Assembly (NCBI RefSeq): GCF_026196735.1
Contig: NZ_JAPHUF010000004.1
Coordinates: forward strand, 1-64,000
Length of the DNA stretch: 64,000 nt
DNA from: Sulfurimonas sp.
Lineage (GTDB): Bacteria; Campylobacterota; Campylobacteria; Campylobacterales; Sulfurimonadaceae
Reading direction: 5' to 3'
A program made the position numbers and the translations under genes. Below, piece after piece: positions 1 to 64,000 of this stretch; positions within the stretch are counted from its first letter, which is position 1; each line of letters begins with the position of its first letter. The notes under the pieces were generated by a model, which was not told where the DNA came from, did not search any database, and was given only the letters and a program-made list of their open reading frames with translations.

Positions 1-185
1 GCAGTACCAGCGATAGTAGCAGCAGCAGTATGACCCATACCGATAGCTCCACCAAGAGCAGCAAGACCAAGACCAAGACCAGCAGCGATCATTGAGTAAG
101 CCTTAAGTGTTTGGTTAGCAACATCGCCTTCAGCAGCGAAAGCAGCAGCAGAAAATGCTACCAATAAGAAAAGAATTTTTTTCAT
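1..185 (-). CDS. atpE: F0F1 ATP synthase subunit c (3' end outside window)
   Basis: The reverse complement of the first 185 bases reads from ATG (183-185) into a short hydrophobic signal-like start (MKKILFLLVAFSAAAFAAEG) and then the glycine/alanine-rich first helix of a c-subunit (GLGLGLAALGGAIGMG). The c-ring carries protons across the membrane in ATP synthase. A GGAG ribosome site lies about 8 bases upstream of the ATG. The second helix, with the proton-carrying acidic residue, lies outside the window. The cleavable-looking N-terminus resembles c-subunits of other Campylobacterota. It is the last gene of the minus-strand run that begins at nadB, separated from pnp by 140 bases. Confidence 0.93.
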   Translation of the reverse strand, partial: MKKILFLLVAFSAAAFAAEGDVANQTLKAYSMIAAGLGLGLAALGGAIGMGHTAAATIAGT

Positions 186-325
186 ATATATCTCCATTAA
201 ATTATTACAATATCTTTCGGATAGCGTAACCCCATCGTTAAATGAAGCAACCCAAACATAAATGCCTAGATTTCCCTACTAGAAATTGATGGGCGCATTG
301 TACCTAAAATCTAATAAAAAGTAAC

Positions 326-2503
326 TTACGCTCTGCCTAGAGAGATTTTGTTACCTTTAAACTCCAATATTTCTACACTTATCTCTTCGCCCTCACTTAG
401 AACATCGGAGACTTTCTCTACTCTTTGATCGGATACTTTTGAGATATGCAACAGTCCGTCTGTTCCATCTGGAAGCTCTATAAATGCACCGAAATCAACT
501 ATTTTTTTAACTATGCCTGGGTATTTATCGCCAACTTCATACTTGATTTTTGCAACTTTTGGAGTATTTACTATGCCTTCTATATGCTCTCTTGCTCCAG
601 CAACACCGGTTTTATTTTTGCCGGTAACTTTTACTTTTCCTTCTTTTTTATCGATATCAATAGCAACTTCAAACTTCTCAATTATCTCACGAATTGTTTT
701 ACCTGCCTGACCGATTATCTCTCCGATAAAACTTGGATCTATATGAAAGAAGTCTGTACTTGGAAGAACTCCGTCATTAAACTCTATCTTTTGTTCAGCT
801 TCTAGCATAATATCAATAATATGGCTTCTGCCTTCTTTGGCCTGATAAAGCGCTTCTTTTAAAACATCTAAAGAAATTCCACCGAGCTTGATATCCATCT
901 GCATTGCAGTTATTCCGTCTTTTGAACCTGTTACTTTAAAGTCCATATCTCCATCATGGTCCTCTAGTCCCATGATATCCGATAGAATAGCATATTTATC
1001 ACCCTCAGACACCATGCCCATGGCAATTCCGGCTACGGTATCAGAAGTTTCTATTTCAGCTGCGCGAAGTGCCATATAGCCACCACATACAGTTGCCATA
1101 GAAGATGAACCGTTAGACTCTAAAATCTCAGAAACCAAACGAACAGTCTGCCCATCTAAGTTTACTATAGGCTCCAATGCTCTTTTTGCTAGATTACCAT
1201 GTCCTAATTCTCTTCTTTTTGTTCCCATGACAGGCGATGCCTCACCTACAGAAAATCCTGGAAAATTGTAATGAACCATAAAATTCTCATTTTGAGTTCC
1301 TTCATCTGTTAATGCTTCATACATTTGTGCATCTTTTGGTCCACCCATAGTAAGAACGACTAAAGCTTGAGTCTGTCCACGAGTAAACAGACATGATGAG
1401 TGAGCAGCAGGAAGGACATTTGTACTAATAGATATAGGTCTGATTTGTGTTAAAGTACGCCCATCTGCACGAACTCTTTCATTTAATATCTGAGATCTGA
1501 CTTGCTCTTTTTTAACCTTTTCTATTGCATCTTTTAAAGCAACTTCTTGCTCAACATCTGCCCATTCCACTTTAGTGGTGATGATATTTTTTCTAAGTTG
1601 CCTTAGAGCAGTTGAACGCTCTGATTTTGCCATTTGATTCATAGCAGCTTTTATATCTGACAAATGATTTTCTCTAACAAAAGCGACCATCTCTTCATTT
1701 ATTACATGTGCTTTATACTCTACAGTTAAAGTATCTTTTTTAAATGCTCTAAAAGAGTCTTCATATTTCGCATTAGACTCAAAAAGAACTATTTCAGTTT
1801 GCTCAAAAATTTTTATCAATTCATCTTCATTCATTGCATTTGAGGTATGGTTTACCAAAACAGGAACGCTCATAGTCGGGTCCATCAATGGGTCAACCAT
1901 TAAAGTGTTATCAAATTCTTCACCGCCAAAACTTCTCATCTCAATCATAAGAAGGTCATCTTTTGTTCCGGATAAATATAAATCCAAAGTAGAACTATTA
2001 AGCTGAGACTGAGTTGGATTTAAAATCAACTCACCATCAACTTTAGCAGCTCTAACTGCAGATACTGAAGTGTTGATATCGATATCACTTATATATAGTG
2101 CAGCCGAAGCAGCATTAAGTGCCAATACTTGCAAATCTGACTCTTTATCAACACTAAACACCATTATTGTTATCTGTGTTGGATATCCGAAACCTTTTGG
2201 AAATAATGGGCGAAGTGAGCGGTCAACTATGCGAGATGTTAAAGTCTCAAAATCACTTGGTTTAGTCTCGCGTTTAAAAAATCCGCCTGGAATCTTACCT
2301 GCTGCATATGATTTTTCAATATACTGTACTGTCAGTGGTAAAAAATCATCTTTTACTATCTCTGTCTCATCAATTACAACCGTTGCTAGTATAACGGTAT
2401 CACCACTTTTTATCCACGCCGAACCATTTGCCTGTTTTGCTACATCACCAAAATTATATTCTTCTTTTCTATTTAATAGCTCTACGCTCACATCATATTT
2501 CAT
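326..2503 (-). CDS. pnp: polyribonucleotide nucleotidyltransferase (PNPase)
   Basis: A 725-residue phosphorolytic 3'-to-5' exoribonuclease, a cytoplasmic trimer that degrades mRNA and trims RNA ends. Visible domains: a first RNase PH domain (about 10-140), a helical linker, a second RNase PH domain (about 320-460, with the family segment LEDHDGDMDFKV), a KH domain (about 560-615, loop IIGQAGKTI) and a C-terminal S1 domain (about 630-725, DFGAFIELPDG). Length and order are usual for the family. The ATG overlaps the end of the upstream phosphoribosyltransferase gene by 11 bases, so the two are probably translated from one transcript. Confidence 0.97.
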   Translation of the reverse strand: MKYDVSVELLNRKEEYNFGDVAKQANGSAWIKSGDTVILATVVIDETEIVKDDFLPLTVQYIEKSYAAGKIPGGFFKRETKPSDFETLTSRIVDRSLRPLFPKGFGYPTQITIMVFSVDKESDLQVLALNAASAALYISDIDINTSVSAVRAAKVDGELILNPTQSQLNSSTLDLYLSGTKDDLLMIEMRSFGGEEFDNTLMVDPLMDPTMSVPVLVNHTSNAMNEDELIKIFEQTEIVLFESNAKYEDSFRAFKKDTLTVEYKAHVINEEMVAFVRENHLSDIKAAMNQMAKSERSTALRQLRKNIITTKVEWADVEQEVALKDAIEKVKKEQVRSQILNERVRADGRTLTQIRPISISTNVLPAAHSSCLFTRGQTQALVVLTMGGPKDAQMYEALTDEGTQNENFMVHYNFPGFSVGEASPVMGTKRRELGHGNLAKRALEPIVNLDGQTVRLVSEILESNGSSSMATVCGGYMALRAAEIETSDTVAGIAMGMVSEGDKYAILSDIMGLEDHDGDMDFKVTGSKDGITAMQMDIKLGGISLDVLKEALYQAKEGRSHIIDIMLEAEQKIEFNDGVLPSTDFFHIDPSFIGEIIGQAGKTIREIIEKFEVAIDIDKKEGKVKVTGKNKTGVAGAREHIEGIVNTPKVAKIKYEVGDKYPGIVKKIVDFGAFIELPDGTDGLLHISKVSDQRVEKVSDVLSEGEEISVEILEFKGNKISLGRA

Positions 2504-3155
2504 TCTTATCTCCCAATAATTTTTCTATTCTCTCTTCATCAACTTTTTCAAAATCTTCATAATACAGTGATGTCTCAACATAATCATTTATACTATAAAG
2601 AAAAAATATATCATCTGCGAATGGCTCCAAAAGCTCAAGAACATCACTTGGTATCACAGGCACTGCAATATATACTGCTTTTGGTTTTTGAGCCAAAATA
2701 GTTTTAAGTGCCGTCATAAACTTCATACCAGTTTCACTGCCTTCATCTACAAGTAAAACTACTTGATTGTGCATTGATGCAAAAGGCTGACCTTTTCTAT
2801 ACTGATATATATAACTCAGTATTTTCTCTTCATGTTTTCTGCGTGCTTCACCGTAAATATAATCATACTGAATATTAAATGCAGAAACTAACTTTTCATT
2901 TATAACTATTTCTTCACTCTCACTAACTCTTGCAATTTCGCATTCACTGTTATTTGGGGCTTTTATAGATTCCGAAAATAAAAAATCTATACTGTTTTTG
3001 TATTTTTTACTAATATTATATGCGAGTTCTAAACCGCCTCTTGAGACTGAAATAAGCTTCCAGTTTTCATCTTTTAACCTCTGCATAGGTATAACTTCTG
3101 TGAGCTTTTGTGCAGCGTCATTGCGATCTTTTAATATATTTTTATACTTTTTCAT
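2493..3155 (-). CDS. phosphoribosyltransferase-fold protein
   Basis: About 220 residues. The frame opens further upstream, but ATG at 3155 is preferred: AAAAGGA lies 10 bases before it, it starts four bases after the lptD stop, and the longer version would run into lptD. A PRPP-loop-like segment, VLLVDEGSETGMKF, follows a hydrophobic strand, with the acidic pair D-E and then TG, as in type I phosphoribosyltransferases. The N-terminal part has RGGLELAY, similar to the usual substrate-side loop. The substrate cannot be told from sequence. It sits in an apparent operon between lptD and pnp. It may be a ComF- or GckR-like member rather than a salvage enzyme. Confidence 0.75.
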   Translation of the reverse strand: MKKYKNILKDRNDAAQKLTEVIPMQRLKDENWKLISVSRGGLELAYNISKKYKNSIDFLFSESIKAPNNSECEIARVSESEEIVINEKLVSAFNIQYDYIYGEARRKHEEKILSYIYQYRKGQPFASMHNQVVLLVDEGSETGMKFMTALKTILAQKPKAVYIAVPVIPSDVLELLEPFADDIFFLYSINDYVETSLYYEDFEKVDEERIEKLLGDKNEI

Positions 3156-3159
3156 AAAC

Positions 3160-5340
3160 TTAGTTTCCTTTTGAACTGTCGGGAAGCTTGTATGCAAAAC
3201 CAGAATTTTTATTCTCTGAAGTCATTATAGGTTTAAGCGCAATTGTCAGGTAAATATATCTATCGTAGATTGAACTTGAAGCTCCATTTATGTCAAGTAT
3301 AGGTCTGTTGTTTTCAACATATCTGAGCCCAAAATCCCAACATCTTTTTTTATACAAAAATCCAACTTCCGCACTCTTTTTTTCACTACGCTCTAAGTCA
3401 TAATCAAGCCTTACAAGATAAGAGTAATGTTTATTATACTTGTACTCAAGTCTTGAAGTTATGTAGCTGGTATATTTTGCATCATTGCTCTCCAAGAGAG
3501 AAAAGTTATTTCTATACATGTGAGAAATAGAAAAATCAAAACTCTTATCGTTATATGAGATTCTATTGAAATTTTTTGAAAAGTCATTTTCGTCATAATT
3601 ATAAAACATGTTGTTATAAAAACTTATATTATCAGTAATCTGATAATCTAGCTCATTTTCTAACTCTCCGGCTCCTCCATTTATTTTTTCATAAGAGATG
3701 CTTTGAGCCAATCTGTGGTAAATTATCTGTTTACCGTCATCGCCATATATGTACTGTGAGAAATAAAACTGTACATTCTCTTCTATCTCTGAAATATTAT
3801 AGAACTCACATATTGAATTATTTTGATTGGTTTCAATAGAACAATAATCCAACTGCTCTTCATAGTAACCATCTGCAGTATCAGAACCATCTACAGTATA
3901 CTGGCTACCAAATTCTACTACATGTGTTAGTTCATCGTAAGCACGCGTAAGTTGTGTTGAAGCCGCAAATATATGATGAATTCTTCCAAAATATCCATCA
4001 TTATATTCATTTAAAAATGGGTCTCCAAGCTCTGCGTCACCCTTAAACGAAGTATGTTGTGCATAAAGATATGGCTTATACGCTACATTTAAATACTCAT
4101 CAAATAGTGATGTTTGAAGTGTGATTGGGATGTTTATATCTGTCTGGATAGCACTTTTACCAAGTTTTCTATAATAATTATTGCTTCTTACATCAAAACT
4201 ATACAAAAGATGATCATCCAAAAATGTGTCTAAATAGCTGTGATATTGAATAGCCGGAAGATTTTGTAAAGTATTGTCGTTACTATCTAATGTCAAATCT
4301 TTATAATGTTTAAAATAAGCACCAAAATAATTATTGTCTGTATTGTAAAAAAGATTGATTCTTGAGAGAATCTGCGTTGTGGTTGCATTTTGTGTAGTGT
4401 CATTTGTTGAGAGATTAATATACTCAACATCGTTCATATTGGTTATGTCAGCGTATATACCTGATTGACCATCTAAATTTAGACCAAGCCACTGGTTCAA
4501 AAAATCACTGTTGTCATATTGAAAATTAAAACCATAATGGCTGTCATTTGCTAACTCTTTGTCTATAACATAATCTTGTTTTTCTTTGAAATATCCAAGT
4601 GATAATTCACCCTTTGAGACCTTGCTATCAACAAATCTAAATGTTGAATAGATACCCTCACCACGATTGGTTCTAACTTGAGGTTTTAACTCTAAATCCC
4701 ACCAATTCTGCTCCGCAATAAAGAGTGCCTGCTCGTAGTAAAAACCTTCACTTTGAGAATATCCTATCATTGGAGGCAAAAGACCTGTTCTTCTTGTTGT
4801 ATCTAAGGAGTAACCGAAATATGGAGTGTAAAAAACCGGAATATCATATATGTATATTTTTGTATTGTAAAGATTTAACCACTTAGTATCACTGTTGTAG
4901 TCAGATGAGCTAAACTCCATTTTCCAAAGCGGGTCATTGGGATTACACCCGCTCATAATACCGGACTCTATCTCCACATCTTTATCTTTTGAAAAACTTT
5001 TAGCTCCACTAAGCCAAACATTAGATTTTTTCTCTAACATGAAAAATGGTTTAAAGGTTCTCTCTTTTTGTCCTATGTTTAACCTGGCATAATCTCCAAG
5101 TACGCTAATCGAGTCTCCTTGAGTTGCACGAATATTTCCAAAAAGTTCCAGTTCACCGCTATTTCTGTCATAAACCGCTCTTTTGGCACTTAAATGATAG
5201 TCCTGATAAATTACAATTACTTCACCTGAAGCCTTTACAATATTACCTTGTGTATCCATTTGCGTAGCATAGACTTCAACTTTATCATTGGCGCTCAGAT
5301 ATGAAACCGTGAGTAAAAAAGCAAGAATAAACTTAAACAT
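3160..5340 (-). CDS. lptD: LPS-assembly outer-membrane protein LptD
   Basis: A 726-residue precursor with an N-terminal signal peptide (about 1-17, ending SYLSA), an OstA/LptA-like N-terminal domain (about 18-120, repeated strands such as ASGEVIVIYQDYHLSAKRA) and a long beta-barrel rich in alternating aromatic residues to the C-terminus. LptD with the lipoprotein LptE inserts lipopolysaccharide into the outer leaflet. It overlaps the upstream RDD gene by 8 bases. Cysteines are few, at about residue 132 and in the middle of the barrel, so the disulfide pattern of the E. coli protein is not obviously kept. Length is typical for Campylobacterota. Confidence 0.93.
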   Translation of the reverse strand: MFKFILAFLLTVSYLSANDKVEVYATQMDTQGNIVKASGEVIVIYQDYHLSAKRAVYDRNSGELELFGNIRATQGDSISVLGDYARLNIGQKERTFKPFFMLEKKSNVWLSGAKSFSKDKDVEIESGIMSGCNPNDPLWKMEFSSSDYNSDTKWLNLYNTKIYIYDIPVFYTPYFGYSLDTTRRTGLLPPMIGYSQSEGFYYEQALFIAEQNWWDLELKPQVRTNRGEGIYSTFRFVDSKVSKGELSLGYFKEKQDYVIDKELANDSHYGFNFQYDNSDFLNQWLGLNLDGQSGIYADITNMNDVEYINLSTNDTTQNATTTQILSRINLFYNTDNNYFGAYFKHYKDLTLDSNDNTLQNLPAIQYHSYLDTFLDDHLLYSFDVRSNNYYRKLGKSAIQTDINIPITLQTSLFDEYLNVAYKPYLYAQHTSFKGDAELGDPFLNEYNDGYFGRIHHIFAASTQLTRAYDELTHVVEFGSQYTVDGSDTADGYYEEQLDYCSIETNQNNSICEFYNISEIEENVQFYFSQYIYGDDGKQIIYHRLAQSISYEKINGGAGELENELDYQITDNISFYNNMFYNYDENDFSKNFNRISYNDKSFDFSISHMYRNNFSLLESNDAKYTSYITSRLEYKYNKHYSYLVRLDYDLERSEKKSAEVGFLYKKRCWDFGLRYVENNRPILDINGASSSIYDRYIYLTIALKPIMTSENKNSGFAYKLPDSSKGN

Positions 5341-5782
5341 TTACAACCAATGTTTTAGCAGTTTTATCATGCCATGTTTGACGAGCAGGGTCCATCAATC
5401 CCCATACAAATCCAAGATAAAAGAGCATTTCGCTCACAACCCTAACTATCGCACGATTAAGTGCCACGATTACATTTGGTGTCTGCATTGTCTTAATCTC
5501 CACAACTCTTATTTTCATTGCTATTTTACCAAGTGAGGCACCATACTGCATAATAAAAAAAGCTTGATAAAAAATCTTCATAGCCATATATTCCAAGACA
5601 AATGTATTTGTAAGAATAATCATTTCCTCTACGGTTTTAGCCTCAAGAAAAGAGTCTCCCAAAGCAATAATAAGCAATAATGAAAGCAACATCTCGTCTA
5701 TAAAAAAAGCCATAGCTCTCTTTTTTAAAGGCGCTAAAGTCATATCTTCACGATGAAGAATATTTTCAATCTCTTCGTTCAC
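5333..5782 (-). CDS. RDD-family membrane protein
   Basis: 149 residues with the RDD pattern: an N-terminal cytoplasmic stretch, then KKRAMAFFIDEML with the R..A..ID signature entering the first membrane helix, a second hydrophobic segment around 60-80, an amphipathic GASLGKIAMKIRV motif and a last helix near 120-135. RDD proteins are small inner-membrane proteins of mostly unknown role, some linked to ion transport. It lies between purD and lptD, with 11 bases to purD and an 8-base overlap with lptD, so it is probably co-transcribed. Its specific function is unknown. Confidence 0.85.
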   Translation of the reverse strand: MNEEIENILHREDMTLAPLKKRAMAFFIDEMLLSLLLIIALGDSFLEAKTVEEMIILTNTFVLEYMAMKIFYQAFFIMQYGASLGKIAMKIRVVEIKTMQTPNVIVALNRAIVRVVSEMLFYLGFVWGLMDPARQTWHDKTAKTLVVNV

Positions 5783-5793
5783 ATTTCTACTTT

Positions 5794-7059
5794 CTACAGA
5801 GCTTGGTAAGCAATGTCTGTTCTTATCTTTTTACCTGCAAAATGAACTTGACCACATCTAAGATATGCTCTGTCTCTTGCCTCTTTTATACTATCACCAA
5901 TGCCAACACAAACTAAAACTCTTCCACCATCAGCATAAAGAACATCGTCTTTTAAACTAACACCGGCAAATGAGATGTGAGTGTTTTTTTCTATCTCTTC
6001 ATGATGAACATCATCTAAAATAATCTCAGCCGGAGTTGAACTACTATATGGATAGTTTCCGCTAGCCATAACAACACCTACAGCAAATTGCTTTGAGAAC
6101 TCTACTTTAATCTCACCGAGTCTATTTGTTGCAGCTTTATAGAACATGTCACTTACGCTTGATGTCATAAGAGGCATAAGTATTTCACACTCAGGGTCTC
6201 CAAAACGAACATTAAACTCTAAAGTAATCGGCTCACCGTTTACAACCATAATCCCGATAAATAGTACGCCCTCAAAAGGTGCACCTTCTTTTTTCATACC
6301 ATCTAAAGTTGGACGAATAATTCTGTCTTTTACTTTTTGATATAACTCTTCATCAACCAAAGGTGTTGGAGCATAAGCACCCATCCCCCCGGTATTTGGT
6401 CCCTCATCATTATCTAATAATCTTTTATGGTCTTGTGCTGCGGGGAGAAGTATGTAGTCATCTCCATCGCACACGGCAAACATAGAAAGCTCATAACCGT
6501 CTAAAAACTCTTCAACAATTACTTTAAGTCCTGCATCACCAAAACTTTTACCGCTTAACATTTCACTTATAGCGATTTTAGCTTCATCGTGATTTTGTGC
6601 GATTATTACACCTTTACCGCCACAAAGTCCATCTGCTTTTACAACAATTGGAGCAGTTAATGTATCTGTAAATTTAAAAGCATCTTCAATTGAAGAAGTC
6701 TCAATGTAGCGAGCAGTAGGAATATTATATTTTGCTAAAAAGTTTTTCATGTAAACTTTTGAACCCTCAAGCTGAGCAGCTTCTTTACTTGGTCCAAAAA
6801 TTGTAAGTCCGTAAGATTTAAAGATATCAACAACACCATCAACAAGTGGAGCTTCCGGTCCCACTATTGTAAGTTCGATGTTGTTTTCTTTTGCAAATGC
6901 AGCTAACTCATTATAATCTTTAATATCTAAGTTAGTTCCTAAGTTGTTTGTTGCACCGTTTCCAGGTTGAAAAAAAAGCTCATGCTCAACTTTTTCGTTT
7001 GAGATTGCACGAGCTATTGAGTACTCTCTACCGCCATTACCTAAAATTAAAATCTTCAT
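5794..7059 (-). CDS. purD: phosphoribosylamine-glycine ligase
   Basis: 421 residues, the usual length for PurD, which joins glycine to phosphoribosylamine with ATP in purine synthesis. The N-terminus carries the [10 protein letters not shown] loop. The central ATP-grasp domain shows [12 protein letters not shown] (ATP-binding lysine and glycine loop), [12 protein letters not shown] and the metal-binding [11 protein letters not shown]. The gene begins about 100 bases downstream of the 6S RNA on the same strand. From memory, 6S RNA also lies next to purD in Helicobacter pylori. Confidence 0.97.
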
Positions 7060-7160
7060 CCACGCCCCATAAAAATTAAAAATATTTTTTGAATTTACTA
7101 AATTTTTTAGATTATATCATATAGTGTATTAAAGTTAAATATTTGATTTAAAAGATGAAG

Positions 7161-7361
7161 AAAAGCCCGAGTGGCCGTCTCGCATTTGGCTTGGTTCTAA
7201 AAGCCGAATTTGGGTGAAGAGAGAACTCTCTAACGGCGGCAGTATCTCGACAGAGTTAACATATCTCAAACGATATCACCGACACACAAAAGCCCTACTT
7301 GTTCACAGTTTGAAAATGTAGAACCCTCATTAGTGCGATATCTCGAACCACTCAGACTATT
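7161..7361 (-). ncRNA. ssrS: 6S RNA (RNA polymerase regulator)
   Basis: About 200 bases between hemD and purD without a convincing reading frame. On the minus strand a TATAAT box is followed by an RNA that can fold into the long rod of 6S RNA. An 11-bp closing stem pairs 7348-7358 with 7165-7175 (including G-U pairs), a second stem pairs 7334-7338 with 7180-7184, a third pairs 7319-7325 with 7193-7199, and the centre stays open. The 3' end is GGGCTTTT. 6S RNA binds housekeeping RNA polymerase by imitating an open promoter. The position next to purD fits what I recall for Helicobacter. End points are inferred from the stem and the -10 box. Confidence 0.85.
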
Positions 7362-7367
7362 AATATT

Positions 7368-7373
7368 ATTATA
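7368..7373 (-). promoter_or_regulatory. -10 box of the 6S RNA promoter
   Basis: On the minus strand this is a perfect TATAAT. About seven bases further downstream the 5' arm of the 6S RNA closing stem begins. No clear -35 box is visible, which is usual for Campylobacterota promoters. The upstream flank is AT-rich. Confidence 0.7.
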
Positions 7374-7395
7374 CTCTTTGCAAACTTGATTTTTT

Positions 7396-8031
7396 TTAAA
7401 GCGAAAGAGCTAATTCAATACAACTTTCAATAGAAGTCTTTTCGGATGTCAAATACTCTATACCATCTGGCAAAGAGTCGGCTGTTGTACTGCCAATAAC
7501 GATAACTTTAGAATTCGGATTAATGGTATTGTTTTTTAAAAAGCACTCTATGGATGACGGAGATGTAAAGATAAGTGTAGAGTCATCATTTACTCTTACA
7601 TCCAGTATCTCTTTTGAACATTCACTTACATAGCCTATCTCTTCATCTATATCGTAGCCGTCATTTTTACTTCTTTGAACAAAATCAGAAGCTATAAGTT
7701 GGGCTCTCAAATACAACCACTTAGTATCTTTGGGAAAATCTTTTATATTTTTAACAAGATTATCACCATAACCATCGCCGATATCTAAAATTTTACCGCC
7801 AATATTTTCATAAGCGGTTGCGGTTTTAACCGATACACATAGAGCAGGAATATTGATAAAATCTTTTTTATCATACTGCTCTAATGCTTTTACAGTCTGT
7901 TTTGATGTGATAATTAGATAATCATATTTGCTAAAATCGATTTTTGGTTTTAAAAACCTGACTTCAAGTGATTTTATACTCTTAGCATGTTCGCTTTTTG
8001 AGGTAGCAAATAAATAAATTTGTTTTTTCAT
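7396..8031 (-). CDS. hemD: uroporphyrinogen-III synthase
   Basis: 211 residues with the low-similarity two-lobed HemD pattern. An N-terminal strand is followed by YLIITSKQTVKALEQY, a middle lobe by DTKWLYLRAQLIAS, and a C-terminal part has STLIFTSPSSIECFLKN and VIVIGSTTADSL, the fingerprints of the family. It closes hydroxymethylbilane to uroporphyrinogen III in haem and sirohaem synthesis. It stands alone between guaA and the 6S RNA. Other haem genes in this window are hemB and hemJ, at separate loci. Identity rests on family pattern and length, because HemD sequences diverge strongly. Confidence 0.85.
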   Translation of the reverse strand: MKKQIYLFATSKSEHAKSIKSLEVRFLKPKIDFSKYDYLIITSKQTVKALEQYDKKDFINIPALCVSVKTATAYENIGGKILDIGDGYGDNLVKNIKDFPKDTKWLYLRAQLIASDFVQRSKNDGYDIDEEIGYVSECSKEILDVRVNDDSTLIFTSPSSIECFLKNNTINPNSKVIVIGSTTADSLPDGIEYLTSEKTSIESCIELALSL

Positions 8032-8093
8032 GTAATGTATCCTAAATTAGTAATGATAAATAAAACGCTTAAAAAACTAAAATTTTTCTTAAT

Positions 8094-9641
8094 TTATTCC
8101 CATTCGATTGTTGCTGGTGGTTTACTTGATATATCGTAAACTACGCGGTTAATTCCATCAACTTCATTTATTATTCTTCTGCTTATTCTCTCTAATAAAT
8201 CATGTGGAAGATGGGCAAATGTAGCTGTCATTCCATCAACAGCCTCAACAACCCTGATACACACAGTATTGTCATAAGTACGGTTATCACCCATTACTCC
8301 AACACTTTTTACATTTAGTAAAACTGCAAATGCTTGCCAAGTCTTAGCATAATAGCCACTTGCTTTTAACTCATCAAGTAAAATAACATCAGCTTCACGA
8401 AGGATGGTTAAATCAGGTACATTTACATCTCCCATGATTCTAATTGCAAGTCCAGGTCCAGGGAATGGATGACGATTTATCATACCTTCTGGAAGACCAA
8501 GTTCTAAACCAATCTTACGAACCTCATCTTTAAAGAGTTCACGCAATGGCTCGATTAGTTCAAAATCCATCCAATCAGGTAAACCGCCAACATTATGATG
8601 AGACTTGATAACTTCAGATGGACCGTTTACAGAAATGGACTCGATAACATCCGGATAAAGTGTACCTTGAGCTAAAAACTTAATACCATCATGTTTCTTT
8701 GCCTCTTTTTCAAACTCTTCGATGAAAGTGTGACCAATGATTTTTCTTTTTTCTTCCGGATCAGAAACACCTGCAAGTTTGCCCAAGAAATTATCAACTG
8801 CATCTACGGTAATAAGAGGAGTTTTTAGGTTTATTTTGAAAACTTGTTCAACTTGTTCTCGTTCATCTTTTCTTAAAAGTCCGTTATCAACAAAAACAGG
8901 AATCAGTTGATCGCCGATTGCTTCGTAAAGCATCGCAGCAACAACAGAACTATCAACTCCGCCGCTTAATCCGCAAAGAACTTTACCATCACCTACTTTT
9001 TCACGAATGATTTTAATCTGTTCTTTTAAGAAGTGCTCCATTTTCCATTTTTCAGTAACTCCACAAATATTTTTTGCAAAGTTACGAAGCATCAAATAAC
9101 CTTCCTCTGAGTGTTGAACTTCCGGATGATATTGCATAGCATATACGCGTTTTTCTTCATTTGCAATAGCTGCATATGGAGAGTTGGCAGAAGTTGCAAT
9201 TGGGGTAAAGCCTTCTGGCAGCACATCCACTTTATCGGAGTGACTCATCCATACTATTCGGCCATTATCACAATCTTTTAGCAGAGGTGAGCAGTTATCT
9301 GCATCCTCTATATTGAGTTCAGCTTTTCCATACTCATGATGGTCTGAACGGATTACGCTTCCACCAAAATCAACTGCAATTCTCTGCATACCGTAACAGA
9401 TACCAAGAACCGGAATACCCATCTTATAAACACCCTGGTCTACTTCATAAGCGTCTTTGTTATAAACAGAAGATGGACCACCGCTAAGAATGATGCCTTT
9501 AGGATTTTTTGCTTTAATCTCTTCAACTGAAGTATGATAAGGAAGAATCTCACAGTAAATTTTATCTTCACGAAGACGACGAGCTATAAGTTGAGTATAC
9601 TGAGAACCGAAATCTAGAACTATAATGCTAACATTTGTCAT
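8094..9641 (-). CDS. guaA: GMP synthase (glutamine-hydrolysing)
   Basis: 515 residues. An N-terminal class I glutamine amidotransferase domain has the nucleophile Cys82 in GICYGMQ and the histidine/glutamate pair in [11 protein letters not shown]. It is followed by the ATP pyrophosphatase domain, with the P-loop LSGGVDSSV, and the C-terminal dimerisation domain ending PPATIEWE. The enzyme converts XMP to GMP. Together with purD and the phosphoribosyltransferases, the window holds several purine genes. The 264-base gap upstream, towards nadB, carries a repeat and a hairpin that may affect its expression. Confidence 0.98.
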
Positions 9642-9905
9642 TTAGTTGCCTTTTAATTTAATTTTAACGCCAAAGAAAGTAATTCCTTTAGCTACGCTAA
9701 CCGCTATAGTACTAAAGCTTGCCTCGAAGAGGCAGAAGATTTTTAAAAATAATAAAAACTTTGAGATACTAAGACTAGCTTTGAGAGGGTATGTACCCTT
9801 TTCACATAGTGCAAGGATACAATAATTAATATTAATGTTTAATATAAAAACTTAATATCGCATACTAAACATACCGATACCGCTAGACCTATTTCTTAAG
9901 CGCTG
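9642..9905. other. nadB-guaA intergenic region with repeat and two hairpins
   Basis: 264 bases without a supported gene. It holds a copy of a dispersed repeat (9676-9717) followed by a hairpin (9720-9734, stem TGCCTC/GAGGCA), and a second short inverted repeat at 9786-9799 (AGGGTA/TACCCT). I compared it with the purine riboswitch core and saw no match. The guaA promoter presumably lies in the AT-rich stretch at 9820-9860, but no single box stands out. Confidence 0.5.
9676..9734 (-). repeat. dispersed intergenic repeat with hairpin, copy 1
   Basis: A 42-base core (9676-9717) matches 44276-44317 at about 32 of 42 positions, with the block GCTACGCTA identical and ACGCTAT/CCGCTAT nearly so. Directly after the core each copy has a short hairpin whose stem differs: TGCCTC/GAGGCA here, TAATGC/GCATTA in the other copy. 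Different stems at the same position suggest the fold matters more than the bases. Strand is given relative to the neighbouring minus-strand genes. It belongs to no repeat family I can name. Confidence 0.55.
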
Positions 9906-11366
9906 CTATGCGTTCTTGTCATTTTTTTCTTCTAATATTGTATGTACACCGATTGATTTCTCTCTAGCCAATGCTGAAAGAACAATCTCTCTTGCGGTTA
10001 GTAATCGCAATTTTACAAGTTTGCCAATATTTTCTTTTAAAAGAGTATTGATTTGTTCTAAAGCCTTGTTTAATCCATCTTTTGTTCTTACAATCGAGAC
10101 ATTTTCCCACATTATTTTACGAAGTAGATTCTTCTTAGCTTTATCACCTTTTAGACTCATAACCTCATCACTTACTTCAAACTCTACAAATTTTTTCTTT
10201 CTGGCATCTTTTAAAATATGCTCTGCGGCTCTTTTTGCAAAAACCAAACCCTCTAAAAGTGAATTTGAAGCCAATCTATTTGCACCATGTACCTTTGTTG
10301 AAGCAACTTCACCAACTGCATAGAGGTTTTTTACATTTGGCACTCTACCATTCAAGTCAGTTTTTATTCCACCGATTGCATAATGAAATGCCGGAGATAT
10401 AGGAACTCTCTGCGTTGGAACATCAAATCCTAAATCCTGCAGGTTTTTAAAAATATTTGGAAATCTTTGGATAAAGTAGTGATACTCAAAATTATTACAT
10501 GAAAGATAAACTTTAAGACCTGTTTTTTTTCTGTAATCGTATAGAGCCTTACTTACTATATCTCGAGAAGCCAATTCGCCTCTTTCATCATAATCAAACA
10601 AAAATCTTCTTCCGTTTTCATCTTCTATTGTTGCACCCTCGCCGCGCAAAGCTTCGGTAAGTAAAAGTTTTTGAGCGTTTTCACTATTTACATATACCGT
10701 TGGATGAAACTGCATCATCTCCATATTTTCTAACTCTATGCCTTTTAAAACACTAAGTCCCTGCAAATCAGCACTAATGCACGGAGCATTTGTATGGTAC
10801 TCATACAGCGAGCCGACTCCTCCACTTGCTATTATTACATTGTCAGCATAGATATTTCTGCTCTCTCTATGGTCAAGTACCGTAACGCCGTAGCATTCGC
10901 CATTTTTTATAAGCAAGTCAACTACTCTGGCATCTCCTAGCATAGGATGTGGATTTTTAGAGAGTAGAAAATGGTGCATATATCTACCCGTTGCATCTCC
11001 ACCGGCATGCAAAATTCTTTCTCTTGAGTGCGCTGCCTCTTTTGTGTATAAAAGATTTCCATCTTTGTCGCTGTCAAATTCAAACCCGCTCTTTATCAAA
11101 TCATCAATAGTACCTCTTGAGCTCTCGCTCAAAGTTCTTACTGCTTGCTCATCACAAAGACCGGCTCCAGCTTCTAGAGTATCTTTTACATGTAACTCAA
11201 TATCATCATCGTCGACCGCAAGTGCAACACCGCCTTGTGCATAAAAACTATTACATTTAAAAGTCTCTCTTTTATTTATAATGAGGACTTTCTTATCGCG
11301 TGGCAAATACTGTGCAGCATAAAGTCCTGCTACACCTGCCCCGACTATTATTACATCATATTTCAT
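9906..11366 (-). CDS. nadB: L-aspartate oxidase
   Basis: 486 residues of the succinate dehydrogenase/fumarate reductase flavoprotein fold. FAD binding is shown by VGAGVAGLYAAQ near the start and FYAQGGVA after it. The active-site region has EMMQFHPTVY and TEALRGEGA, and the C-terminal FAD segment has LYAVGEVASTKVHGANRLASNSLLEGLVF, given here only as a family landmark. NadB oxidises aspartate to iminoaspartate for NAD synthesis. Absence of the long C-terminal domain and iron-sulfur partner genes argues against fumarate reductase. It ends a two-gene run with the upstream lipoprotein gene, to which it is directly adjacent. Confidence 0.93.
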   Translation of the reverse strand: MKYDVIIVGAGVAGLYAAQYLPRDKKVLIINKRETFKCNSFYAQGGVALAVDDDDIELHVKDTLEAGAGLCDEQAVRTLSESSRGTIDDLIKSGFEFDSDKDGNLLYTKEAAHSRERILHAGGDATGRYMHHFLLSKNPHPMLGDARVVDLLIKNGECYGVTVLDHRESRNIYADNVIIASGGVGSLYEYHTNAPCISADLQGLSVLKGIELENMEMMQFHPTVYVNSENAQKLLLTEALRGEGATIEDENGRRFLFDYDERGELASRDIVSKALYDYRKKTGLKVYLSCNNFEYHYFIQRFPNIFKNLQDLGFDVPTQRVPISPAFHYAIGGIKTDLNGRVPNVKNLYAVGEVASTKVHGANRLASNSLLEGLVFAKRAAEHILKDARKKKFVEFEVSDEVMSLKGDKAKKNLLRKIMWENVSIVRTKDGLNKALEQINTLLKENIGKLVKLRLLTAREIVLSALAREKSIGVHTILEEKNDKNA

Positions 11367-11567
11367 CTATTTAGCATCACAACTTTCATTATTATCATTA
11401 CGCTCATTTGTAGGTTTTTTAAGAATAAACTCTACATTTTCATCACTTACCGGTGCATCATCTACATAATATGGATTAGCTTTATAGCCACATCCATTCA
11501 AACTTAACAAAAACATTGCTATAATTGCTAAATGAAAAATGCTAGTCAAATTATTAACTCTATTCAA
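11367..11567 (-). CDS. small LptM-like lipoprotein
   Basis: About 66 residues when started at TTG 11567, which has TTGAGG six bases upstream. A hydrophobic signal segment leads to the lipobox LSLNGC, and the mature N-terminus is CGYKANPYYVDD, followed by a charged, probably unstructured tail. The CG-K-P-Y spacing resembles LptM (YifL), whose mature start in E. coli is CGLKGPLYFP and which helps LptD mature. The match is a short motif, so this is a suggestion. It overlaps the 5' end of the divergent DUF721 gene by 36 bases and abuts nadB. An internal ATG further in would cut off most of the signal and is less likely. Confidence 0.6.
   Translation of the reverse strand: MNRVNNLTSIFHLAIIAMFLLSLNGCGYKANPYYVDDAPVSDENVEFILKKPTNERNDNNESCDAK
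11520..11525 (+). promoter_or_regulatory. -10 box for a possibly leaderless DUF721 transcript
   Basis: A perfect TATAAT ends six bases before the ATG of the DUF721 gene, with a weak -35-like TTCAAA 17 bases upstream. Transcription would start at or next to the start codon, and no Shine-Dalgarno sequence is present. This suggests a leaderless mRNA. The box lies inside the coding region of the divergent lipoprotein gene. Confidence 0.5.
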
Positions 11568-11990
11568 AATAAACCTCAATTTTCTAAACTATCTTATTAT
11601 AAGTGTATCGATATAGTACAATCTATGTTTACGCCGCCTGTACAGAAGATGGTAAACTTTGCATATATAAAAAACAAAACTCTTTTTTTTGTATTTAATC
11701 ACCCCGTTGGGAAACAAGAGTTTGATAATAATATACAAAGCATTAAAAGTGCTTTAAATTATCATATGCCTGATGAATGTGTGGACTGTGAAGATAAATT
11801 ATTTGATGATATAAAAGCATTTGTTACACATACTCCTAAAAAAACTATACATGTACAAACTAAAGAGATTAAACAAACATATAAAGAGCGTGCAAGCGGA
11901 AATGTACATGTAGATATAAAAAATGAGAAACTAAATTCTCTTGTTCGAAGTATTCAAGAGATTATAAAAGCAAAAAATGACACTGACTGA
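11532..11990 (+). CDS. DUF721 (DciA-like) family protein
   Basis: 152 residues. An N-terminal helix segment ([11 protein letters not shown]) is followed by a beta-rich block with [25 protein letters not shown] and then a charged C-terminal tail. This arrangement fits the DUF721/DciA fold, where members help load the replicative helicase DnaB; that role for this copy is inferred. It overlaps the start of uvrC by 14 bases, so the two are probably co-translated. The likely promoter places transcription start at the ATG. Confidence 0.6.
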
Positions 11991-13779
11991 GACCATAAAA
12001 CAGCTCCCTGCTTCTGCCGGAATTTATCAATATTTTGACAAAGACGGACACCTGCTTTACATCGGCAAAGCAAAAAATCTATCTAGCAGAGTAAAAAGTT
12101 ATTTTAACTTTACGCCATCGCTCAAAGCAAACTCAAACTTATCTGCCAGAATAACAAAGATGATAAGCCAAACTGCTTCTCTAAACTATATTGTAGTAAA
12201 TAGCGAACATGATGCTTTGATTCTTGAAAATTCGCTTATTAAACAGTTAAATCCTAAATACAATATTTTACTTCGTGATGACAAAACATATCCCTATATT
12301 TATGTAGATAACTCACAAGAGTACCCAAGGTTTGAGATAACAAGAAAAATAGTCAAATCATCCGATATCAAGTATTATGGACCATACTCTGTCGGTGCTA
12401 GAGACATTCTGGACTCTATCTATGACATTTGCAAACTTGTGCAAAAAAAGGGCTCTTTAAAATCAAAAAAGCTTTGTCTTTATTATCAGATTGACAAATG
12501 TCTTGGTCCTTGCGAACTCGATATCTCCAAAGAGAGATATAAAAAAGAGTTAGATTTAGCTGTTGAATTGATTCAAAATAAAAAAACACTCATAAACAAA
12601 CTAAAAGATAAGATGATGTTCTATGCTGAGCAAGAGCGTTACGAGGAAGCCGGTGAATTAAGAGACAGAGTTGAACGCATAAACAAAAGTGAAATTAAAA
12701 GTGAGATTGATTTTGCAACTAATGAAAACTACGATATTTTTGTACTTCAAAACACGCAAAACAGAGCAGTTGTAGTTAGAATATTTATGCGTAACGGTAA
12801 AATAATCTCATCCTCACATGATTACATACACTTAAATGAAGGTTATGATGAAAGTGAGTTGTATCAAAGAGTTTTAATGGAGTTTTACAAAAATGAAAAA
12901 CCACCGATTATTGCACCTATTTTAGTTACTTCACAATTTGAAGGACTAGATGTTGTTCAGGAGCATTTAAGCACTGTTTTTGAGAAAAAAGCACAGATAA
13001 AAGTGCCACTAAAGGGAAATAAAAAGCATCTTATTGATTTAGCAATTTTAAATGCAAACGAGCTTTTAAAAAAAGAGAAAAATCAAGATAATACAAAGAT
13101 ATTATTAGAGATTAAAGAGCTATTTAATCTTGAGAGAATTCCATCTCGTGTTGAAATATTTGACAACTCTCACATGTCAGGAGTTGCAACTGTTGGAGCA
13201 ATGGCAGTTTATGAGCATGGTAAGTTTGATAAAAAAAGTTATAGGATATATCATCTTGAGGCAAAAGACGAATATTCACAGATGAGAGAGACCCTCTCAA
13301 GAAGAGTTGAGAGCTTCTCGAAAAACTCTCCGCCAGACTTATGGGTTTTAGATGGTGGCGCAACCCTCTTGAAGTTAGCAGTAGAAATATTAGAATCAAA
13401 CGGAATATTTTTAGATGTTATCGCCATATCAAAAGAGAAAGTGGATGCAAAAGCCCATCGTGCCAAAGGAAAAGCAAATGATATTTTATATACAAAAGAT
13501 GATGTTTTTAGATTAAAAAATAGTGACAAAAGACTTCAATGGGCACAAAACCTTAGAGATGAAGCTCACAGGTGCGCTATAAACTTTCATAAAAAAACAA
13601 AATTAAAGCTGGATAAAGAGAGTAAACTTTTAACATTAAAGGGAATATCTCAAGCCAAAATAATAAAACTACTTAAACACTTTGGAACCTTTGAAGCATT
13701 AAAAGAGCTGAGTATTGAAGAGATTAGTTCAATTTTAAACCTAAAAGATGCAGAAATCATAAAAAAGATTTATATATAA
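11977..13779 (+). CDS. uvrC: excinuclease ABC subunit C
   Basis: 600 residues with all UvrC parts: an N-terminal GIY-YIG nuclease ([24 protein letters not shown]), a UvrB-interacting UVR segment (about 210-240, [14 protein letters not shown]), the central RNase H-like nuclease (about 380-500, [17 protein letters not shown]) and C-terminal helix-hairpin-helix motifs ([20 protein letters not shown]). It makes the dual incisions in nucleotide excision repair. The start overlaps the upstream DUF721 gene, and ATG 11977 gives the expected N-terminus. Length is normal. Confidence 0.97.
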
Positions 13780-13850
13780 GTTTTTTTTTAAACTATTAAT
13801 GATATATTTAGTGCAATTTATAACAGTACTTAATAGAATGAAGGTTTTTT

Positions 13851-14249
13851 ATGGACAAAATTGTACCTAAAGATGAAGAGTTTATATATGAAGGTAAAGT
13901 GGCAATCTCTCAGACAGATTTAAAGGGAAATATTACCTTTGTAAACAGAAAATTTTGTGAAATATCCGGTTACACAGTTGAAGAACTTGTAGGTAGCAAT
14001 ATAAATATCGTAAAACATCCAGATGTACCAGAAAAAACATTTGACAAAATGTGGATGGCTCTGCAAAGCGGACAAGTTTGGAACGGTCTTCTTAAAAATC
14101 TGCGTAAAGACGGTAGCTTTTACTGGGTTGACATGGAAATAGCACCTATAATGGATGAAAACGAACAGATAACAGGTTATATATCAGTAGGTAAGCCGGC
14201 TCCAAGAAAGAATATTGAAGATGTCGAAAAACAAAATAGTACAAAGTAA
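13851..14249 (+). CDS. PAS-domain sensory protein
   Basis: 132 residues that are almost entirely one PAS domain (about 15-120): ISQTDLKGNITFVNRKF, SGYTVEELVG, MWMALQSGQVWNG and FYWVDMEIAPI. The class resembles the redox/FAD-type PAS of Aer and CetB energy-taxis proteins, though cofactor binding cannot be read from sequence. It has no output domain, so it probably acts through a partner. It is the first gene of a compact plus-strand run with the Hpt protein, hybrid kinase and receiver, starting 9 bases before the Hpt gene. A good AAGG-type ribosome site precedes the ATG. Confidence 0.85.
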   Translation: MDKIVPKDEEFIYEGKVAISQTDLKGNITFVNRKFCEISGYTVEELVGSNINIVKHPDVPEKTFDKMWMALQSGQVWNGLLKNLRKDGSFYWVDMEIAPIMDENEQITGYISVGKPAPRKNIEDVEKQNSTK

Positions 14250-14258
14250 GGTGTTCAT

Positions 14259-15881
14259 ATGTTAATTTATAATTATAAAAAAGAGTTTTTAGGAATTGAT
14301 GAGAGTGATTTAGAGGCTTTAGGACTTTCAGATTTAGCTCAGTTACGCGCTGAAGCTGGTGATTTTGCAGATTTGTTTGTAAAAACACCGGGTCATATAC
14401 ACAATTTTAAACATGTTCACTGGATTGATTATATTACATGTAACGAAACTGGTGTAGCGCCAAAAGTTATTATACATGTTAAAAACAAAAACTATACATC
14501 CAATATAGATGTCAAAACTATTTATCTTGTTGACAGCCCTTCTAAAAAAGCCTACATTGTAAACCTAACCAATCTTAGACCTCTCTCTCATACTCAAAGC
14601 GAGAAAATTTCTATTGATGTTTCACAAAGACCTGCCCCTACAGCAATGACTGAACCAGTTGAGCTATTTACAACTCCAGGTTCAATAGTTCATGAAGAGT
14701 CTCAAGAAGCTTCATTTGATCCATATGAATCAGATTTATCAGATACACCATCTAATCTTGTAGAAGATATTTATGAAAGCGATATACCGCCTGAAGATTT
14801 TGCTTCAGATGAGCCATTAGATATTGACTTTGGGGATGAAGAGATTGAAGTCGAAGATTTCCAAAAAAGCGAAACACAAGCGACACCTGAACCACAAGCT
14901 GTTGCTGAAGATAAAATTCAAGTCGATGAAAATGATCCTTTTGCAAACTATGTATTTGATCCGCATATTGCATCTGAAGAACTTGGTCTGCCGACTGACT
15001 TAGTTGAAGAGTTCATACAAGACTTTATTTCTCAAGCAAACAGTTTCAAAGAAGAACTATATGAAGCAACACAAAGAACAGACTTAGACAGTGTGAAAAT
15101 TCAGTCTCATAAACTTAAAGGTGTTGCGGCAAACTTAAGAATAGAAGATGCCCTCGATGCATTAACAATCATAAATACTTCTGATGACACCAGCGTAATC
15201 AGTCATAATCTTGACAGACTATATAGAATAATTAATAAATTATCCAACACAGGCGCTGCTGTAAACCCAACTCCTGATATACAAAAAGAAACTACTGAAG
15301 AAGATGAAGAAGATTTTATTTTATCATTTAAAGATGATGAAGCTAAACCGGATGTTGAAGCTGACGAAATTAGTTTCGCTGATGATATTCCCGCTGCCAA
15401 AATTGAAATAGATGATTCGCAAGTTCCTGAGTCTATAGATATTCCTGAATTAGAAGATGATATGTTTTTAAAACAGGATGATAGTACGATACAAAGCGAA
15501 GTAGCTGATGAAGATTTATCTATACTAGATGATGTTTATGATACCCAAGAAGTTTTAGATACTACGATGCCATACGACAAAGAACTCGTGGCAAATGATA
15601 TTGGTCTTGATATAGATAGTTTCAATGAGTTGTTTGAAGACTACATAAATGAATCTAGAGAACTTACAACATCTATGAAAAATGCCTTAACCGATGATGA
15701 CTTCAATGCTTACAAACACTATGCGATTAAGCTAAAAGGCATGAGTGACAATATGAGAGTAAACAACTTTAATGATGACTTAGAAGCAATTATAAACTCT
15801 TCAGACATAAGCGCTACAGCTGATTCTCTTGATAATATTATACTAAAGCTTGAGCAAATCTCGACTACAGGAGATAAATAA
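14259..15881 (+). CDS. acidic two-Hpt-domain phosphotransfer protein
   Basis: 540 residues. The N-terminal part (1-109) is a compact domain I know only from other Campylobacterota sensory proteins, possibly PAS-like. Acidic low-complexity linkers follow. A first Hpt domain (about 235-330) has the expected phospho-accepting histidine, H284 in [13 protein letters not shown] second copy (about 435-535) keeps the KLKG framework but has isoleucine at the histidine position ([12 protein letters not shown]), so it is probably not phosphorylated. The gene overlaps the hybrid kinase start by one base and should pass phosphate between that kinase and a receiver. Confidence 0.85.
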
Positions 15882-18800
15882 TGCAAATTGGATTAAAAAA
15901 CAGACTAAGAGTAATCAGTCTTTTACCAATCATTGTACTAATCTCGGTAACAAGTTATTATGTTTATACCTCCTTTACAGAATACAAAATAGCACAGCAA
16001 CTAGAAGACAGACTAGACCAAAACACTTTACTTAACGATGTTCTTGGTAATCTTGCTCGTGAGCGTGGTATGAGTGCCATGTATCTTGGTAATCAAACTG
16101 AAGGTATTAAAAAATCACTTATTGAGCAAAGAAAAGTCGTTGACCAAAAAGTAAATGCTTATCTTAGTTATTCAAAAAACAAAGAAGTCCTACATACGCA
16201 TTCTGATTCTCAAGAAAAATCTACTTGTTTGGCTTGTAGCAACATAGAGACTGTGACTGAATCAATACAAAAAATAAAATCTATAAGACCTTTGGTAGAT
16301 GAAAACAAGATAGATTTCACTGAAATGTTTATTGATATTTATAGTGCTGCTCAAGAGAAGTTTCTTAGACAGCTAGAGCAGATAACTACCAATCAAATAG
16401 ATAAAGAGATCAATGAGTTATACGGCTTATACATCGCAATGGTTAATGCTAAAGAAGCTTCAGGTATTGAGAGGGGATATATGTCTTATAATATTTCCCG
16501 TTCAACAAAACTTACAGAAGATGATTTAAATAGATGGATATCCATTATCGGTAAAGCAGACTCACTAAGCTATGAATCTTTGCGCAACAAAGATTTAGTA
16601 AGCAAGCTTAATGCTATTTTCAAAAACGAAGAGAGTATTGAACTTTTTCAAGATATAAATGCAGAAAGAACAGCTATTATTACTGTTTCAGATACCGGAG
16701 AATATGATATTACTTCTGGTATCTGGTTTACTATGCAATCTGAAAAAATTAAAATTATTTCTCAAGCCGAAAACCTACTTTTATCAGCTATGGGTTCAAG
16801 AGCTGCAAAAGTTAAAGAAGAGACTCTGCAGTTCTTAATTCTTTCATTTACAATTTGGCTTGTTGCAATCGTTTTGGCAATACTGGGTTATTTACTATCA
16901 AATGAAATTGCTAAAAACATCAGACACCTTGAGGATGTACTCCAAAGGGTTGCTGAGGACAGCGAATCTGATTATTCTGATATTAACTTACAAACCGCAG
17001 AAGGTACAGATATGGCCTATGCACTTCTTGAAAATATCATTACACAAACAAAACAAGATAAAGAATCAGCTCAAGATGCAAGTGAAGCAAAATCTATGTT
17101 CTTGGCTAACATGTCACATGAGATTCGTACACCTCTAAACGGTATTGTAGGATTTACAGAACTTCTTAAAGACTCTGGTCTACAAGAAGAACAGAGCGAA
17201 TTCGTAGATATTATTGAAAAATCATCTGAAAATCTTCTTGAGATTATCAATAATATTCTTGACCTTTCTAAAATTGAAAGTAACAAACTTGAGATTGAAG
17301 ATATTGCATTTAATCCAATTGTTGAATTTGAGAGTGCGGTTGAAGTTTATGCCGTTAGAGCAAGTGAAAAACATATCAATCTTGGATGTTTTATAGATCC
17401 ACAACTTGAGTTCCCTCTAAAAGGTGACCCTACAAAAATTAAAGAAATTATTATCAATCTTCTCTCTAACGCTGTTAAATTTACTAACAATGCCGGTTCT
17501 ATTAATGTTAATATCAGAAAAGTTAAAAATACCGAGATTGGTAAAACAAAAATTAAGTTTGAGATTCAAGATAGCGGTATCGGTGTTACAAGTGAACAAA
17601 AAGCCAGAATCTTTGAAGCATTTAGCCAAGCTGATACATCTATTACCCGTAAATATGGTGGTACTGGTCTAGGACTTACAATTTCAAGTAGTTTTGTTGA
17701 GTTGATGGGTGGACAGCTTGATCTTGAAAGCCAGCCTGGTCAAGGTACTACATTCTTCTTTACACTTGAGCTTGAAGAAGTTGAAACACTAAATGAGAGT
17801 TCCCAAGATATGTTTAGCAGTCTTAACGCTCTAATTTTAAGTGATTCATTAAAACTTAAAAAACAAGACAAATATTTAAGAGAGTATCTTGATTATTATG
17901 GAGTGGGATACACAACTTTTAAAGATATAAGCAAAGTTCAACTTTTACAAAAAGACACGAACTATAATCTTGTGTTTGTTGATTATGATTATGTTACAGA
18001 TGAGACGCTACCGGAATTTGCAAAACTTTCTCAAGAGCTTGTACTTTTAACAAAGTCTAATCTGATGAGAAAAGTAGATGCGATGGGTCTTGATATCTTT
18101 AAAATCCTATATGAGCCTATACACTCTACAAAAATTAAGCAAACATTAGAAAACTATACTCTTATGAATACGACTACACAAGTTGCTAAAAAGTCGAGTC
18201 GTAAAAAATTTGATTTACATACATCAAAATTTCATGCTAATGTTTTAGTGGCCGAGGACAATATAATTAACCAAAAGTTGATTCAGAGAACTCTTGAAGA
18301 TTTAGGATTAACTATTACAATTGCAAATAATGGGCTTGATGCATTTCAAAAAAGAAAAGATGGAAATTTTGATATGATTTTCATGGATATACAGATGCCT
18401 TTTATAGATGGTGTTGAGGCAACTGCCGAGATACTGGAGTGGGAAGAGGATTATAATCAAGCACACATTCCTATTGTAGCATTAACAGCCAATGCTTTAA
18501 AAGGAGACAGAGAGAAATTCTTGGCTGCAGGACTAGATGAGTATACAACCAAACCTCTTGTGCGTTCAGAAATAATTGCTGTTCTTAACCAATTTTTATC
18601 TGATCATATAGTTGACGCCAATGCTGCTCCTAAAGCCTCTATTGAGATGCAAGAAGAGACAGATGAAGCTCAAGAGAAACCTGAAATAGCTGCAGATTTT
18701 GATGATCTTGAAACAATACATAATCAAGTCACTGAGCAGATTGAGCAAGAAAAACCTGAATATAGAGCAGATATATTAATTGCCAAAAAAAGTAACTTTG

Positions 18801-19126
18801 AGACAAAGCTTTATACAAAAGTAATTGAAGGAATGGATGGATTATCGTATGAAGTTGCTTCTTCGTTGATAGACTTTCAAGAGTTGATTCAAAATCACTC
18901 TTATAAAGTCGTTTTATTTGACAAAGAATATAGTGATTTAAATATAGAAGAAATAACATCAAGTATTAGAGAACTAAGCAGCTCTAACAATCTTGATTCA
19001 CATATCGTAATGGTTGATGACTCATTGGAAAAAAATGCTGCTGAGTATGCAGGAAATGTTGATGAGATAATTAAAAACTCTGTAAATAAAGACTTGCTGA
19101 GATCTTTGTTTGCTAAATATATTTAA
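15881..19126 (+). CDS. hybrid sensor histidine kinase with NIT-type sensor domain
   Basis: 1081 residues. Membrane helix 1 (about 12-31) is followed by a periplasmic domain with [12 protein letters not shown] and a second ERGYMSYN motif, typical of nitrate/nitrite-sensing (NIT) domains, with an inserted CLAC cysteine pair at 116-119. Helix 2 (about 318-340) leads into the cytoplasm. A HisKA domain has H413 in [11 protein letters not shown], an ATPase domain has GTGLGL, a first receiver-like region (about 645-760) is degenerate, and a true receiver (about 785-905) has D836. A last degenerate receiver-like region ends the protein. It forms a phosphorelay with the Hpt protein and the following CheY-like gene. 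Confidence 0.92.
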
Positions 19127-19138
19127 AAGGTAAACTTA

Positions 19139-19513
19139 ATGTCAAAAGAACTAATAATTTTAGCAGTAGATGATGATATGATAAATCTGAAACTATTGAA
19201 GTCTATGTTAACGAAAAATCCGGATGTAAAAGAAGTGATAGAGGCAAAAAATGGTTCGGACGCCATAGGTCAGATTAAAGCTAGAAGCGATATTGATCTA
19301 ATCTTGCTAGATATTATCATGCCTGTAATGAATGGCTTAGAAGTTCTAAAAGTTGTCCGCTCGGATGACAATATAGAGCAGATGCCTATTATAGTTTTAA
19401 CAACTGATGAGACCAAAAGAAGTGAAGCTCTGGAGCTTGGGGCAAACGGGTTTTTAATGAAACCAATCAGAAATAATGATTTAATCGCAAAAATTAATTC
19501 TATTATAGTTTAA
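19139..19513 (+). CDS. single-domain response regulator (CheY-like)
   Basis: 124 residues, one complete receiver domain: acidic pocket VDDD near residue 10, phospho-acceptor D58 in LILLDIIMP, conserved threonine in IIVLTTDE and lysine in FLMKPIR. It has no DNA-binding or enzymatic output, so it acts through protein contacts, or as the last carrier of the relay. It lies 12 bases after the hybrid kinase gene with an AAGG ribosome site, and is the last gene of the four-gene module before convergent lon. Confidence 0.93.
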   Translation: MSKELIILAVDDDMINLKLLKSMLTKNPDVKEVIEAKNGSDAIGQIKARSDIDLILLDIIMPVMNGLEVLKVVRSDDNIEQMPIIVLTTDETKRSEALELGANGFLMKPIRNNDLIAKINSIIV

Positions 19514-19533
19514 TTATTAAAATAAAAGAAATG

Positions 19534-21951
19534 TTAGATTAAAATCTGATCTAACACTTCCTCTACTCTGCTAACAGGGATAATTTCCAAAGAGGCCTTA
19601 ACCTCATCTGGAATATCATCCAAATCTCTTTCATAATTTTTTATCGGTATCAAGACTTTACTCATTCCAGCTTTATGTGCAGCTATTAGCTTCTCTCTTA
19701 ATCCTCCAATTGGCAAAACATCACCGCTAAGTGAAACTTCACCTGTCATTGCAATTTCTGAACGAATTTTTTTGGAACTTAGTATTGATGATATTACACT
19801 AACCATTGCAATGCCGGCACTTGGTCCATCTTTTGGTGTTGCGCCGTCAGGAACATGTACATGTAAGTCGTAGCGTTTATAAACTTCGCTAGAATCTACT
19901 TTTGCCTTATCTTCTTTTTCTTTCAATGTAAGCGGGATATTTTTATCATCTACTTTGAGTTTATTGGTGTCTATAAGAGTCTTAACAACACTGTATGCTA
20001 TTCTTGCCGACTCTTTCATTACCTCACCGAGACTACCGGTTAGCTGCATGGTCCCTTTGCCTTTTATGCGTATGCTCTCTATCTTTAAAACATCTCCGCC
20101 TACAGCTGTCCATGCTAAACCATTTGCAACTCCGATTACCGGAACTTTTGTAGTTTTTTCTATCTCAAACACAGTTTTGTCAAAATAATCTTTTAAATTT
20201 TTAAGAGTCAATGACACTTTAGAAATTTTTGGATCTTCCAATATTTCTCGTGCTACTTTCCTTGACATGTTAGCAAGACGGCGACGAAGATTTCTTACAC
20301 CTGCTTCACGAGTATAGCTGTGTATCAACTCTTTTAATGCCGGCTTTGAAATACTTACTTCAGACTTTTTAAGTCCATGTTTTTTTAACTCTTGAGGAAT
20401 TAAATATCTTGTAGCTATCTCAAATTTTTCCTGAGGAGTATAAGAACTTATAGCAATAAACTCCATTCTATCACGCAGTGGAGCAGGAATTCTACCAACA
20501 TCGTTAGCAGTTGCAATAAATATAACTTTGGTAAGGTCAATATTGAAATTAAGATAATAGTCACGGAATTCTTTGTTTTGTTCAGGGTCCAATATCTCTA
20601 GAAGTGCAGCTGTAGGATCGCCTCTGCCTGTTTTAGCTACCTTATCTATCTCATCTAGTACAATTACAGGGTTCATCTTTTTTGCATCAATAAGCCCTTG
20701 TGTAATTCTGCCCGGCATTGCACCAACATAAGTTCTTCTATGCCCTCTTAACTCATTAACATCTTCTAAACCGCCAAGTGCAATACGAATAAGCGGACGC
20801 TTTAACGCTGTAGCAATTGAATTTGCCAGTGATGTTTTACCGACACCCGGAGGTCCTGAAAAACATAAAATTGCACCTGAGCTATCGCCGCCTTTTATTC
20901 CTCTTAGTTCCATCAACTCTTTTACGGCAAAAAATTCAGCGATACGCTCTTTTGGTTTTTCTAATGAAAAATGATCTTTATCTAATTGCTTTTCAACATC
21001 AGAAATTTTAAGTGCTCTTTTGCTCATCTCACCAAATGGAATCTCTAAAACCCAGTCCAAATATGTTTGAGTCATAGAAGCATCGGAAGAGTCCGGATGC
21101 ATACGAGAAAATCTCTCTATCTGCTTATGAATCTCTTTATAAGCTTCTTCACTCATCTTGTCTTTTTTAGCTTCTAATTTTTTCTGATACTCTTCAATCT
21201 CCTCATCTCTTGAAGTATCCGATCCTAGTTCTTTTTGAATCTGTTTTAACTGCTCTTTTAAGAAGTATTCTTTGTTTACTTTTTCTATATGTGTATGAAC
21301 TTTTGAACGAATCTCTTTTTGAAGCTTGTTCGCTTCGATTTCATCTATCAACTGCTCAATCAAGTCTAGAAATCTTTTCTCCGTATCAGCCTCTACAAAC
21401 AGACTGTAAGCCTGATCTTTTTTTAACTTAATAGTGCTGCATATTAAATCAATGATGCGATTGTGATCATGATTTTCTTCTATGGTCTTAAGTAAATCCG
21501 GCGGAAAATAGTTACTTACACCAGAAAGTGTTCTAACCTTTTCTCTTACTATTTCTAAAATAGCATCAATTTTTAAAGAGTTTACATTTGTAGCATTTAT
21601 AATATCCACATGTGCCACTAATGGATTTTCTGAAACCTTGCCAAAGGTTTTTGCACGAGCAAGACCTTGAAAAAGAACCTTAACTCTACCATCAGGCAGA
21701 GCTACTTTTCTCATGATAGAGCCAACTACACCGGCATCATAAAGCGAGTCAAAATCTCTCTGACCCTCTTTTGATGACTTTGTAGGACAGACTATCACTA
21801 ATGAGCTCTCTTCTATTGCTCTTGTTGCAGCGGCAATATTGCTCTCATCGCTTAAAAAAAGCGGTGATATCATAAAGGGGTATAAAAATAGTTCATCTTC
21901 CGCTATTACAGGTATTTCTGCCGGGAATTCAGAATAATCACTAAGCTTCAT
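19534..21951 (-). CDS. lon: ATP-dependent protease La
   Basis: 805 residues with the Lon N-terminal substrate domain (1-200), a coiled middle part, an AAA+ module (Walker A GPPGVGKTSLA, Walker B VIVLDEIDK) and the C-terminal protease domain with the catalytic serine in PKDGPSAGIAMV and lysine in EKLIAAHKAG. It degrades misfolded and regulatory proteins. Its start overlaps the end of bamD by 11 bases. In C. jejuni, as I recall, lon, bamD and fliW are also neighbours. The 3' end converges on the response regulator gene 20 bases away. Confidence 0.98.
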   Translation of the reverse strand: MKLSDYSEFPAEIPVIAEDELFLYPFMISPLFLSDESNIAAATRAIEESSLVIVCPTKSSKEGQRDFDSLYDAGVVGSIMRKVALPDGRVKVLFQGLARAKTFGKVSENPLVAHVDIINATNVNSLKIDAILEIVREKVRTLSGVSNYFPPDLLKTIEENHDHNRIIDLICSTIKLKKDQAYSLFVEADTEKRFLDLIEQLIDEIEANKLQKEIRSKVHTHIEKVNKEYFLKEQLKQIQKELGSDTSRDEEIEEYQKKLEAKKDKMSEEAYKEIHKQIERFSRMHPDSSDASMTQTYLDWVLEIPFGEMSKRALKISDVEKQLDKDHFSLEKPKERIAEFFAVKELMELRGIKGGDSSGAILCFSGPPGVGKTSLANSIATALKRPLIRIALGGLEDVNELRGHRRTYVGAMPGRITQGLIDAKKMNPVIVLDEIDKVAKTGRGDPTAALLEILDPEQNKEFRDYYLNFNIDLTKVIFIATANDVGRIPAPLRDRMEFIAISSYTPQEKFEIATRYLIPQELKKHGLKKSEVSISKPALKELIHSYTREAGVRNLRRRLANMSRKVAREILEDPKISKVSLTLKNLKDYFDKTVFEIEKTTKVPVIGVANGLAWTAVGGDVLKIESIRIKGKGTMQLTGSLGEVMKESARIAYSVVKTLIDTNKLKVDDKNIPLTLKEKEDKAKVDSSEVYKRYDLHVHVPDGATPKDGPSAGIAMVSVISSILSSKKIRSEIAMTGEVSLSGDVLPIGGLREKLIAAHKAGMSKVLIPIKNYERDLDDIPDEVKASLEIIPVSRVEEVLDQILI

Positions 21952-22840
21952 AATTTTTTTTCTCTTTTAATTTATTTATATTATCTGCAAATGGATTCAT
22001 AAAATCATACCAGTTAGATGTGTCATCTTCTTCTGTGTTAGACTCTGAGTTGAGCTCTTTGAGCTCATTTACTTCTGAAGCTTTTTTAGATTCATTAAGA
22101 GGCTCTGAATTTATTTCTTCCTCAGATATAGAGTTTCTTGAAACAACACTCTGTGTATCTGGAATCATAAAATCATACCAGCTAGATGTGCCATCGCCTT
22201 CAAACCATGCACGGTACCACGAGGCATTTGCTCTATCTATATCATCCCAAACTATCCAAGACTGTGGTTTCAATGATCTATAGTACTCAGCACTTTTAGG
22301 CTTATCGAGTCTTTCATACAAACTTACGATAGTCTCATTTAGAACTGCCTGTGCAAGATAAAGTCTTGTCATCATTGTATTTATAACTTCTATATACATC
22401 GAGTTTGGATAGTTGTTTTTAAACTTTATGCTCTCCTCTAGGGCTTCATCAATAAGAGCTTGATCGCGCCTAGGGTTTGGAAGAGCCATGTACTTTGCTT
22501 TTATCTTTAAAAATTCAGCTTCTTCTTTTTCATTTGCTGTTGCATATCTTTTTATATACTCATCCAAAAAATGCTCACTTAAAATGTACTCTTCATGATG
22601 CATATGCGCAATTGCCAAAATCATAGTAGCTTCAGGAAGCAGGGGTGAACCTATATGTTCACCTTGAAGAGAACTATAGTAATTGTCTGCTTGTTCTAAA
22701 TCACCTGCAGAAATCTGCTCAACAATCTTAGAATACCAGTACATAGCCGGTTTATTATACTCTTCAACTTCTTTTGAACAACCTGTAAATAACATTGTCA
22801 ATAGCAATGCACTTGCTATCAAATAACTTTTTAGTTTCAT
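21941..22840 (-). CDS. bamD: outer-membrane assembly lipoprotein BamD with duplicated C-terminal motif
   Basis: 299 residues. A lipoprotein signal ends at C21 (LLTMLFTGCSKE) and is followed by TPR-like helices (about 30-190; EQISAGDLEQADNYYSSL and ILAIAHMHHEEYILSEHFL). BamD helps BamA insert barrels into the outer membrane. The C-terminal 100 residues go beyond the usual core and contain two similar segments, TSSWYDFMIP and TSNWYDFMNP, 56 residues apart. The DNA of these segments (21993-22027 and 22161-22195) differs at only 3 of 35 bases, so the duplication is recent or still kept alike. The linker is acidic and rich in serine, glutamate and asparagine. Confidence 0.88.
   Translation of the reverse strand: MKLKSYLIASALLLTMLFTGCSKEVEEYNKPAMYWYSKIVEQISAGDLEQADNYYSSLQGEHIGSPLLPEATMILAIAHMHHEEYILSEHFLDEYIKRYATANEKEEAEFLKIKAKYMALPNPRRDQALIDEALEESIKFKNNYPNSMYIEVINTMMTRLYLAQAVLNETIVSLYERLDKPKSAEYYRSLKPQSWIVWDDIDRANASWYRAWFEGDGTSSWYDFMIPDTQSVVSRNSISEEEINSEPLNESKKASEVNELKELNSESNTEEDDTSNWYDFMNPFADNINKLKEKKNYEA
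21993..22195 (-). repeat. direct repeat pair inside bamD
   Basis: Two 35-base segments, 21993-22027 and 22161-22195, differ at three positions and are exactly 168 bases (56 codons) apart, so the reading frame is kept. They encode the WYDFM motifs near the BamD C-terminus. The sequence between the repeats is low-complexity acidic coding sequence. Confidence 0.8.
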
Positions 22841-22980
22841 AAAATATATTCCTACTACATAATTAATTTGATATTCTATCTAAAAGATATATAACACTTA
22901 TTAAACTAGGTACATTTTATGCTTTAGTATCTGATACAACAACTAAATTTAGTATAACTACTAAGAAAATAAGGGCTTTT

Positions 22981-23361
22981 ATGAAATTTGATATATGCGC
23001 ACCAATACTTGGCTTTGAAGATGTAAAACAAGTAACATTAGAAAAAATTGATGATATTTTTATGAAAATGCAATGTACGGACAATGAACATATTTCTTTT
23101 ACTTTGATAAATCCTTTTGTTCTTCGAGAGTATGATTTTGAACTTCCAGATAAAATAAGTAAAACTTTAGATGCAAACAAGAATTCTAATCTTCTTGTCT
23201 TAAATATTGTTCTTATACAAACGCCTATTGAAGACTCTGTTGTAAACTTTATTGGACCAATGATTTTTAACACTGATAACAACAGAGCTGTACAAATACT
23301 ATTGCCTGAATCCACAAAATACGGAGTTGCTGAGAAGATTTCTACTTTTTTAAAGAAGTAG
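22981..23361 (+). CDS. fliW: flagellar assembly factor FliW
   Basis: 126 residues. FliW binds flagellin and antagonises CsrA, coupling flagellin translation to filament assembly. Family signs are GFEDVKQVTLE near the start, ISFTLINPF, LVLNIVLIQTP and the C-terminal NFIGPMIFNTDNNRAVQILL. A TAAGGG ribosome site lies six bases before ATG, and a TATAAC box lies further up. The last 102 bases are present a second time at 24757-24861, beyond the Fic gene, so the locus was the target of an insertion or recombination. Confidence 0.93.
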   Translation: MKFDICAPILGFEDVKQVTLEKIDDIFMKMQCTDNEHISFTLINPFVLREYDFELPDKISKTLDANKNSNLLVLNIVLIQTPIEDSVVNFIGPMIFNTDNNRAVQILLPESTKYGVAEKISTFLKK

Positions 23362-23375
23362 AAACTATAACAAAA

Positions 23376-23484
23376 ATATCGCTATTCAACTCGCCAAATT
23401 TATCTTTTAAATTATTTATATTTCTTTTAAATCAATGTTATATAGGCTAATACAAAGTATTAATATATCGCCATTATACTCGCC
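23376..23484 (+). promoter_or_regulatory. repeated operator-like sites upstream of the Fic gene
   Basis: Two 20-base direct repeats, ATATCGCTATTCAACTCGCC (23376-23395) and ATATCGCCATTATACTCGCC (23465-23484), match at 17 of 20 positions. The second lies just upstream of a TATAAT box at 23497-23502. Their position suggests binding sites for a regulator, possibly the Fic protein itself through its C-terminal helix-turn-helix region. Function is inferred. Confidence 0.45.
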
Positions 23485-23496
23485 ATATAATTATGA

Positions 23497-23502
23497 TATA
23501 AT
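23497..23502 (+). promoter_or_regulatory. -10 box upstream of the Fic gene
   Basis: A perfect TATAAT, 27 bases before the preferred ATG at 23530. The ribosome site AAAAGGA lies between the two. No convincing -35 box is seen, and that space is occupied by the second operator-like repeat. Confidence 0.55.
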
Positions 23503-23529
23503 TTGTTTAAATATTACAAAAGGATGTTA

Positions 23530-24726
23530 ATGAACTTTACTCCGATAGCTCCTACAGATATAAATGGAAATATTAATTCTAGTCTTACATCTAAAGCTGA
23601 TGAACTTTTAATCCAAAGCGCTAAATTAACGGGAACACATACACCACAAATTATTCAAACTGTAAAAAACCTTTTATACACAGTCAATAGTTATTATTCC
23701 AACAAGATAGAATCACAAAGTACTCATATAATAGATATAGAAAGAGCGATGCAAAATGATTACTCTAAAGACACAAAAGAGAGAAACTTGCAAATACTTT
23801 CACTTGCTCACATAGAGGTTCAAAAAGAGTGTGAAAACTATTTTAAAAACACTCCAAATAGCACACCGTATAGCAAAGAATTCATTTTAAATATTCACAA
23901 AAGCTTTTATAGTAAAAAAGGTATGGAAGCATTTTTACATGTATCACATAATGATTTAGAAGGCATAATAGTCCCTGGAGCTATTCGTAAACAAAGTGTT
24001 AAAGTTGGAAACCATATAGCCCCAAGCTATGATAAAGTTGAAAGTTTAATGAATGAATTTGAACATCTTTATAACAAATCATTAAACTCAAGTAATGCTC
24101 TTAAACTGATTTATGCACTTTCGTCTCACCATAGACTAATGTGGATACACCCATTTTTAGATGGTAATGGTAGAACTGCCAGACTGGCGTTGGATGGGGC
24201 ATTTATAAGTATTGGCATGAGTGGCTATGGCATGTGGAATATATCGCGCGGACTTTCAAGAAATTCTCAAGAATATAAAAAATACCTCTCTCTCGCTGAT
24301 ATGCCACAACAAGGTCAGTTTGACGGTAAAGGCTCTCTCTCATCAAAAGCTTTATCGGAGTATGTGAATTTTATGCTTGATATTTCACTAGATCAGGTCT
24401 CTTTTATGAGTAAACATCTTAAACTGGATGCTCTTTCATCCAAGATTGAGTTATTTGTACAAAAAGCAGATGATGGCTTGCTAGATATAGAACCCCTGCC
24501 AAAACATAGCAATAAGATATTTCAATATTTACTGCTTAACGGCGAGTGTAAAAGAGGAAAAATCGCACAAATTATAGGAATGAAAGAGAGAACAGCCTCT
24601 AGGGTTACGGCTGAGCTATTAAAACGAAATTTTATAGAATCAGATTCAAAAGTATCTCCAATCAGATTAAAAATCGGAGCCTCCATGGCATCATTTCTTT
24701 TTCCTATGCTAGTTCCAGAAAAATAA
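23530..24726 (+). CDS. Fic-family protein with C-terminal winged-helix region
   Basis: 398 residues from ATG 23530, chosen because AAAAGGA lies 7 bases upstream. The full Fic active-site motif is present, HPFLDGNGRTAR with catalytic H207, so it should transfer AMP or another nucleotide part to target proteins. An N-terminal segment, SNKIES (residues 57-62), sits where class II Fic proteins have their inhibitory (S/T)xxxE(G/N) helix, with glutamate kept but serine as the last residue. The C-terminus (about 330-390, KRGKIAQIIGMKERTASRVTAEL) looks like a winged helix. The gene lies between two copies of the fliW 3' end, so it was probably acquired. Confidence 0.9.
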   Translation: MNFTPIAPTDINGNINSSLTSKADELLIQSAKLTGTHTPQIIQTVKNLLYTVNSYYSNKIESQSTHIIDIERAMQNDYSKDTKERNLQILSLAHIEVQKECENYFKNTPNSTPYSKEFILNIHKSFYSKKGMEAFLHVSHNDLEGIIVPGAIRKQSVKVGNHIAPSYDKVESLMNEFEHLYNKSLNSSNALKLIYALSSHHRLMWIHPFLDGNGRTARLALDGAFISIGMSGYGMWNISRGLSRNSQEYKKYLSLADMPQQGQFDGKGSLSSKALSEYVNFMLDISLDQVSFMSKHLKLDALSSKIELFVQKADDGLLDIEPLPKHSNKIFQYLLLNGECKRGKIAQIIGMKERTASRVTAELLKRNFIESDSKVSPIRLKIGASMASFLFPMLVPEK

Positions 24727-24730
24727 TATA

Positions 24731-24861
24731 GGCTCTGTAGTCAACTTATATGACCTATGATTTTTAACACCGACAACAACAGAGCTGTGCAAATACTATT
24801 GCCAGAATCCACAAAATACGGAGTTGCAGAGAAGATTTCTACTTTTTTAAATAATAAGTAA
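24731..24861 (+). pseudogene. second copy of the fliW 3' end (remnant)
   Basis: Bases 24757-24861 encode MIFNTDNNRAVQILLPESTK and the rest of the FliW C-terminus, ending STFLNNK instead of STFLKK. Up to the diverged last codons, five bases differ from fliW, all at third positions and all synonymous. Upstream, 24731-24756 still resembles fliW but has a one-base deletion and several changes, so the frame is broken. It begins directly after the Fic stop codon. No start signal is seen and it is not expected to be expressed. Confidence 0.85.
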
Positions 24862-24896
24862 TTTTTACATTTAAGAATTCACAATAAAAAATCATG

Positions 24897-24981
24897 TATA
24901 ATATAACAGAGTGATTTAACAATCTGCTACTGAGCCCTGTGTTTGTGTGCAGAAAATTTCCTTCCATCCAAGGGGTCTGTT
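24897..24981 (+). promoter_or_regulatory. promoter and leader of the large-protein/minor-pilin operon
   Basis: A TATAAT box at 24897-24902 is followed by a leader of about 70 bases that is richer in G and C than its surroundings, including a possible short hairpin closed by CTGC/GCAG, and then AAGGGG six bases before ATG 24982. I tried c-di-GMP and preQ1 riboswitch patterns by eye and saw no match. Confidence 0.45.
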
Positions 24982-27900
24982 ATGAATATTTTTACTAAAA
25001 AACTTTATTTCCCGCTGCTGTTTTTAACAATATTCTTTCCAACTTATATATTTGGTGCTGATGAATGTTCTAGTAGCGATTACAATTATTCTTTATCAGC
25101 TGCTTCTCCAACAACAACACATACTGTAGCAATGTCGGCGAATGAATCTATTAGCTACTATATACAGTCATCAGAGGCCGGAACTCTGACTATAACTACA
25201 AACAATGCTAACAATAAAATCAATTTAAATGGTTCAGAAAATAGCTGTCCAGCTGGAGTTGAATCTGGAACTACTTCTTTAGTATATACCCAATCCTTTG
25301 CTTTTGACATAAATATTGTTGTATTTGCAGATGGAGCTGCTACACATACATTAACAATTCAATTTACTCCTTTTGACTCATCTTCAGAAGGTCATCTAAC
25401 TAAATATGAAAATCCATTTTCAATTATTTATGGTGGTGCTGGAACAAATATATATGGAGATTACTCTTCTATAGCTTCTTCTGTACAATGTGTTGATAAT
25501 GGCGCTGGTGGATGTAATTATAACTATACTGGAGCACTATATAATGCTACAACAAAATATGAAAATAGCGTTGCAATTGCAACGATTCCGCTTAACTCAT
25601 CTACTGAAACTTTAAATTTACCTGTTGATATTGATGGATCAGATATTTTATATGCTGGGTTATATTGGCAAGGTAACATTACTGGTCCAGATTCTAATGA
25701 TTATGTAGTAGGAATAACTGGAAGAAATATTGTTTCACTTCTAGATTCAAGCGGTACAGTACACACTTTGACATCAGATGAACTTTGGTATCATGACTTT
25801 TGGGGAGATGGCACTGGTAGTGATGGAGGATATAGGTCTTTTTATCAAGGTTATAAAGATATAACGTCAATTGTACAAAATTCTTATGTAAAGGGAAATA
25901 TAAATTCATATACTGTTGGTAATATTAAATCAACAATAGGTTCCGATTATGGAACATACTTTTGGGCTGATGATATATATGCTTATAATGGCATTAGAAT
26001 TGGTTTTTGGGGAAATTGGAATTTAATTGTTGTTTATGAACACTCAAATGTCGGGGCATTATCTCCTCAACCAAAACCAAAAAATATTACTTTATTTCAG
26101 GGTTTTGATGCTCTTATTCCTCTTCAACAAGATAGCACTAAAAGTGTGAACCTTCCCTTAAGTGGATTCTTAACACCTTCATCAACACCAATTGAAGCAA
26201 AACTATTATTTTATGGTGCAGGGGCAGAAAAAGTACTGAATTATGATACATTTAAAATTCAAGATGGCACAACATCTAATTATATTGATCTGTCAAATGC
26301 TTTAAATCCTGTTGACAATGCTTTTAATGGCTCTGTAAGTAGTTTTGGTATTCCTATTGACCCTGCTATCAGTTACTATCCAGGTCTTGATAGTGATGAG
26401 TTTGATATATCTTTAGCTATGGTAATAAAACAGACATCAACAAGCTTAAGCTTAAGTGCTAAAAATGTAAGCGGTACAGGTGATCAAATTTTTCCTGGTC
26501 TCATAGCTTTTTCCACTGATGTATATGCACCAGAGTTTTGTTATGACTATGCTTATAAACAACAAGGCATATATTTTACTGAAGACAATAATGGAACACT
26601 AGATCCAAGAATATCTGGAGATGTTATAAGTGGTGAACCTATAGAAGTTAGTGTATTTATAAGAAACCTTGTTGATTCTGACATCGCTGTCACAGATATG
26701 TATGTCGATGTTTTAGATATCAATACAACACAAGCTACATATGTAACAAATACAACAAAACTTGCAAAAATTGGTGATTTAACTCCTACTGATTTGATTG
26801 ATGGCACCGATATTACTATAGGGACAAGTTCTATAGAGGATATTACAATTGGAACCATAGACTCTAACGAACATTTTTATATTTATTACAGTCTAGATCC
26901 TAAGGATAGTTCTATTGATATGCCAATTAATGTTCAGACAAGATATAATCTAGTTGTTGGTGGAGAAACTATCCCATATACACTAAAACTTGGTTCCGAG
27001 ATACCAATGTGTTCTTCCACTAACTTTACATATGAGCCAGAATATGGGTTATTTAATGTAGTTCATAATAGTTATTATAATTATGATACTGGAGGGGGTA
27101 ATAGGTATTATAACCTTCCAACACAAGTAACAAATAGAGAAGGTAATTTTAAGGTTATTGCGATGGACCCGGCTGATCTAAATGAACTGCAAGGGAAGTC
27201 AACTTCTGTTGCAGTTGAATTGATAGATGCCTCAGCATTTCATGACACTTATGCATCTTGCCAAGAAGAAGAAAGTTCTATTAGTGAAAAAGTACAAGTA
27301 TTTTTTGAGAACAATGCAACATCCGTTGCATTTAATCAAGCAGCACTACAAGATGCGATTAATGATGCTGTTACAAACTTAACTAGCACATCAGAGTTTT
27401 ACTCAATGGCAAGAGAAAATGTTGCTTTTAGAATCTCTTATGGTCTAACAAATGATGGTAACGATTCTCTGGTACAGCATGAATACGATTCATCAAATGA
27501 CGAGTTTAAAATACTAAACTTTACTCAACTTGTTCAAGATGTAGGAACTTGTGTACAAAGAGTAACTTACGACACAAGTCCTGTTAAAACCACAGAAAAT
27601 GTTGCCGTTGCATGTGGTAATGCTGGAACATTTATATCTAAAAAACATTACTATGCATGTTTAGAATGCCTTTATGGAATCAACACACGATTTGAGTGTT
27701 CAAGAGACAATTTTGCCATAAGACCCGAAGCATTTATGATTAAAATAAATGATCAAAACCAAACAAATCCATCTTCACAGCTTAGACTTGCTGATAGTGT
27801 ATCTGGTGTTGTTACCCCAGTAGCCACGGTTGTCGACTTGGCAGCTGGTTATGAGTATAATTTAGAAATAAACGCTACAAACCATTTAAACAACAACTCA

Positions 27901-29382
27901 TCCACAGGATACACAAAATCTTTTGACCCAATTCTAACTGACAATGTTGAATATACCTGGCAACCTAGTGGTGCTCCTACAGGATGTAATGATGACAATA
28001 ATCACTCAATTCCTATGAGATTTGTCAATGGTTCAGTTGATATAAACTCATCTCTTAATCAAGTTGGTGAGTATGGATTAAATATTACAGACACAACATG
28101 GACTATTGTTGATAATACACAGCCAGCTCACCATGTGGGTTCATACTTTTTAGGTGGAGCTGATTGTATTGCTAACAGCTCAACTACACAAGCTATTAAT
28201 TCCGGTACTTTAAATGGCTGTAATATAAGTTCCAATCATGATAGTAGTGGTTCCTCTTTAAAATATAGAGACTATAACTTAGAGTTTAATCCATATAAAT
28301 TCAATATAGGAATAACACCGTCACATGGTGAAAACAACAACACGATATTTGATGCAAATACTTTTATCTATATGTCTGACATGTCGCAAAGTCCAGAGAT
28401 GTCTTTTCATTTAAATGGCTGGATTGGTGCAGTTGGTTATGATGATTCAACCTTAAGTAATTTTGTAGACAACTGCTATGCAAAACCGGTCACTTTAACC
28501 ATAAATAAAAGCTTGGCTGACTCTAATGTAATTAATTATCAATACAATTTTCAAAATACAGACCCGGCGATAGTTGATAAAAATGGTACTATAAATGGCT
28601 TATCTGGTTTAATTAATTTAGCAACAAATGATTTTAATAAATCAAATAACGGTAATGTAAATACGGTCTTAAATCTAAATTTCGATAGAAATGTAACTAC
28701 TGTTTTTAATCCAGAAGAGTTGACATTTACTACATACGATGCAAACTGTACAACTCCTGCGAATTGTAGAATGAATGCTGATTTAGATTCAACACATGAA
28801 GCAGAAGGTTATCGTGATTTAAATAGAACAGACATAGCAAATAATAGAATAACTCTCAAGCATTACTACGGTCGTACACATGCATCAAGACAGAGATATG
28901 ACGGAAACACAGGAACAGCTAATATATACTATGAAGTATATTGTTTTGGCAGTATTAGCGGCAATACATGTAATCAGGCACTTCTTCAAAATCCTACAGG
29001 AACATTAAAAAGAACTGATGATATAAGATGGTTTATGAATGAAAATCACGATATCATAAATGACGGCAATGTTAGCATTGTTGTACAAAGAGGTGGAACA
29101 AACATCGCTGCTGATATTATAGATGCAACTGATAATCCTACTGGGAATCCATCTATCACCACTCTTAACTATGATGCAAGCAAAGGCTATCCATACAAAA
29201 CTATAATGCAAAACATTGCTTCAGGTTGGTTGATATACAACCAAGATGATCCAACTGCTACAAGAAATGAATTTGCTGTAGAGTTTGAAGCTCCAGGAAC
29301 TGGTTGGAGTGGCGAGCATGAAACAAATACTACTACTCAAGATGTAGGTGCAGTTAGAACAAATAGGAGAAGTAATTGGTAA
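24982..29382 (+). CDS. large secreted surface protein linked to minor pilins
   Basis: 1466 residues from ATG 24982, preceded by AAGGGG; the frame opens 13 codons earlier without a good start. A signal peptide ends near TYIFGA. The mature protein is rich in asparagine, threonine, serine and beta-prone sequence. Residues from about 30 to 130 resemble a small beta-sandwich (YYIQSSEAGTLTITT). A segment with ILYAGLYWQG recalls the A-LYW motif of large bacterial surface proteins. There are many cysteines and an acidic loop DNNGTLD. I do not recognise the whole protein. It overlaps the first minor-pilin gene by 7 bases, so it may be a tip adhesin comparable in position to PilY1. No membrane anchor or sorting signal is seen at the C-terminus. 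Confidence 0.75.
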   Translation: MNIFTKKLYFPLLFLTIFFPTYIFGADECSSSDYNYSLSAASPTTTHTVAMSANESISYYIQSSEAGTLTITTNNANNKINLNGSENSCPAGVESGTTSLVYTQSFAFDINIVVFADGAATHTLTIQFTPFDSSSEGHLTKYENPFSIIYGGAGTNIYGDYSSIASSVQCVDNGAGGCNYNYTGALYNATTKYENSVAIATIPLNSSTETLNLPVDIDGSDILYAGLYWQGNITGPDSNDYVVGITGRNIVSLLDSSGTVHTLTSDELWYHDFWGDGTGSDGGYRSFYQGYKDITSIVQNSYVKGNINSYTVGNIKSTIGSDYGTYFWADDIYAYNGIRIGFWGNWNLIVVYEHSNVGALSPQPKPKNITLFQGFDALIPLQQDSTKSVNLPLSGFLTPSSTPIEAKLLFYGAGAEKVLNYDTFKIQDGTTSNYIDLSNALNPVDNAFNGSVSSFGIPIDPAISYYPGLDSDEFDISLAMVIKQTSTSLSLSAKNVSGTGDQIFPGLIAFSTDVYAPEFCYDYAYKQQGIYFTEDNNGTLDPRISGDVISGEPIEVSVFIRNLVDSDIAVTDMYVDVLDINTTQATYVTNTTKLAKIGDLTPTDLIDGTDITIGTSSIEDITIGTIDSNEHFYIYYSLDPKDSSIDMPINVQTRYNLVVGGETIPYTLKLGSEIPMCSSTNFTYEPEYGLFNVVHNSYYNYDTGGGNRYYNLPTQVTNREGNFKVIAMDPADLNELQGKSTSVAVELIDASAFHDTYASCQEEESSISEKVQVFFENNATSVAFNQAALQDAINDAVTNLTSTSEFYSMARENVAFRISYGLTNDGNDSLVQHEYDSSNDEFKILNFTQLVQDVGTCVQRVTYDTSPVKTTENVAVACGNAGTFISKKHYYACLECLYGINTRFECSRDNFAIRPEAFMIKINDQNQTNPSSQLRLADSVSGVVTPVATVVDLAAGYEYNLEINATNHLNNNSSTGYTKSFDPILTDNVEYTWQPSGAPTGCNDDNNHSIPMRFVNGSVDINSSLNQVGEYGLNITDTTWTIVDNTQPAHHVGSYFLGGADCIANSSTTQAINSGTLNGCNISSNHDSSGSSLKYRDYNLEFNPYKFNIGITPSHGENNNTIFDANTFIYMSDMSQSPEMSFHLNGWIGAVGYDDSTLSNFVDNCYAKPVTLTINKSLADSNVINYQYNFQNTDPAIVDKNGTINGLSGLINLATNDFNKSNNGNVNTVLNLNFDRNVTTVFNPEELTFTTYDANCTTPANCRMNADLDSTHEAEGYRDLNRTDIANNRITLKHYYGRTHASRQRYDGNTGTANIYYEVYCFGSISGNTCNQALLQNPTGTLKRTDDIRWFMNENHDIINDGNVSIVVQRGGTNIAADIIDATDNPTGNPSITTLNYDASKGYPYKTIMQNIASGWLIYNQDDPTATRNEFAVEFEAPGTGWSGEHETNTTTQDVGAVRTNRRSNW

Positions 29383-29972
29383 GAAAAGCCGCTAGCAAAC
29401 TTGCTTTTACTATGATTGAGCTGATATTTGCGATAGTTGTTATAGCGATATCTGTTATGTCTCTACCTATGATGATTCAAGTTACATCACAAGGAGTTGA
29501 AAGCAATATAGTCCAGGAGGCTATCTTTGCTGCATCTGCAGAACTTATGGGTGCTACTTCATACTATTGGGATGACAATTCTATGCAAGACATGAATATT
29601 AGCCATTTATCAAGAGTAATAGACATAAGTGGAGATTGCAATGGTGACAGACTAAGAAATGGACACATAGCCCAGCCGCTACATAGAAGATGCTTAGACT
29701 CAAATACAACAGGAGCCCGTAATGCTCCAGGCGGTATAGTTACTGATTTAAACGATGCAGCTATTACCCAGTCTATTTTTACCGATATTGGAAGCGCTGA
29801 GGGTTATAAAAATAACTATACAAGTACTATCAATGTTGCTCCTGATGGAGCTGATGCAAATATCAAGATAATTACATCAACTATAACAGATGCAAATGGA
29901 ACCACTGTTGTAGTACTTAGAGCGCAAAGTGCCAATGTTGGTGAAATTGACTACTATAAGAGGAGATTTTAA
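29376..29972 (+). CDS. minor pseudopilin, PilV/GspI-like
   Basis: 198 residues starting at TTG 29376, supported by AGGAG seven bases upstream. The N-terminus has a class III signal: short basic leader, then AFTMIELIFAIVVIAISVM, with alanine instead of glycine before the cleavage site, as is common in Campylobacterota. Glutamate +5 is present. The rest is a small globular domain with few family signs. It overlaps the upstream large-protein gene by 7 bases and the next pilin gene by one base, so all four genes of the block are probably one operon. Confidence 0.82.
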   Translation: MVRKAASKLAFTMIELIFAIVVIAISVMSLPMMIQVTSQGVESNIVQEAIFAASAELMGATSYYWDDNSMQDMNISHLSRVIDISGDCNGDRLRNGHIAQPLHRRCLDSNTTGARNAPGGIVTDLNDAAITQSIFTDIGSAEGYKNNYTSTINVAPDGADANIKIITSTITDANGTTVVVLRAQSANVGEIDYYKRRF

Positions 29973-30868
29973 TGCGCCGTTGTGGTTTTACACTTTTAGA
30001 ACTCATCTTTGTAATAGTTGTTATGGGTATACTTGCTAAATTTGGTGTTGAGTTTTTAAACCAAGCATACAGGGGTTTTATAGCTTCTAGTATTAACAAC
30101 ACTCTGCAAGCTCAAAGTGCTGCAGCAGTTGAGTCTGTTGCTTCAAGACTACAATACCGCATCAAAGATTCTGTCATTGGCAGAAAAAGCAGTGATGCTT
30201 CATTTTTACCAATAGGTAGTGCTAGTGGAAGTGAATATAATATCTTAGAATGGGTAGCAACTGACATAGAAAATCTTCGTGGAAACTCTCTTCCAAACTG
30301 GAGCGGAATTATAGATCTTTACCACCCATCAAGCACCTCCAATATTCTTGTTTCTCCAGGAACAGACACGACTGCCATAAATACAATGATACAAGTTCTT
30401 TCTCATAACAGTGGAACAACTATAAACAATGCAGCCCTTTATTTTATAGGTTCAGACAGTGATATCGTAAGTGGGTATGGATGGGATGGTAACTTAACTA
30501 CTATCAATACTCAAAACGGAGCGATGCATCCTATAAATTCTGTAGGCGGACAACCAACTCAGTTTACTCCGGCCGTTGGCAATTTTACTGGTGTAGATGT
30601 ATTTGAGTATTATCAGCTAGCATGGACTGCTTATGCAGTCGGTATAAGTGATTATAATGCCGGAACAGCTACTGGAACACTTATGCTTTATTATGACTAT
30701 CAACCTTGGGAAGGTGAAAGTTATACAAATGGAAAAAGTGAAATTTTAATGGAAAATGTAAGTACATTTCAATTTAAATCAATTGGTTCTATTGTTAAAA
30801 TACAAGTATGTGTAAACAGTGATGTAGTGGAGGATTATTCGTTATGCAAAGAAAAAACAATTTACTAA
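29972..30868 (+). CDS. minor pseudopilin, PilW/GspJ-like
   Basis: 298 residues with a strong prepilin signal, MRRCGFTLLELIFVIVVMG, with glycine before the cleavage site and glutamate +5. A long N-terminal helix is followed by a globular domain that contains SAAAVESVASRLQYRI, in a position comparable to PilW and GspJ. No membrane-spanning part follows. It overlaps its neighbours (one base upstream, 25 bases downstream). Length and order fit PilW in a PilV-PilW-PilX set; whether it serves a type IV pilus, secretion pseudopilus or DNA-uptake pseudopilus cannot be decided. Confidence 0.8.
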   Translation: MRRCGFTLLELIFVIVVMGILAKFGVEFLNQAYRGFIASSINNTLQAQSAAAVESVASRLQYRIKDSVIGRKSSDASFLPIGSASGSEYNILEWVATDIENLRGNSLPNWSGIIDLYHPSSTSNILVSPGTDTTAINTMIQVLSHNSGTTINNAALYFIGSDSDIVSGYGWDGNLTTINTQNGAMHPINSVGGQPTQFTPAVGNFTGVDVFEYYQLAWTAYAVGISDYNAGTATGTLMLYYDYQPWEGESYTNGKSEILMENVSTFQFKSIGSIVKIQVCVNSDVVEDYSLCKEKTIY

Positions 30869-31350
30869 GAACTGCTACTTATAAAAAACAAGCTGGATTT
30901 AGATCTGGTATGGCTATGATTATGGCAATAGCGATTATAGTAATAATCGGTACTATAATGGCTCTTTCACTCGCACTTACTACACAAACAACTAAAAGAA
31001 CAACTGATTTATATCTTTATGAGCAATCTGTTTTGTACTCCAAAAGTGCTGCTGAACTTGCTCTGTTGGATATCGCACAAGCAAATCCTTGTACGGTACC
31101 TACTGCAAACTATAGCTTTCCATCTGGATGTGTTGGTGCTGCATGTTTGTATGATGCCAATGTAACTATTAGATATGTGTATAGAGGTTTAGCTTGTGGT
31201 GATATTAATGGAGATGGTATCAATGATGACTACTTTACGACACTAACAACTGATGAACAAAACGGCTCTGTATTGATGGATATAACAGTCAGTACAAATG
31301 CTGGTACGGAACCTATACGATATTTTAGAAGAACTATACAAAAACTGTAG
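30844..31350 (+). CDS. minor pseudopilin, PilX/GspK-like, with calcium-type loop
   Basis: 168 residues. After a basic leader comes GFRSGMAMIMAIAIIVIIGT and a long helix, the PilX-like N-terminus, which lacks glutamate +5 as PilX and GspK often do. The C-terminal part has GDINGDGINDDY, the DxNxDGxxDD spacing of calcium-binding loops seen in dockerins and PilY1. Four cysteines could form disulfides. It is the last of the four-gene block, and the ATG lies within the end of the PilW-like gene. A start at a later ATG would remove the leader. Confidence 0.75.
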   Translation: MQRKNNLLRTATYKKQAGFRSGMAMIMAIAIIVIIGTIMALSLALTTQTTKRTTDLYLYEQSVLYSKSAAELALLDIAQANPCTVPTANYSFPSGCVGAACLYDANVTIRYVYRGLACGDINGDGINDDYFTTLTTDEQNGSVLMDITVSTNAGTEPIRYFRRTIQKL

Positions 31351-31414
31351 TTTATAAATCTTTATAAACCTTTTAATGCTATAATCCAAATATAATAACT
31401 TAAAAGGATTTTTA

Positions 31415-31957
31415 ATGAATATCTCCCTAACTGGTAGACAATTAGAACTTACAGAGCCTATCAAAGCTCACATGAACGCATCTATCGAAACACTTAGAAA
31501 ATACCACATGGATATTATCTCTGTAAATGTTGTAGCAACTGCTCAAACTAAAAAAGGCAAAGAACATTCAATGGTGGAATTCACTATACATCTTGCTCAC
31601 AAAAACTCAATTATTATTAAACAAAATGATGATGACTTATATGCCGCTATCGATTTAGCTATTGCAAGAGCTCAAAAAGCTATGCGTCGTATGCATGACA
31701 GAGATACAAACCACTATAAAGATGGTATGAATGAAGCTAAAAACGAAGCTAACACTAAAATAGATTTAAGCGAAGCTAGTGAAGCTCTAGAAGATGAAAT
31801 CGTTCCTGTTGAACTTAGTCTTTATAAACCTCGTGAGGTAGAAGATGTTTTAAATGACCTAAAAGAGACAAATAAAGTATTTGAAATATTTTTAGACAAT
31901 GAAGATAAAACTCGTGTTCTTTACAAAAGAAATGACGGCAAATTCGGGTTGTATTAA
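31415..31957 (+). CDS. hpf: ribosome hibernation promoting factor, long form
   Basis: 180 residues: an N-terminal HPF/RaiA domain (1-100, MNISLTGRQLELTEPIKAHM and AIDLAIARAQKAMRRMHD), a linker, and a C-terminal domain (about 125-180, PVELSLYKPREVEDVL, LYKRNDGKFGLY) that dimerises 70S ribosomes in other long forms. AAAAGGA lies six bases before ATG. Its stop overlaps that of recG, which runs the other way, by four bases. A short-form paralogue is present at 48541-48873. Confidence 0.93.
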   Translation: MNISLTGRQLELTEPIKAHMNASIETLRKYHMDIISVNVVATAQTKKGKEHSMVEFTIHLAHKNSIIIKQNDDDLYAAIDLAIARAQKAMRRMHDRDTNHYKDGMNEAKNEANTKIDLSEASEALEDEIVPVELSLYKPREVEDVLNDLKETNKVFEIFLDNEDKTRVLYKRNDGKFGLY

Positions 31958-33798
31958 ACCTTATTAAGAAGTAAAGACTCCTTTACTTCTCTTACAATCT
32001 CTTCATCATCTGCCAAATCAACCCACTTAAACTGACTTCCACTTTGGTTGTGACCTTTTAGTAAATCACCGCTTTTTCTAAACTTTAAATCAAGATTTGC
32101 TATATCAAACCCGCTTGTTGTTTGTGTAAACTTATCCAATCTTACAGACTCGTTTTTATTTGTATATAAATAGCAGTAACCTTTAAGTCCGGTACGGCTA
32201 ACACGACCGCGAAGTTGATGAAGTGTAGAGAGCCCCAATCTCTCTGCACCTACAATTACTACAGTTGAGAGCCTCGGAAGAGATATTCCCACTTCAACAA
32301 CCGTTGTAGCTATTAAGATATCTCCTTTTTTACTAAACTCTGTTAATATTTCTTCTTTGTCTTTGTCTTTTCCGTGAGTAACATAAACATTTTCAAATTT
32401 ACTCTCCCAGTATCCACGAGCCTCATCTATACTCTGATACTCTAAAACTTCACTCTGCTCTACTAATGGATAAACTAAAAGTACTTGATTTTTTTTAGCT
32501 ATCTCATGTCCTATATGTTCCAGCAATTCCTTAAAATCACTCTTATGTATGACTTTACTGGTTATATCCTTTTTAAACGGAGTAGAAGTGATAAGAGATA
32601 CATCAATATGAGCTGTCTCTATCATAGCCTGAGTTCTTGGGATGGGTGTTGCTGAAAACTGTAAGTAGTGTGGCTTCGCTTGTCCTCCTTGGTTGAGGGT
32701 TTCACCACTGCTTACAAGTTTTTCCAACATATTTCTTTGTGCTGTTCCAAAACGATGCTGTTCATCAACCATAACAAGTCCGGTTTTCTTGCCCTCCTTG
32801 GTTGAGGGTGGAAGTTCTCTATATAAAAGTGCGTGAGTCCCAATGATAAAATCATACTCATTTAAATCTATCTTTTTACTTTTATTCGTAATTAATACAG
32901 ATTTGACATGTGGAAGAAATTTACGCGCTTCTTCAAAGAGTTGATTCGCAAGTATTGTCGTAGGTGCCATTAAGATAGAACGATTAGGCTGCATCATTAC
33001 TACTGATGCTAAAATAACCATTGTTTTACCACTTCCAACATCTCCTACAATCATTCGTTTTGCTGCTATATTTTTACCAAAATCAGATTTAATGTCTTCA
33101 ATTGCACCTATCTGCTCACCTGTTAGTTGAAACGGCAGAGTTAAGGCCCACTCTTTATAGTCTCTACATGTAGATGTTAAAGATTTGAAATATCTTCTTT
33201 TTGCAGATAGTTGTTTCATGTAAATAAATAGCTCCAAATACTTCAAAGCATTTATAGTATTTATATTTAAATCTTTTAAATTTGTAAGCGTTTCTTTTGG
33301 AAAATGTAATTTAAGTACTTCATCTATAATAGCATCACTTAAGCCCTCTGCTTTTAAGTTCTCTTTTGTAAGATTGTTTTGAATAAAACGAAGCATAACA
33401 TCTGATCGTAAGGCTGATTTATACTTTGGCGTAATTGCCCCGACAGCTGTCACTTTTTTTGGCATACTCATACTGCAGACTCCAGTTTTACACTCAATCA
33501 TTCCATAGTAATAATCTCTGTCACCGACTTTAAACTGATGAAGCATATAAGGTTTTGGACGGAATAAAACACCCGTAATTGCATGAGCAAAATTATGAGC
33601 ATAAAAAGTTATCTGGATTGAATTTGGAGCACGATAAACTGACTCAACAGTTGCATCTATGAGTTGTAAAGTGTGTGTTTTTAGTTTGTTATGAAGTCGT
33701 AAATCCTCATAAGTGTAAGGTATCATAAGAGCAAGCTCGCACCAAGAGTTAATACCAAGTTTTTTAAATTTTTCTTCTTGCTCTTTTGTGAGGTTCAT
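31954..33798 (-). CDS. recG: ATP-dependent DNA helicase RecG
   Basis: 614 residues, shorter than E. coli RecG (693) but about the length in Campylobacter relatives. An N-terminal wedge domain is followed by the helicase lobes with Walker A GDVGSGKT, motif II in the form DEQHRFG that is diagnostic for RecG/Mfd-type enzymes, and a QLRGRVSRTG motif VI. It remodels stalled forks and Holliday junctions. Upstream lie the coiled-coil gene, the M16 protein and mqnC, a neighbourhood I recall from C. jejuni (Cj0462-Cj0464). Confidence 0.96.
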   Translation of the reverse strand: MNLTKEQEEKFKKLGINSWCELALMIPYTYEDLRLHNKLKTHTLQLIDATVESVYRAPNSIQITFYAHNFAHAITGVLFRPKPYMLHQFKVGDRDYYYGMIECKTGVCSMSMPKKVTAVGAITPKYKSALRSDVMLRFIQNNLTKENLKAEGLSDAIIDEVLKLHFPKETLTNLKDLNINTINALKYLELFIYMKQLSAKRRYFKSLTSTCRDYKEWALTLPFQLTGEQIGAIEDIKSDFGKNIAAKRMIVGDVGSGKTMVILASVVMMQPNRSILMAPTTILANQLFEEARKFLPHVKSVLITNKSKKIDLNEYDFIIGTHALLYRELPPSTKEGKKTGLVMVDEQHRFGTAQRNMLEKLVSSGETLNQGGQAKPHYLQFSATPIPRTQAMIETAHIDVSLITSTPFKKDITSKVIHKSDFKELLEHIGHEIAKKNQVLLVYPLVEQSEVLEYQSIDEARGYWESKFENVYVTHGKDKDKEEILTEFSKKGDILIATTVVEVGISLPRLSTVVIVGAERLGLSTLHQLRGRVSRTGLKGYCYLYTNKNESVRLDKFTQTTSGFDIANLDLKFRKSGDLLKGHNQSGSQFKWVDLADDEEIVREVKESLLLNKV

Positions 33799-33895
33799 GT
33801 TAAATCTTTTTATAGAGTTATATATTAAAATACTACTCTAGTATCTCATTTTTGCTGTAAAATATTGCAAAATGAAATGTTTTAACTAATAATTT

Positions 33896-34186
33896 CTATT
33901 TTTTTCTGTAGTGCGATATAAAATAATTAAAAGAGTGTTTTAATGCCTTGTTTGTCAACTCTATAAAATCTTTTGCTTCTTTGTAGTTTTCTTCAGCTTT
34001 ATGTGAGAATTCATCAAATTTTTCATGTGCTTCTTTATAAAGTTTCTCTAACTCTTTTGCACCGATATCAAACTGCTTCTTTGCTTCTACGCTTAAGTGA
34101 GAAGTAGCCTCTTTGAGCTCACTCATCTCTTTTTCAAACTGTTGTAACTGTTTTTTAGCCTCTTGAACCATCTCATCTTTTTTCAT
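33896..34186 (-). CDS. small helical coiled-coil protein
   Basis: 96 residues, no signal peptide or membrane helix, almost entirely charged amphipathic helix with heptad-like leucine and phenylalanine spacing (QLQQFEKEMSELKEATSHL, KELEKLYKEAHEKFDEF). A basic end, HYRKK, closes the protein. It resembles phasin-like or YtxH-like helical proteins in composition only. A clear AAAAGGA precedes the ATG, so translation is likely. It stands apart from recG and the M16 gene by 60-100 bases. Function unknown. Confidence 0.65.
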   Translation of the reverse strand: MKKDEMVQEAKKQLQQFEKEMSELKEATSHLSVEAKKQFDIGAKELEKLYKEAHEKFDEFSHKAEENYKEAKDFIELTNKALKHSFNYFISHYRKK

Positions 34187-34255
34187 GATATATCCTTTTG
34201 AACTATAAGTTATTTATATAACTATAGCAGAAAAATTCTATTTTCTAAAGAAGTT

Positions 34256-35539
34256 TCACTTTGTAACTATCGCGAAACTCATTTCTAAAATCTCTTTATG
34301 CTCTTTTATGAACTTATTTAAATCTTTTAGTTTTAGTTTTTTTATCAGCTCCAGCTCTTTTTGAGAGTGATCCAACTCATGACCTTTGTAGTAGTCCATA
34401 AAAGTACGGTTTAGTCTTTGACTCATTGTCTCAACTCTTAGTGGCTCACTTCCAAGTAAAAACTTTTTAGTCTGTTCTAACTCTTCTTTTGTAACGCCGT
34501 TTTTTACAAAATCTGACATTACTTCATTAACTGTCTTTTTTGCATCTTCAAGAGAATCTAATTTTGTTTGAAGATAACCGCTCATATAAGAGCTTGATTT
34601 ACTTACATGTACCTTTGCATATGCAGAATACGCTAGTCCTTTTTTAACTCTTATCTCTTCCATAAGACGAGAACCAAAGCCCCCGCTTCCCAAGATAAAA
34701 GTTGCAACTCTTGCCTTATAATAATCCTCCGAACCTACTGCCACATGATATGGAGAACCAAAATACATATAAGCCTGTTCTGTTTCTCTTATGAGTATCT
34801 TTTCTTTAGGTGATTTTCTAACTGAGTAGTTTTTTAGAGCAGTTGGTTTGCCTTTAGCCATTGTATCTATCACTTTAGAGATTTTATCTTTTACCTCTTG
34901 TAATTCTACATCGCCACCAAGAACAACAATTAGTCTAGAAGCAACTAGATGCTCTTTAACAAACTTTTTAACATCATCAACTTCGATGCTTTTTACACTC
35001 TGTACTGTTCCAGAAGATGGCTGTGCCAGTGCACTGCCTTCAAAAAGCAACGCTTTTAATTCAGTTGAAGCTATATAGTCAAAATCGTTCTCTTTTCTAG
35101 CTAAAGCACCAAGAGTTGTTGTTTTTACTTTACTTATTGCTTCTTCACTAAAGTTGGGGTCTTTTAAAAGTGAATCAAAATATTTCAAACCATTGTCAAA
35201 CTCTTCTTTTAAACAACTAAGTTCCATAACAAAAGTCTCTTTACCTGTTGATGACGATATATGAATAGCTTTACTCTCAAGAGCCTCAGCAAAAGCACTG
35301 CTTCCAAGTTTTGAAGTACCCTCACCCATAACTCTTGCACTAAATTTTGCAAGTCCTGCTTTTGTGTCTGCTATACTTCCGCCATTTTCAAATATGAACT
35401 GCATAGTAACTAGTGGTAATCTTTTGTCTTCTTCAAAAATAAGAGGTATTTTCATACCTTTTACTTCAATATATTCTATTTTTGCTGCCATAATCGTTTG
35501 TCCTAACATTAGTAGTATAAGTAGTAGTATTTTCTTCAT
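34256..35539 (-). CDS. M16-family peptidase-like protein, zinc motif absent
   Basis: 427 residues from ATG 35539 (a TTG three codons upstream is possible). A signal peptide (MKKILLLILLMLGQTIMA) puts it in the periplasm. The M16 fold is clear: GGSIADTKAGLAKF, an SFS-type substrate region and a C-terminal half with GGFGSRLMEEIRVKKGLAYS. The catalytic HxxEH is missing; the aligned segment is KFSAR. It is therefore probably a non-catalytic partner, as in paired bacterial M16B proteins, yet no active partner is nearby. It follows mqnC by one base, and this order is kept in Campylobacter and Helicobacter. Confidence 0.85.
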   Translation of the reverse strand: MKKILLLILLMLGQTIMAAKIEYIEVKGMKIPLIFEEDKRLPLVTMQFIFENGGSIADTKAGLAKFSARVMGEGTSKLGSSAFAEALESKAIHISSSTGKETFVMELSCLKEEFDNGLKYFDSLLKDPNFSEEAISKVKTTTLGALARKENDFDYIASTELKALLFEGSALAQPSSGTVQSVKSIEVDDVKKFVKEHLVASRLIVVLGGDVELQEVKDKISKVIDTMAKGKPTALKNYSVRKSPKEKILIRETEQAYMYFGSPYHVAVGSEDYYKARVATFILGSGGFGSRLMEEIRVKKGLAYSAYAKVHVSKSSSYMSGYLQTKLDSLEDAKKTVNEVMSDFVKNGVTKEELEQTKKFLLGSEPLRVETMSQRLNRTFMDYYKGHELDHSQKELELIKKLKLKDLNKFIKEHKEILEMSFAIVTK

Positions 35540-35540
35540 T

Positions 35541-36593
35541 TTATTCAAACTTTTCTAAAATCTCATAAGCTGTATTTCTCACAGCCGGAGTTTCACCTAT
35601 GTCTTTTATGAGGTTTACCATCTCTTCTTTTGCCATTGTGTACGCAGCTCCTGCAGAGCTTACAACATTTTCTTCCATCATAGTAGAGCCCAAATCATTT
35701 GCTCCAAACATAAGAGCCATCTGACCTATGTATGGACCTTGTGTCACCCATGAACTTTGAATATTTGGCACATTATCAAGATAAAGCCTTGCAACTGCAA
35801 GAAGTCTCAAATAACGATTTGATGACGGCTTATCCATATCAGGTATCTGAGCCAGAAGTTCAGTGTTTTGCCCTTGAAAACTCCACATGATAAATGCTCT
35901 AAAACCACTTGTTTCATCTTGTAGATTTCTTACCATATCAAAGTGCTCTATTATATCTTCATCGCTCTCAACTGTTCCATACATCATAGTAGCAGTTGAC
36001 ATAATATCGAGCTTATGAGCTTGACGGTGAACATCTATCCAAACATCAGAGTCAATCTTTTTAGGTGCAATAATATCACGAACCTTATCAGAGAGAATTT
36101 CAGCTCCTGCTCCGGGAATTGATGCAAGACCTTTGGCTTTGAGACGAGCAAGAACTTCTTGAATTGTAATGCGAGAAACTTTTGCAATAAAGTCAAGTTC
36201 TATTGAAGAGAAACCATGGATAGTAATAGTAGGGTATTTGGTGTGAATATGTTCTACCAAATCTTCATACCACTCAATTTTTAGTTTTGGATGGACTCCG
36301 CCTTGAAAAAGTATCTGCGTTCCGCCGATTTCTAAAAGCTCATCTATCTTTTCATCAATCTCATCGAATGTTAAAACATAAGCATCCGCATCTTTTTCAT
36401 GCCTGTAAAATGCACAAAACTTGCAATCAACCCAGCAGATATTTGTGTAGTTGATATTTCTGTCTACTACAAAAGTTGTTATACCTTTTGGATGTAACTC
36501 TTTTTTACGAGCAGTTGCCATTTTTCCCAACTCTTTTAAATCAGCATTTTTTATTAAGTCTAATGCCTCTTCTTTAGTTAATCTTTTTTGCAT
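35541..36593 (-). CDS. mqnC: dehypoxanthine futalosine cyclase, radical SAM
   Basis: 350 residues. The radical SAM cluster motif is CWVDCKFC, followed by AFYRHEKDADAY, and the family segments GGVHPKLKIEWYEDL and HGFSSIE point to the MqnC/MqnE group. MqnC is chosen over MqnE for length and for the neighbouring M16 gene, an order I recall for HP0656-HP0657 in H. pylori. The enzyme acts in the futalosine route to menaquinone, the electron carrier of Campylobacterota. It overlaps the upstream DUF302 gene by 16 bases. Confidence 0.85.
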   Translation of the reverse strand: MQKRLTKEEALDLIKNADLKELGKMATARKKELHPKGITTFVVDRNINYTNICWVDCKFCAFYRHEKDADAYVLTFDEIDEKIDELLEIGGTQILFQGGVHPKLKIEWYEDLVEHIHTKYPTITIHGFSSIELDFIAKVSRITIQEVLARLKAKGLASIPGAGAEILSDKVRDIIAPKKIDSDVWIDVHRQAHKLDIMSTATMMYGTVESDEDIIEHFDMVRNLQDETSGFRAFIMWSFQGQNTELLAQIPDMDKPSSNRYLRLLAVARLYLDNVPNIQSSWVTQGPYIGQMALMFGANDLGSTMMEENVVSSAGAAYTMAKEEMVNLIKDIGETPAVRNTAYEILEKFE

Positions 36594-37021
36594 TGTCCCG
36601 CTTTAGTAGTTATTTTATCCATACCCGTGTTAACCTTCTGAACTTTTTTGGGGGCATCTATGTCATGTTTTTGTTCAAGCCATGAACCATCTCTATAAGC
36701 CATTTGAACACGATTTTCTTTATCTTTGTAAACAAGTATTCTAAGAGGAAGATCGAGTCCTATTTTCATCTCTTGGTTCATCAAAACAGTACCAAGTTTT
36801 GGATTCCCAAAAATTATCACTTTTGAAGGATTCATATCCATTTTGACCATATCTGCATTGGCTTTGTGATTTATAGTCGCAAATATAGTTGATCCATTTT
36901 TTTTAACTATTCGCTCAATATTTTCAACTGTTTCATCAAAACTGCATTGACTCTCTTTGACAATAATGTCATTTGCAAAAAGTGCTGTTGTAAAAACAAC
37001 TAAAGCTATAATCTTCTTCAT
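36578..37021 (-). CDS. DUF302-family periplasmic protein
   Basis: 147 residues. A signal peptide (MKKIIALVVFTTALFA) is followed by a DUF302 domain (about 20-125): SFDETVENIERIVKKNGSTIF, KVIIFGNPKLGTVLM and ALDLPLRILVY-like strands. DUF302 proteins are small, often linked to redox or sulfur metabolism, but their role is not settled. It lies in a minus-strand run, 3 bases after nusB and overlapping mqnC by 16 bases. Two cysteines remain in the mature protein (near 27 and near the C-terminus). Confidence 0.82.
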   Translation of the reverse strand: MKKIIALVVFTTALFANDIIVKESQCSFDETVENIERIVKKNGSTIFATINHKANADMVKMDMNPSKVIIFGNPKLGTVLMNQEMKIGLDLPLRILVYKDKENRVQMAYRDGSWLEQKHDIDAPKKVQKVNTGMDKITTKAGQCKKD

Positions 37022-37024
37022 AAA

Positions 37025-37429
37025 CTACTCTGGTTTGTCTTTGCTTATTGCGTCAAGAACACCATTAATAAATTTAGGGGATTGTTCTGTACCAAATGCC
37101 TTTGTAATCTCTACCGCTTCATTTATAACAACAGCAGAATCAAGTTCACCAAAAAGTATCTCATAAGTTGCTAGTCTAAGAGTAGCTCGCTCAATACTTC
37201 CGAGTCTCTCAAAATCCCAATCTTTTAAATGCTCAATAATCGCTTTATCACAAGCCTCAAGATTTGCCATAACACCCTCATAAAGAGCTAGTGCAAAGTC
37301 TTTTTGTTTGTTACGAATCTTTTTCTCTTCTAAAATCTCATCTGTGTGCTCTGCGATGTTTCCGTTACCTAAGTCATAAGCGTATAGCAGACTTACAACT
37401 GCCATTCTAGCGTGATGTCTAGTAGCCAT
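37025..37429 (-). CDS. nusB: transcription antitermination factor NusB
   Basis: 134 residues, all-helical NusB: RHHARMAVVSLLYAYDLG at the start, LKDWDFERLGSIERATLRLATYEI in the middle and AVEITKAFGTEQSPKFINGVLDA at the end. NusB with NusE binds boxA RNA for rRNA antitermination. Its ATG overlaps the ribH stop (TAATG arrangement), so translation is probably coupled. The kdsA-ribH-nusB order matches C. jejuni as I recall it. Confidence 0.95.
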   Translation of the reverse strand: MATRHHARMAVVSLLYAYDLGNGNIAEHTDEILEEKKIRNKQKDFALALYEGVMANLEACDKAIIEHLKDWDFERLGSIERATLRLATYEILFGELDSAVVINEAVEITKAFGTEQSPKFINGVLDAISKDKPE

Positions 37430-37893
37430 TAAAGGTTCTCATACAAGTCAAGCATCTCAATAACAGTAGTCATTGCTTCAAAACCTTTATTTCCGGCTTT
37501 TGTACCGGCTCTTTCTATTGCCTGCTCGATTGTATCAGTAGTAAGCAGTCCGAATGAAACCGGTTTTTGATACTTAAGGCTCATAGTAGCGATACCTTTA
37601 GTCGCCTCAGCTGATACATAATCAAAGTGAGGAGTGGCTCCACGGATAACTGCACCTAAAGCACACACTGCATCATATTTACCAGATGCTAAAAGTTGGT
37701 CAACTATCATTGGAAGTTCAAATGCCCCAGGAACCAATACATGAGTCAAATCACTCTCTTCTCCACCATGACGATCAAATGCATCTTTTGCGCCTTCAAC
37801 CAATCTGTCAACTATAAAGTGATTCCATCTTGTACTAACTATTGCAATTTTTTTGCCGTTTACTACTTTTAATTTACCTTCAACTAATTTCAT
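37429..37893 (-). CDS. ribH: 6,7-dimethyl-8-ribityllumazine synthase
   Basis: 154 residues, usual length. Family marks are [39 protein letters not shown] (substrate and catalytic histidine loop) and KAGNKGFEA. It makes the lumazine precursor of riboflavin; ribA at 52741 supplies an earlier step of the same pathway from elsewhere in the window. It lies 1 base after kdsA and overlaps nusB by one base. Confidence 0.97.
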
Positions 37894-37894
37894 A

Positions 37895-38686
37895 CTATAT
37901 CTCCTGTATCTTTTTAATTTTTATTATTAATTTTTCTAACTCATCAAGTTTTACCATATTTGGTCCATCGCTAAGTGCAATACTTGGGTCAAAGTGCGTC
38001 TCCATAAAAAAACCATCAACTCCAACCGCCGCTGCACCTTTTGCCAAGTATGGAACCATAGAACTGTCCCCGCCTGTTTTGCCGTCTTGTGCAGTTGGCA
38101 TCTGAACAGAATGTGTTGCATCAAATATAACCGGTGCAAACTTTCTCATAGTGACTAAGTTTCTCATATCAACTACCATGTTGCCGTATCCAAAAGAGTT
38201 TCCTCTCTCACAAAGAAACACACCATGCTTTTTAGAGTTCTCATAAGTCGCCTCTGAACACCCTCTTGTTTGAAGGATTTTTAAAACTGGATAAAGCATA
38301 GCATCGCCGCTTAAAAACTGTCCTTTTTTGATATTGACTATTTTGTCGGTCTTTGCACAAGCTACCAGCAAGTCTGTCTGACGACATAAAAAAGCTGGAA
38401 TTTGCAACATGTCAACTACCTCTGCTACTTGAGCAACTTGAGTAGACTCGTGTACATCAGTAACAATTTTATACCCAAAGTCATCTTTGACTTTTTGAAG
38501 TATACGCAGACCTTCATCGATACCAAGTCCACGAAAACTCTCTAATGATGTACGATTTGCCTTGTCAAAACTAGCTTTAAAAAAGAAGTCTATAGAATCA
38601 TCTTCATGATACTGCTCTAAAGCTTTTGCAATTTTAAAAATATTTTCTTCACTCTCGATAACACAAGGTCCTGTGAGTAATGTCAT
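37895..38686 (-). CDS. kdsA: 3-deoxy-8-phosphooctulonate (KDO8P) synthase
   Basis: 263 residues. Recognised by [70 protein letters not shown] and ATHSVQMP. The enzyme condenses PEP with arabinose 5-phosphate to make KDO8P for lipopolysaccharide core, the substrate later exported through LptD. The metal-site cysteine of the metal-dependent class seems absent at the N-terminal position, but I cannot place the class firmly. It leads the kdsA-ribH-nusB run. Confidence 0.96.
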
Positions 38687-38761
38687 TATTTACCTTTATA
38701 GCATTTAAAAATAGAGAGAGATTATATCATAATGGTTTTAATCTAAAATTACCACACCGTA

Positions 38762-39649
38762 CTACTTAGTACGAGCAACCATAATTCCGGCAAAAACAAT
38801 AAGAATTATTCCACATGTAGTTATCAAGTTAGGAAGAGAATCGCCGAGTAAAAGCCCTACTAATATAGCAAATACTATATTGCTGTAACTAACCGCTCCA
38901 ACTATCCCTGCTTTGGTCTCTCCGTAAGCTTTTGTCATAAAAAATTGCGAGAGTGTTCCTAAAACACCCAAAGCGATAACATAAAACCAAACAATCCCCT
39001 TTGGCAAGACAAACTCACCAAGCATAAAATCAAGCTCTGACATGTAGAAATATTTTGATAATATAAAAAGGATAATCGGACCGATTGTTCCCACTAAAGT
39101 AAAGGATAAAACTATCGCTCTTGTGTCATAGTATTTTTTAAGTTCTCTAACAGAAGTGTAAGCCAGTGCCGCTCCGACACCGCTAAAGATGCCCAGAATA
39201 TCATACTTTGTAAATCCAATCCCAGTTGGCCCAGTTATAAGAAGTATGCCTCCAAAACCGATAAATACAGCAAGCCACGCACTGAGTGAAAGCTTCTCTT
39301 TTAAAAACAGCCATGCAAATATTGCAGTAAAAATCGGTGCTGTTTTACTAAATGTGACTGCATCTCCAAGTGGAATATTTGCGATATTATAAAAGTAAGC
39401 CAATACGGCGACAAAGCCCATCACTCCTCGAAAAAGCAGTAAAAATGGCTTTCCGCCCTGCTGAATCATAGGTTTTTTGTATACAGCGTAGCCTATTATA
39501 GCCACGCCAAAGATATTTCTAAAAAAGACTACTTCGAGTGAACTCATATGTTCTGATGCAAGCTTGGCAAATGCACCCATAATTGCGAAAATAAATGATG
39601 CCAAAACCATATATTTAACACCACTGTTTAATTGTTTTATACTTTGCAT
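38762..39649 (-). CDS. EamA/DMT-superfamily transporter
   Basis: 295 residues with about ten membrane helices in two EamA repeats (about 15-145 and 160-290). Repeat signatures are ASFIFAIMGAFAKLASEHM with FFRNIFG in the first half and YVIALGVLGTLSQFFMTKAYGE in the second. The substrate is unknown; relatives export metabolites such as S-adenosylmethionine or amino acids. It is single-gene, 75 bases downstream of nothing on its strand, divergent from the histidine kinase gene, with a short regulatory region between them. Confidence 0.88.
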   Translation of the reverse strand: MQSIKQLNSGVKYMVLASFIFAIMGAFAKLASEHMSSLEVVFFRNIFGVAIIGYAVYKKPMIQQGGKPFLLLFRGVMGFVAVLAYFYNIANIPLGDAVTFSKTAPIFTAIFAWLFLKEKLSLSAWLAVFIGFGGILLITGPTGIGFTKYDILGIFSGVGAALAYTSVRELKKYYDTRAIVLSFTLVGTIGPIILFILSKYFYMSELDFMLGEFVLPKGIVWFYVIALGVLGTLSQFFMTKAYGETKAGIVGAVSYSNIVFAILVGLLLGDSLPNLITTCGIILIVFAGIMVARTK

Positions 39650-39685
39650 AATGCAATTATAGCCATACTATTTTGTACTTTGTTT

Positions 39686-39718
39686 ATTCAAATAGATTAT
39701 GTTATAATTTATTTGAAT
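39686..39718 (+). promoter_or_regulatory. inverted repeat around the -10 box of the histidine kinase gene
   Basis: A perfect 9-base inverted repeat, ATTCAAATA (39686-39694) and TATTTGAAT (39710-39718), surrounds the TATAAT box at 39703-39708. Such a layout fits a repressor site at a promoter. The AGGAG ribosome site follows at 39724-39728. Confidence 0.5.
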
Positions 39719-39740
39719 TAAATAGGAGATGTTCATAATC

Positions 39741-41114
39741 ATGAAAAAAAACAATAACATGTTATCGTTGCGCAACAGATATATTCCAGCTATGTTACTA
39801 GTTGCAATATTGTCGGTTTTTGCATACATAAATGTTGAGAGAATAATTGATTCGATTGAAAATGACTCTAGTATAATCAATACAAGCGGTCGTCAAAGAA
39901 TGTTGTCCCAAAATCTTATACTTCTTGCAATAAAATATCTAGATAGCCCAACTCAAGAAAACAGACAAACTTTAGAAAAAAATATAAAACTTATGAAAGA
40001 TTCTCATAACTATCTACTTAACAAAGATAAAAACACTCGATTAAAAATCATCTATGATGAAAAAAAACTATCCATAAAATTAAATACATTTTTAAATGAG
40101 CTTGGTGCAATTGTCAATCATAAAAACAAAGAAATTATTACAAAAATATCAGCTGATGCTGAACACTTGCTTCCTTTACTCTCAGAGGCTGTCCAAGAGT
40201 ATGAAAATATAAACAATTTAAAAGTTGCTAATTTAAAACAAACTCAACTATACATCCTCATCATTACTCTGGCTCTTTTGATTTTAGAGGTAATTTTTAT
40301 ATTCCATCCGGCTAGTAAACAGATAAAAAAGAACAGTGATGAATTAAAAGAGCTTAACAGCAATCTACAAAAGAAAGTAAAAGAAGAAATTGATAAAAAT
40401 AGAAAAAAAGAAGAACACTTAATACAACAATCACGAATGGCTCAAATGGGAGAGATGATTGCTATGATTGCTCATCAATGGAGACAGCCACTCGGGGCAA
40501 TCAGCAGCATTAATTCTACTATTGAAGTAGATGCTATGCTTGACTCCTTAGATAAAGATGCAACCATAAAAAACACAAACAAAATATCTAAATTGGTACA
40601 ACACCTAAGCCAAACAATAGATGATTTTAGAGAGTTTTTTAAACCAAACAAACAAAAACAAAAAACTAATTGTGACGAAGCCATAGCAAATACACTCAAT
40701 ATAGTTGGAAACTCTTTAAAAACCAAGAACATAACACTAAAAAAAGAACTAAACTGCAACGAAGATTTTCATACACATAGAAATGAGTTGATTCAAGTTG
40801 TTTTAAATCTAATAAAAAATGCCGAAGATGCCCTACTTGAGAATGAAATTAAAGACCCTTATATTAAACTATCTTCATATAATGAAAATGAAAAAAATAT
40901 AATAGAAGTTTCCGACAATGCCGGTGGTATTCCAAATGATATTATTGAAAAAATATTTGATTCGTATTTTAGTACAAAAAAAGAAAAAGATGGCACCGGT
41001 CTGGGGCTGTATATGAGTAAAACAATTATAGAAGATCATTGCGGTGGAAAACTTACGGTTTTCAATAATACACAAGGTGCCGTTTTTCAAATATCTCTAC
41101 CACAAAATAATTAA
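39741..41114 (+). CDS. orphan sensor histidine kinase with PilJ/NarX-like sensor
   Basis: 457 residues from ATG 39741. An ATG at 39729 directly touches the AGGAG site and is unlikely, though 12 bases to 39741 is long. Membrane helices at about 10-28 and 175-195 enclose a periplasmic domain with NTSGRQRMLSQNLILLA, the PilJ/NarX-type helical sensor. A coiled coil leads to the kinase core: H-box MIAHQWRQPLGAI, N-box NLIKNAEDAL, G-boxes DNAGGIP and GTGLGLYMSK. No response regulator is adjacent, so its partner is elsewhere. The HQWRQPL form is frequent in Campylobacterota. Confidence 0.9.
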   Translation: MKKNNNMLSLRNRYIPAMLLVAILSVFAYINVERIIDSIENDSSIINTSGRQRMLSQNLILLAIKYLDSPTQENRQTLEKNIKLMKDSHNYLLNKDKNTRLKIIYDEKKLSIKLNTFLNELGAIVNHKNKEIITKISADAEHLLPLLSEAVQEYENINNLKVANLKQTQLYILIITLALLILEVIFIFHPASKQIKKNSDELKELNSNLQKKVKEEIDKNRKKEEHLIQQSRMAQMGEMIAMIAHQWRQPLGAISSINSTIEVDAMLDSLDKDATIKNTNKISKLVQHLSQTIDDFREFFKPNKQKQKTNCDEAIANTLNIVGNSLKTKNITLKKELNCNEDFHTHRNELIQVVLNLIKNAEDALLENEIKDPYIKLSSYNENEKNIIEVSDNAGGIPNDIIEKIFDSYFSTKKEKDGTGLGLYMSKTIIEDHCGGKLTVFNNTQGAVFQISLPQNN

Positions 41115-41177
41115 TTACATATGGCATATTTAATTTAATAAAGATATAATTTAAAGACAATAACAAAAGGGGAAATT

Positions 41178-42215
41178 TTGTCCTTACGCATGATAGCTGT
41201 TTTGCTATGCTTGTTTTTAATTTCTCAAGCAGTTGCAGACACCAATACTACAACTCAAACTTTTGAAGAGTATATTGACGAAAAGCAAAAAAAGATATCA
41301 GAAAAAGTTGTTGACTGGTCATACAATATAGACAATGGACTAAGCCGCTGGATTTACAATGCAGATGATGAAGCTTATTGTGAAGAACAAGAAAAAATAC
41401 TAAATGAAAGATTTTTTGAAGATAGTGACATTTCTGTTGATGATTTTTTTAAAAATGAGAAGTTTATTGAAGAGACTGAAAAAAGATTCGTTCGTGTTCG
41501 ATTTGGTGCAGATTTTCAATCAAAAGAGTCAACTGACTTCAACTACAAAATAAGAGTTCAAATACCCCTGAGCAAAACCAAAAAAAATATTAAACTGTTT
41601 TTTGACAATGTAGAGCGAGATTACTTTACCGGTGATGCTTCTGATGAAGAAAAAACTCCAGATGTTGGACTTAGCTACTTTTCACCAGACTACTATAAAC
41701 TTAAATCAAAATACTCAATAGGAACCAGCGGATTAAACGGGTATCTTCGTGCTAGATACTCTAGAGCTTATCTAAGCGGAAAATGGAAAATCGAGCCTAC
41801 GCAACAGTTTAAATACTCAATAGATGATGGCTGGCAGGAAGAGACTAATGTATATTTTGACAGAGCACTCGAAGAGTCTTCACTTTTTAGAACCACCCTG
41901 CATCGTAAAACAAGAGCACATGTAGACGGAATGGACTACAGCCTAGGTTTTTCTTACTTTTTTATACAGTCAAAAAAATCTGGATTAAGCTTATCACAAT
42001 CATTTTGGGGAAATACAAAATATAGAACTCTTGATAAACCAGAGTCATACTCCGGCATAAGTAACTATAGTACCACAGTTGGTTGGCGTCAGAGTATTTG
42101 GCGTAAATGGTTTGCATATGAGATACAGCCTGGAATCAGCTTTCATAGGCAATATGATTATGAACCAAACTACATATTGAAATTTTATGTTGATTTTTAT
42201 TTTGGAAACATTTGA
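41178..42215 (+). CDS. exported protein, probable outer-membrane barrel
   Basis: 345 residues starting at TTG 41178, about 5 bases after AAGGGGAA; ATG 41190 is too distant from that site. A signal peptide ends at SQAVA. The N-terminal 100 residues are acidic and helical (WSYNIDNGLSRWIYNADDEAY), while the rest alternates aromatic and polar residues in strand-like blocks and ends ILKFYVDFYFGNI, as in outer-membrane barrels. I do not recognise the family. The DUF3108 gene follows after 31 bases, and the two may work together in the envelope. Confidence 0.65.
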   Translation: MSLRMIAVLLCLFLISQAVADTNTTTQTFEEYIDEKQKKISEKVVDWSYNIDNGLSRWIYNADDEAYCEEQEKILNERFFEDSDISVDDFFKNEKFIEETEKRFVRVRFGADFQSKESTDFNYKIRVQIPLSKTKKNIKLFFDNVERDYFTGDASDEEKTPDVGLSYFSPDYYKLKSKYSIGTSGLNGYLRARYSRAYLSGKWKIEPTQQFKYSIDDGWQEETNVYFDRALEESSLFRTTLHRKTRAHVDGMDYSLGFSYFFIQSKKSGLSLSQSFWGNTKYRTLDKPESYSGISNYSTTVGWRQSIWRKWFAYEIQPGISFHRQYDYEPNYILKFYVDFYFGNI

Positions 42216-42246
42216 TATAATATATATTATATGAAGGGGTTTGAAG

Positions 42247-43041
42247 ATGAAAATTTTTGTAATTATATTCTTGTTGACTAGCTCTTTTTTTGCTCAAAGC
42301 TATTCGACGCGTTATGATGTAAATGTTGGTATGTTTGGGAGAGTCGGGTATGCTGATTTTACATTAAAAGTAAATGGTGACAACTACGAAGCTAAGCTCT
42401 CGGCAATCATGGTCGGTGTTGCTGCGACACTTACCGGAAATTGGGTTGAAACTTTCACAAGCAATGGTAACATAGTCGATGGAAAATACATTCCGCAGAA
42501 ATTTATAAAAACCAAAAACACTACGAGAAAAAGCAGAATTCAAACCTATTATTTTGACCATGATAAAAAAGAAGTAAAATTAGTAGAAGAAAAGACAAAA
42601 ATAGTAAGCAAGTCTAGATTTGATACTACAGATTTTCAGATTTGTTATGAGGATGTTAATGAGACATCACATAAAGAAGAAGTCCTTGAGACTTATATTG
42701 CAGATGATTCTCTTAGTGCTTATTTAAATACTAAACTAAACGCCAATGCCAAAAATAAAATTTACAATTTAGTAGCTATCGGCGCGCACAATGATGAAAA
42801 CAATGTCACTTTATCTTTTTTAGACGGCTCAGAAAAAGAGTCTGCGCTGCTTAACTTTTCAAGTGATATTGAGACTGTTTACAATATACATGTAGAGCCT
42901 TTTGATAAGGAGGACAAGATAGTGGATGTGCTTGTAGCCTTTGATAAAGATGGTTATATGAAAGAGGCCCTGCTTGGTGAAGTTTTTTGGATAGGAAAGA
43001 TTACTGCAGACCGAGTTGATCAAAATATTGCAATAAAATAA
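42247..43041 (+). CDS. DUF3108-family periplasmic protein
   Basis: 264 residues from ATG 42247, with AAGGGG about seven bases upstream (a TTG two codons earlier is less well placed). Signal peptide MKIFVIIFLLTSSFFA is followed by a DUF3108-like beta-rich domain: YDVNVGMFGRVGYADFTLKV, YEAKLSAIMVG, KFIKTKNTTRKSRIQTYYFD and YNIHVEPFDKED. Function of the family is unknown. It lies behind the outer-membrane-like gene, with an 18-base AT-only palindrome between them. Confidence 0.78.
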   Translation: MKIFVIIFLLTSSFFAQSYSTRYDVNVGMFGRVGYADFTLKVNGDNYEAKLSAIMVGVAATLTGNWVETFTSNGNIVDGKYIPQKFIKTKNTTRKSRIQTYYFDHDKKEVKLVEEKTKIVSKSRFDTTDFQICYEDVNETSHKEEVLETYIADDSLSAYLNTKLNANAKNKIYNLVAIGAHNDENNVTLSFLDGSEKESALLNFSSDIETVYNIHVEPFDKEDKIVDVLVAFDKDGYMKEALLGEVFWIGKITADRVDQNIAIK

Positions 43042-43094
43042 ATCTATTTATTAACTTCTATTTCCTATAATAATATGATTAATAAAGGATAATT

Positions 43095-43847
43095 ATGGGC
43101 AATTTAATACTACTGGCTGTAATAGGTGGCTTTTTTTACTGGATATTTAAGAGCTATTTGAGATATACGGCTTACTCGCGAGAAGCGTTTAAAAACTTCT
43201 CTGTTTCAAAAGAATCTCTGCAAAAAAGTGATTTGGGTCTGTTTGTTGCATTAGTAGCAAAAGTAGCAAAAGCTGATGGAAGAGTAGATGCATTAGAGGC
43301 TCAACTAATCGGGATTATGTTTGATGATATTTCGGCAGTTTTTCCCCAGCCGCAAAAAACAAAAGATATTTTAAAAGAGATTTTCAACGAAGAAAAAGAC
43401 AGGTTTGATAACCTGCAAAGCATTGCACAAACTCTTGGGTCTGCAATAAAAAGAGACAGAGCAAAACAGCAGCAATTTATGGGCTTTTTGATTCAACTGG
43501 CGTTTATTGACGGAGATGTCAGTAAAAATGAAGAGCAGGTACTTGTAACCATTGCCGAAGCTTTTGAGTTTGACCCTAATGCCTACCATGCTATTTTTGA
43601 TCAGTTTGAGAAAATGATGAAAAATGTGCAGCCAAAAGCAAATATAGAAGATGCCTATAAACTTCTAGGTGTAAATGAGAGTGATGATATGAGTGTAATT
43701 AAAAAAGCGTATAGAAAGCTTATACGAGAGTATCATCCTGACATTATAAAATCTCAAGGAAAAGATGAGACATACATGCAAGAAGCAACAGCAAAAACTC
43801 AAGAGATAAATCAAGCATATGAGATGATAAAAGCTAAAAGAAAATAG
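43095..43847 (+). CDS. DjlA-like TerB/DnaJ co-chaperone
   Basis: 250 residues. An N-terminal membrane segment (about 4-18) is followed by a TerB-like helical domain (about 45-165, KVAKADGRVDALEAQLI and AFIDGDVSKNEEQVL) and a C-terminal J domain (about 183-250) with DAYKLLGVNESDD and the HPD motif in EYHPDII. This is the layout of DjlA, which stimulates DnaK at the inner membrane. The gene is followed by the cytochrome gene after 4 bases. Confidence 0.9.
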   Translation: MGNLILLAVIGGFFYWIFKSYLRYTAYSREAFKNFSVSKESLQKSDLGLFVALVAKVAKADGRVDALEAQLIGIMFDDISAVFPQPQKTKDILKEIFNEEKDRFDNLQSIAQTLGSAIKRDRAKQQQFMGFLIQLAFIDGDVSKNEEQVLVTIAEAFEFDPNAYHAIFDQFEKMMKNVQPKANIEDAYKLLGVNESDDMSVIKKAYRKLIREYHPDIIKSQGKDETYMQEATAKTQEINQAYEMIKAKRK

Positions 43848-43851
43848 TTAC

Positions 43852-44217
43852 ATGTATGTAAAATACTTTCTACTTTTTTCAATACTTGTCTACAACTTAC
43901 AAGCCAATGATATGAGAGCTTTACTCTTTCACGGTAATTGTACTACCTGCCATTTTGAAAATAAAACAGTATCTGCTCCATCAGTACTTGAATTTAAAAA
44001 CAGATATATGCAAGCATTTAAAGACAAAGAAGATTTTGTTAGTTACATGTCAACTTGGGTAAAGCATCCAAAAGAAGAGACTTCGCTTATGCATGACGCT
44101 GTTAAAAAACACGGTCTTATGCCTGAGCTAGGCTATGATATCAACACACTAAAGGAGATTTCTGCCTACATATATGAGACTGATTTTACTAAACATCACG
44201 AAGGACACAAAGATTAA
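43852..44217 (+). CDS. small periplasmic monohaem cytochrome c
   Basis: 121 residues. Signal peptide (about 1-18, LLFSILVYNLQA) and one haem site, CTTCH, in FHGNCTTCHFENK; a methionine in KHGLMPEL may be the sixth ligand. It is a small class I-like cytochrome for periplasmic electron transfer; the partner is unknown. Its stop codon overlaps the stop of the relic phosphoribosyltransferase end on the other strand, which helps to show how that locus looked before insertion. Confidence 0.85.
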   Translation: MYVKYFLLFSILVYNLQANDMRALLFHGNCTTCHFENKTVSAPSVLEFKNRYMQAFKDKEDFVSYMSTWVKHPKEETSLMHDAVKKHGLMPELGYDINTLKEISAYIYETDFTKHHEGHKD

Positions 44218-44254
44218 CCTTTAAAGTCCCTCTCCCAAAAAAATTCTATCCACT
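44214..44254 (-). pseudogene. relic of the original 3' end of the phosphoribosyltransferase gene
   Basis: On the minus strand this segment reads WIEFFWERDFKG and a stop codon, matching the intact gene's WIEFFWEKDF. The first 22 bases (44233-44254) are identical to 44355-44376. The relic stop overlaps the stop of the cytochrome gene, a compact arrangement that looks ancestral. A roughly 100-base insertion now separates the relic from its gene. Confidence 0.75.
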
Positions 44255-44354
44255 ACTACTAATTTCACACAAAAAGAAGTGATTCTTTTTGCTACGCTAG
44301 ACGCTATGTCGCTAAAGATAATGCTAAGCATTACAAGAGCGTATAAAATCTTTT
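44255..44354 (-). mobile_element. small insertion containing repeat copy 2 and a hairpin
   Basis: About 100 bases bordered by the 22-base direct repeats 44233-44254 and 44355-44376. It contains the core shared with 9676-9717 (44276-44317), followed by a hairpin at 44319-44333 (TAATGC-TAA-GCATTA). The new stop codon of the phosphoribosyltransferase gene lies in this hairpin. No protein gene is present, so it could be a MITE-like or REP-like unit; that class is inferred. Confidence 0.5.
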
Positions 44355-44779
44355 TCCCAAAAAAATTCTATCCACTCTTCAGCCTCATTTATCCAAAAAT
44401 CAGGTTCATAGATAGATGTTTTTTTATAAAACAGTGTTGCACAAGAGAATTCTATATCTTTAAAATTGTTTTGCAAATACTTCATAACTGTTTTTATGGT
44501 GTCTCCGCTATCTGCAATATCATCAACAACTAAAACTTTTTTTGCGCTTTTAAAATCACACTCTGCAAATAGAGTGATTTTGTCTCGTTTATCTGTTTTA
44601 TCATAAAGTTCTGTTCTTATGCTTTGAACCTGACGAATGTCTAATCCCTCCGCCATAACATGTGAAAGGGTAAGCCCGCCTCTTGCAATAGCAACGATCC
44701 CCTCAAAGTCTGAACTTCTGACTTTTTCTATTAAACTATTTGTATCGTTTTTAAAATTTTCATAGGAGTAATATTTCAT
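44324..44779 (-). CDS. purine-type phosphoribosyltransferase with rebuilt C-terminus
   Basis: 151 residues. The PRPP loop is VLVVDDIADSGDTIKTV and the substrate side has IVAIARGGLTLSHVMAEG, as in xanthine/guanine phosphoribosyltransferases (Gpt). A purine salvage role is likely, but the preferred base cannot be told. The last residues, IRSCNA, come from the inserted repeat; the remnant downstream shows that the protein formerly ended in ERDFKG. The conserved core is untouched, so the enzyme should still work. Confidence 0.85.
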   Translation of the reverse strand: MKYYSYENFKNDTNSLIEKVRSSDFEGIVAIARGGLTLSHVMAEGLDIRQVQSIRTELYDKTDKRDKITLFAECDFKSAKKVLVVDDIADSGDTIKTVMKYLQNNFKDIEFSCATLFYKKTSIYEPDFWINEAEEWIEFFWEKDFIRSCNA

Positions 44780-44840
44780 AAATTGAATTATACTATGTTA
44801 AATCTTTTCTGATAGAATTTCTTCCAAACAAGGATTGTTT

Positions 44841-45818
44841 ATGTATAAAAATATTTTACTAGCAATAATCATAGCAATTATAACCGGTTGTTCTGCACCA
44901 AAGCCTGAGCAGGCACCAAGCTGGTACACAAATATACCTCAAGATGATAAGTTGTTTTACGCAGTTGGAGCCGCTGATACAATTGATAAAGCTAAAAATA
45001 ATGCTATTGCTTCAATGAGAGAAAATTTAGCTGAACAAATTGACAACTCATTTAAAGAAGTAACTCATAAACTTTTGCCCATAGACAATACGATACTTCA
45101 AAATATTTTTAAACAAAATCTAGATATATCTAAAAAACTGTTTTTTAAAAATATAACACTGGCTAACTCGCAAAGTTTTAAAGGAGAAAAACTAGTTCTT
45201 ATAAGCATATCCAAACAAGATTTATTTAAAAAACTAAAAATAATCTCAGATGCACAATTTCTTCGCACAAAACAAGAGTATGCCGTAACACGAAACAGTG
45301 CCACTTTAAAAAGATTTATCGTACTTGATGAACTAATGGAAAAGTTTGCGCATATTGCATCCCTAGCCGAGTACAAAACATTTTTACTCTCTACTTATAA
45401 TTCAGATGATGAGTTTGAATTTTTAAAAAACATGAAAAATGAATATGACAGATTAAAAGCATCAATAAATATTTATGTTCTTACAGATAGTAACTCGAGA
45501 ATATTTTCAAAGATAATAAAAAACTCACTAAACGAAAAAGGCTTGAGCACAAAAAACAGTTTTGAAAATGAAGTTTCTTTAAAGCTTTTAATTACTTCTG
45601 AGACAACACAGTCACAAGAATACTCTTTTAATCAATCAAAATCTCTTGTGAAATTCACACTCTTTGATAAGCAAAAGACACTGCTATCTTTACGCCAACA
45701 CACCTTTATAGGAAAATCAAGAAAGAGTTATGAAGATGCAAAAATACAATCAGCTGTATATCTAAAAAATAAAATCAACAAGCTTGGTATATTTGACTTT
45801 ATTGGAATTGAAAAATAA
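44841..45818 (+). CDS. LPP20-family lipoprotein, first of two
   Basis: 325 residues from ATG 44841, with AAGGA six bases upstream; a TTG two codons earlier is possible. The lipobox is IAIITGCSAP. The mature protein begins with APSWYTNIPQDDKLFYAVGAAD and has the LPP20 pattern of an alanine-rich helix (KAKNNAIASMRENLAEQI) between strands, followed by a longer C-terminal domain. LPP20 was named for an H. pylori lipoprotein. A second member follows 76 bases later. The exact function is unknown. Confidence 0.8.
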   Translation: MYKNILLAIIIAIITGCSAPKPEQAPSWYTNIPQDDKLFYAVGAADTIDKAKNNAIASMRENLAEQIDNSFKEVTHKLLPIDNTILQNIFKQNLDISKKLFFKNITLANSQSFKGEKLVLISISKQDLFKKLKIISDAQFLRTKQEYAVTRNSATLKRFIVLDELMEKFAHIASLAEYKTFLLSTYNSDDEFEFLKNMKNEYDRLKASINIYVLTDSNSRIFSKIIKNSLNEKGLSTKNSFENEVSLKLLITSETTQSQEYSFNQSKSLVKFTLFDKQKTLLSLRQHTFIGKSRKSYEDAKIQSAVYLKNKINKLGIFDFIGIEK

Positions 45819-45894
45819 TTGATTTTTTTGTTAATAAATGTCATTTAAGATTAAAACTGCTACAATCGTTACAATTAAATTAAGGACATCTCAA

Positions 45895-46482
45895 ATGACT
45901 AAAACCATTTCATCAGCACTGTTAGCTGGCTTACTTACACTTGTTATGACAGGATGCGATAAAAAACCAACCCCTGAAGAAGAAGCAGGATTTGATACAA
46001 GCAACTTTGGTTGTAAGCAAGAAAATGTTTTAGCTCCTAAGTGGACTTGTGTTCCAGATGTAGATGGTTTTTACTCCGGTGTCGGAATTGCAGAAAAAAG
46101 TAAGGCCGGTATGGCTCATATGAGAAGAGTCGCTACGGCAAACGGTCGTTCTGATTTAGCACAACAGATACAATCTCAAGTAAAAGATAAAATCACTGTA
46201 TACAGCGGTACGACCGGTGTAGCTGAGGGTGAAACTGTAGATCAGGTTGCTGAAGCTGTGACTAAGCAAGTTGCCAAAGTCGACCTAGTAGGCTCAAAAG
46301 CTGTTGACTCTTGGACTTCTCCATCAGGTGCACTTTACTTACTTGTGACTGTCCCAAAAAGCTCTACTAACAAACAGATAAAAGAAAATATAAATACTAG
46401 CTATAAAAACGATAGAGCATTATGGCAGCAGTTTAAAGCTAAAAATGCACTAGAGAGTCTTGAAAAAGAATTCGATGAGTAG
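45895..46482 (+). CDS. LPP20-family lipoprotein, second of two
   Basis: 195 residues from ATG 45895, with TAAGGA eight bases upstream; the open frame starts 19 codons earlier without a site. The lipobox is TLVMTGCDKK. The mature part has APKWTCVPDVDGFYSGVGIAE and the helix ATANGRSDLAQQIQSQVKDK, the same fold outline as the first member, with VGSKAVDSWTSPSGALYLLV after it. It is shorter than its neighbour and not a simple copy. A hairpin at 46491-46508 may end the transcript. Confidence 0.83.
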   Translation: MTKTISSALLAGLLTLVMTGCDKKPTPEEEAGFDTSNFGCKQENVLAPKWTCVPDVDGFYSGVGIAEKSKAGMAHMRRVATANGRSDLAQQIQSQVKDKITVYSGTTGVAEGETVDQVAEAVTKQVAKVDLVGSKAVDSWTSPSGALYLLVTVPKSSTNKQIKENINTSYKNDRALWQQFKAKNALESLEKEFDE

Positions 46483-46490
46483 TAAAAAGC

Positions 46491-46508
46491 TTCTCTCTTT
46501 TGAGAGAA
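46491..46508 (+). terminator. possible terminator after the LPP20 gene pair
   Basis: A seven-base stem TTCTCTC/GAGAGAA with a four-base loop lies just after the stop codon. The following bases are only moderately T-rich, so this is a weak intrinsic terminator candidate. Confidence 0.4.
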
Positions 46509-46597
46509 TCTTTGCAAACAATTTTTAATCCCCTCTAATTTCGATATAATTCCAAATAAACTACAAATTTTTCTTCACATAGAATAAGGCAACAATT

Positions 46598-48100
46598 ATG
46601 AAAAAAATCGCCATTATTGGTCGTCCAAATGTTGGCAAAAGCTCACTTTTCAACAGACTGGTTAAAAAAAGAGATGCTATTACTTCCGAACAAGCCGGAA
46701 CAACTAGAGATGTTAAAAGACGAGATGTCATTATCATAAACAAAGAAGCACTTCTTTTAGATACAGGCGGACTGGATAGAGGCTGCGAACTGTTTGACAA
46801 GATAAAAGAGATGTCTCTTAAAGCAGCTTATCAAGCAGACATTATTTTATATATGGTTGATGGAAAAGGCTTGCCTGAAGAAGAAGATAAAAAACTTTTT
46901 TATGAACTTCAGGCATTGGGAAAAGATGTAGCATTAGTTGTCAATAAAATAGACAACGACAAAATGAAAGAAAAACTTTGGGAGTTTTATGAGTTTGGTA
47001 CCGATGCTATTTTTGGCATCTCAGTAGCTCACAACAGAAATACGGTTGAACTTCTTGAGTGGATAGCAAGTAAAATTCCGGATTCTGACATAGTCAAAGA
47101 GGTTGAAGAAGAAGTTGAACAAGACAACAATATAACTATTATCCGCGAAGATTTAAGCGATGAAGATTTCTTTGCAAATATAGAAGCTCAAGACGAAGAA
47201 GATGATGGTTTTACTTACTGGGACGAAGATGAAATGGACGGTACCATTGATGATGAAAATTCCATTTTTGCTCAAAATGATAAAATTAAAGAATTTAATG
47301 AAGATGATGTTAATCATATAAAAATCTCTATCATCGGTCGTACAAATGTAGGCAAAAGTTCACTTTTAAATGCGCTTCTTGGAGAAGAACGATCAGTTGT
47401 AAGCAGCGTTGCCGGAACAACGATAGACCCCATTGATGAAAGCATCAACTACAAAGGTAAACAACTCACATTTGTTGATACAGCAGGTCTCAGGCGTCGC
47501 GGTAAAATCATAGGTATTGAGAAATTTGCGCTTATGAGAACAACAGAGATGCTTGAGAATTCAAATATGGCACTTGTAGTATTAGATGCTAGTGAGCCTT
47601 TTTTAGACCTTGATGAGAAGATTGCAGGACTTGTTGATAGTAACAAGTTGGCTTGTATCATTGTTTTAAACAAATGGGATATAGCTAAAAGAGAAGAACA
47701 CGACAAAATCATCCAAACTGTAAGAGATAGATTTAAGTTTTTAGCTTATGCTCCTATTATAACGCTATCTGCAAAATCTCATCAAAGAGTTGATAAACTT
47801 AATGATATGATTTTAGAGATTAACGAAAATTACTCTCAACGCATCCCAACTTCACAACTAAATGCAGTTATGGACAAAGCTATGAGAAGACATCAGCTTC
47901 CGTCTATGCATGGACAAGTTATACGCATCTACTATGCAACACAGTATGAAACTAGACCGCCAAAAATTGCTATTGTCATGAATAAACCAAAAGGTCTGCA
48001 TTTTACATATAGAAGATACTTGACAAATAAACTAAGAGAGGCTTTTAACTTTACGGGAACACCTCTTCTTTTTAAAGCTAAAAAACGCGGGGAAAAGTAG
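46598..48100 (+). CDS. der: ribosome assembly GTPase Der (EngA)
   Basis: 500 residues with two GTPase domains in tandem, the mark of Der: GRPNVGKSSLF near residue 8 and GRTNVGKSSLL near residue 245, each with DTGGL/DTAGL and NKID/NKWD motifs, and the KH-like C-terminal domain (about 420-500). It is needed for 50S maturation. The linker between the GTPases (about 165-235) is very acidic. A TATAAT box lies at 46545-46550 and an AAGG site nine bases before ATG. Confidence 0.97.
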   Translation: MKKIAIIGRPNVGKSSLFNRLVKKRDAITSEQAGTTRDVKRRDVIIINKEALLLDTGGLDRGCELFDKIKEMSLKAAYQADIILYMVDGKGLPEEEDKKLFYELQALGKDVALVVNKIDNDKMKEKLWEFYEFGTDAIFGISVAHNRNTVELLEWIASKIPDSDIVKEVEEEVEQDNNITIIREDLSDEDFFANIEAQDEEDDGFTYWDEDEMDGTIDDENSIFAQNDKIKEFNEDDVNHIKISIIGRTNVGKSSLLNALLGEERSVVSSVAGTTIDPIDESINYKGKQLTFVDTAGLRRRGKIIGIEKFALMRTTEMLENSNMALVVLDASEPFLDLDEKIAGLVDSNKLACIIVLNKWDIAKREEHDKIIQTVRDRFKFLAYAPIITLSAKSHQRVDKLNDMILEINENYSQRIPTSQLNAVMDKAMRRHQLPSMHGQVIRIYYATQYETRPPKIAIVMNKPKGLHFTYRRYLTNKLREAFNFTGTPLLFKAKKRGEK

Positions 48101-48105
48101 AAAAT

Positions 48106-48126
48106 AAACCGTTGTTAAAACGGTTT
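48106..48126 (-). terminator. terminator between der and hemJ
   Basis: An 8-base perfect stem AAACCGTT/AACGGTTT with a five-base loop. On the minus strand it is followed by TTTATTTTCTACTTTT, so it best fits termination of the hemJ-side transcript. It overlaps the last codons of hemJ. Confidence 0.6.
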
Positions 48127-48537
48127 AAATACAACCAAGAACACTATTGCAAGAAGCAGTAGTGTCGGAACTTCGTTATAGACTCTGAAAAACTTTCCGC
48201 TTTTGTCACATTCATCATTTAAAAACTTAATCCTATAATATCCGAGTGAAAAAAAGTAAGCCATCAATATAAGAACTAAAAATATCTTTGTGTGTATCCA
48301 GCCGTTGCCGCTAAAGCCAAATTCGTAAGCCAAATAAGCACCACTGATTATGGTAGCCCACATGGCAGGAACACCTATATATTTATAGATCTTCATCTCC
48401 ATGACTTTTACTACTTTAACAAAACCTTCATTTTCAATGTTTTCAGCATGATAAACAAAGAGTCTCGGCATGTAAAAAAGTACAGCAAACCACGAAGTGA
48501 ACGAAAGTATATGAAACCAGAAAATCCAACTATACAT
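48115..48537 (-). CDS. hemJ: protoporphyrinogen IX oxidase HemJ
   Basis: 140 residues, four membrane helices. HemJ signs are WFHILSFTSWFAVLFYMPRLFVYH near the start, with the conserved histidine and arginine, a second conserved region GNGWIHTKIFLVLILM, and NEVPTLLLLAIVFLVV at the end. It oxidises protoporphyrinogen in haem synthesis in organisms lacking HemG and HemY. It is adjacent to the short hpf gene (3 bases) on the same strand. Confidence 0.92.
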   Translation of the reverse strand: MYSWIFWFHILSFTSWFAVLFYMPRLFVYHAENIENEGFVKVVKVMEMKIYKYIGVPAMWATIISGAYLAYEFGFSGNGWIHTKIFLVLILMAYFFSLGYYRIKFLNDECDKSGKFFRVYNEVPTLLLLAIVFLVVFKPF

Positions 48538-48540
48538 GTA

Positions 48541-48873
48541 TTAACTATCTAGGGTTTCTAAATCTTTTACAGATCCATTTCTATGTGAAACAACTTTCTC
48601 ATGTAAACGACGAAGGGCTTTTGTTGCTCTATCTACTGCTAAGTCAATAGCAGCGTCTAAGCTGTCATCTGCTTGAGAAATAACAACCGGTTTAGCGTGA
48701 GCAACATGAATATCAAACTCTATTGATACACCTTTTTTCTCAGCAGCTATGTGTACATTAACCGAAGTAATCTCTAAAGAATATTTTGAAAAACTCCCTA
48801 TTGCAGACTCAATATGAGCTCTTGTGTTTGGTTGAAGCGTGATGCCTTTTGCATGAACTTGTACATTCATCAT
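48541..48873 (-). CDS. ribosome hibernation factor, short form
   Basis: 110 residues covering only the HPF/RaiA domain (MNVQVHAKGITLQPNTRAH, DDSLDAAIDLAVDRATKALRRL) with a short charged tail. Two ATG codons start the frame; the second (48870) has better spacing from AAAGGA. It is related to but clearly distinct from the long form at 31415, which has the extra dimerisation domain. Short forms in other bacteria act with or against RMF; no RMF was seen here. Confidence 0.88.
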   Translation of the reverse strand: MMNVQVHAKGITLQPNTRAHIESAIGSFSKYSLEITSVNVHIAAEKKGVSIEFDIHVAHAKPVVISQADDSLDAAIDLAVDRATKALRRLHEKVVSHRNGSVKDLETLDS

Positions 48874-48984
48874 AAATCCTTTAGTTGAGTAACTTTTTAC
48901 TCTATATTAGCTATATGATAGCAAAAAATAGTTAAAGAATGTATAATGTCAAAAAAAATTAATAATTTGTTTGGAGTTATATAT

Positions 48985-49944
48985 ATGAGAGTGTTCACAG
49001 GTATTCAGCCCTCTGGTGATTTGCACATAGGAAACTATTTTGGATCTATTAAACAAATGGTTGATGCGCAAGAGGATAATGATACATTTGCTTTTATAGC
49101 AAATTATCATGCGATGACAAGCGGTGCGAAAGACTTATCGAAACTTACAATGCAAGCTGCTACAGATTTTTTAGCACTTGGAATTGATCCAAACAAATCA
49201 ACATTTTGGGTTCAATCAGATGTAAAAGAAGTTTTAGAGCTTTACTGGATATTATCGGGCTTTACTCCAATGGGTCTTTTGGAGCGTGCTCACAGTTACA
49301 AAGATAAAACAGCTAAAGGCATCGCGGCAAACCATTCACTTTTTTCATATCCTGTTTTAATGGCAGCGGATATTTTACTTTTTAACTCCGAAGTTGTTCC
49401 TGTTGGAAAAGACCAGATTCAACATGTAGAAATAGCAAGAGATATAGCTACAAAATTTAATAATCAATATGGTGACATACTAACTATGCCGGAGTTTCGT
49501 GTTCAAGAAGAAGTTCAAACAGTTCCTGGAATCGATGGACAAAAAATGTCTAAGAGCTATGGAAATGTTGTAAATATCTTTGGTGAAGAAAAAAAACAGA
49601 TGAAGACAATCAAAAAAATCGTTACTGAAAATGTAGCTATGGATGAGCCTAAGGAGTTTGAGACATGTAATGTTTATAATATGGCAAAACTGTTCTTAGA
49701 GGGCGATAATCTGATAGCACTTCAAGATAGATATAAAAAAGGCGGCGAAGGTCACGGTCATTTTAAAATCTATCTAGCAGAAGTTATGTGGGAATACTTT
49801 AAAGAGTATAGAGAAAAAAGAGAGTATTTTGAAAACAATCAAGATGAAGTTAGAGAGATTTTAACTATTGGCGCAAACAAAGCAAGAGAAATTGCAATGC
49901 CAACAATCCAAAAAATTAGAAGTGTTACAGGGATAAAATACTAA
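48985..49944 (+). CDS. trpS: tryptophanyl-tRNA synthetase
   Basis: 319 residues from ATG 48985, with TTGGAG eight bases upstream; the open frame extends 13 codons further without a ribosome site. Class I signs are FTGIQPSGDLHIGNYFG (HIGH-like) and GQKMSKSYGN (KMSKS). It charges tRNA-Trp. It is divergent from the short hpf gene across about 110 bases. Length is slightly below the usual 330 but all core motifs are present. Confidence 0.96.
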   Translation: MRVFTGIQPSGDLHIGNYFGSIKQMVDAQEDNDTFAFIANYHAMTSGAKDLSKLTMQAATDFLALGIDPNKSTFWVQSDVKEVLELYWILSGFTPMGLLERAHSYKDKTAKGIAANHSLFSYPVLMAADILLFNSEVVPVGKDQIQHVEIARDIATKFNNQYGDILTMPEFRVQEEVQTVPGIDGQKMSKSYGNVVNIFGEEKKQMKTIKKIVTENVAMDEPKEFETCNVYNMAKLFLEGDNLIALQDRYKKGGEGHGHFKIYLAEVMWEYFKEYREKREYFENNQDEVREILTIGANKAREIAMPTIQKIRSVTGIKY

Positions 49945-50022
49945 ATATCTTTTTTTGATAATTTAATTATATTTTTAGTAAAATTCAACTAATATACACA
50001 TAATAAATTTTAGGAGAATTAT

Positions 50023-50601
50023 ATGAAAGAAGTAAGAAAAGTATTAGGTGCATTAATTGCCACAACTGTATTGTCAACTTCGGTGTTAGCAGCTGATAAA
50101 GAGTTCAAAGTTTTACCGGTATTTACTGATGGTAACTGGTGTGGACAAACAGAGGTTGCAGTTGTTGTAGGAAGCAGTAACTTTGACAAAAACGAATTAA
50201 GCACAGGTGTCAATTATGGCGTTGAAGTGTCATTTGACTGCCCTATATTCACTCTTCCTGGTGATCATTTGCTTCGTCAACAAGTAAGTCTGAGTCGTTA
50301 TGACAAAAACAACTTTACTGTTACTGTTATCGAGATGAACCCTTACTACTTTTTTGATATTACTAAAGACTTAGTTCTTGGTGTTGGACCTGGTATAGCT
50401 GCAGTTCATGGAGATGCAGACAATGCAGAGAGTAAATGGGCTTTTGCTTATCAAGCAGGTGCAGGTTTAAAATACTATATGGATGATTTTCTTGTTGGGT
50501 TAGATGTTCGTTGGCAATGGACTGATGAAAAAGATTTTGGCGCTGGCAAAGAAGACCTAGATAATATGAGAGTTTTACTAAAAGCCGGTTACAGATTCTA
50601 A
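50023..50601 (+). CDS. small outer-membrane beta-barrel protein
   Basis: 192 residues. Signal peptide ends at TSVLAA. The mature protein has about eight strand-like blocks (VEVSFDCPIF, LGVGPGIAAVHGDADN, AFAYQAGAGLKYYMDDFLVGLDVRWQW) and ends VLLKAGYRF, with a terminal phenylalanine as in proteins assembled by the Bam complex. It resembles small OmpA/OmpW-type barrels; the role is unknown. It ends at a bidirectional hairpin shared with argF. Confidence 0.8.
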   Translation: MKEVRKVLGALIATTVLSTSVLAADKEFKVLPVFTDGNWCGQTEVAVVVGSSNFDKNELSTGVNYGVEVSFDCPIFTLPGDHLLRQQVSLSRYDKNNFTVTVIEMNPYYFFDITKDLVLGVGPGIAAVHGDADNAESKWAFAYQAGAGLKYYMDDFLVGLDVRWQWTDEKDFGAGKEDLDNMRVLLKAGYRF

Positions 50602-50608
50602 AAAACTT

Positions 50609-50630
50609 TTGGGAAGTAACTACTTCCCAA
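50609..50630. terminator. bidirectional terminator between the barrel gene and argF
   Basis: A perfect 10-base inverted repeat TTGGGAAGTA/TACTTCCCAA with a very short centre. The minus-strand side is followed by AAAAGTTTTTT, so it is a strong candidate for ending argF transcription, and it can also serve the convergent plus-strand gene. Confidence 0.75.
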
Positions 50631-51552
50631 CACTTCTTTGTTTATCTAACCAAGCCATCAAACCTTTTTGAGCATGCAGTCTGTTCTCAGCTTCATTAAA
50701 AATTATTGCCGAATGTTTCTCAAAAACTTCTTCACTAACTTCTAATCCTCTATATGCAGGAAGACAGTGTAAAAATTGCGCATCTTTTTGTGCTAATGAC
50801 ATCATCTCACCATCAACCATAAAACCGCTAAATATCTTGATGCGTTCTTCTTTTTCTTCTTCTTGCCCCATTGAAGTCCAAGTGTCTGTTGTAACAACTG
50901 TTGCACCTTTAACGGCCTCTTTTGGGTCATTAGTCGTAGTGATAATTGCTCCGCTACTCTTTGCGATTTCAAGTGCTTCATTTAAAATATCTGTATCGAC
51001 TTCATAGCCTTTTGGAGTGGCAATTCTAAGCTTAAAACCAAGTTTTGCAGCAAGCATCATCCAAGAATGCGTCATATTATTTCCATCACCCACATAAGCA
51101 GCAACTATATTTTTTGATGCGCCATGTTCAACAAGAGTCATATAATCAGCCAGAAGTTGTACAGGATGATATGAATCAGTCAGCCCATTGATAACCGGTA
51201 CACTTGAATAGCGCGCAAACTCTTCTATCATAGAGTGTTCAAAAGTTCTTATCATTACCATATCACACATACTAGATATTACACGAGCCGTATCTTTTAC
51301 AGGCTCTCCGCGACCAAGATGAATATCACGATTTGACAAAAACAGAGCATGACCGCCTAACTGAAACATACCGGTCTCAAAACTAACTCTTGTTCTAGTT
51401 GAGCTTTTTTCAAAAATCATTCCAAGAGTCTGGTTTTGCAACTCTTTATTATATATTTTTGATTTAAGATTTTTCTTTATCTCAAGACCAATATTGATAA
51501 TTTCCAATATCTCTTCTTTAGTAAAATCTTTAAGTGTTAAAAAATGTCTCAA
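50620..51552 (-). CDS. argF: ornithine carbamoyltransferase
   Basis: 310 residues. Carbamoyl-phosphate site SSTRTR, linker [12 protein letters not shown], ornithine-side HCLPAYRG and other OTC signs are present, separating it from aspartate carbamoyltransferase. It makes citrulline in arginine synthesis. In C. jejuni, as I recall, argF, hemB, ribA and rsmG are also neighbours. The leader between hemB and argF has two hairpins. Confidence 0.96.
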
Positions 51553-51616
51553 TTATTGTCCTTGTGTAACTTCCATAAATTCTCAAAATGTTTACATTTT
51601 GTAGCTTTAGGGGGTT

Positions 51617-51660
51617 GTAGGGACTCTTATCCCTACCACGAAATTGGGCTTTGCTCAATT
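51617..51660. repeat. pair of hairpins in the hemB-argF gap
   Basis: Two inverted repeats lie close together: GTAGGGA/TCCCTAC with a six-base loop (51617-51636), and AATTGGGC/GCTCAATT with a three-base loop (51642-51660, one G-U pair). The gap is 146 bases and has no gene. They could form an attenuator before argF, a hemB terminator, or part of a repeat unit. There is no poly-T tract right after them on either strand. Confidence 0.55.
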
Positions 51661-51698
51661 AGTGTTAAAATAATAAAAGCTGTAATTATACCCTATAT

Positions 51699-52670
51699 TT
51701 ACTTTTGTAGCATCTGCGCAACTTCTTTTGCATGGTAAGAGATGATTATATCTGCTCCTGCGCGTTTAAAACTCATCATTGTCTCCATTAAAACTCTATC
51801 ATAATCAATCAAGTCTTGAGCGCCGGCCATTTTTAGCATTGCATACTCGCCACTTACATTATAAACTGCCATTGGAAGTGATGTGTTGTCTTTAATCTCT
51901 CTAACAATATCTAAGTATGCTAAAGCCGGTTTAACCATAAGTATATCTGCACCTTGAAGCTCATCTGATATGCTTTCGTTTATTGCTTCTTTTCTGTTAG
52001 CCGGGTCCATCTGATAAGTTGCACGGTCACCAAAACTAGGAACAGATTCTGCAACATCACGGAATGGTCCATAATATCCAGATGCAAACTTTGTCGAATA
52101 AGACATAATAGGAAGGTTTTCATATCCTGCCGCGTCAAGAGCATCTCTTAAAGTTTCAATAATACCGTCCATCATTCCAGACGGTGCTATCATATCTGCT
52201 CCGGCTTTTGCATGTATGACTGCTTGTTGTCCGGAAATTTCCAGTGTTGCGTCATTGTTTACAGTTTCATTTTCTTCATCAATAATTCCGCAGTGTCCAT
52301 GGTCTGTGTATTCACAAAAACACAAATCTGTTACAACAAACATGTCAGGATGTTTCTCTTTTACCGCTCTAATTGCTTTTGCAATAATTCCGTGTTCGCA
52401 TAATGAGTCTGAACCGATAGAGTCTTTAACATCCGGGATTCCAAATAGTATAATAGAGTAAAGTCCAAGTTTTTTCAACTCATCACACTCTTTTAAGACC
52501 TCATCGATACTCATTTGAAAAACACCCGGCATTGAAGCCACTTCTGTTTTTATACCTTCTCCTGTACGAACAAAAAGCGGATAGATAAAATCATTCACAC
52601 TTACATTTGTCTCGCGTACAAGTGCGCGAAGATGACTATTTAGACGAGTTCTACGAAATCTTTGAAACAT
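51699..52670 (-). CDS. hemB: delta-aminolevulinic acid dehydratase
   Basis: 323 residues, usual length. The N-terminus is [16 protein letters not shown], and the core has [45 protein letters not shown] (first Schiff-base lysine region) and [11 protein letters not shown] (second lysine). It joins two aminolevulinate molecules to porphobilinogen. The metal loop keeps cysteines at [11 protein letters not shown], so a zinc-type site is possible. It is divergent from ribA across 70 bases. Confidence 0.97.
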
Positions 52671-52740
52671 AATAAACCTTTTTTAGCTATAATTCTGAAA
52701 AATATTTTACCGTTTTAAAGTTAAAATTAGGGTACATTAA

Positions 52741-53304
52741 TTGAAAATAGAGATTTCAGAAGTTGCAAATCTACCGTCAAAATTCGGTGATTTTAAAGTA
52801 AAAGCCTTCAAAGAAGGAAATAAAGAACATTTAGTTATTTATAAAGATAAGTTAAATGAAACTCCAATAGTCAGAGTTCACTCTGAGTGTCTAACCGGCG
52901 ATGCAATTGGAAGTTTAAAGTGTGACTGTGGAGATCAACTGGAATTTGCCCTTACTCTTGCACAAGAGACCAATGGAATGGTTATTTACCTCAGACAAGA
53001 AGGTCGCAATATAGGTCTGTTAAACAAGATAAATGCATATGCTCTTCAAGACAGCGGATTAAACACCATAGAAGCAAATCATCAATTAGGATTTGCTTCA
53101 GATGAGAGAACATATGAGATGGTTACATACATACTCCACCATTTCAACATACATAAAATCAGGCTTTTAACAAATAATCCAAATAAAGTAAACTCCATCA
53201 GCGATATCGAAATTGTTGAGCGTATCCCGATTATAATGAAGTCAAATAAGCACAATAAAGAGTACTTGAGTGTTAAAAAAGATGACATGGGTCATCTGCT
53301 CTAA
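52741..53304 (+). CDS. ribA: GTP cyclohydrolase II
   Basis: 187 residues starting at TTG 52741, eight bases after AGGG. Zinc-ligand cysteines are in CLTGDAIGSLKCDCGDQL, and the GTP site has YLRQEGRNIGLLNK and LGFASDERTYE. It opens GTP to start riboflavin synthesis. It stands alone rather than fused to RibB. The rsmG gene follows after 9 bases. Confidence 0.96.
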   Translation: MKIEISEVANLPSKFGDFKVKAFKEGNKEHLVIYKDKLNETPIVRVHSECLTGDAIGSLKCDCGDQLEFALTLAQETNGMVIYLRQEGRNIGLLNKINAYALQDSGLNTIEANHQLGFASDERTYEMVTYILHHFNIHKIRLLTNNPNKVNSISDIEIVERIPIIMKSNKHNKEYLSVKKDDMGHLL

Positions 53305-53313
53305 GGGATATTT

Positions 53314-53892
53314 TTGGATTTAAAATCAGCACTGAAAAGTGATAACATCACATTGCCGGATAATTTTTTTTATAATATTCAAAAATATAAAGAACACCTT
53401 TTTAAGTGGAATAAAATTCACAATCTAACCGGTGCAAAAGATGAAAAAACAATAGATGAGTTTATCTATGATGCAATTTTTCCTATAAGCTTTTTACCTA
53501 AAACTAAAAATCTTTTAGACATAGGCACAGGTGCAGGTTTTCCGGGTATGATACTAGCTATAGGACTTCCTGATACAGAGGTAACTCTAGTTGAGCCCCT
53601 TACTAAAAGAGCAAGTTTTCTTCAATTTGTGAAAGCAGATCTTGGGCTTGATAATGTTAGAGTTGTTAAAAAAAGAGTTGAAGATATGCAGAGTGAGATT
53701 TTTGAGCTTGTGACATCAAGAGCGGTAACAGATACTGATATGCTTCTAAAACTAAGTGAAAATTTTCGTGATGAAAATTCAAAGCTTCTTTTTTATAAAG
53801 GTGAAAAAGTATATGATGAAGTTCCTAAAGATTTAAAACATAAAATAATAAAAACAAGAAACAGACACTATTTACTAATTGGAGAAGATTAA
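53314..53892 (+). CDS. rsmG: 16S rRNA (guanine-527-N7)-methyltransferase
   Basis: 192 residues from TTG 53314, after AAGGGAT. The SAM-binding fold has [18 protein letters not shown] and [15 protein letters not shown]. The domain matches RsmG (GidB), which methylates G527 near the decoding site. The end overlaps the following small gene by one base. Slightly short against E. coli (207), as usual for Campylobacterota. Confidence 0.94.
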
Positions 53893-54128
53893 TGTCACCA
53901 CAATGGATTGTAGTTATCGGACTTATCGCAGTTGTATACTTTTTCTTTATTAAAAAAAGACCAACTGTTACAAAGTCCGATAAACATGACAATAAACAAA
54001 AAAAAGATGAAATTTCAAGCAATGATATGGTCGAGTGTAGTGCATGTGGTATTTACTGTGAACTTGATGATGCCATACTAAGCAACAATAAATACTACTG
54101 CTCTGATGAGTGTTTGGAGAAAAAATAA
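53892..54128 (+). CDS. PP0621-like small membrane-anchored zinc-ribbon protein
   Basis: 78 residues. One N-terminal membrane helix (about 5-20, IVVIGLIAVVYFFFI), a basic linker, and a C-terminal four-cysteine zinc site, CSACGIYC plus YYCSDEC. This is the outline of the PP0621 family, of unknown function. It overlaps rsmG by one base and the next gene by one base (TAATG), so it is in the ribA-rsmG operon. Confidence 0.85.
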   Translation: MSPQWIVVIGLIAVVYFFFIKKRPTVTKSDKHDNKQKKDEISSNDMVECSACGIYCELDDAILSNNKYYCSDECLEKK

Positions 54129-54520
54129 TGTTATTGTTCGGACATAGGTTTATAGATAGTGAGAATATTTTTCATATACAAAGTATTGATGCTATACAAA
54201 ACACACCACCTTCTTCAACTCTCTTGGTAGATTTTAACGAAGACAATTTGGACATAATCAAACATGCTGCTATTAACTCTATACCCCTGGCAATAAATGT
54301 AGAAAATATCACTCAAATAATATATGCATCATCTCTTGGAGCTGCGTATATTGTTTTGCCTAAAGAGCTTGCAAAGACGGCTCAAAACTTAGCAGACAAT
54401 TACCTTTTTGATGCAAAAATTCTAGTACATGTAGAACAAGAAGATGAGATTGAAGAGCTTGCCCTTTTGGGAGTGGACGGTATTATATTTTCTAATGCTA
54501 TCATCAAAGTAAACTCTTAA
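54128..54520 (+). CDS. conserved hypothetical protein, TIM-barrel-like fragment
   Basis: 130 residues from ATG 54128, which overlaps the upstream stop; a TTG six codons earlier is less likely. Alternating strands and helices (TLLVDFNEDNLDIIKHAAI, AAYIVLPKELAKTAQNLAD, KILVHVEQEDEIEELALLGVDGIIF) suggest part of a TIM-barrel or flavodoxin-like fold. No catalytic motif is visible. It is the last gene of the ribA-rsmG run. Function unknown. Confidence 0.65.
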   Translation: MLLFGHRFIDSENIFHIQSIDAIQNTPPSSTLLVDFNEDNLDIIKHAAINSIPLAINVENITQIIYASSLGAAYIVLPKELAKTAQNLADNYLFDAKILVHVEQEDEIEELALLGVDGIIFSNAIIKVNS

Positions 54521-54603
54521 GAAAATTATCAATCTAGGACAATTCACATACATTATAATATTATTGTGATATAATAGTAACTTATTTACATAATGGTGAC
54601 TAT

Positions 54604-56574
54604 ATGACTAATATATTAAACGATAAAATTTTAAAAGCAATTCCTGTCATATTCTTTGTATTGATCATTCTTAAGATATTGTATACCTATTATGATATCA
54701 AAGATAAAGAGTATGAGTTTGCAAAAAAAGAGGCAGAAGTTTTAAATAGCTATGCTGTTTCTAATAGACATTATTATCAAAATCTCTTTTTAAATGGTAC
54801 CTTAAAATTAGACGAAAGAACTCTTCAGGCTCTTCCGGCTTATAGCTCAAACATAATATCTGATATCTTTTCCAAAAATAACCCCTTTAACATTACTTTA
54901 CAAGCTGTATCAGACAGAGCAAGAAATATTGACAACTCTGCCGATGAAGAAGAACTTAAAGCTATTAAATTTTTCAATGAAAACAAAGAAGCAAATGAGC
55001 ACTTCAGCGATGACAACAGTGAATACTACCAGTACAGCAGTGCTTTAAGAATCAATAATGATTGCTTGAAATGTCACGGTAAAAAAGAGGATGCTCCTAA
55101 GTTTATCCAAGAGACTTACGAGGATGCTTATAATTACAAATTAGGTGAAGTTAGAGGTATTATAAGCATAAAAATACCAACCGAAAATATACAAAAGTAT
55201 TTCATATCTAACTTTTTTCACACTGTGATTCAGGACATGATTATTCTTATAACAATATTTATAGGAATTGGTTTCTTGTTGAGTAAATCTAAAAAAATAA
55301 ATAACTTACTATCCTCTAAAGTGGCAGAAAAAACTAAAGAGCTCCAAAAATCATTTCTCTTTGAAAGATTAACTCTTTTACCAAACAGATTAAAACTTAT
55401 ACAAGATATTATGCTTAATTCAGACTCAAAATCTATGCATTTAGCTCTAATCAATATAGACAGTTTTAAAGATATAAATGATTTATATGGCTATGATGTT
55501 GGCGACAAAATAATCAAGGATATTGCTTATAAGATAAAAGATTTGTGTAACAATAAAAGTATAGTTTATAAATTGCCTACTGATGAGTATGCAATATTTA
55601 CAATAGCAAATATATCACAAACAGAATTTTTGCATAAACTACAAGATATTATTAAAAAAATACAAGAATCAAAGCTTGAAGTAAATGACAATTCAGTTTT
55701 TATAACACTTAGTTGTGGTGTTGTTTCAAATGAAAATGATTTAATGACTAAAGCAGATGTTGCTCTTCAAATCGCTAAAAAGGACAAAAAAAGTATTGTT
55801 GTTTATGACAACTCTATCAGCACAAAAGAAAAAATAAGTAAAAACATGGAAGCTCTGAGTCTTCTAAAAAAAGCAATTAAAAAAGACAGAATCACTCCGT
55901 ACTTTCAGCCGATATACAATACACACACGAAAAGAATAGACAAGTATGAATGTCTAGTTAGAATAATTTTAGACAATGGTGAAGTAATAACGCCTTTTGT
56001 ATTTTTAGATATTGCTGTAAAATCTAAACTATATCCTGAGATAACAAAGGCAATGATAAAAAAATCATTTGAATATTTTAAAGATAAAGATTATCAGTTT
56101 TCAATAAATATCTCTATGAATGATGTGCAAGATAAAAATACTTTACAATTTATAACTGACTCTCTCATGGCCTTTAAAGAACCAAAAAGAGTAGTCTTTG
56201 AAATATTAGAAAGCGATAGAATACAAAACTATGAAGAGCTAAAAGTCTTTATACAAGATATCAAAAGATTTGGTTGTCAAATAGCTATAGATGACTTTGG
56301 AAGCGGGTATTCCAACTTTTCACATATATTTGAGTTAAATGTGGATTATCTTAAAATAGACTCTTCGCTAGTAAAGTTTATTACTACGGATGACAACTCA
56401 AGAATCATTACCAAGACCATTGTAAGCTTTGCATCAAACCTTGGACTAAAAACAATTGCTGAGTTTGTTGAAGACAAAGACTCTCTTGACCTGCTAGAAA
56501 AAATGGGTGTAGATTTTATTCAGGGTTATTACATTGGTAAACCAAGTCCTGAATTAAACACCGATTACGATTAA
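54604..56574 (+). CDS. haem-binding sensor with GGDEF-like and EAL domains
   Basis: 656 residues. Membrane helix 1 (about 10-29), a periplasmic Tll0287-like (DUF3365) domain with a covalent haem site CLKCH (154-158), helix 2 (about 203-225), a GGDEF-like domain (about 245-400) and an EAL domain (about 415-650). The GGDEF motif is changed to PTDEY, so it probably cannot make c-di-GMP. The EAL part keeps ECLVR, DDFGSGYSNF and ADFVED-like positions, so phosphodiesterase activity is plausible. It may sense redox state or a gas and lower c-di-GMP. It is a single gene with TATAAT boxes upstream. Confidence 0.9.
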   Translation: MTNILNDKILKAIPVIFFVLIILKILYTYYDIKDKEYEFAKKEAEVLNSYAVSNRHYYQNLFLNGTLKLDERTLQALPAYSSNIISDIFSKNNPFNITLQAVSDRARNIDNSADEEELKAIKFFNENKEANEHFSDDNSEYYQYSSALRINNDCLKCHGKKEDAPKFIQETYEDAYNYKLGEVRGIISIKIPTENIQKYFISNFFHTVIQDMIILITIFIGIGFLLSKSKKINNLLSSKVAEKTKELQKSFLFERLTLLPNRLKLIQDIMLNSDSKSMHLALINIDSFKDINDLYGYDVGDKIIKDIAYKIKDLCNNKSIVYKLPTDEYAIFTIANISQTEFLHKLQDIIKKIQESKLEVNDNSVFITLSCGVVSNENDLMTKADVALQIAKKDKKSIVVYDNSISTKEKISKNMEALSLLKKAIKKDRITPYFQPIYNTHTKRIDKYECLVRIILDNGEVITPFVFLDIAVKSKLYPEITKAMIKKSFEYFKDKDYQFSINISMNDVQDKNTLQFITDSLMAFKEPKRVVFEILESDRIQNYEELKVFIQDIKRFGCQIAIDDFGSGYSNFSHIFELNVDYLKIDSSLVKFITTDDNSRIITKTIVSFASNLGLKTIAEFVEDKDSLDLLEKMGVDFIQGYYIGKPSPELNTDYD

Positions 56575-57587
56575 CAAAAATCTCGTCTAATATCCGGCTT
56601 TAAAGATGTTAAGACTTCATAGCTGATAGTCTTGGCATACACGGCTGCATTTGCAGCATCATCAAAAATCAAAAGTTCTTCTTCATCACTTAAAAATGAG
56701 CTGTTATCCATAGATACTCTGCCAATAAGTTCTACACCATTTGGTGTTTTATAGCCATTGGCACAACTTCTCAAAAAACCGTCACCGTAACCAAAATCAT
56801 AGTTGCCTGCTATGCAATCTGTAGTTGCTTCATAATCACCGCCATATCCAACTCTATCACCGGCTTTTAATTCTCTTGATGAAACTTTATTTGCATATAT
56901 AGACAAAACCGGTTTTAGAGCATCTATATTTAGAGCATTTGGAAGTTTCATGCAACCATAAGCAGCTATGCCGACTCTTGCCATATCCTCATCAAAATCA
57001 GAAGTTCTAAAAAGTGATGGGGAATTTGCAGAGTGAAATCTAAGGTTTTCAAAGCCAAACTCTTGAGCTAAATATATAGCCTCTTTTTTTACAGATTTGA
57101 AATTATCGTTTTGCCAAAACCATTCACTCGTTAATTCATCAGCACTTCTATGGTGAGTAAAAACAGCTTCTAAAATTAGTCCTGCTTCTTTTATCTTGGT
57201 AAATGCAACTTTGAGTTGACTCATGTCTATACCGTTACGATGCATTCCGGTGTCTACTTTTAACTCTACTTTTGTACCGCTTGGAAATCTGCTTATGTTG
57301 TTTATATCGTTAATCGTATATCTTATCTTTTCACTTTTAATCTCTGGGATTTCACCTAAGACTAAAATATACTCAAAAAAATCTTCTACTTCTTTTGCTT
57401 CTTGACATGTACGAACTACAGCTTTTTTGACACCGTACTCTTTTGCCAATGATGACATCTCTAAAAGCCCATGTCCATAAGCATTATCTTTTAAAACTAA
57501 TGCTATTTTATCTACACTTTTGGTACGATTCGCAATAATATCAAGGTTGTTAAAAAAATTGTTTTTATTTAAAGTTATGTAAGCCAT
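56571..57587 (-). CDS. alr: alanine racemase
   Basis: 338 residues from ATG 57587; the open frame starts earlier but this ATG gives the usual N-terminus AYITLNKNNFFNNL. The PLP-lysine region is LVLKDNAYGHG, and the second catalytic region is AGDRVGYGGDYEA. It makes D-alanine for peptidoglycan. The protein is shorter than E. coli Alr (359), mainly at the C-terminus. Transcription probably starts at or near the ATG, because TATAAT ends six bases upstream and no ribosome site is present. Confidence 0.93.
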   Translation of the reverse strand: MAYITLNKNNFFNNLDIIANRTKSVDKIALVLKDNAYGHGLLEMSSLAKEYGVKKAVVRTCQEAKEVEDFFEYILVLGEIPEIKSEKIRYTINDINNISRFPSGTKVELKVDTGMHRNGIDMSQLKVAFTKIKEAGLILEAVFTHHRSADELTSEWFWQNDNFKSVKKEAIYLAQEFGFENLRFHSANSPSLFRTSDFDEDMARVGIAAYGCMKLPNALNIDALKPVLSIYANKVSSRELKAGDRVGYGGDYEATTDCIAGNYDFGYGDGFLRSCANGYKTPNGVELIGRVSMDNSSFLSDEEELLIFDDAANAAVYAKTISYEVLTSLKPDIRRDFC

Positions 57588-57593
57588 AAGGAA

Positions 57594-57599
57594 ATTATA
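57594..57599 (-). promoter_or_regulatory. -10 box for a possibly leaderless alr transcript
   Basis: On the minus strand this is TATAAT, six bases before the alr ATG. The 16-base gap to the divergent gene also holds that gene's AAGGAA ribosome site on the other strand. No Shine-Dalgarno sequence precedes alr. Confidence 0.5.
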
Positions 57600-57603
57600 C
57601 ACT

Positions 57604-58611
57604 ATGAAAAGGTTAATCGCAGAATTTGAAGAACAAAGTTTTACACAAATCATATTTCCACACTCTAAAACTGATTGGGTAGACTATCTGGATGAGGCAC
57701 AAAACACTTTTGTAAACATTATAAACGAAATTATCAAGTATCAAAAATGTCTTGTAGTCTGCGATAATATTGAGAGTGTTAAGAGTAGATTTAAAGAAGA
57801 TAAAAACCTCTATTTTGCAAAGTATGAAACAAACGATACATGGGCAAGAGACTGCTCTGCTTTATGTGTTGAAGAAGATAAAAATATAAAACTTTTGGAC
57901 TTTACATTTACAGGTTGGGGCGGTAAGTTTGAAGCCTCAAAAGATAATGCAATGAGTAAATCACTTGCCCGATATTACGACAAAGAACTTATACAAATAG
58001 GCTTGATTTTAGAAGGCGGAGCAGTTGAGAGCAATGGAATTGATACCATACTTACAACATCAGAGTGCATGTTAAATAAAAACAGAAACTCAACACTTTC
58101 TAAAGAACAGATGACACAAAGACTCCAAGATGAATTTGGAGCGAAAAATATCTTATATCTAAATCATGGATATTTAGCAAGTGATGATACTGATTCACAT
58201 GTAGATACTTTGGCTAGATTTATTGATGAAAAAACTATAATGTATATTACATGTCAAGATGAGAGTGATGAGCATTACAAAGAGTTAAAACTTATGCAAG
58301 AAGAACTTCAGCTTATGGCATCCGTTCACAACTTCACTCTTATTGCTCTTCCAATGACAGATGCAATCTACTTTGAAGATGAAAGACTTCCTGCCACTTA
58401 TGCAAACTTTCTTTTTGTTAACGGCGGGGTTTTAGTTCCCACTTATGGAGTAAAACAAGATGAAGAAGTACTAGAGATTTTTAGAGAGACTTTTAAAGAT
58501 AGAGATGTAGTTGCCATTGACTGCTCAACTCTTATAAAGCAGCACGGCTCACTTCACTGTGTTACTATGAACTTCGCTGCCGGCGTTACCCTGAGCGCTC
58601 TCTTGATTTAA
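57604..58611 (+). CDS. agmatine deiminase / peptidyl-arginine deiminase-family protein
   Basis: 335 residues of the PAD_porph (PF04371) type. Family signs are NDTWARDCSAL, LEGGAVESNG, HGYLASDDTDSHVDTLARF and the catalytic cysteine in HGSLHCVTMN. It probably hydrolyses agmatine or another guanidino compound to release ammonia; carbamoylputrescine amidase is not adjacent, so the pathway cannot be confirmed. AAGGAA lies 11 bases before ATG. It is divergent from alr. Confidence 0.88.
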   Translation: MKRLIAEFEEQSFTQIIFPHSKTDWVDYLDEAQNTFVNIINEIIKYQKCLVVCDNIESVKSRFKEDKNLYFAKYETNDTWARDCSALCVEEDKNIKLLDFTFTGWGGKFEASKDNAMSKSLARYYDKELIQIGLILEGGAVESNGIDTILTTSECMLNKNRNSTLSKEQMTQRLQDEFGAKNILYLNHGYLASDDTDSHVDTLARFIDEKTIMYITCQDESDEHYKELKLMQEELQLMASVHNFTLIALPMTDAIYFEDERLPATYANFLFVNGGVLVPTYGVKQDEEVLEIFRETFKDRDVVAIDCSTLIKQHGSLHCVTMNFAAGVTLSALLI

Positions 58612-58701
58612 TATTGCAAAACCACTCATCAACAGATAGGTGGCTAGTGCAAATCCTATCGCTATCAAGATTACTCTTTTTATTTTTTCTATTTTACTCA
58701 T
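58549..58701 (-). CDS. possible small membrane protein (50 residues)
   Basis: A frame from ATG 58701 to TGA 58549. It starts MSKIEKIKRVILIAIGFALA and continues hydrophobic to about residue 32, then has a short polar tail. The basic start and clean membrane helix look real, but the ribosome site is weak (TTGGAT about 12 bases upstream), and the last 63 bases lie opposite the end of the deiminase gene. Too short to find by standard length cut-offs. Not recognised as a family. Confidence 0.4.
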   Translation of the reverse strand: MSKIEKIKRVILIAIGFALATYLLMSGFAILNQESAQGNAGSEVHSNTVK

Positions 58702-58747
58702 AATGCAATTTTATCCAATTTTTTTAACACTTATGTAACAAAAATTT

Positions 58748-58753
58748 TATACT
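58748..58753 (+). promoter_or_regulatory. -10 box of the TonB-dependent receptor gene
   Basis: TATACT, about 32 bases before the ATG, followed by an AAGG ribosome site nine bases before the start codon. No metal-regulator site could be recognised. Confidence 0.4.
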
Positions 58754-58785
58754 ATACATTAATTTAAATTTTCAAGGTTTATACT

Positions 58786-60783
58786 ATGTCATATAAAAAA
58801 ATAATCCCCCTATCTTTGGCTGTAATCGCTATTGCACATGCTGCTGAAGTTGAAATTCCTAAAATCAATGTAGAGTCTACTCTAATTACTGAAGTTAGCC
58901 AAAATGCTCAAGTATCTGCCGATTTGGCAGAAGCTCTTAGCTCAAGCGTTCCTAGTATTGATATGAACCGCAGAAGCGGCATTGCAAACGACATCTATAT
59001 TCGTGGTCAAAAAAGAGACAATATCTCTGTTGAAGTTGATGGAACAAAAGTTCAAGGTGCCTGTGTAAATAGAATGGACCCACCTGTATCTCATGTACTG
59101 ACAAATCAAATAGAAGAAGTTGAAGTGATTGAAGGTCCTTATGATGTTGAGACTTTCGGAACACTAAGCGGTGGTGTTAAGATAAAAACTAAACAACCGA
59201 CAAAAGAGGTGCACGGTGAAGTGAACTTTGGTCTTGGAAGCTTCAACTATAAAAAGATTGGTGCTACTGTTAGTGGCGGTAACGATATAGTTCGTCTTTT
59301 AGTAAGCACCTCTTATGAGTCGAGTGATCAGTATGAAGATGGTGATGGAAATACAATAGCAGAGCAGATAGACAAGGCTGTCTTAGCGGGCACTGCTCCA
59401 GCCGGAACAAAATACCAAACAGCATATCACGATATGGAGGCATACACAAAGAAAAGTGTTATGACAAAAGCATTTGTAACTATTACGGATGACCAAGAAC
59501 TTCGCTTAAGCTATACTGCAAATAGAAGTGATGATATTCTTTATGGTAACTCAAAAATGGATGCTCTTTATGATGACTCAAACATTTATAGTATTGAGTA
59601 CAATATAAACAACCTTACTGACAAATATAAGAATTTAAATATCCAATTTTACGCTTCAGATGTTGATCACCCAATGGGAACTGATTATAGAATGTCATCT
59701 TTTGGTGCCAATCCGATTATGACAAACTGGCTTACAACAGATATGAGGGGTCTTAAACTCAAAAACAGTTTTTTACTGGACGATTACAAACTTTTAGTCG
59801 GTCTTGATGGCAGCGAGAGAAAATGGGATGGAAAGTATCTAAACAATGGACTTCCTCATGCTGGCGGCAGAAAAAGTATAGATGACGCTGTAACTGAAAA
59901 TGCAGCAATTTTTGCAAAACTTGAAAAAACTTTCGGCGCATTTGATGTTAGTGCGGGAGCTAGATATGACTCAACAGATATAACTAACGGAGGCGGCTTA
60001 CAATCAAACAGTTATAGTGCTCTGGGTGCAAATATTTTTGCATCATATAACATAGACAAAGAGAACAAAGTTTTTTTAGGTATTGGTCGAGCTTCTCGTG
60101 TTCCTGATGCTAGAGAGCTTTACTTTATGAGCTCAAACGGTACTATTACCGGCACGCCAAACTTAGATCAAACTACAAACACAGAGATAGATTTTGGATA
60201 TGAAGCTAAAAATAACATGTATAACTTTAAGATTAAAGGTTTTTACTCAATGTTAGATGATTACATCTACTATAACAATGATTTAGCTTCAAATAAATTT
60301 GTAAATATTGACGCAACAGTATATGGTGCTGAATTAAGTGCATCTTATTTTGCAACAGATGAGATAACTCTTAACATGGGTGCATCATACAAAGTAGGTA
60401 AAAAAGACAATGCTTTAGCCGGTCAAACAGACAAAGACTTAGCAGACATGGCTCCTCTTCGTGGAAATATAGCGCTTGACTATGAGTATATGAACAATAG
60501 CATGGCAACTATTGAAGTGCAGGCTTCTGACAAATGGAGTGATATTGATGAAGATAACGGCGAGCAGGTACTAAAAGCTTGGGCTGTTTTAAATACAAAA
60601 ATCAAACATGAAGTAAATAAAAACACAGAAATCACAGTAGGTATTAACAACCTGTTTAATCAAACTTACGAAGTAAATAACACTTATAAAGATTTAATTC
60701 TTATTGTAAACGGAACATCTGATGTTATGCTTATGAACGAACCTGGGAGATATTTTTACACAAACCTAACATTTAAATTTTAA
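58786..60783 (+). CDS. TonB-dependent receptor, probably for copper (OprC/NosA-like)
   Basis: 665 residues. Signal peptide ends at IAHAA. A plug domain (about 30-140) and a 22-strand barrel end in the usual phenylalanine (NLTFKF). The plug contains ACVNRMDPPVSH, which resembles the NosA/OprC segment CPNRMDPPTS, and so keeps the CxxxM pair used for copper. A barrel loop has DHPMGTDYRM, giving an HxM motif. In OprC these two motifs bind copper. The gene is single, with its own promoter, and no periplasmic partner lies nearby. Confidence 0.85.
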   Translation: MSYKKIIPLSLAVIAIAHAAEVEIPKINVESTLITEVSQNAQVSADLAEALSSSVPSIDMNRRSGIANDIYIRGQKRDNISVEVDGTKVQGACVNRMDPPVSHVLTNQIEEVEVIEGPYDVETFGTLSGGVKIKTKQPTKEVHGEVNFGLGSFNYKKIGATVSGGNDIVRLLVSTSYESSDQYEDGDGNTIAEQIDKAVLAGTAPAGTKYQTAYHDMEAYTKKSVMTKAFVTITDDQELRLSYTANRSDDILYGNSKMDALYDDSNIYSIEYNINNLTDKYKNLNIQFYASDVDHPMGTDYRMSSFGANPIMTNWLTTDMRGLKLKNSFLLDDYKLLVGLDGSERKWDGKYLNNGLPHAGGRKSIDDAVTENAAIFAKLEKTFGAFDVSAGARYDSTDITNGGGLQSNSYSALGANIFASYNIDKENKVFLGIGRASRVPDARELYFMSSNGTITGTPNLDQTTNTEIDFGYEAKNNMYNFKIKGFYSMLDDYIYYNNDLASNKFVNIDATVYGAELSASYFATDEITLNMGASYKVGKKDNALAGQTDKDLADMAPLRGNIALDYEYMNNSMATIEVQASDKWSDIDEDNGEQVLKAWAVLNTKIKHEVNKNTEITVGINNLFNQTYEVNNTYKDLILIVNGTSDVMLMNEPGRYFYTNLTFKF

Positions 60784-60791
60784 TCCTTTTT

Positions 60792-60820
60792 ATTTCTACA
60801 TGTAAATCACATGTAGAAAT
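60792..60820. terminator. terminator after the TonB-dependent receptor
   Basis: A perfect 12-base stem ATTTCTACATGT/ACATGTAGAAAT with a five-base loop. Upstream is a T run and downstream AAATAAA, so it is symmetrical; it lies between the receptor stop and ispG. Confidence 0.75.
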
Positions 60821-60862
60821 AAATAAAGCACTCTTTTATACCAAAGTGGTTAAAATCTCCTT

Positions 60863-61924
60863 ATGATAAAAAGAATCCCAACTAAACAAATTTTTGTAGG
60901 TGATGTTGCTGTCGGTGGTGACGCACCTATAAGCACGCAGTCTATGACATTTTCAAAAACTTCTGATGTAGAAGCTACAGTTGAGCAGATAAAAAGACTG
61001 CATTTTGCAGGTTGTGATATTGTCAGAGTTGCTGTTCCAGATATGGAAGATGCACTTGCACTAAAAAGTATAAAAGACCGTATTTCTCTGCCTCTTGTAG
61101 CAGATATCCACTTCAATCATAGACTTGCTTTAGTGGCTGCTGAAGTTGTTGATTGCATCCGTATCAACCCCGGTAATATTGGTTCAAAACAAAGGGTTGC
61201 TGAAGTTGTAAAGGCTTGTCAAGCTCGCAATATCCCTATACGAATCGGTGTTAATGCCGGTTCTTTAGAGAAAGAATTTTTAAACAAATATGGTCAAACT
61301 GCAGAGGGTATGGTTGCTTCAGCCGAGTACAACATCAAATATCTTGAAGATTTGGGATTTACTGACATAAAGATATCTCTAAAAGCCAGTGATGTTCAGC
61401 GAACCGTTGATGCGTACAGAATATTAAGACCAAAAAACAACTACCCTTTTCATCTTGGAGTGACAGAGGCCGGAACTCTTTTTCATGCAACTGTTAAAAG
61501 TTCCATCGGTCTTGGTGCACTTTTGCTTGATGGTATCGGCGATACGATGCGGGTTTCTATCACAGGCGAACTTGAACAAGAGATAAAAGTAGCACGGGCA
61601 ATACTAAAAGACAGCGGTGCGGTTAAAGACGGTCTAAACATCATCTCTTGTCCTACATGCGGCAGGATTGAAGCTGATTTAGTCACTGCAGTTGGTGAAA
61701 TAGAAGAGCGAACTGCTCACATAAAAGCACCTCTAAATGTATCTGTTATGGGATGTGTTGTAAACGCCATAGGCGAAGCAGCTCACGCTGATGTAGCCAT
61801 TGCATACGGTAAGGGAAAAGGTCTAGTAATGGTAAAAGGTGAAGTAGTAGCTAACCTTGATGAGAATGAACTTGTTGACAGGTTTGTTAAAGAAGTTGAA
61901 AATGCAGCTAAGGAAGTAGAATAA
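60863..61924 (+). CDS. ispG: 4-hydroxy-3-methylbut-2-enyl diphosphate synthase (flavodoxin)
   Basis: 353 residues. Family signs are [39 protein letters not shown] and iron-sulfur cysteines in [11 protein letters not shown] and [11 protein letters not shown]. It acts in the MEP route to isoprenoids, needed for quinones and undecaprenyl carrier. It is followed by dnaB one base after its stop. Confidence 0.97.
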
Positions 61925-61925
61925 G

Positions 61926-63377
61926 ATGCAAGATAATTTATATAATTTAGCCTTTGAACGCTCAATACTGAGTTCAATTGTTTTTGAACCTGGACAGTTT
62001 GATGAACTGAGCGTTGCTCTTAAAGAAGATGATTTTTATCTTCCTGCTCATCAAGATATATTTAAGGTCATGACTCTTCTGCTTCAAAAAGACCAACCGA
62101 TTGATGAAGAGTTTATAAAAAAAGAGCTTATCAAACTCAAAAAATTTGACGAACAGACTATGCTTGAAATTTTATCTGCAAATCCAATTTCAAACACGAA
62201 AGCTTATGTTGATGAAATAAAAGACAAATCACTAAAAAGACATCTTTTAACGCTCACGACAGAGATAAAAAGAGTTACAGTAGAAGAAGAGTTGCCAAGC
62301 GCTGAAGTTGTTGATATCGTAGAAAAAAAGCTTTATGAGATAACTCAAAACAATCAAACAAGTGATTTTAAAGACTCTCCAAAGATGACATTTGACACCA
62401 TGGAGTACATTAAAGAGATGAAAGCCCGCGGGAACAGTGTTCTTGTCGGTGTTGATACTGGTTTTCACGAACTAAACAAGATGACTACCGGTTTTGGTAA
62501 GGGTGACTTGGTCATTGTGGCTGCAAGGCCTGCGATGGGAAAAACTTCTTTTATTCTAAACACAGTAAATTCTCTTATCCAAGATGGAAAAGGTGTAGCT
62601 TTTTTCTCTCTTGAGATGCCAGCTGAACAACTTATGCTCAGACTTCTGTCTATTCAAACTTCCATTCCTCTTCAAAAACTCCGCGTGGGTGATATGAATG
62701 ATGACCAGTGGAGTTCACTAAACGGTGCAGTAGACAAAATGAATGATGCTAAACTTTATGTAGATGATCAAGGCAGCATAAACATCAATCAGCTCCGCTC
62801 AAAACTAAGAAAACTAAAAAACCAACATCCCGAGATAGAGATAGCGGTAATTGACTACTTACAGATTATGAGCGGTGTTGGAAACCAAGATAGACACCTG
62901 CAGGTTTCTGAAATGTCTCGTGGTCTAAAAATGCTTGCTCGTGAGCTAAACATGCCTATTGTTGCACTTTCACAGCTTAACCGTGGACTAGAGTCTAGAA
63001 ACGACAAAAGACCTATGCTAAGCGATATTCGTGAGTCTGGTTCGATCGAGCAGGATGCTGATATCATTCTCTTTGTTTATCGTGATGATATTTACCTCTA
63101 TAAAGAAGAAAAAGAGCGTGAAAAAGCTGCAAAAGCAGAAGGTAAAGAGTTCATTCCTACTTATGTAGAAAAAGAAGAAGAAGAAGCTGAGATAATAATC
63201 GGAAAACAAAGAAACGGTCCAACCGGACATGTTAAACTGGTATTTCAGAAAAAACTCACTCGCTTTGTTGATGCACCCGCTTATGCAAAAGGTGTTGAGA
63301 CAGTCTATGAAAATGTAGACACACGCTCCGCCAATGTCGATATGGGAGAATCCTCTATATCAATGACTCCTATCTAA
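61926..63377 (+). CDS. dnaB: replicative DNA helicase
   Basis: 483 residues. N-terminal helical domain (NLAFERSILSSIV, AHQDIFKVMTLL), linker, and RecA-like motor with Walker A ARPAMGKTSF, Walker B AVIDYLQIM and SQLNRGLE. No intein interrupts the P-loop. It unwinds DNA at the replication fork. The DUF721 protein at 11532 belongs to the group that includes the helicase loader DciA, but the genes are far apart. comEC begins two bases after the stop. Confidence 0.97.
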   Translation: MQDNLYNLAFERSILSSIVFEPGQFDELSVALKEDDFYLPAHQDIFKVMTLLLQKDQPIDEEFIKKELIKLKKFDEQTMLEILSANPISNTKAYVDEIKDKSLKRHLLTLTTEIKRVTVEEELPSAEVVDIVEKKLYEITQNNQTSDFKDSPKMTFDTMEYIKEMKARGNSVLVGVDTGFHELNKMTTGFGKGDLVIVAARPAMGKTSFILNTVNSLIQDGKGVAFFSLEMPAEQLMLRLLSIQTSIPLQKLRVGDMNDDQWSSLNGAVDKMNDAKLYVDDQGSININQLRSKLRKLKNQHPEIEIAVIDYLQIMSGVGNQDRHLQVSEMSRGLKMLARELNMPIVALSQLNRGLESRNDKRPMLSDIRESGSIEQDADIILFVYRDDIYLYKEEKEREKAAKAEGKEFIPTYVEKEEEEAEIIIGKQRNGPTGHVKLVFQKKLTRFVDAPAYAKGVETVYENVDTRSANVDMGESSISMTPI

Positions 63378-63378
63378 G

Positions 63379-64000
63379 ATGATTGAAAGAGTCTCGCTTT
63401 TTAACACAAAGAGAGACTTTCTTTTATTTCTTTTAATATCTAGCTTTATACTCTTTTACTCTCTTTTGATAGAATATCAAAACTTTCAACAACTAACCCG
63501 CTTTGACTCACAGATTTTAGAAGCTACAGTTATAAAACAGTATGAAAAAACTTCACTCTCTACGAAAAAAAAATCCAAAACATTTCAGATATTGAAATTA
63601 AAATCCAAAGAAGGTTTGACTTTTTATACAGGCGCAAAAAAATCATTAGAAAATATCAAAGGTAAAATTGTTAAGCTTGAAGTCTGGGCAGGAAAAATAA
63701 GCTTCTATGAGTATCTAACAAGTTTTTATGCATACTCAAAAATAAAATATATCTACAAGACTCCTACTCTAAAACAAAAAATAAATTCAACTATATCATC
63801 CTCACATGTCAATCAAAATATATCCAATATCTACCAAGCTCTATACACCGCAGCACCTCTGAGTAAAGAGCTCCAAGCTACTTTTTCTACATTGGGAGTT
63901 TCACACCTGCTGGCAATAAGCGGTTTTCATCTTGGGGTGCTTAGTGCCCTGCTCTTCTTTTTTATAAGACCTATCTATACTTTTTTTCAAGACAGATATT
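63379..64000 (+). CDS. comEC: ComEC/Rec2-family DNA-uptake channel (5' part)
   Basis: About 207 residues are visible. An N-terminal membrane helix (about 13-29) is followed by a soluble domain with an OB-like pattern (LEATVIKQYEKTSL, VKLEVWAGKISFYEYL), and then the start of the Competence domain with SHLLAISGFHLGVLSALLFF. ComEC carries single-stranded DNA across the inner membrane during transformation. The dnaB-comEC order matches H. pylori as I recall it. The rest of the gene lies outside the window. The first codons form a strong hairpin in the DNA. Confidence 0.93.
   Translation, partial: MIERVSLFNTKRDFLLFLLISSFILFYSLLIEYQNFQQLTRFDSQILEATVIKQYEKTSLSTKKKSKTFQILKLKSKEGLTFYTGAKKSLENIKGKIVKLEVWAGKISFYEYLTSFYAYSKIKYIYKTPTLKQKINSTISSSHVNQNISNIYQALYTAAPLSKELQATFSTLGVSHLLAISGFHLGVLSALLFFFIRPIYTFFQDRY
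63390..63418 (+). terminator. terminator-like hairpin inside the comEC start
   Basis: A stem AGTCTC/GAGACT with four further pairs after one mismatch (GCTTT opposite AAAGA), followed by TTTCTTTTATTTCTTTT. It looks like an intrinsic terminator for dnaB but lies in the first 13 codons of comEC, so it may limit read-through or translation. A coding coincidence is possible. Confidence 0.45.

Follow-up and report, generated by a model that had tools for sequence, protein, structure and literature searches.

Linear DNA that enters a bacterial cell can be joined to the chromosome by one homologous and one illegitimate recombination event, a process termed HFIR that has been described for transformation (PMC3240628). 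Transfer hotspots with few mobility genes are reported to be commoner in transformable species (PMC5635113). HEPN/MNT modules have been reported as toxin-antitoxin systems (PMC7641770), and the Fic proteins of Campylobacter fetus have also been described to act as toxin-antitoxin systems (PMC5651007). Fic proteins of class II are defined by an N-terminal (S/T)xxxE(G/N) motif (PMC5651007), and CbFic2 is a class II member with a C-terminal HTH (PMC10628234).

The locus considered here lies in a Sulfurimonas genome, within a stretch of 64,000 nucleotides that was analysed as a whole and is called the window. Its two proposed joins, one homologous and one illegitimate, are those of HFIR; the published cases come from transformation of three genera and from E. 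coli conjugation (PMC3240628), whereas here the process is deduced from one natural genome, in which the anchor gene's own 3' end was left behind. Like the mobile-element-free transfer hotspots, the locus has variable genes between conserved borders and no integrase on the contig; it differs from these hotspots, which recombine at flanking core genes, in a content that is mostly of toxin-antitoxin type (PMC5635113). Our best explanation of the whole, which we regard as rather likely, is that a relative's fliW-fic fragment was acquired by HFIR and encodes a self-inhibited, self-repressing Fic AMP-transferase. The event is of a known kind, at a site that we have not found described: a literature search yielded no description of a hotspot behind fliW. 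Read in this way, the locus is a natural record of a gene gained with no mobile element at the site, in which the old and the new anchor end stand side by side.

Organization of the fliW-fic locus

A first-pass annotation of this DNA had placed a Fic gene behind fliW and the end of fliW a second time beyond it, which Pfam matches and a self-comparison confirm. The features are, in order:

22981..23361, + strand: fliW, intact, carrying end copy 1 (126 aa; Pfam FliW PF02623, residues 6-119, 1.9e-28)
23260..23361, + strand: fliW end copy 1, interpreted as the incoming (donor) end; its last 24 nt are those of fliW in genome G104, which also has fic
23378..23396, + strand: operator-like repeat O1 in the fic promoter; 16/19 nt equal to O2, 89 nt apart
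23467..23485, + strand: operator-like repeat O2, just 5' of a -10-like box (23492-23505); 16/19 nt equal to O1
23530..24726, + strand: fic, Fic-domain protein (398 aa; PF02661, 4.4e-15; PADLOC SoFic, 1.9e-28, residues 19-371)
23692..23715, + strand: codons for YYSNKIES, an inhibitory-type motif; S and E of SNxIE in 22/22 aligned sequences
24148..24174, + strand: codons for HPFLDGNGR, the Fic motif (residue 207)
24502..24651, + strand: probable C-terminal winged-helix region (weak HTH-type matches: NCBIfam 7e-4, below cut-off; PADLOC CasR 5e-5)
24727..24732, + strand: candidate right junction, with ATAG common to fic 3' flanks and relatives' fliW (sequence comparison)
24730..24756, + strand: broken stretch of resident fliW, with a base missing and TGA
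24757..24861, + strand: fliW end copy 2, interpreted as the resident end; the normal fliW-to-operon spacer comes next
24862..24981, + strand: spacer and leader ahead of the pilin operon, as in empty slots (comparison with relatives)
24982..29382, + strand: large first gene of the pseudopilin operon, the slot's right border (synteny in relatives)

The FliW domain is of full length in the window's fliW (PF02623). The repeat of its end extends over 126 nt at 90% identity (E 9e-44; self-comparison, fliW into the next gene), far above chance, and the two ends agree in 32/32 residues (93-124, tblastn). The second end stands as annotated, except that it measures 105 nt and not 102. Five differences, all silent and in third positions, separate the ends in codons 94-123 (30 codons), as had been noted; the synonymous pattern does not hold for the final codons, which read FLKK and stop in copy 1 versus FLNNK and stop in copy 2. 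Homology reaches about 27 nt 5' of 24757 (24730-24756), where one base is missing, GGA has become TGA and the remaining differences fall mostly in third positions, in keeping with the frameshifted, diverged segment reported ahead of the copy.

Rfam gave no match in 23300-25100, and the large pilin-operon gene (24982..29382) none in Pfam or NCBIfam. In base composition fic does not stand out as foreign (0.338; pieces of 1.2 kb average 0.343, and fic ranks 42/105). The absence of an integrase was borne out: no integrase gene lies at the insert, and the Pfam phage integrase family PF00589 has no match on this contig (C17) and nine on the genome's other contigs.

The slot behind fliW in relatives

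The genus set comprises 135 genomes, 127 of them with some fliW match. The family of the window's fliW, delimited at an identity of at least 57%, occurs in 83 genomes besides the window; 75 loci were fetched, and eight were left out because no more than about 250 nt of contig remain behind fliW. Their contigs (G075, G078, G099, G039, G097, G071, G090, G085) end as if the assembly graph branches there, and strain variation at the slot may be the cause. One fetched locus, L175, lacks any sequence beyond fliW.

Typically, lon and bamD precede fliW, and a short spacer separates fliW from the large first gene of the pseudopilin operon (the gene names lon and recG at this locus are our assumption). 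With the right border of the slot set at the first forward frame of at least 580 codons, 55 slots are whole, and 43 of these measure at most 400 nt. Relatives with an empty slot have the arrangement that had been predicted, a single fliW end, a short spacer and the operon. In the window, copy 2 leads into 120 nt of typical spacer, after which the operon begins, as in these relatives; copy 2 therefore occupies the position of a resident fliW end, and copy 1 together with fic is the likely incoming piece.

A tblastn search with the fliW tail found no second end in any relative's fetched stretch (75 loci). It had been considered that all relatives might carry both ends, or that the copy might stem from a separate, truncated fliW-like gene. 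Neither outcome was seen: the copy equals its own fliW in 32/32 residues, and the genus's second fliW family is only about 40-49% identical, which speaks against such an origin. The same observations support the earlier proposal of a cassette with a replacement fliW end that evolved in a related strain. The second family lies elsewhere in many Sulfurimonas genomes, some of which have only that family.

Which end belongs to which strain cannot be read from phylogeny. The closest relative's fliW is 81% identical at the protein level, and the 90-nt tails match the nearest relatives at 72 (copy 1) and 74 positions (copy 2), too evenly for the two ends to be placed; of 74 relatives, 33 are closer to copy 2, 20 to copy 1 and 21 to neither. 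The 102 nt of fliW end are too little to tell donor from recipient. Contig breaks near fliW codons 93-94 in L099 and L102 were considered as a common breakpoint and rejected: genome searches revealed that the GH10 fliW lies on two contigs that lack its middle part, and they yielded no close fic for G124.

Integrase islands classically leave as their footprint a gene with a replaced 3' end, and a site-specific element targeting the fliW 3' end could have brought the replacement end and later lost its integrase. This footprint is matched here, but the contig has no integrase match, the other loci searched have no second fliW end, and the relatives' slots hold short gene pairs; where border repeats were seen, they lie in spacer or cargo and not in fliW. 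We consider such an element highly improbable. Of the two mechanisms that had been left open by the first-pass annotation, homologous recombination with a relative fits better than the loss of a former integrase.

Two probable lineages of fliW ends

Over the 30 codons the ends show a dN of 0 and a dS of 0.31, which is about the lon dS of the species pair G104-G124 (0.29). Five random changes would all be silent with a P of 0.0005 (equal rates) to 0.0016 (transitions favoured), values that still apply if all five changes are placed on copy 2. With the closest relatives, G004 and G015, as outgroups, three changes are assigned to copy 1, the other two being ambiguous.

These values bear on the view that the fliW end was duplicated locally, fic was inserted between the copies and copy 2 is decaying in place. 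The closeness of the repeats, their 90% identity and the broken stretch ahead of copy 2 agree with such a course; the exclusively silent differences in codons 94-123 do not, and neither does the number of changes. Since a local duplication, a decaying copy 2 should have gathered about 14-18 changes in 90 nt, yet no more than two are attributed to it (P of a count of two or less, 1e-4 to 2e-6 under neutral decay, the silent sites of the outgroups being nearly saturated and the polarity weak). That fic itself comes from another species, as set out below, is a further point against it. The silent differences speak against a simple duplication, which we judge very unlikely, and local duplication and integrase insertion both fit poorly and are disfavoured. 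Judged by their codons, the two diverged ends are most likely those of two lineages, not the product of one duplication.

Transfer of fic between species

At a protein identity of at least 90%, fic occurs in three genomes among the matches listed for the 135 genus genomes, namely its own, G104 (94%) and G038 (91%), and in each it lies directly behind fliW. The dS of fic is 0.62 (window-G104), 0.59 (window-G038) and 0.30 (G104-G038). For the same pairs in this order, lon gives 1.68, saturation and 1.78, and bamD 2.68, saturation and 2.10; the dS of fliW is saturated in all three. Because these dS values for fic are far below those of its neighbours while all three genes stand behind fliW, fic is, by this comparison, a gene that was transferred between species and kept the same address. 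Five cousins at 73-76% identity were not seen beside fliW (neighbours were listed for all but the G105 copy), and one cousin (73%) resides on an 82-kb Sulfurimonas aquatica plasmid. In a family-wide search, 10/228 genomes passed E 1e-150 for fic. In G104 and G038 a whole fliW precedes the gene and the operon comes after it; a second fliW end is absent there.

A circular molecule, either a plasmid or an excised circle, that carried a 3' piece of fliW plus fic could have entered by a single crossover in fliW, yielding a hybrid fliW, the cargo and a truncated second end. Its topology is identical to the observed order, and the plasmid-borne cousin of Sulfurimonas aquatica lends it some colour. 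Against it, no plasmid gene is left between the two ends, G104 and G038 lack a second end, and the window has the fliW-fic spacer in common with G104; given that arrangement and that spacer, a chromosomal fliW-fic fragment is simpler. We therefore regard a circle as unlikely.

In the relatives G004 and G015 (L103, L105), three small pseudopilin genes are nearly identical (dS 0 to 0.13, vs 0.60 for lon); from these values, the pilin operon behind fliW seems itself to have been exchanged between the two.

Proposed joining of the fragment to the chromosome

The insert most likely arose when DNA of a close relative recombined with the chromosome, transformation being the probable route. A DNA fragment comprising fliW and fic would have been taken up from a close Sulfurimonas relative and joined to the chromosome. 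The left join would be a homologous recombination event at some point within or upstream of fliW, a reading with which the divergence of the two fliW ends and the transfer of fic agree. The window and G104 are identical in the last 24 nt of fliW and in 136/170 aligned columns of the fliW-fic spacer. Within the tail, G104 agrees with copy 2 and not with copy 1 at four of the five sites that differ, so the donor was not G104-like across the whole tail.

The right join would be illegitimate, a few bases behind fic, onto the resident fliW. The sequence 3' of fic is TAAAATAGAT in G104 and G038 and TAATATAGGCTCTG in the window, and fliW of L099 and G104 reads ATAGAGAACTC at the matching point. The four-base match ATAG at the junction is short and blurred by later changes, and is possibly the join site. 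The outcome would be a working fliW with the donor's end, a fic gene with its own promoter and a stranded resident end, and we infer from this order an HFIR event at a hotspot that gathers toxin-antitoxin-type genes. The window's genome has a ComEC-type gene; our literature search found no paper on transformation of Sulfurimonas.

G038 offers a comparable footprint on the other side of the slot. There, the pilin-operon spacer is present twice, behind fic and again ahead of the operon, with a ParE-type gene in between; the copy behind fic equals the G104 flank in 55/57 nt and its own second copy in 51/57. The slots of L106, L142, L146, L152, L157, L166 and L169 have shorter repeats, some of them inside the cargo, and those of L130 and L151 have weaker ones.

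The Fic protein and its promoter

The protein carries the Fic AMP-transferase motif HPFx[D/E]GN[G/K]R as HPFLDGNGR. Compared with the class II motif (S/T)xxxE(G/N), its SNKIES keeps the S and the E, as do all 22 aligned sequences, while the final G/N is present in 1/22 (a canonical EG). Its best solved relatives are FICD entries, which cover the Fic core only, and the NCBIfam matches to SoFic, mobile mystery protein B and HTH families are below cut-off. A C-terminal winged-helix DNA-binding domain is probable from the HTH-type matches.

With CbFic2 and SoFic the protein shares the N-terminal inhibitory-type motif, HPFxDGNGR and, by weak matches only, a C-terminal HTH (PMC10628234). It differs from CbFic2 in that the inhibitory-type motif ends in ES or EA in 21/22 aligned sequences, not in EG or EN, and in its paired promoter repeats, CbFic2 having been assayed with random DNA (PMC10628234). 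The spacing of these repeats is 87-91 nt in 17/22 upstream regions (best-pair search, without a chance control). The Fic network of C. fetus likewise features toxin-antitoxin-type Fic proteins in a related group, but with partner proteins, whereas here a lone gene stands without a neighbouring partner (PMC5651007).

No separate antitoxin gene was seen adjoining fic, and inhibition would be internal: the predicted AMP-transferase looks to be kept inhibited by its own N-terminal motif. Its C-terminal domain would repress the gene's own promoter through the two repeats 89 nt apart. Owing to this predicted internal inhibition, the probable DNA-binding domain and the paired promoter repeats, the protein is more readily understood as cargo of a toxin-antitoxin-like kind than as a partner of the flagellum.

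A toxin-antitoxin hotspot behind fliW

Among the slot genes scanned, toxin-antitoxin-type families, Fic included, lie behind fliW in 19/75 relatives. The families counted are nucleotidyltransferase, HepT-like, HipA, ParE, YafQ, PIN and MazF-like (all by Pfam matches above cut-off), and Fic was added by identity for G104 and G038; the 19 include L157, with another gene in between, and L177, only just over cut-off. Two further loci, L142 and L169, have matches of this type below cut-off. Other slots contain a rhodanese protein (L168), Cas6 (L137) or, where the neighbourhood differs, other genes.

Content is variable between conserved borders. Slots longer than 400 nt number 12/55 behind fliW vs 4/154 in six neighbouring slots (P 3e-5, the locus sets overlapping in genomes); set against the rr-lon slot alone (3/29 over 400 nt), the fliW slot shows no significant difference (P 0.24). 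Among 148 HipA matches in the genus, four are situated at most 4 kb behind fliW vs 0.28 expected (P 2e-4), and for HepT-like proteins at least 5/249 among the matches listed are behind fliW vs 0.46 expected (P 1e-4; two in one genome, one being L157).

The earlier hint at a functional link between the Fic enzyme and the neighbouring flagellar regulator finds no support. Whatever the mechanism of insertion, fic might be retained behind fliW through an action on flagellar regulation, and the genus's three closest fic genes do all stand there. In other species, however, unrelated toxin-antitoxin genes fill this slot; the cousins at 73-76% were not seen adjoining fliW, and fic has a promoter-like region of its own. 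Retention for flagellar reasons strikes us as very improbable; the adjacency of fliW and fic is probably accidental as far as flagella are concerned, and the case cautions against inferring function from such a neighbourhood.

We put forward, as a tentative and still doubtful generalization, that the fliW-pilin junction might serve as an integrase-free trading post for toxin-antitoxin genes, in which the cargo would carry along border scraps, of the fliW end on one side and of the pilin promoter on the other, that act as homology arms, transformation would redeliver the genes repeatedly to one address and self-addicting cargo would be kept. As a genus-wide site that collects toxin-antitoxin and Fic genes, the slot could help to study the reasons for the spread of such genes and the part of transformation in it.

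A leader pattern before the pilin operon matches only 7/55 slots, with no Rfam match; the leader ahead of the large pilin-operon gene itself (window 24925-24981, CTGAGCCC...TGTGTGCA) recurs in some relatives. The 3.3-kb slot of L146 (G055) has several HEPN/MNT-type genes in a row, and a 224-nt repeat at 88% identity covers part of its nucleotidyltransferase gene.
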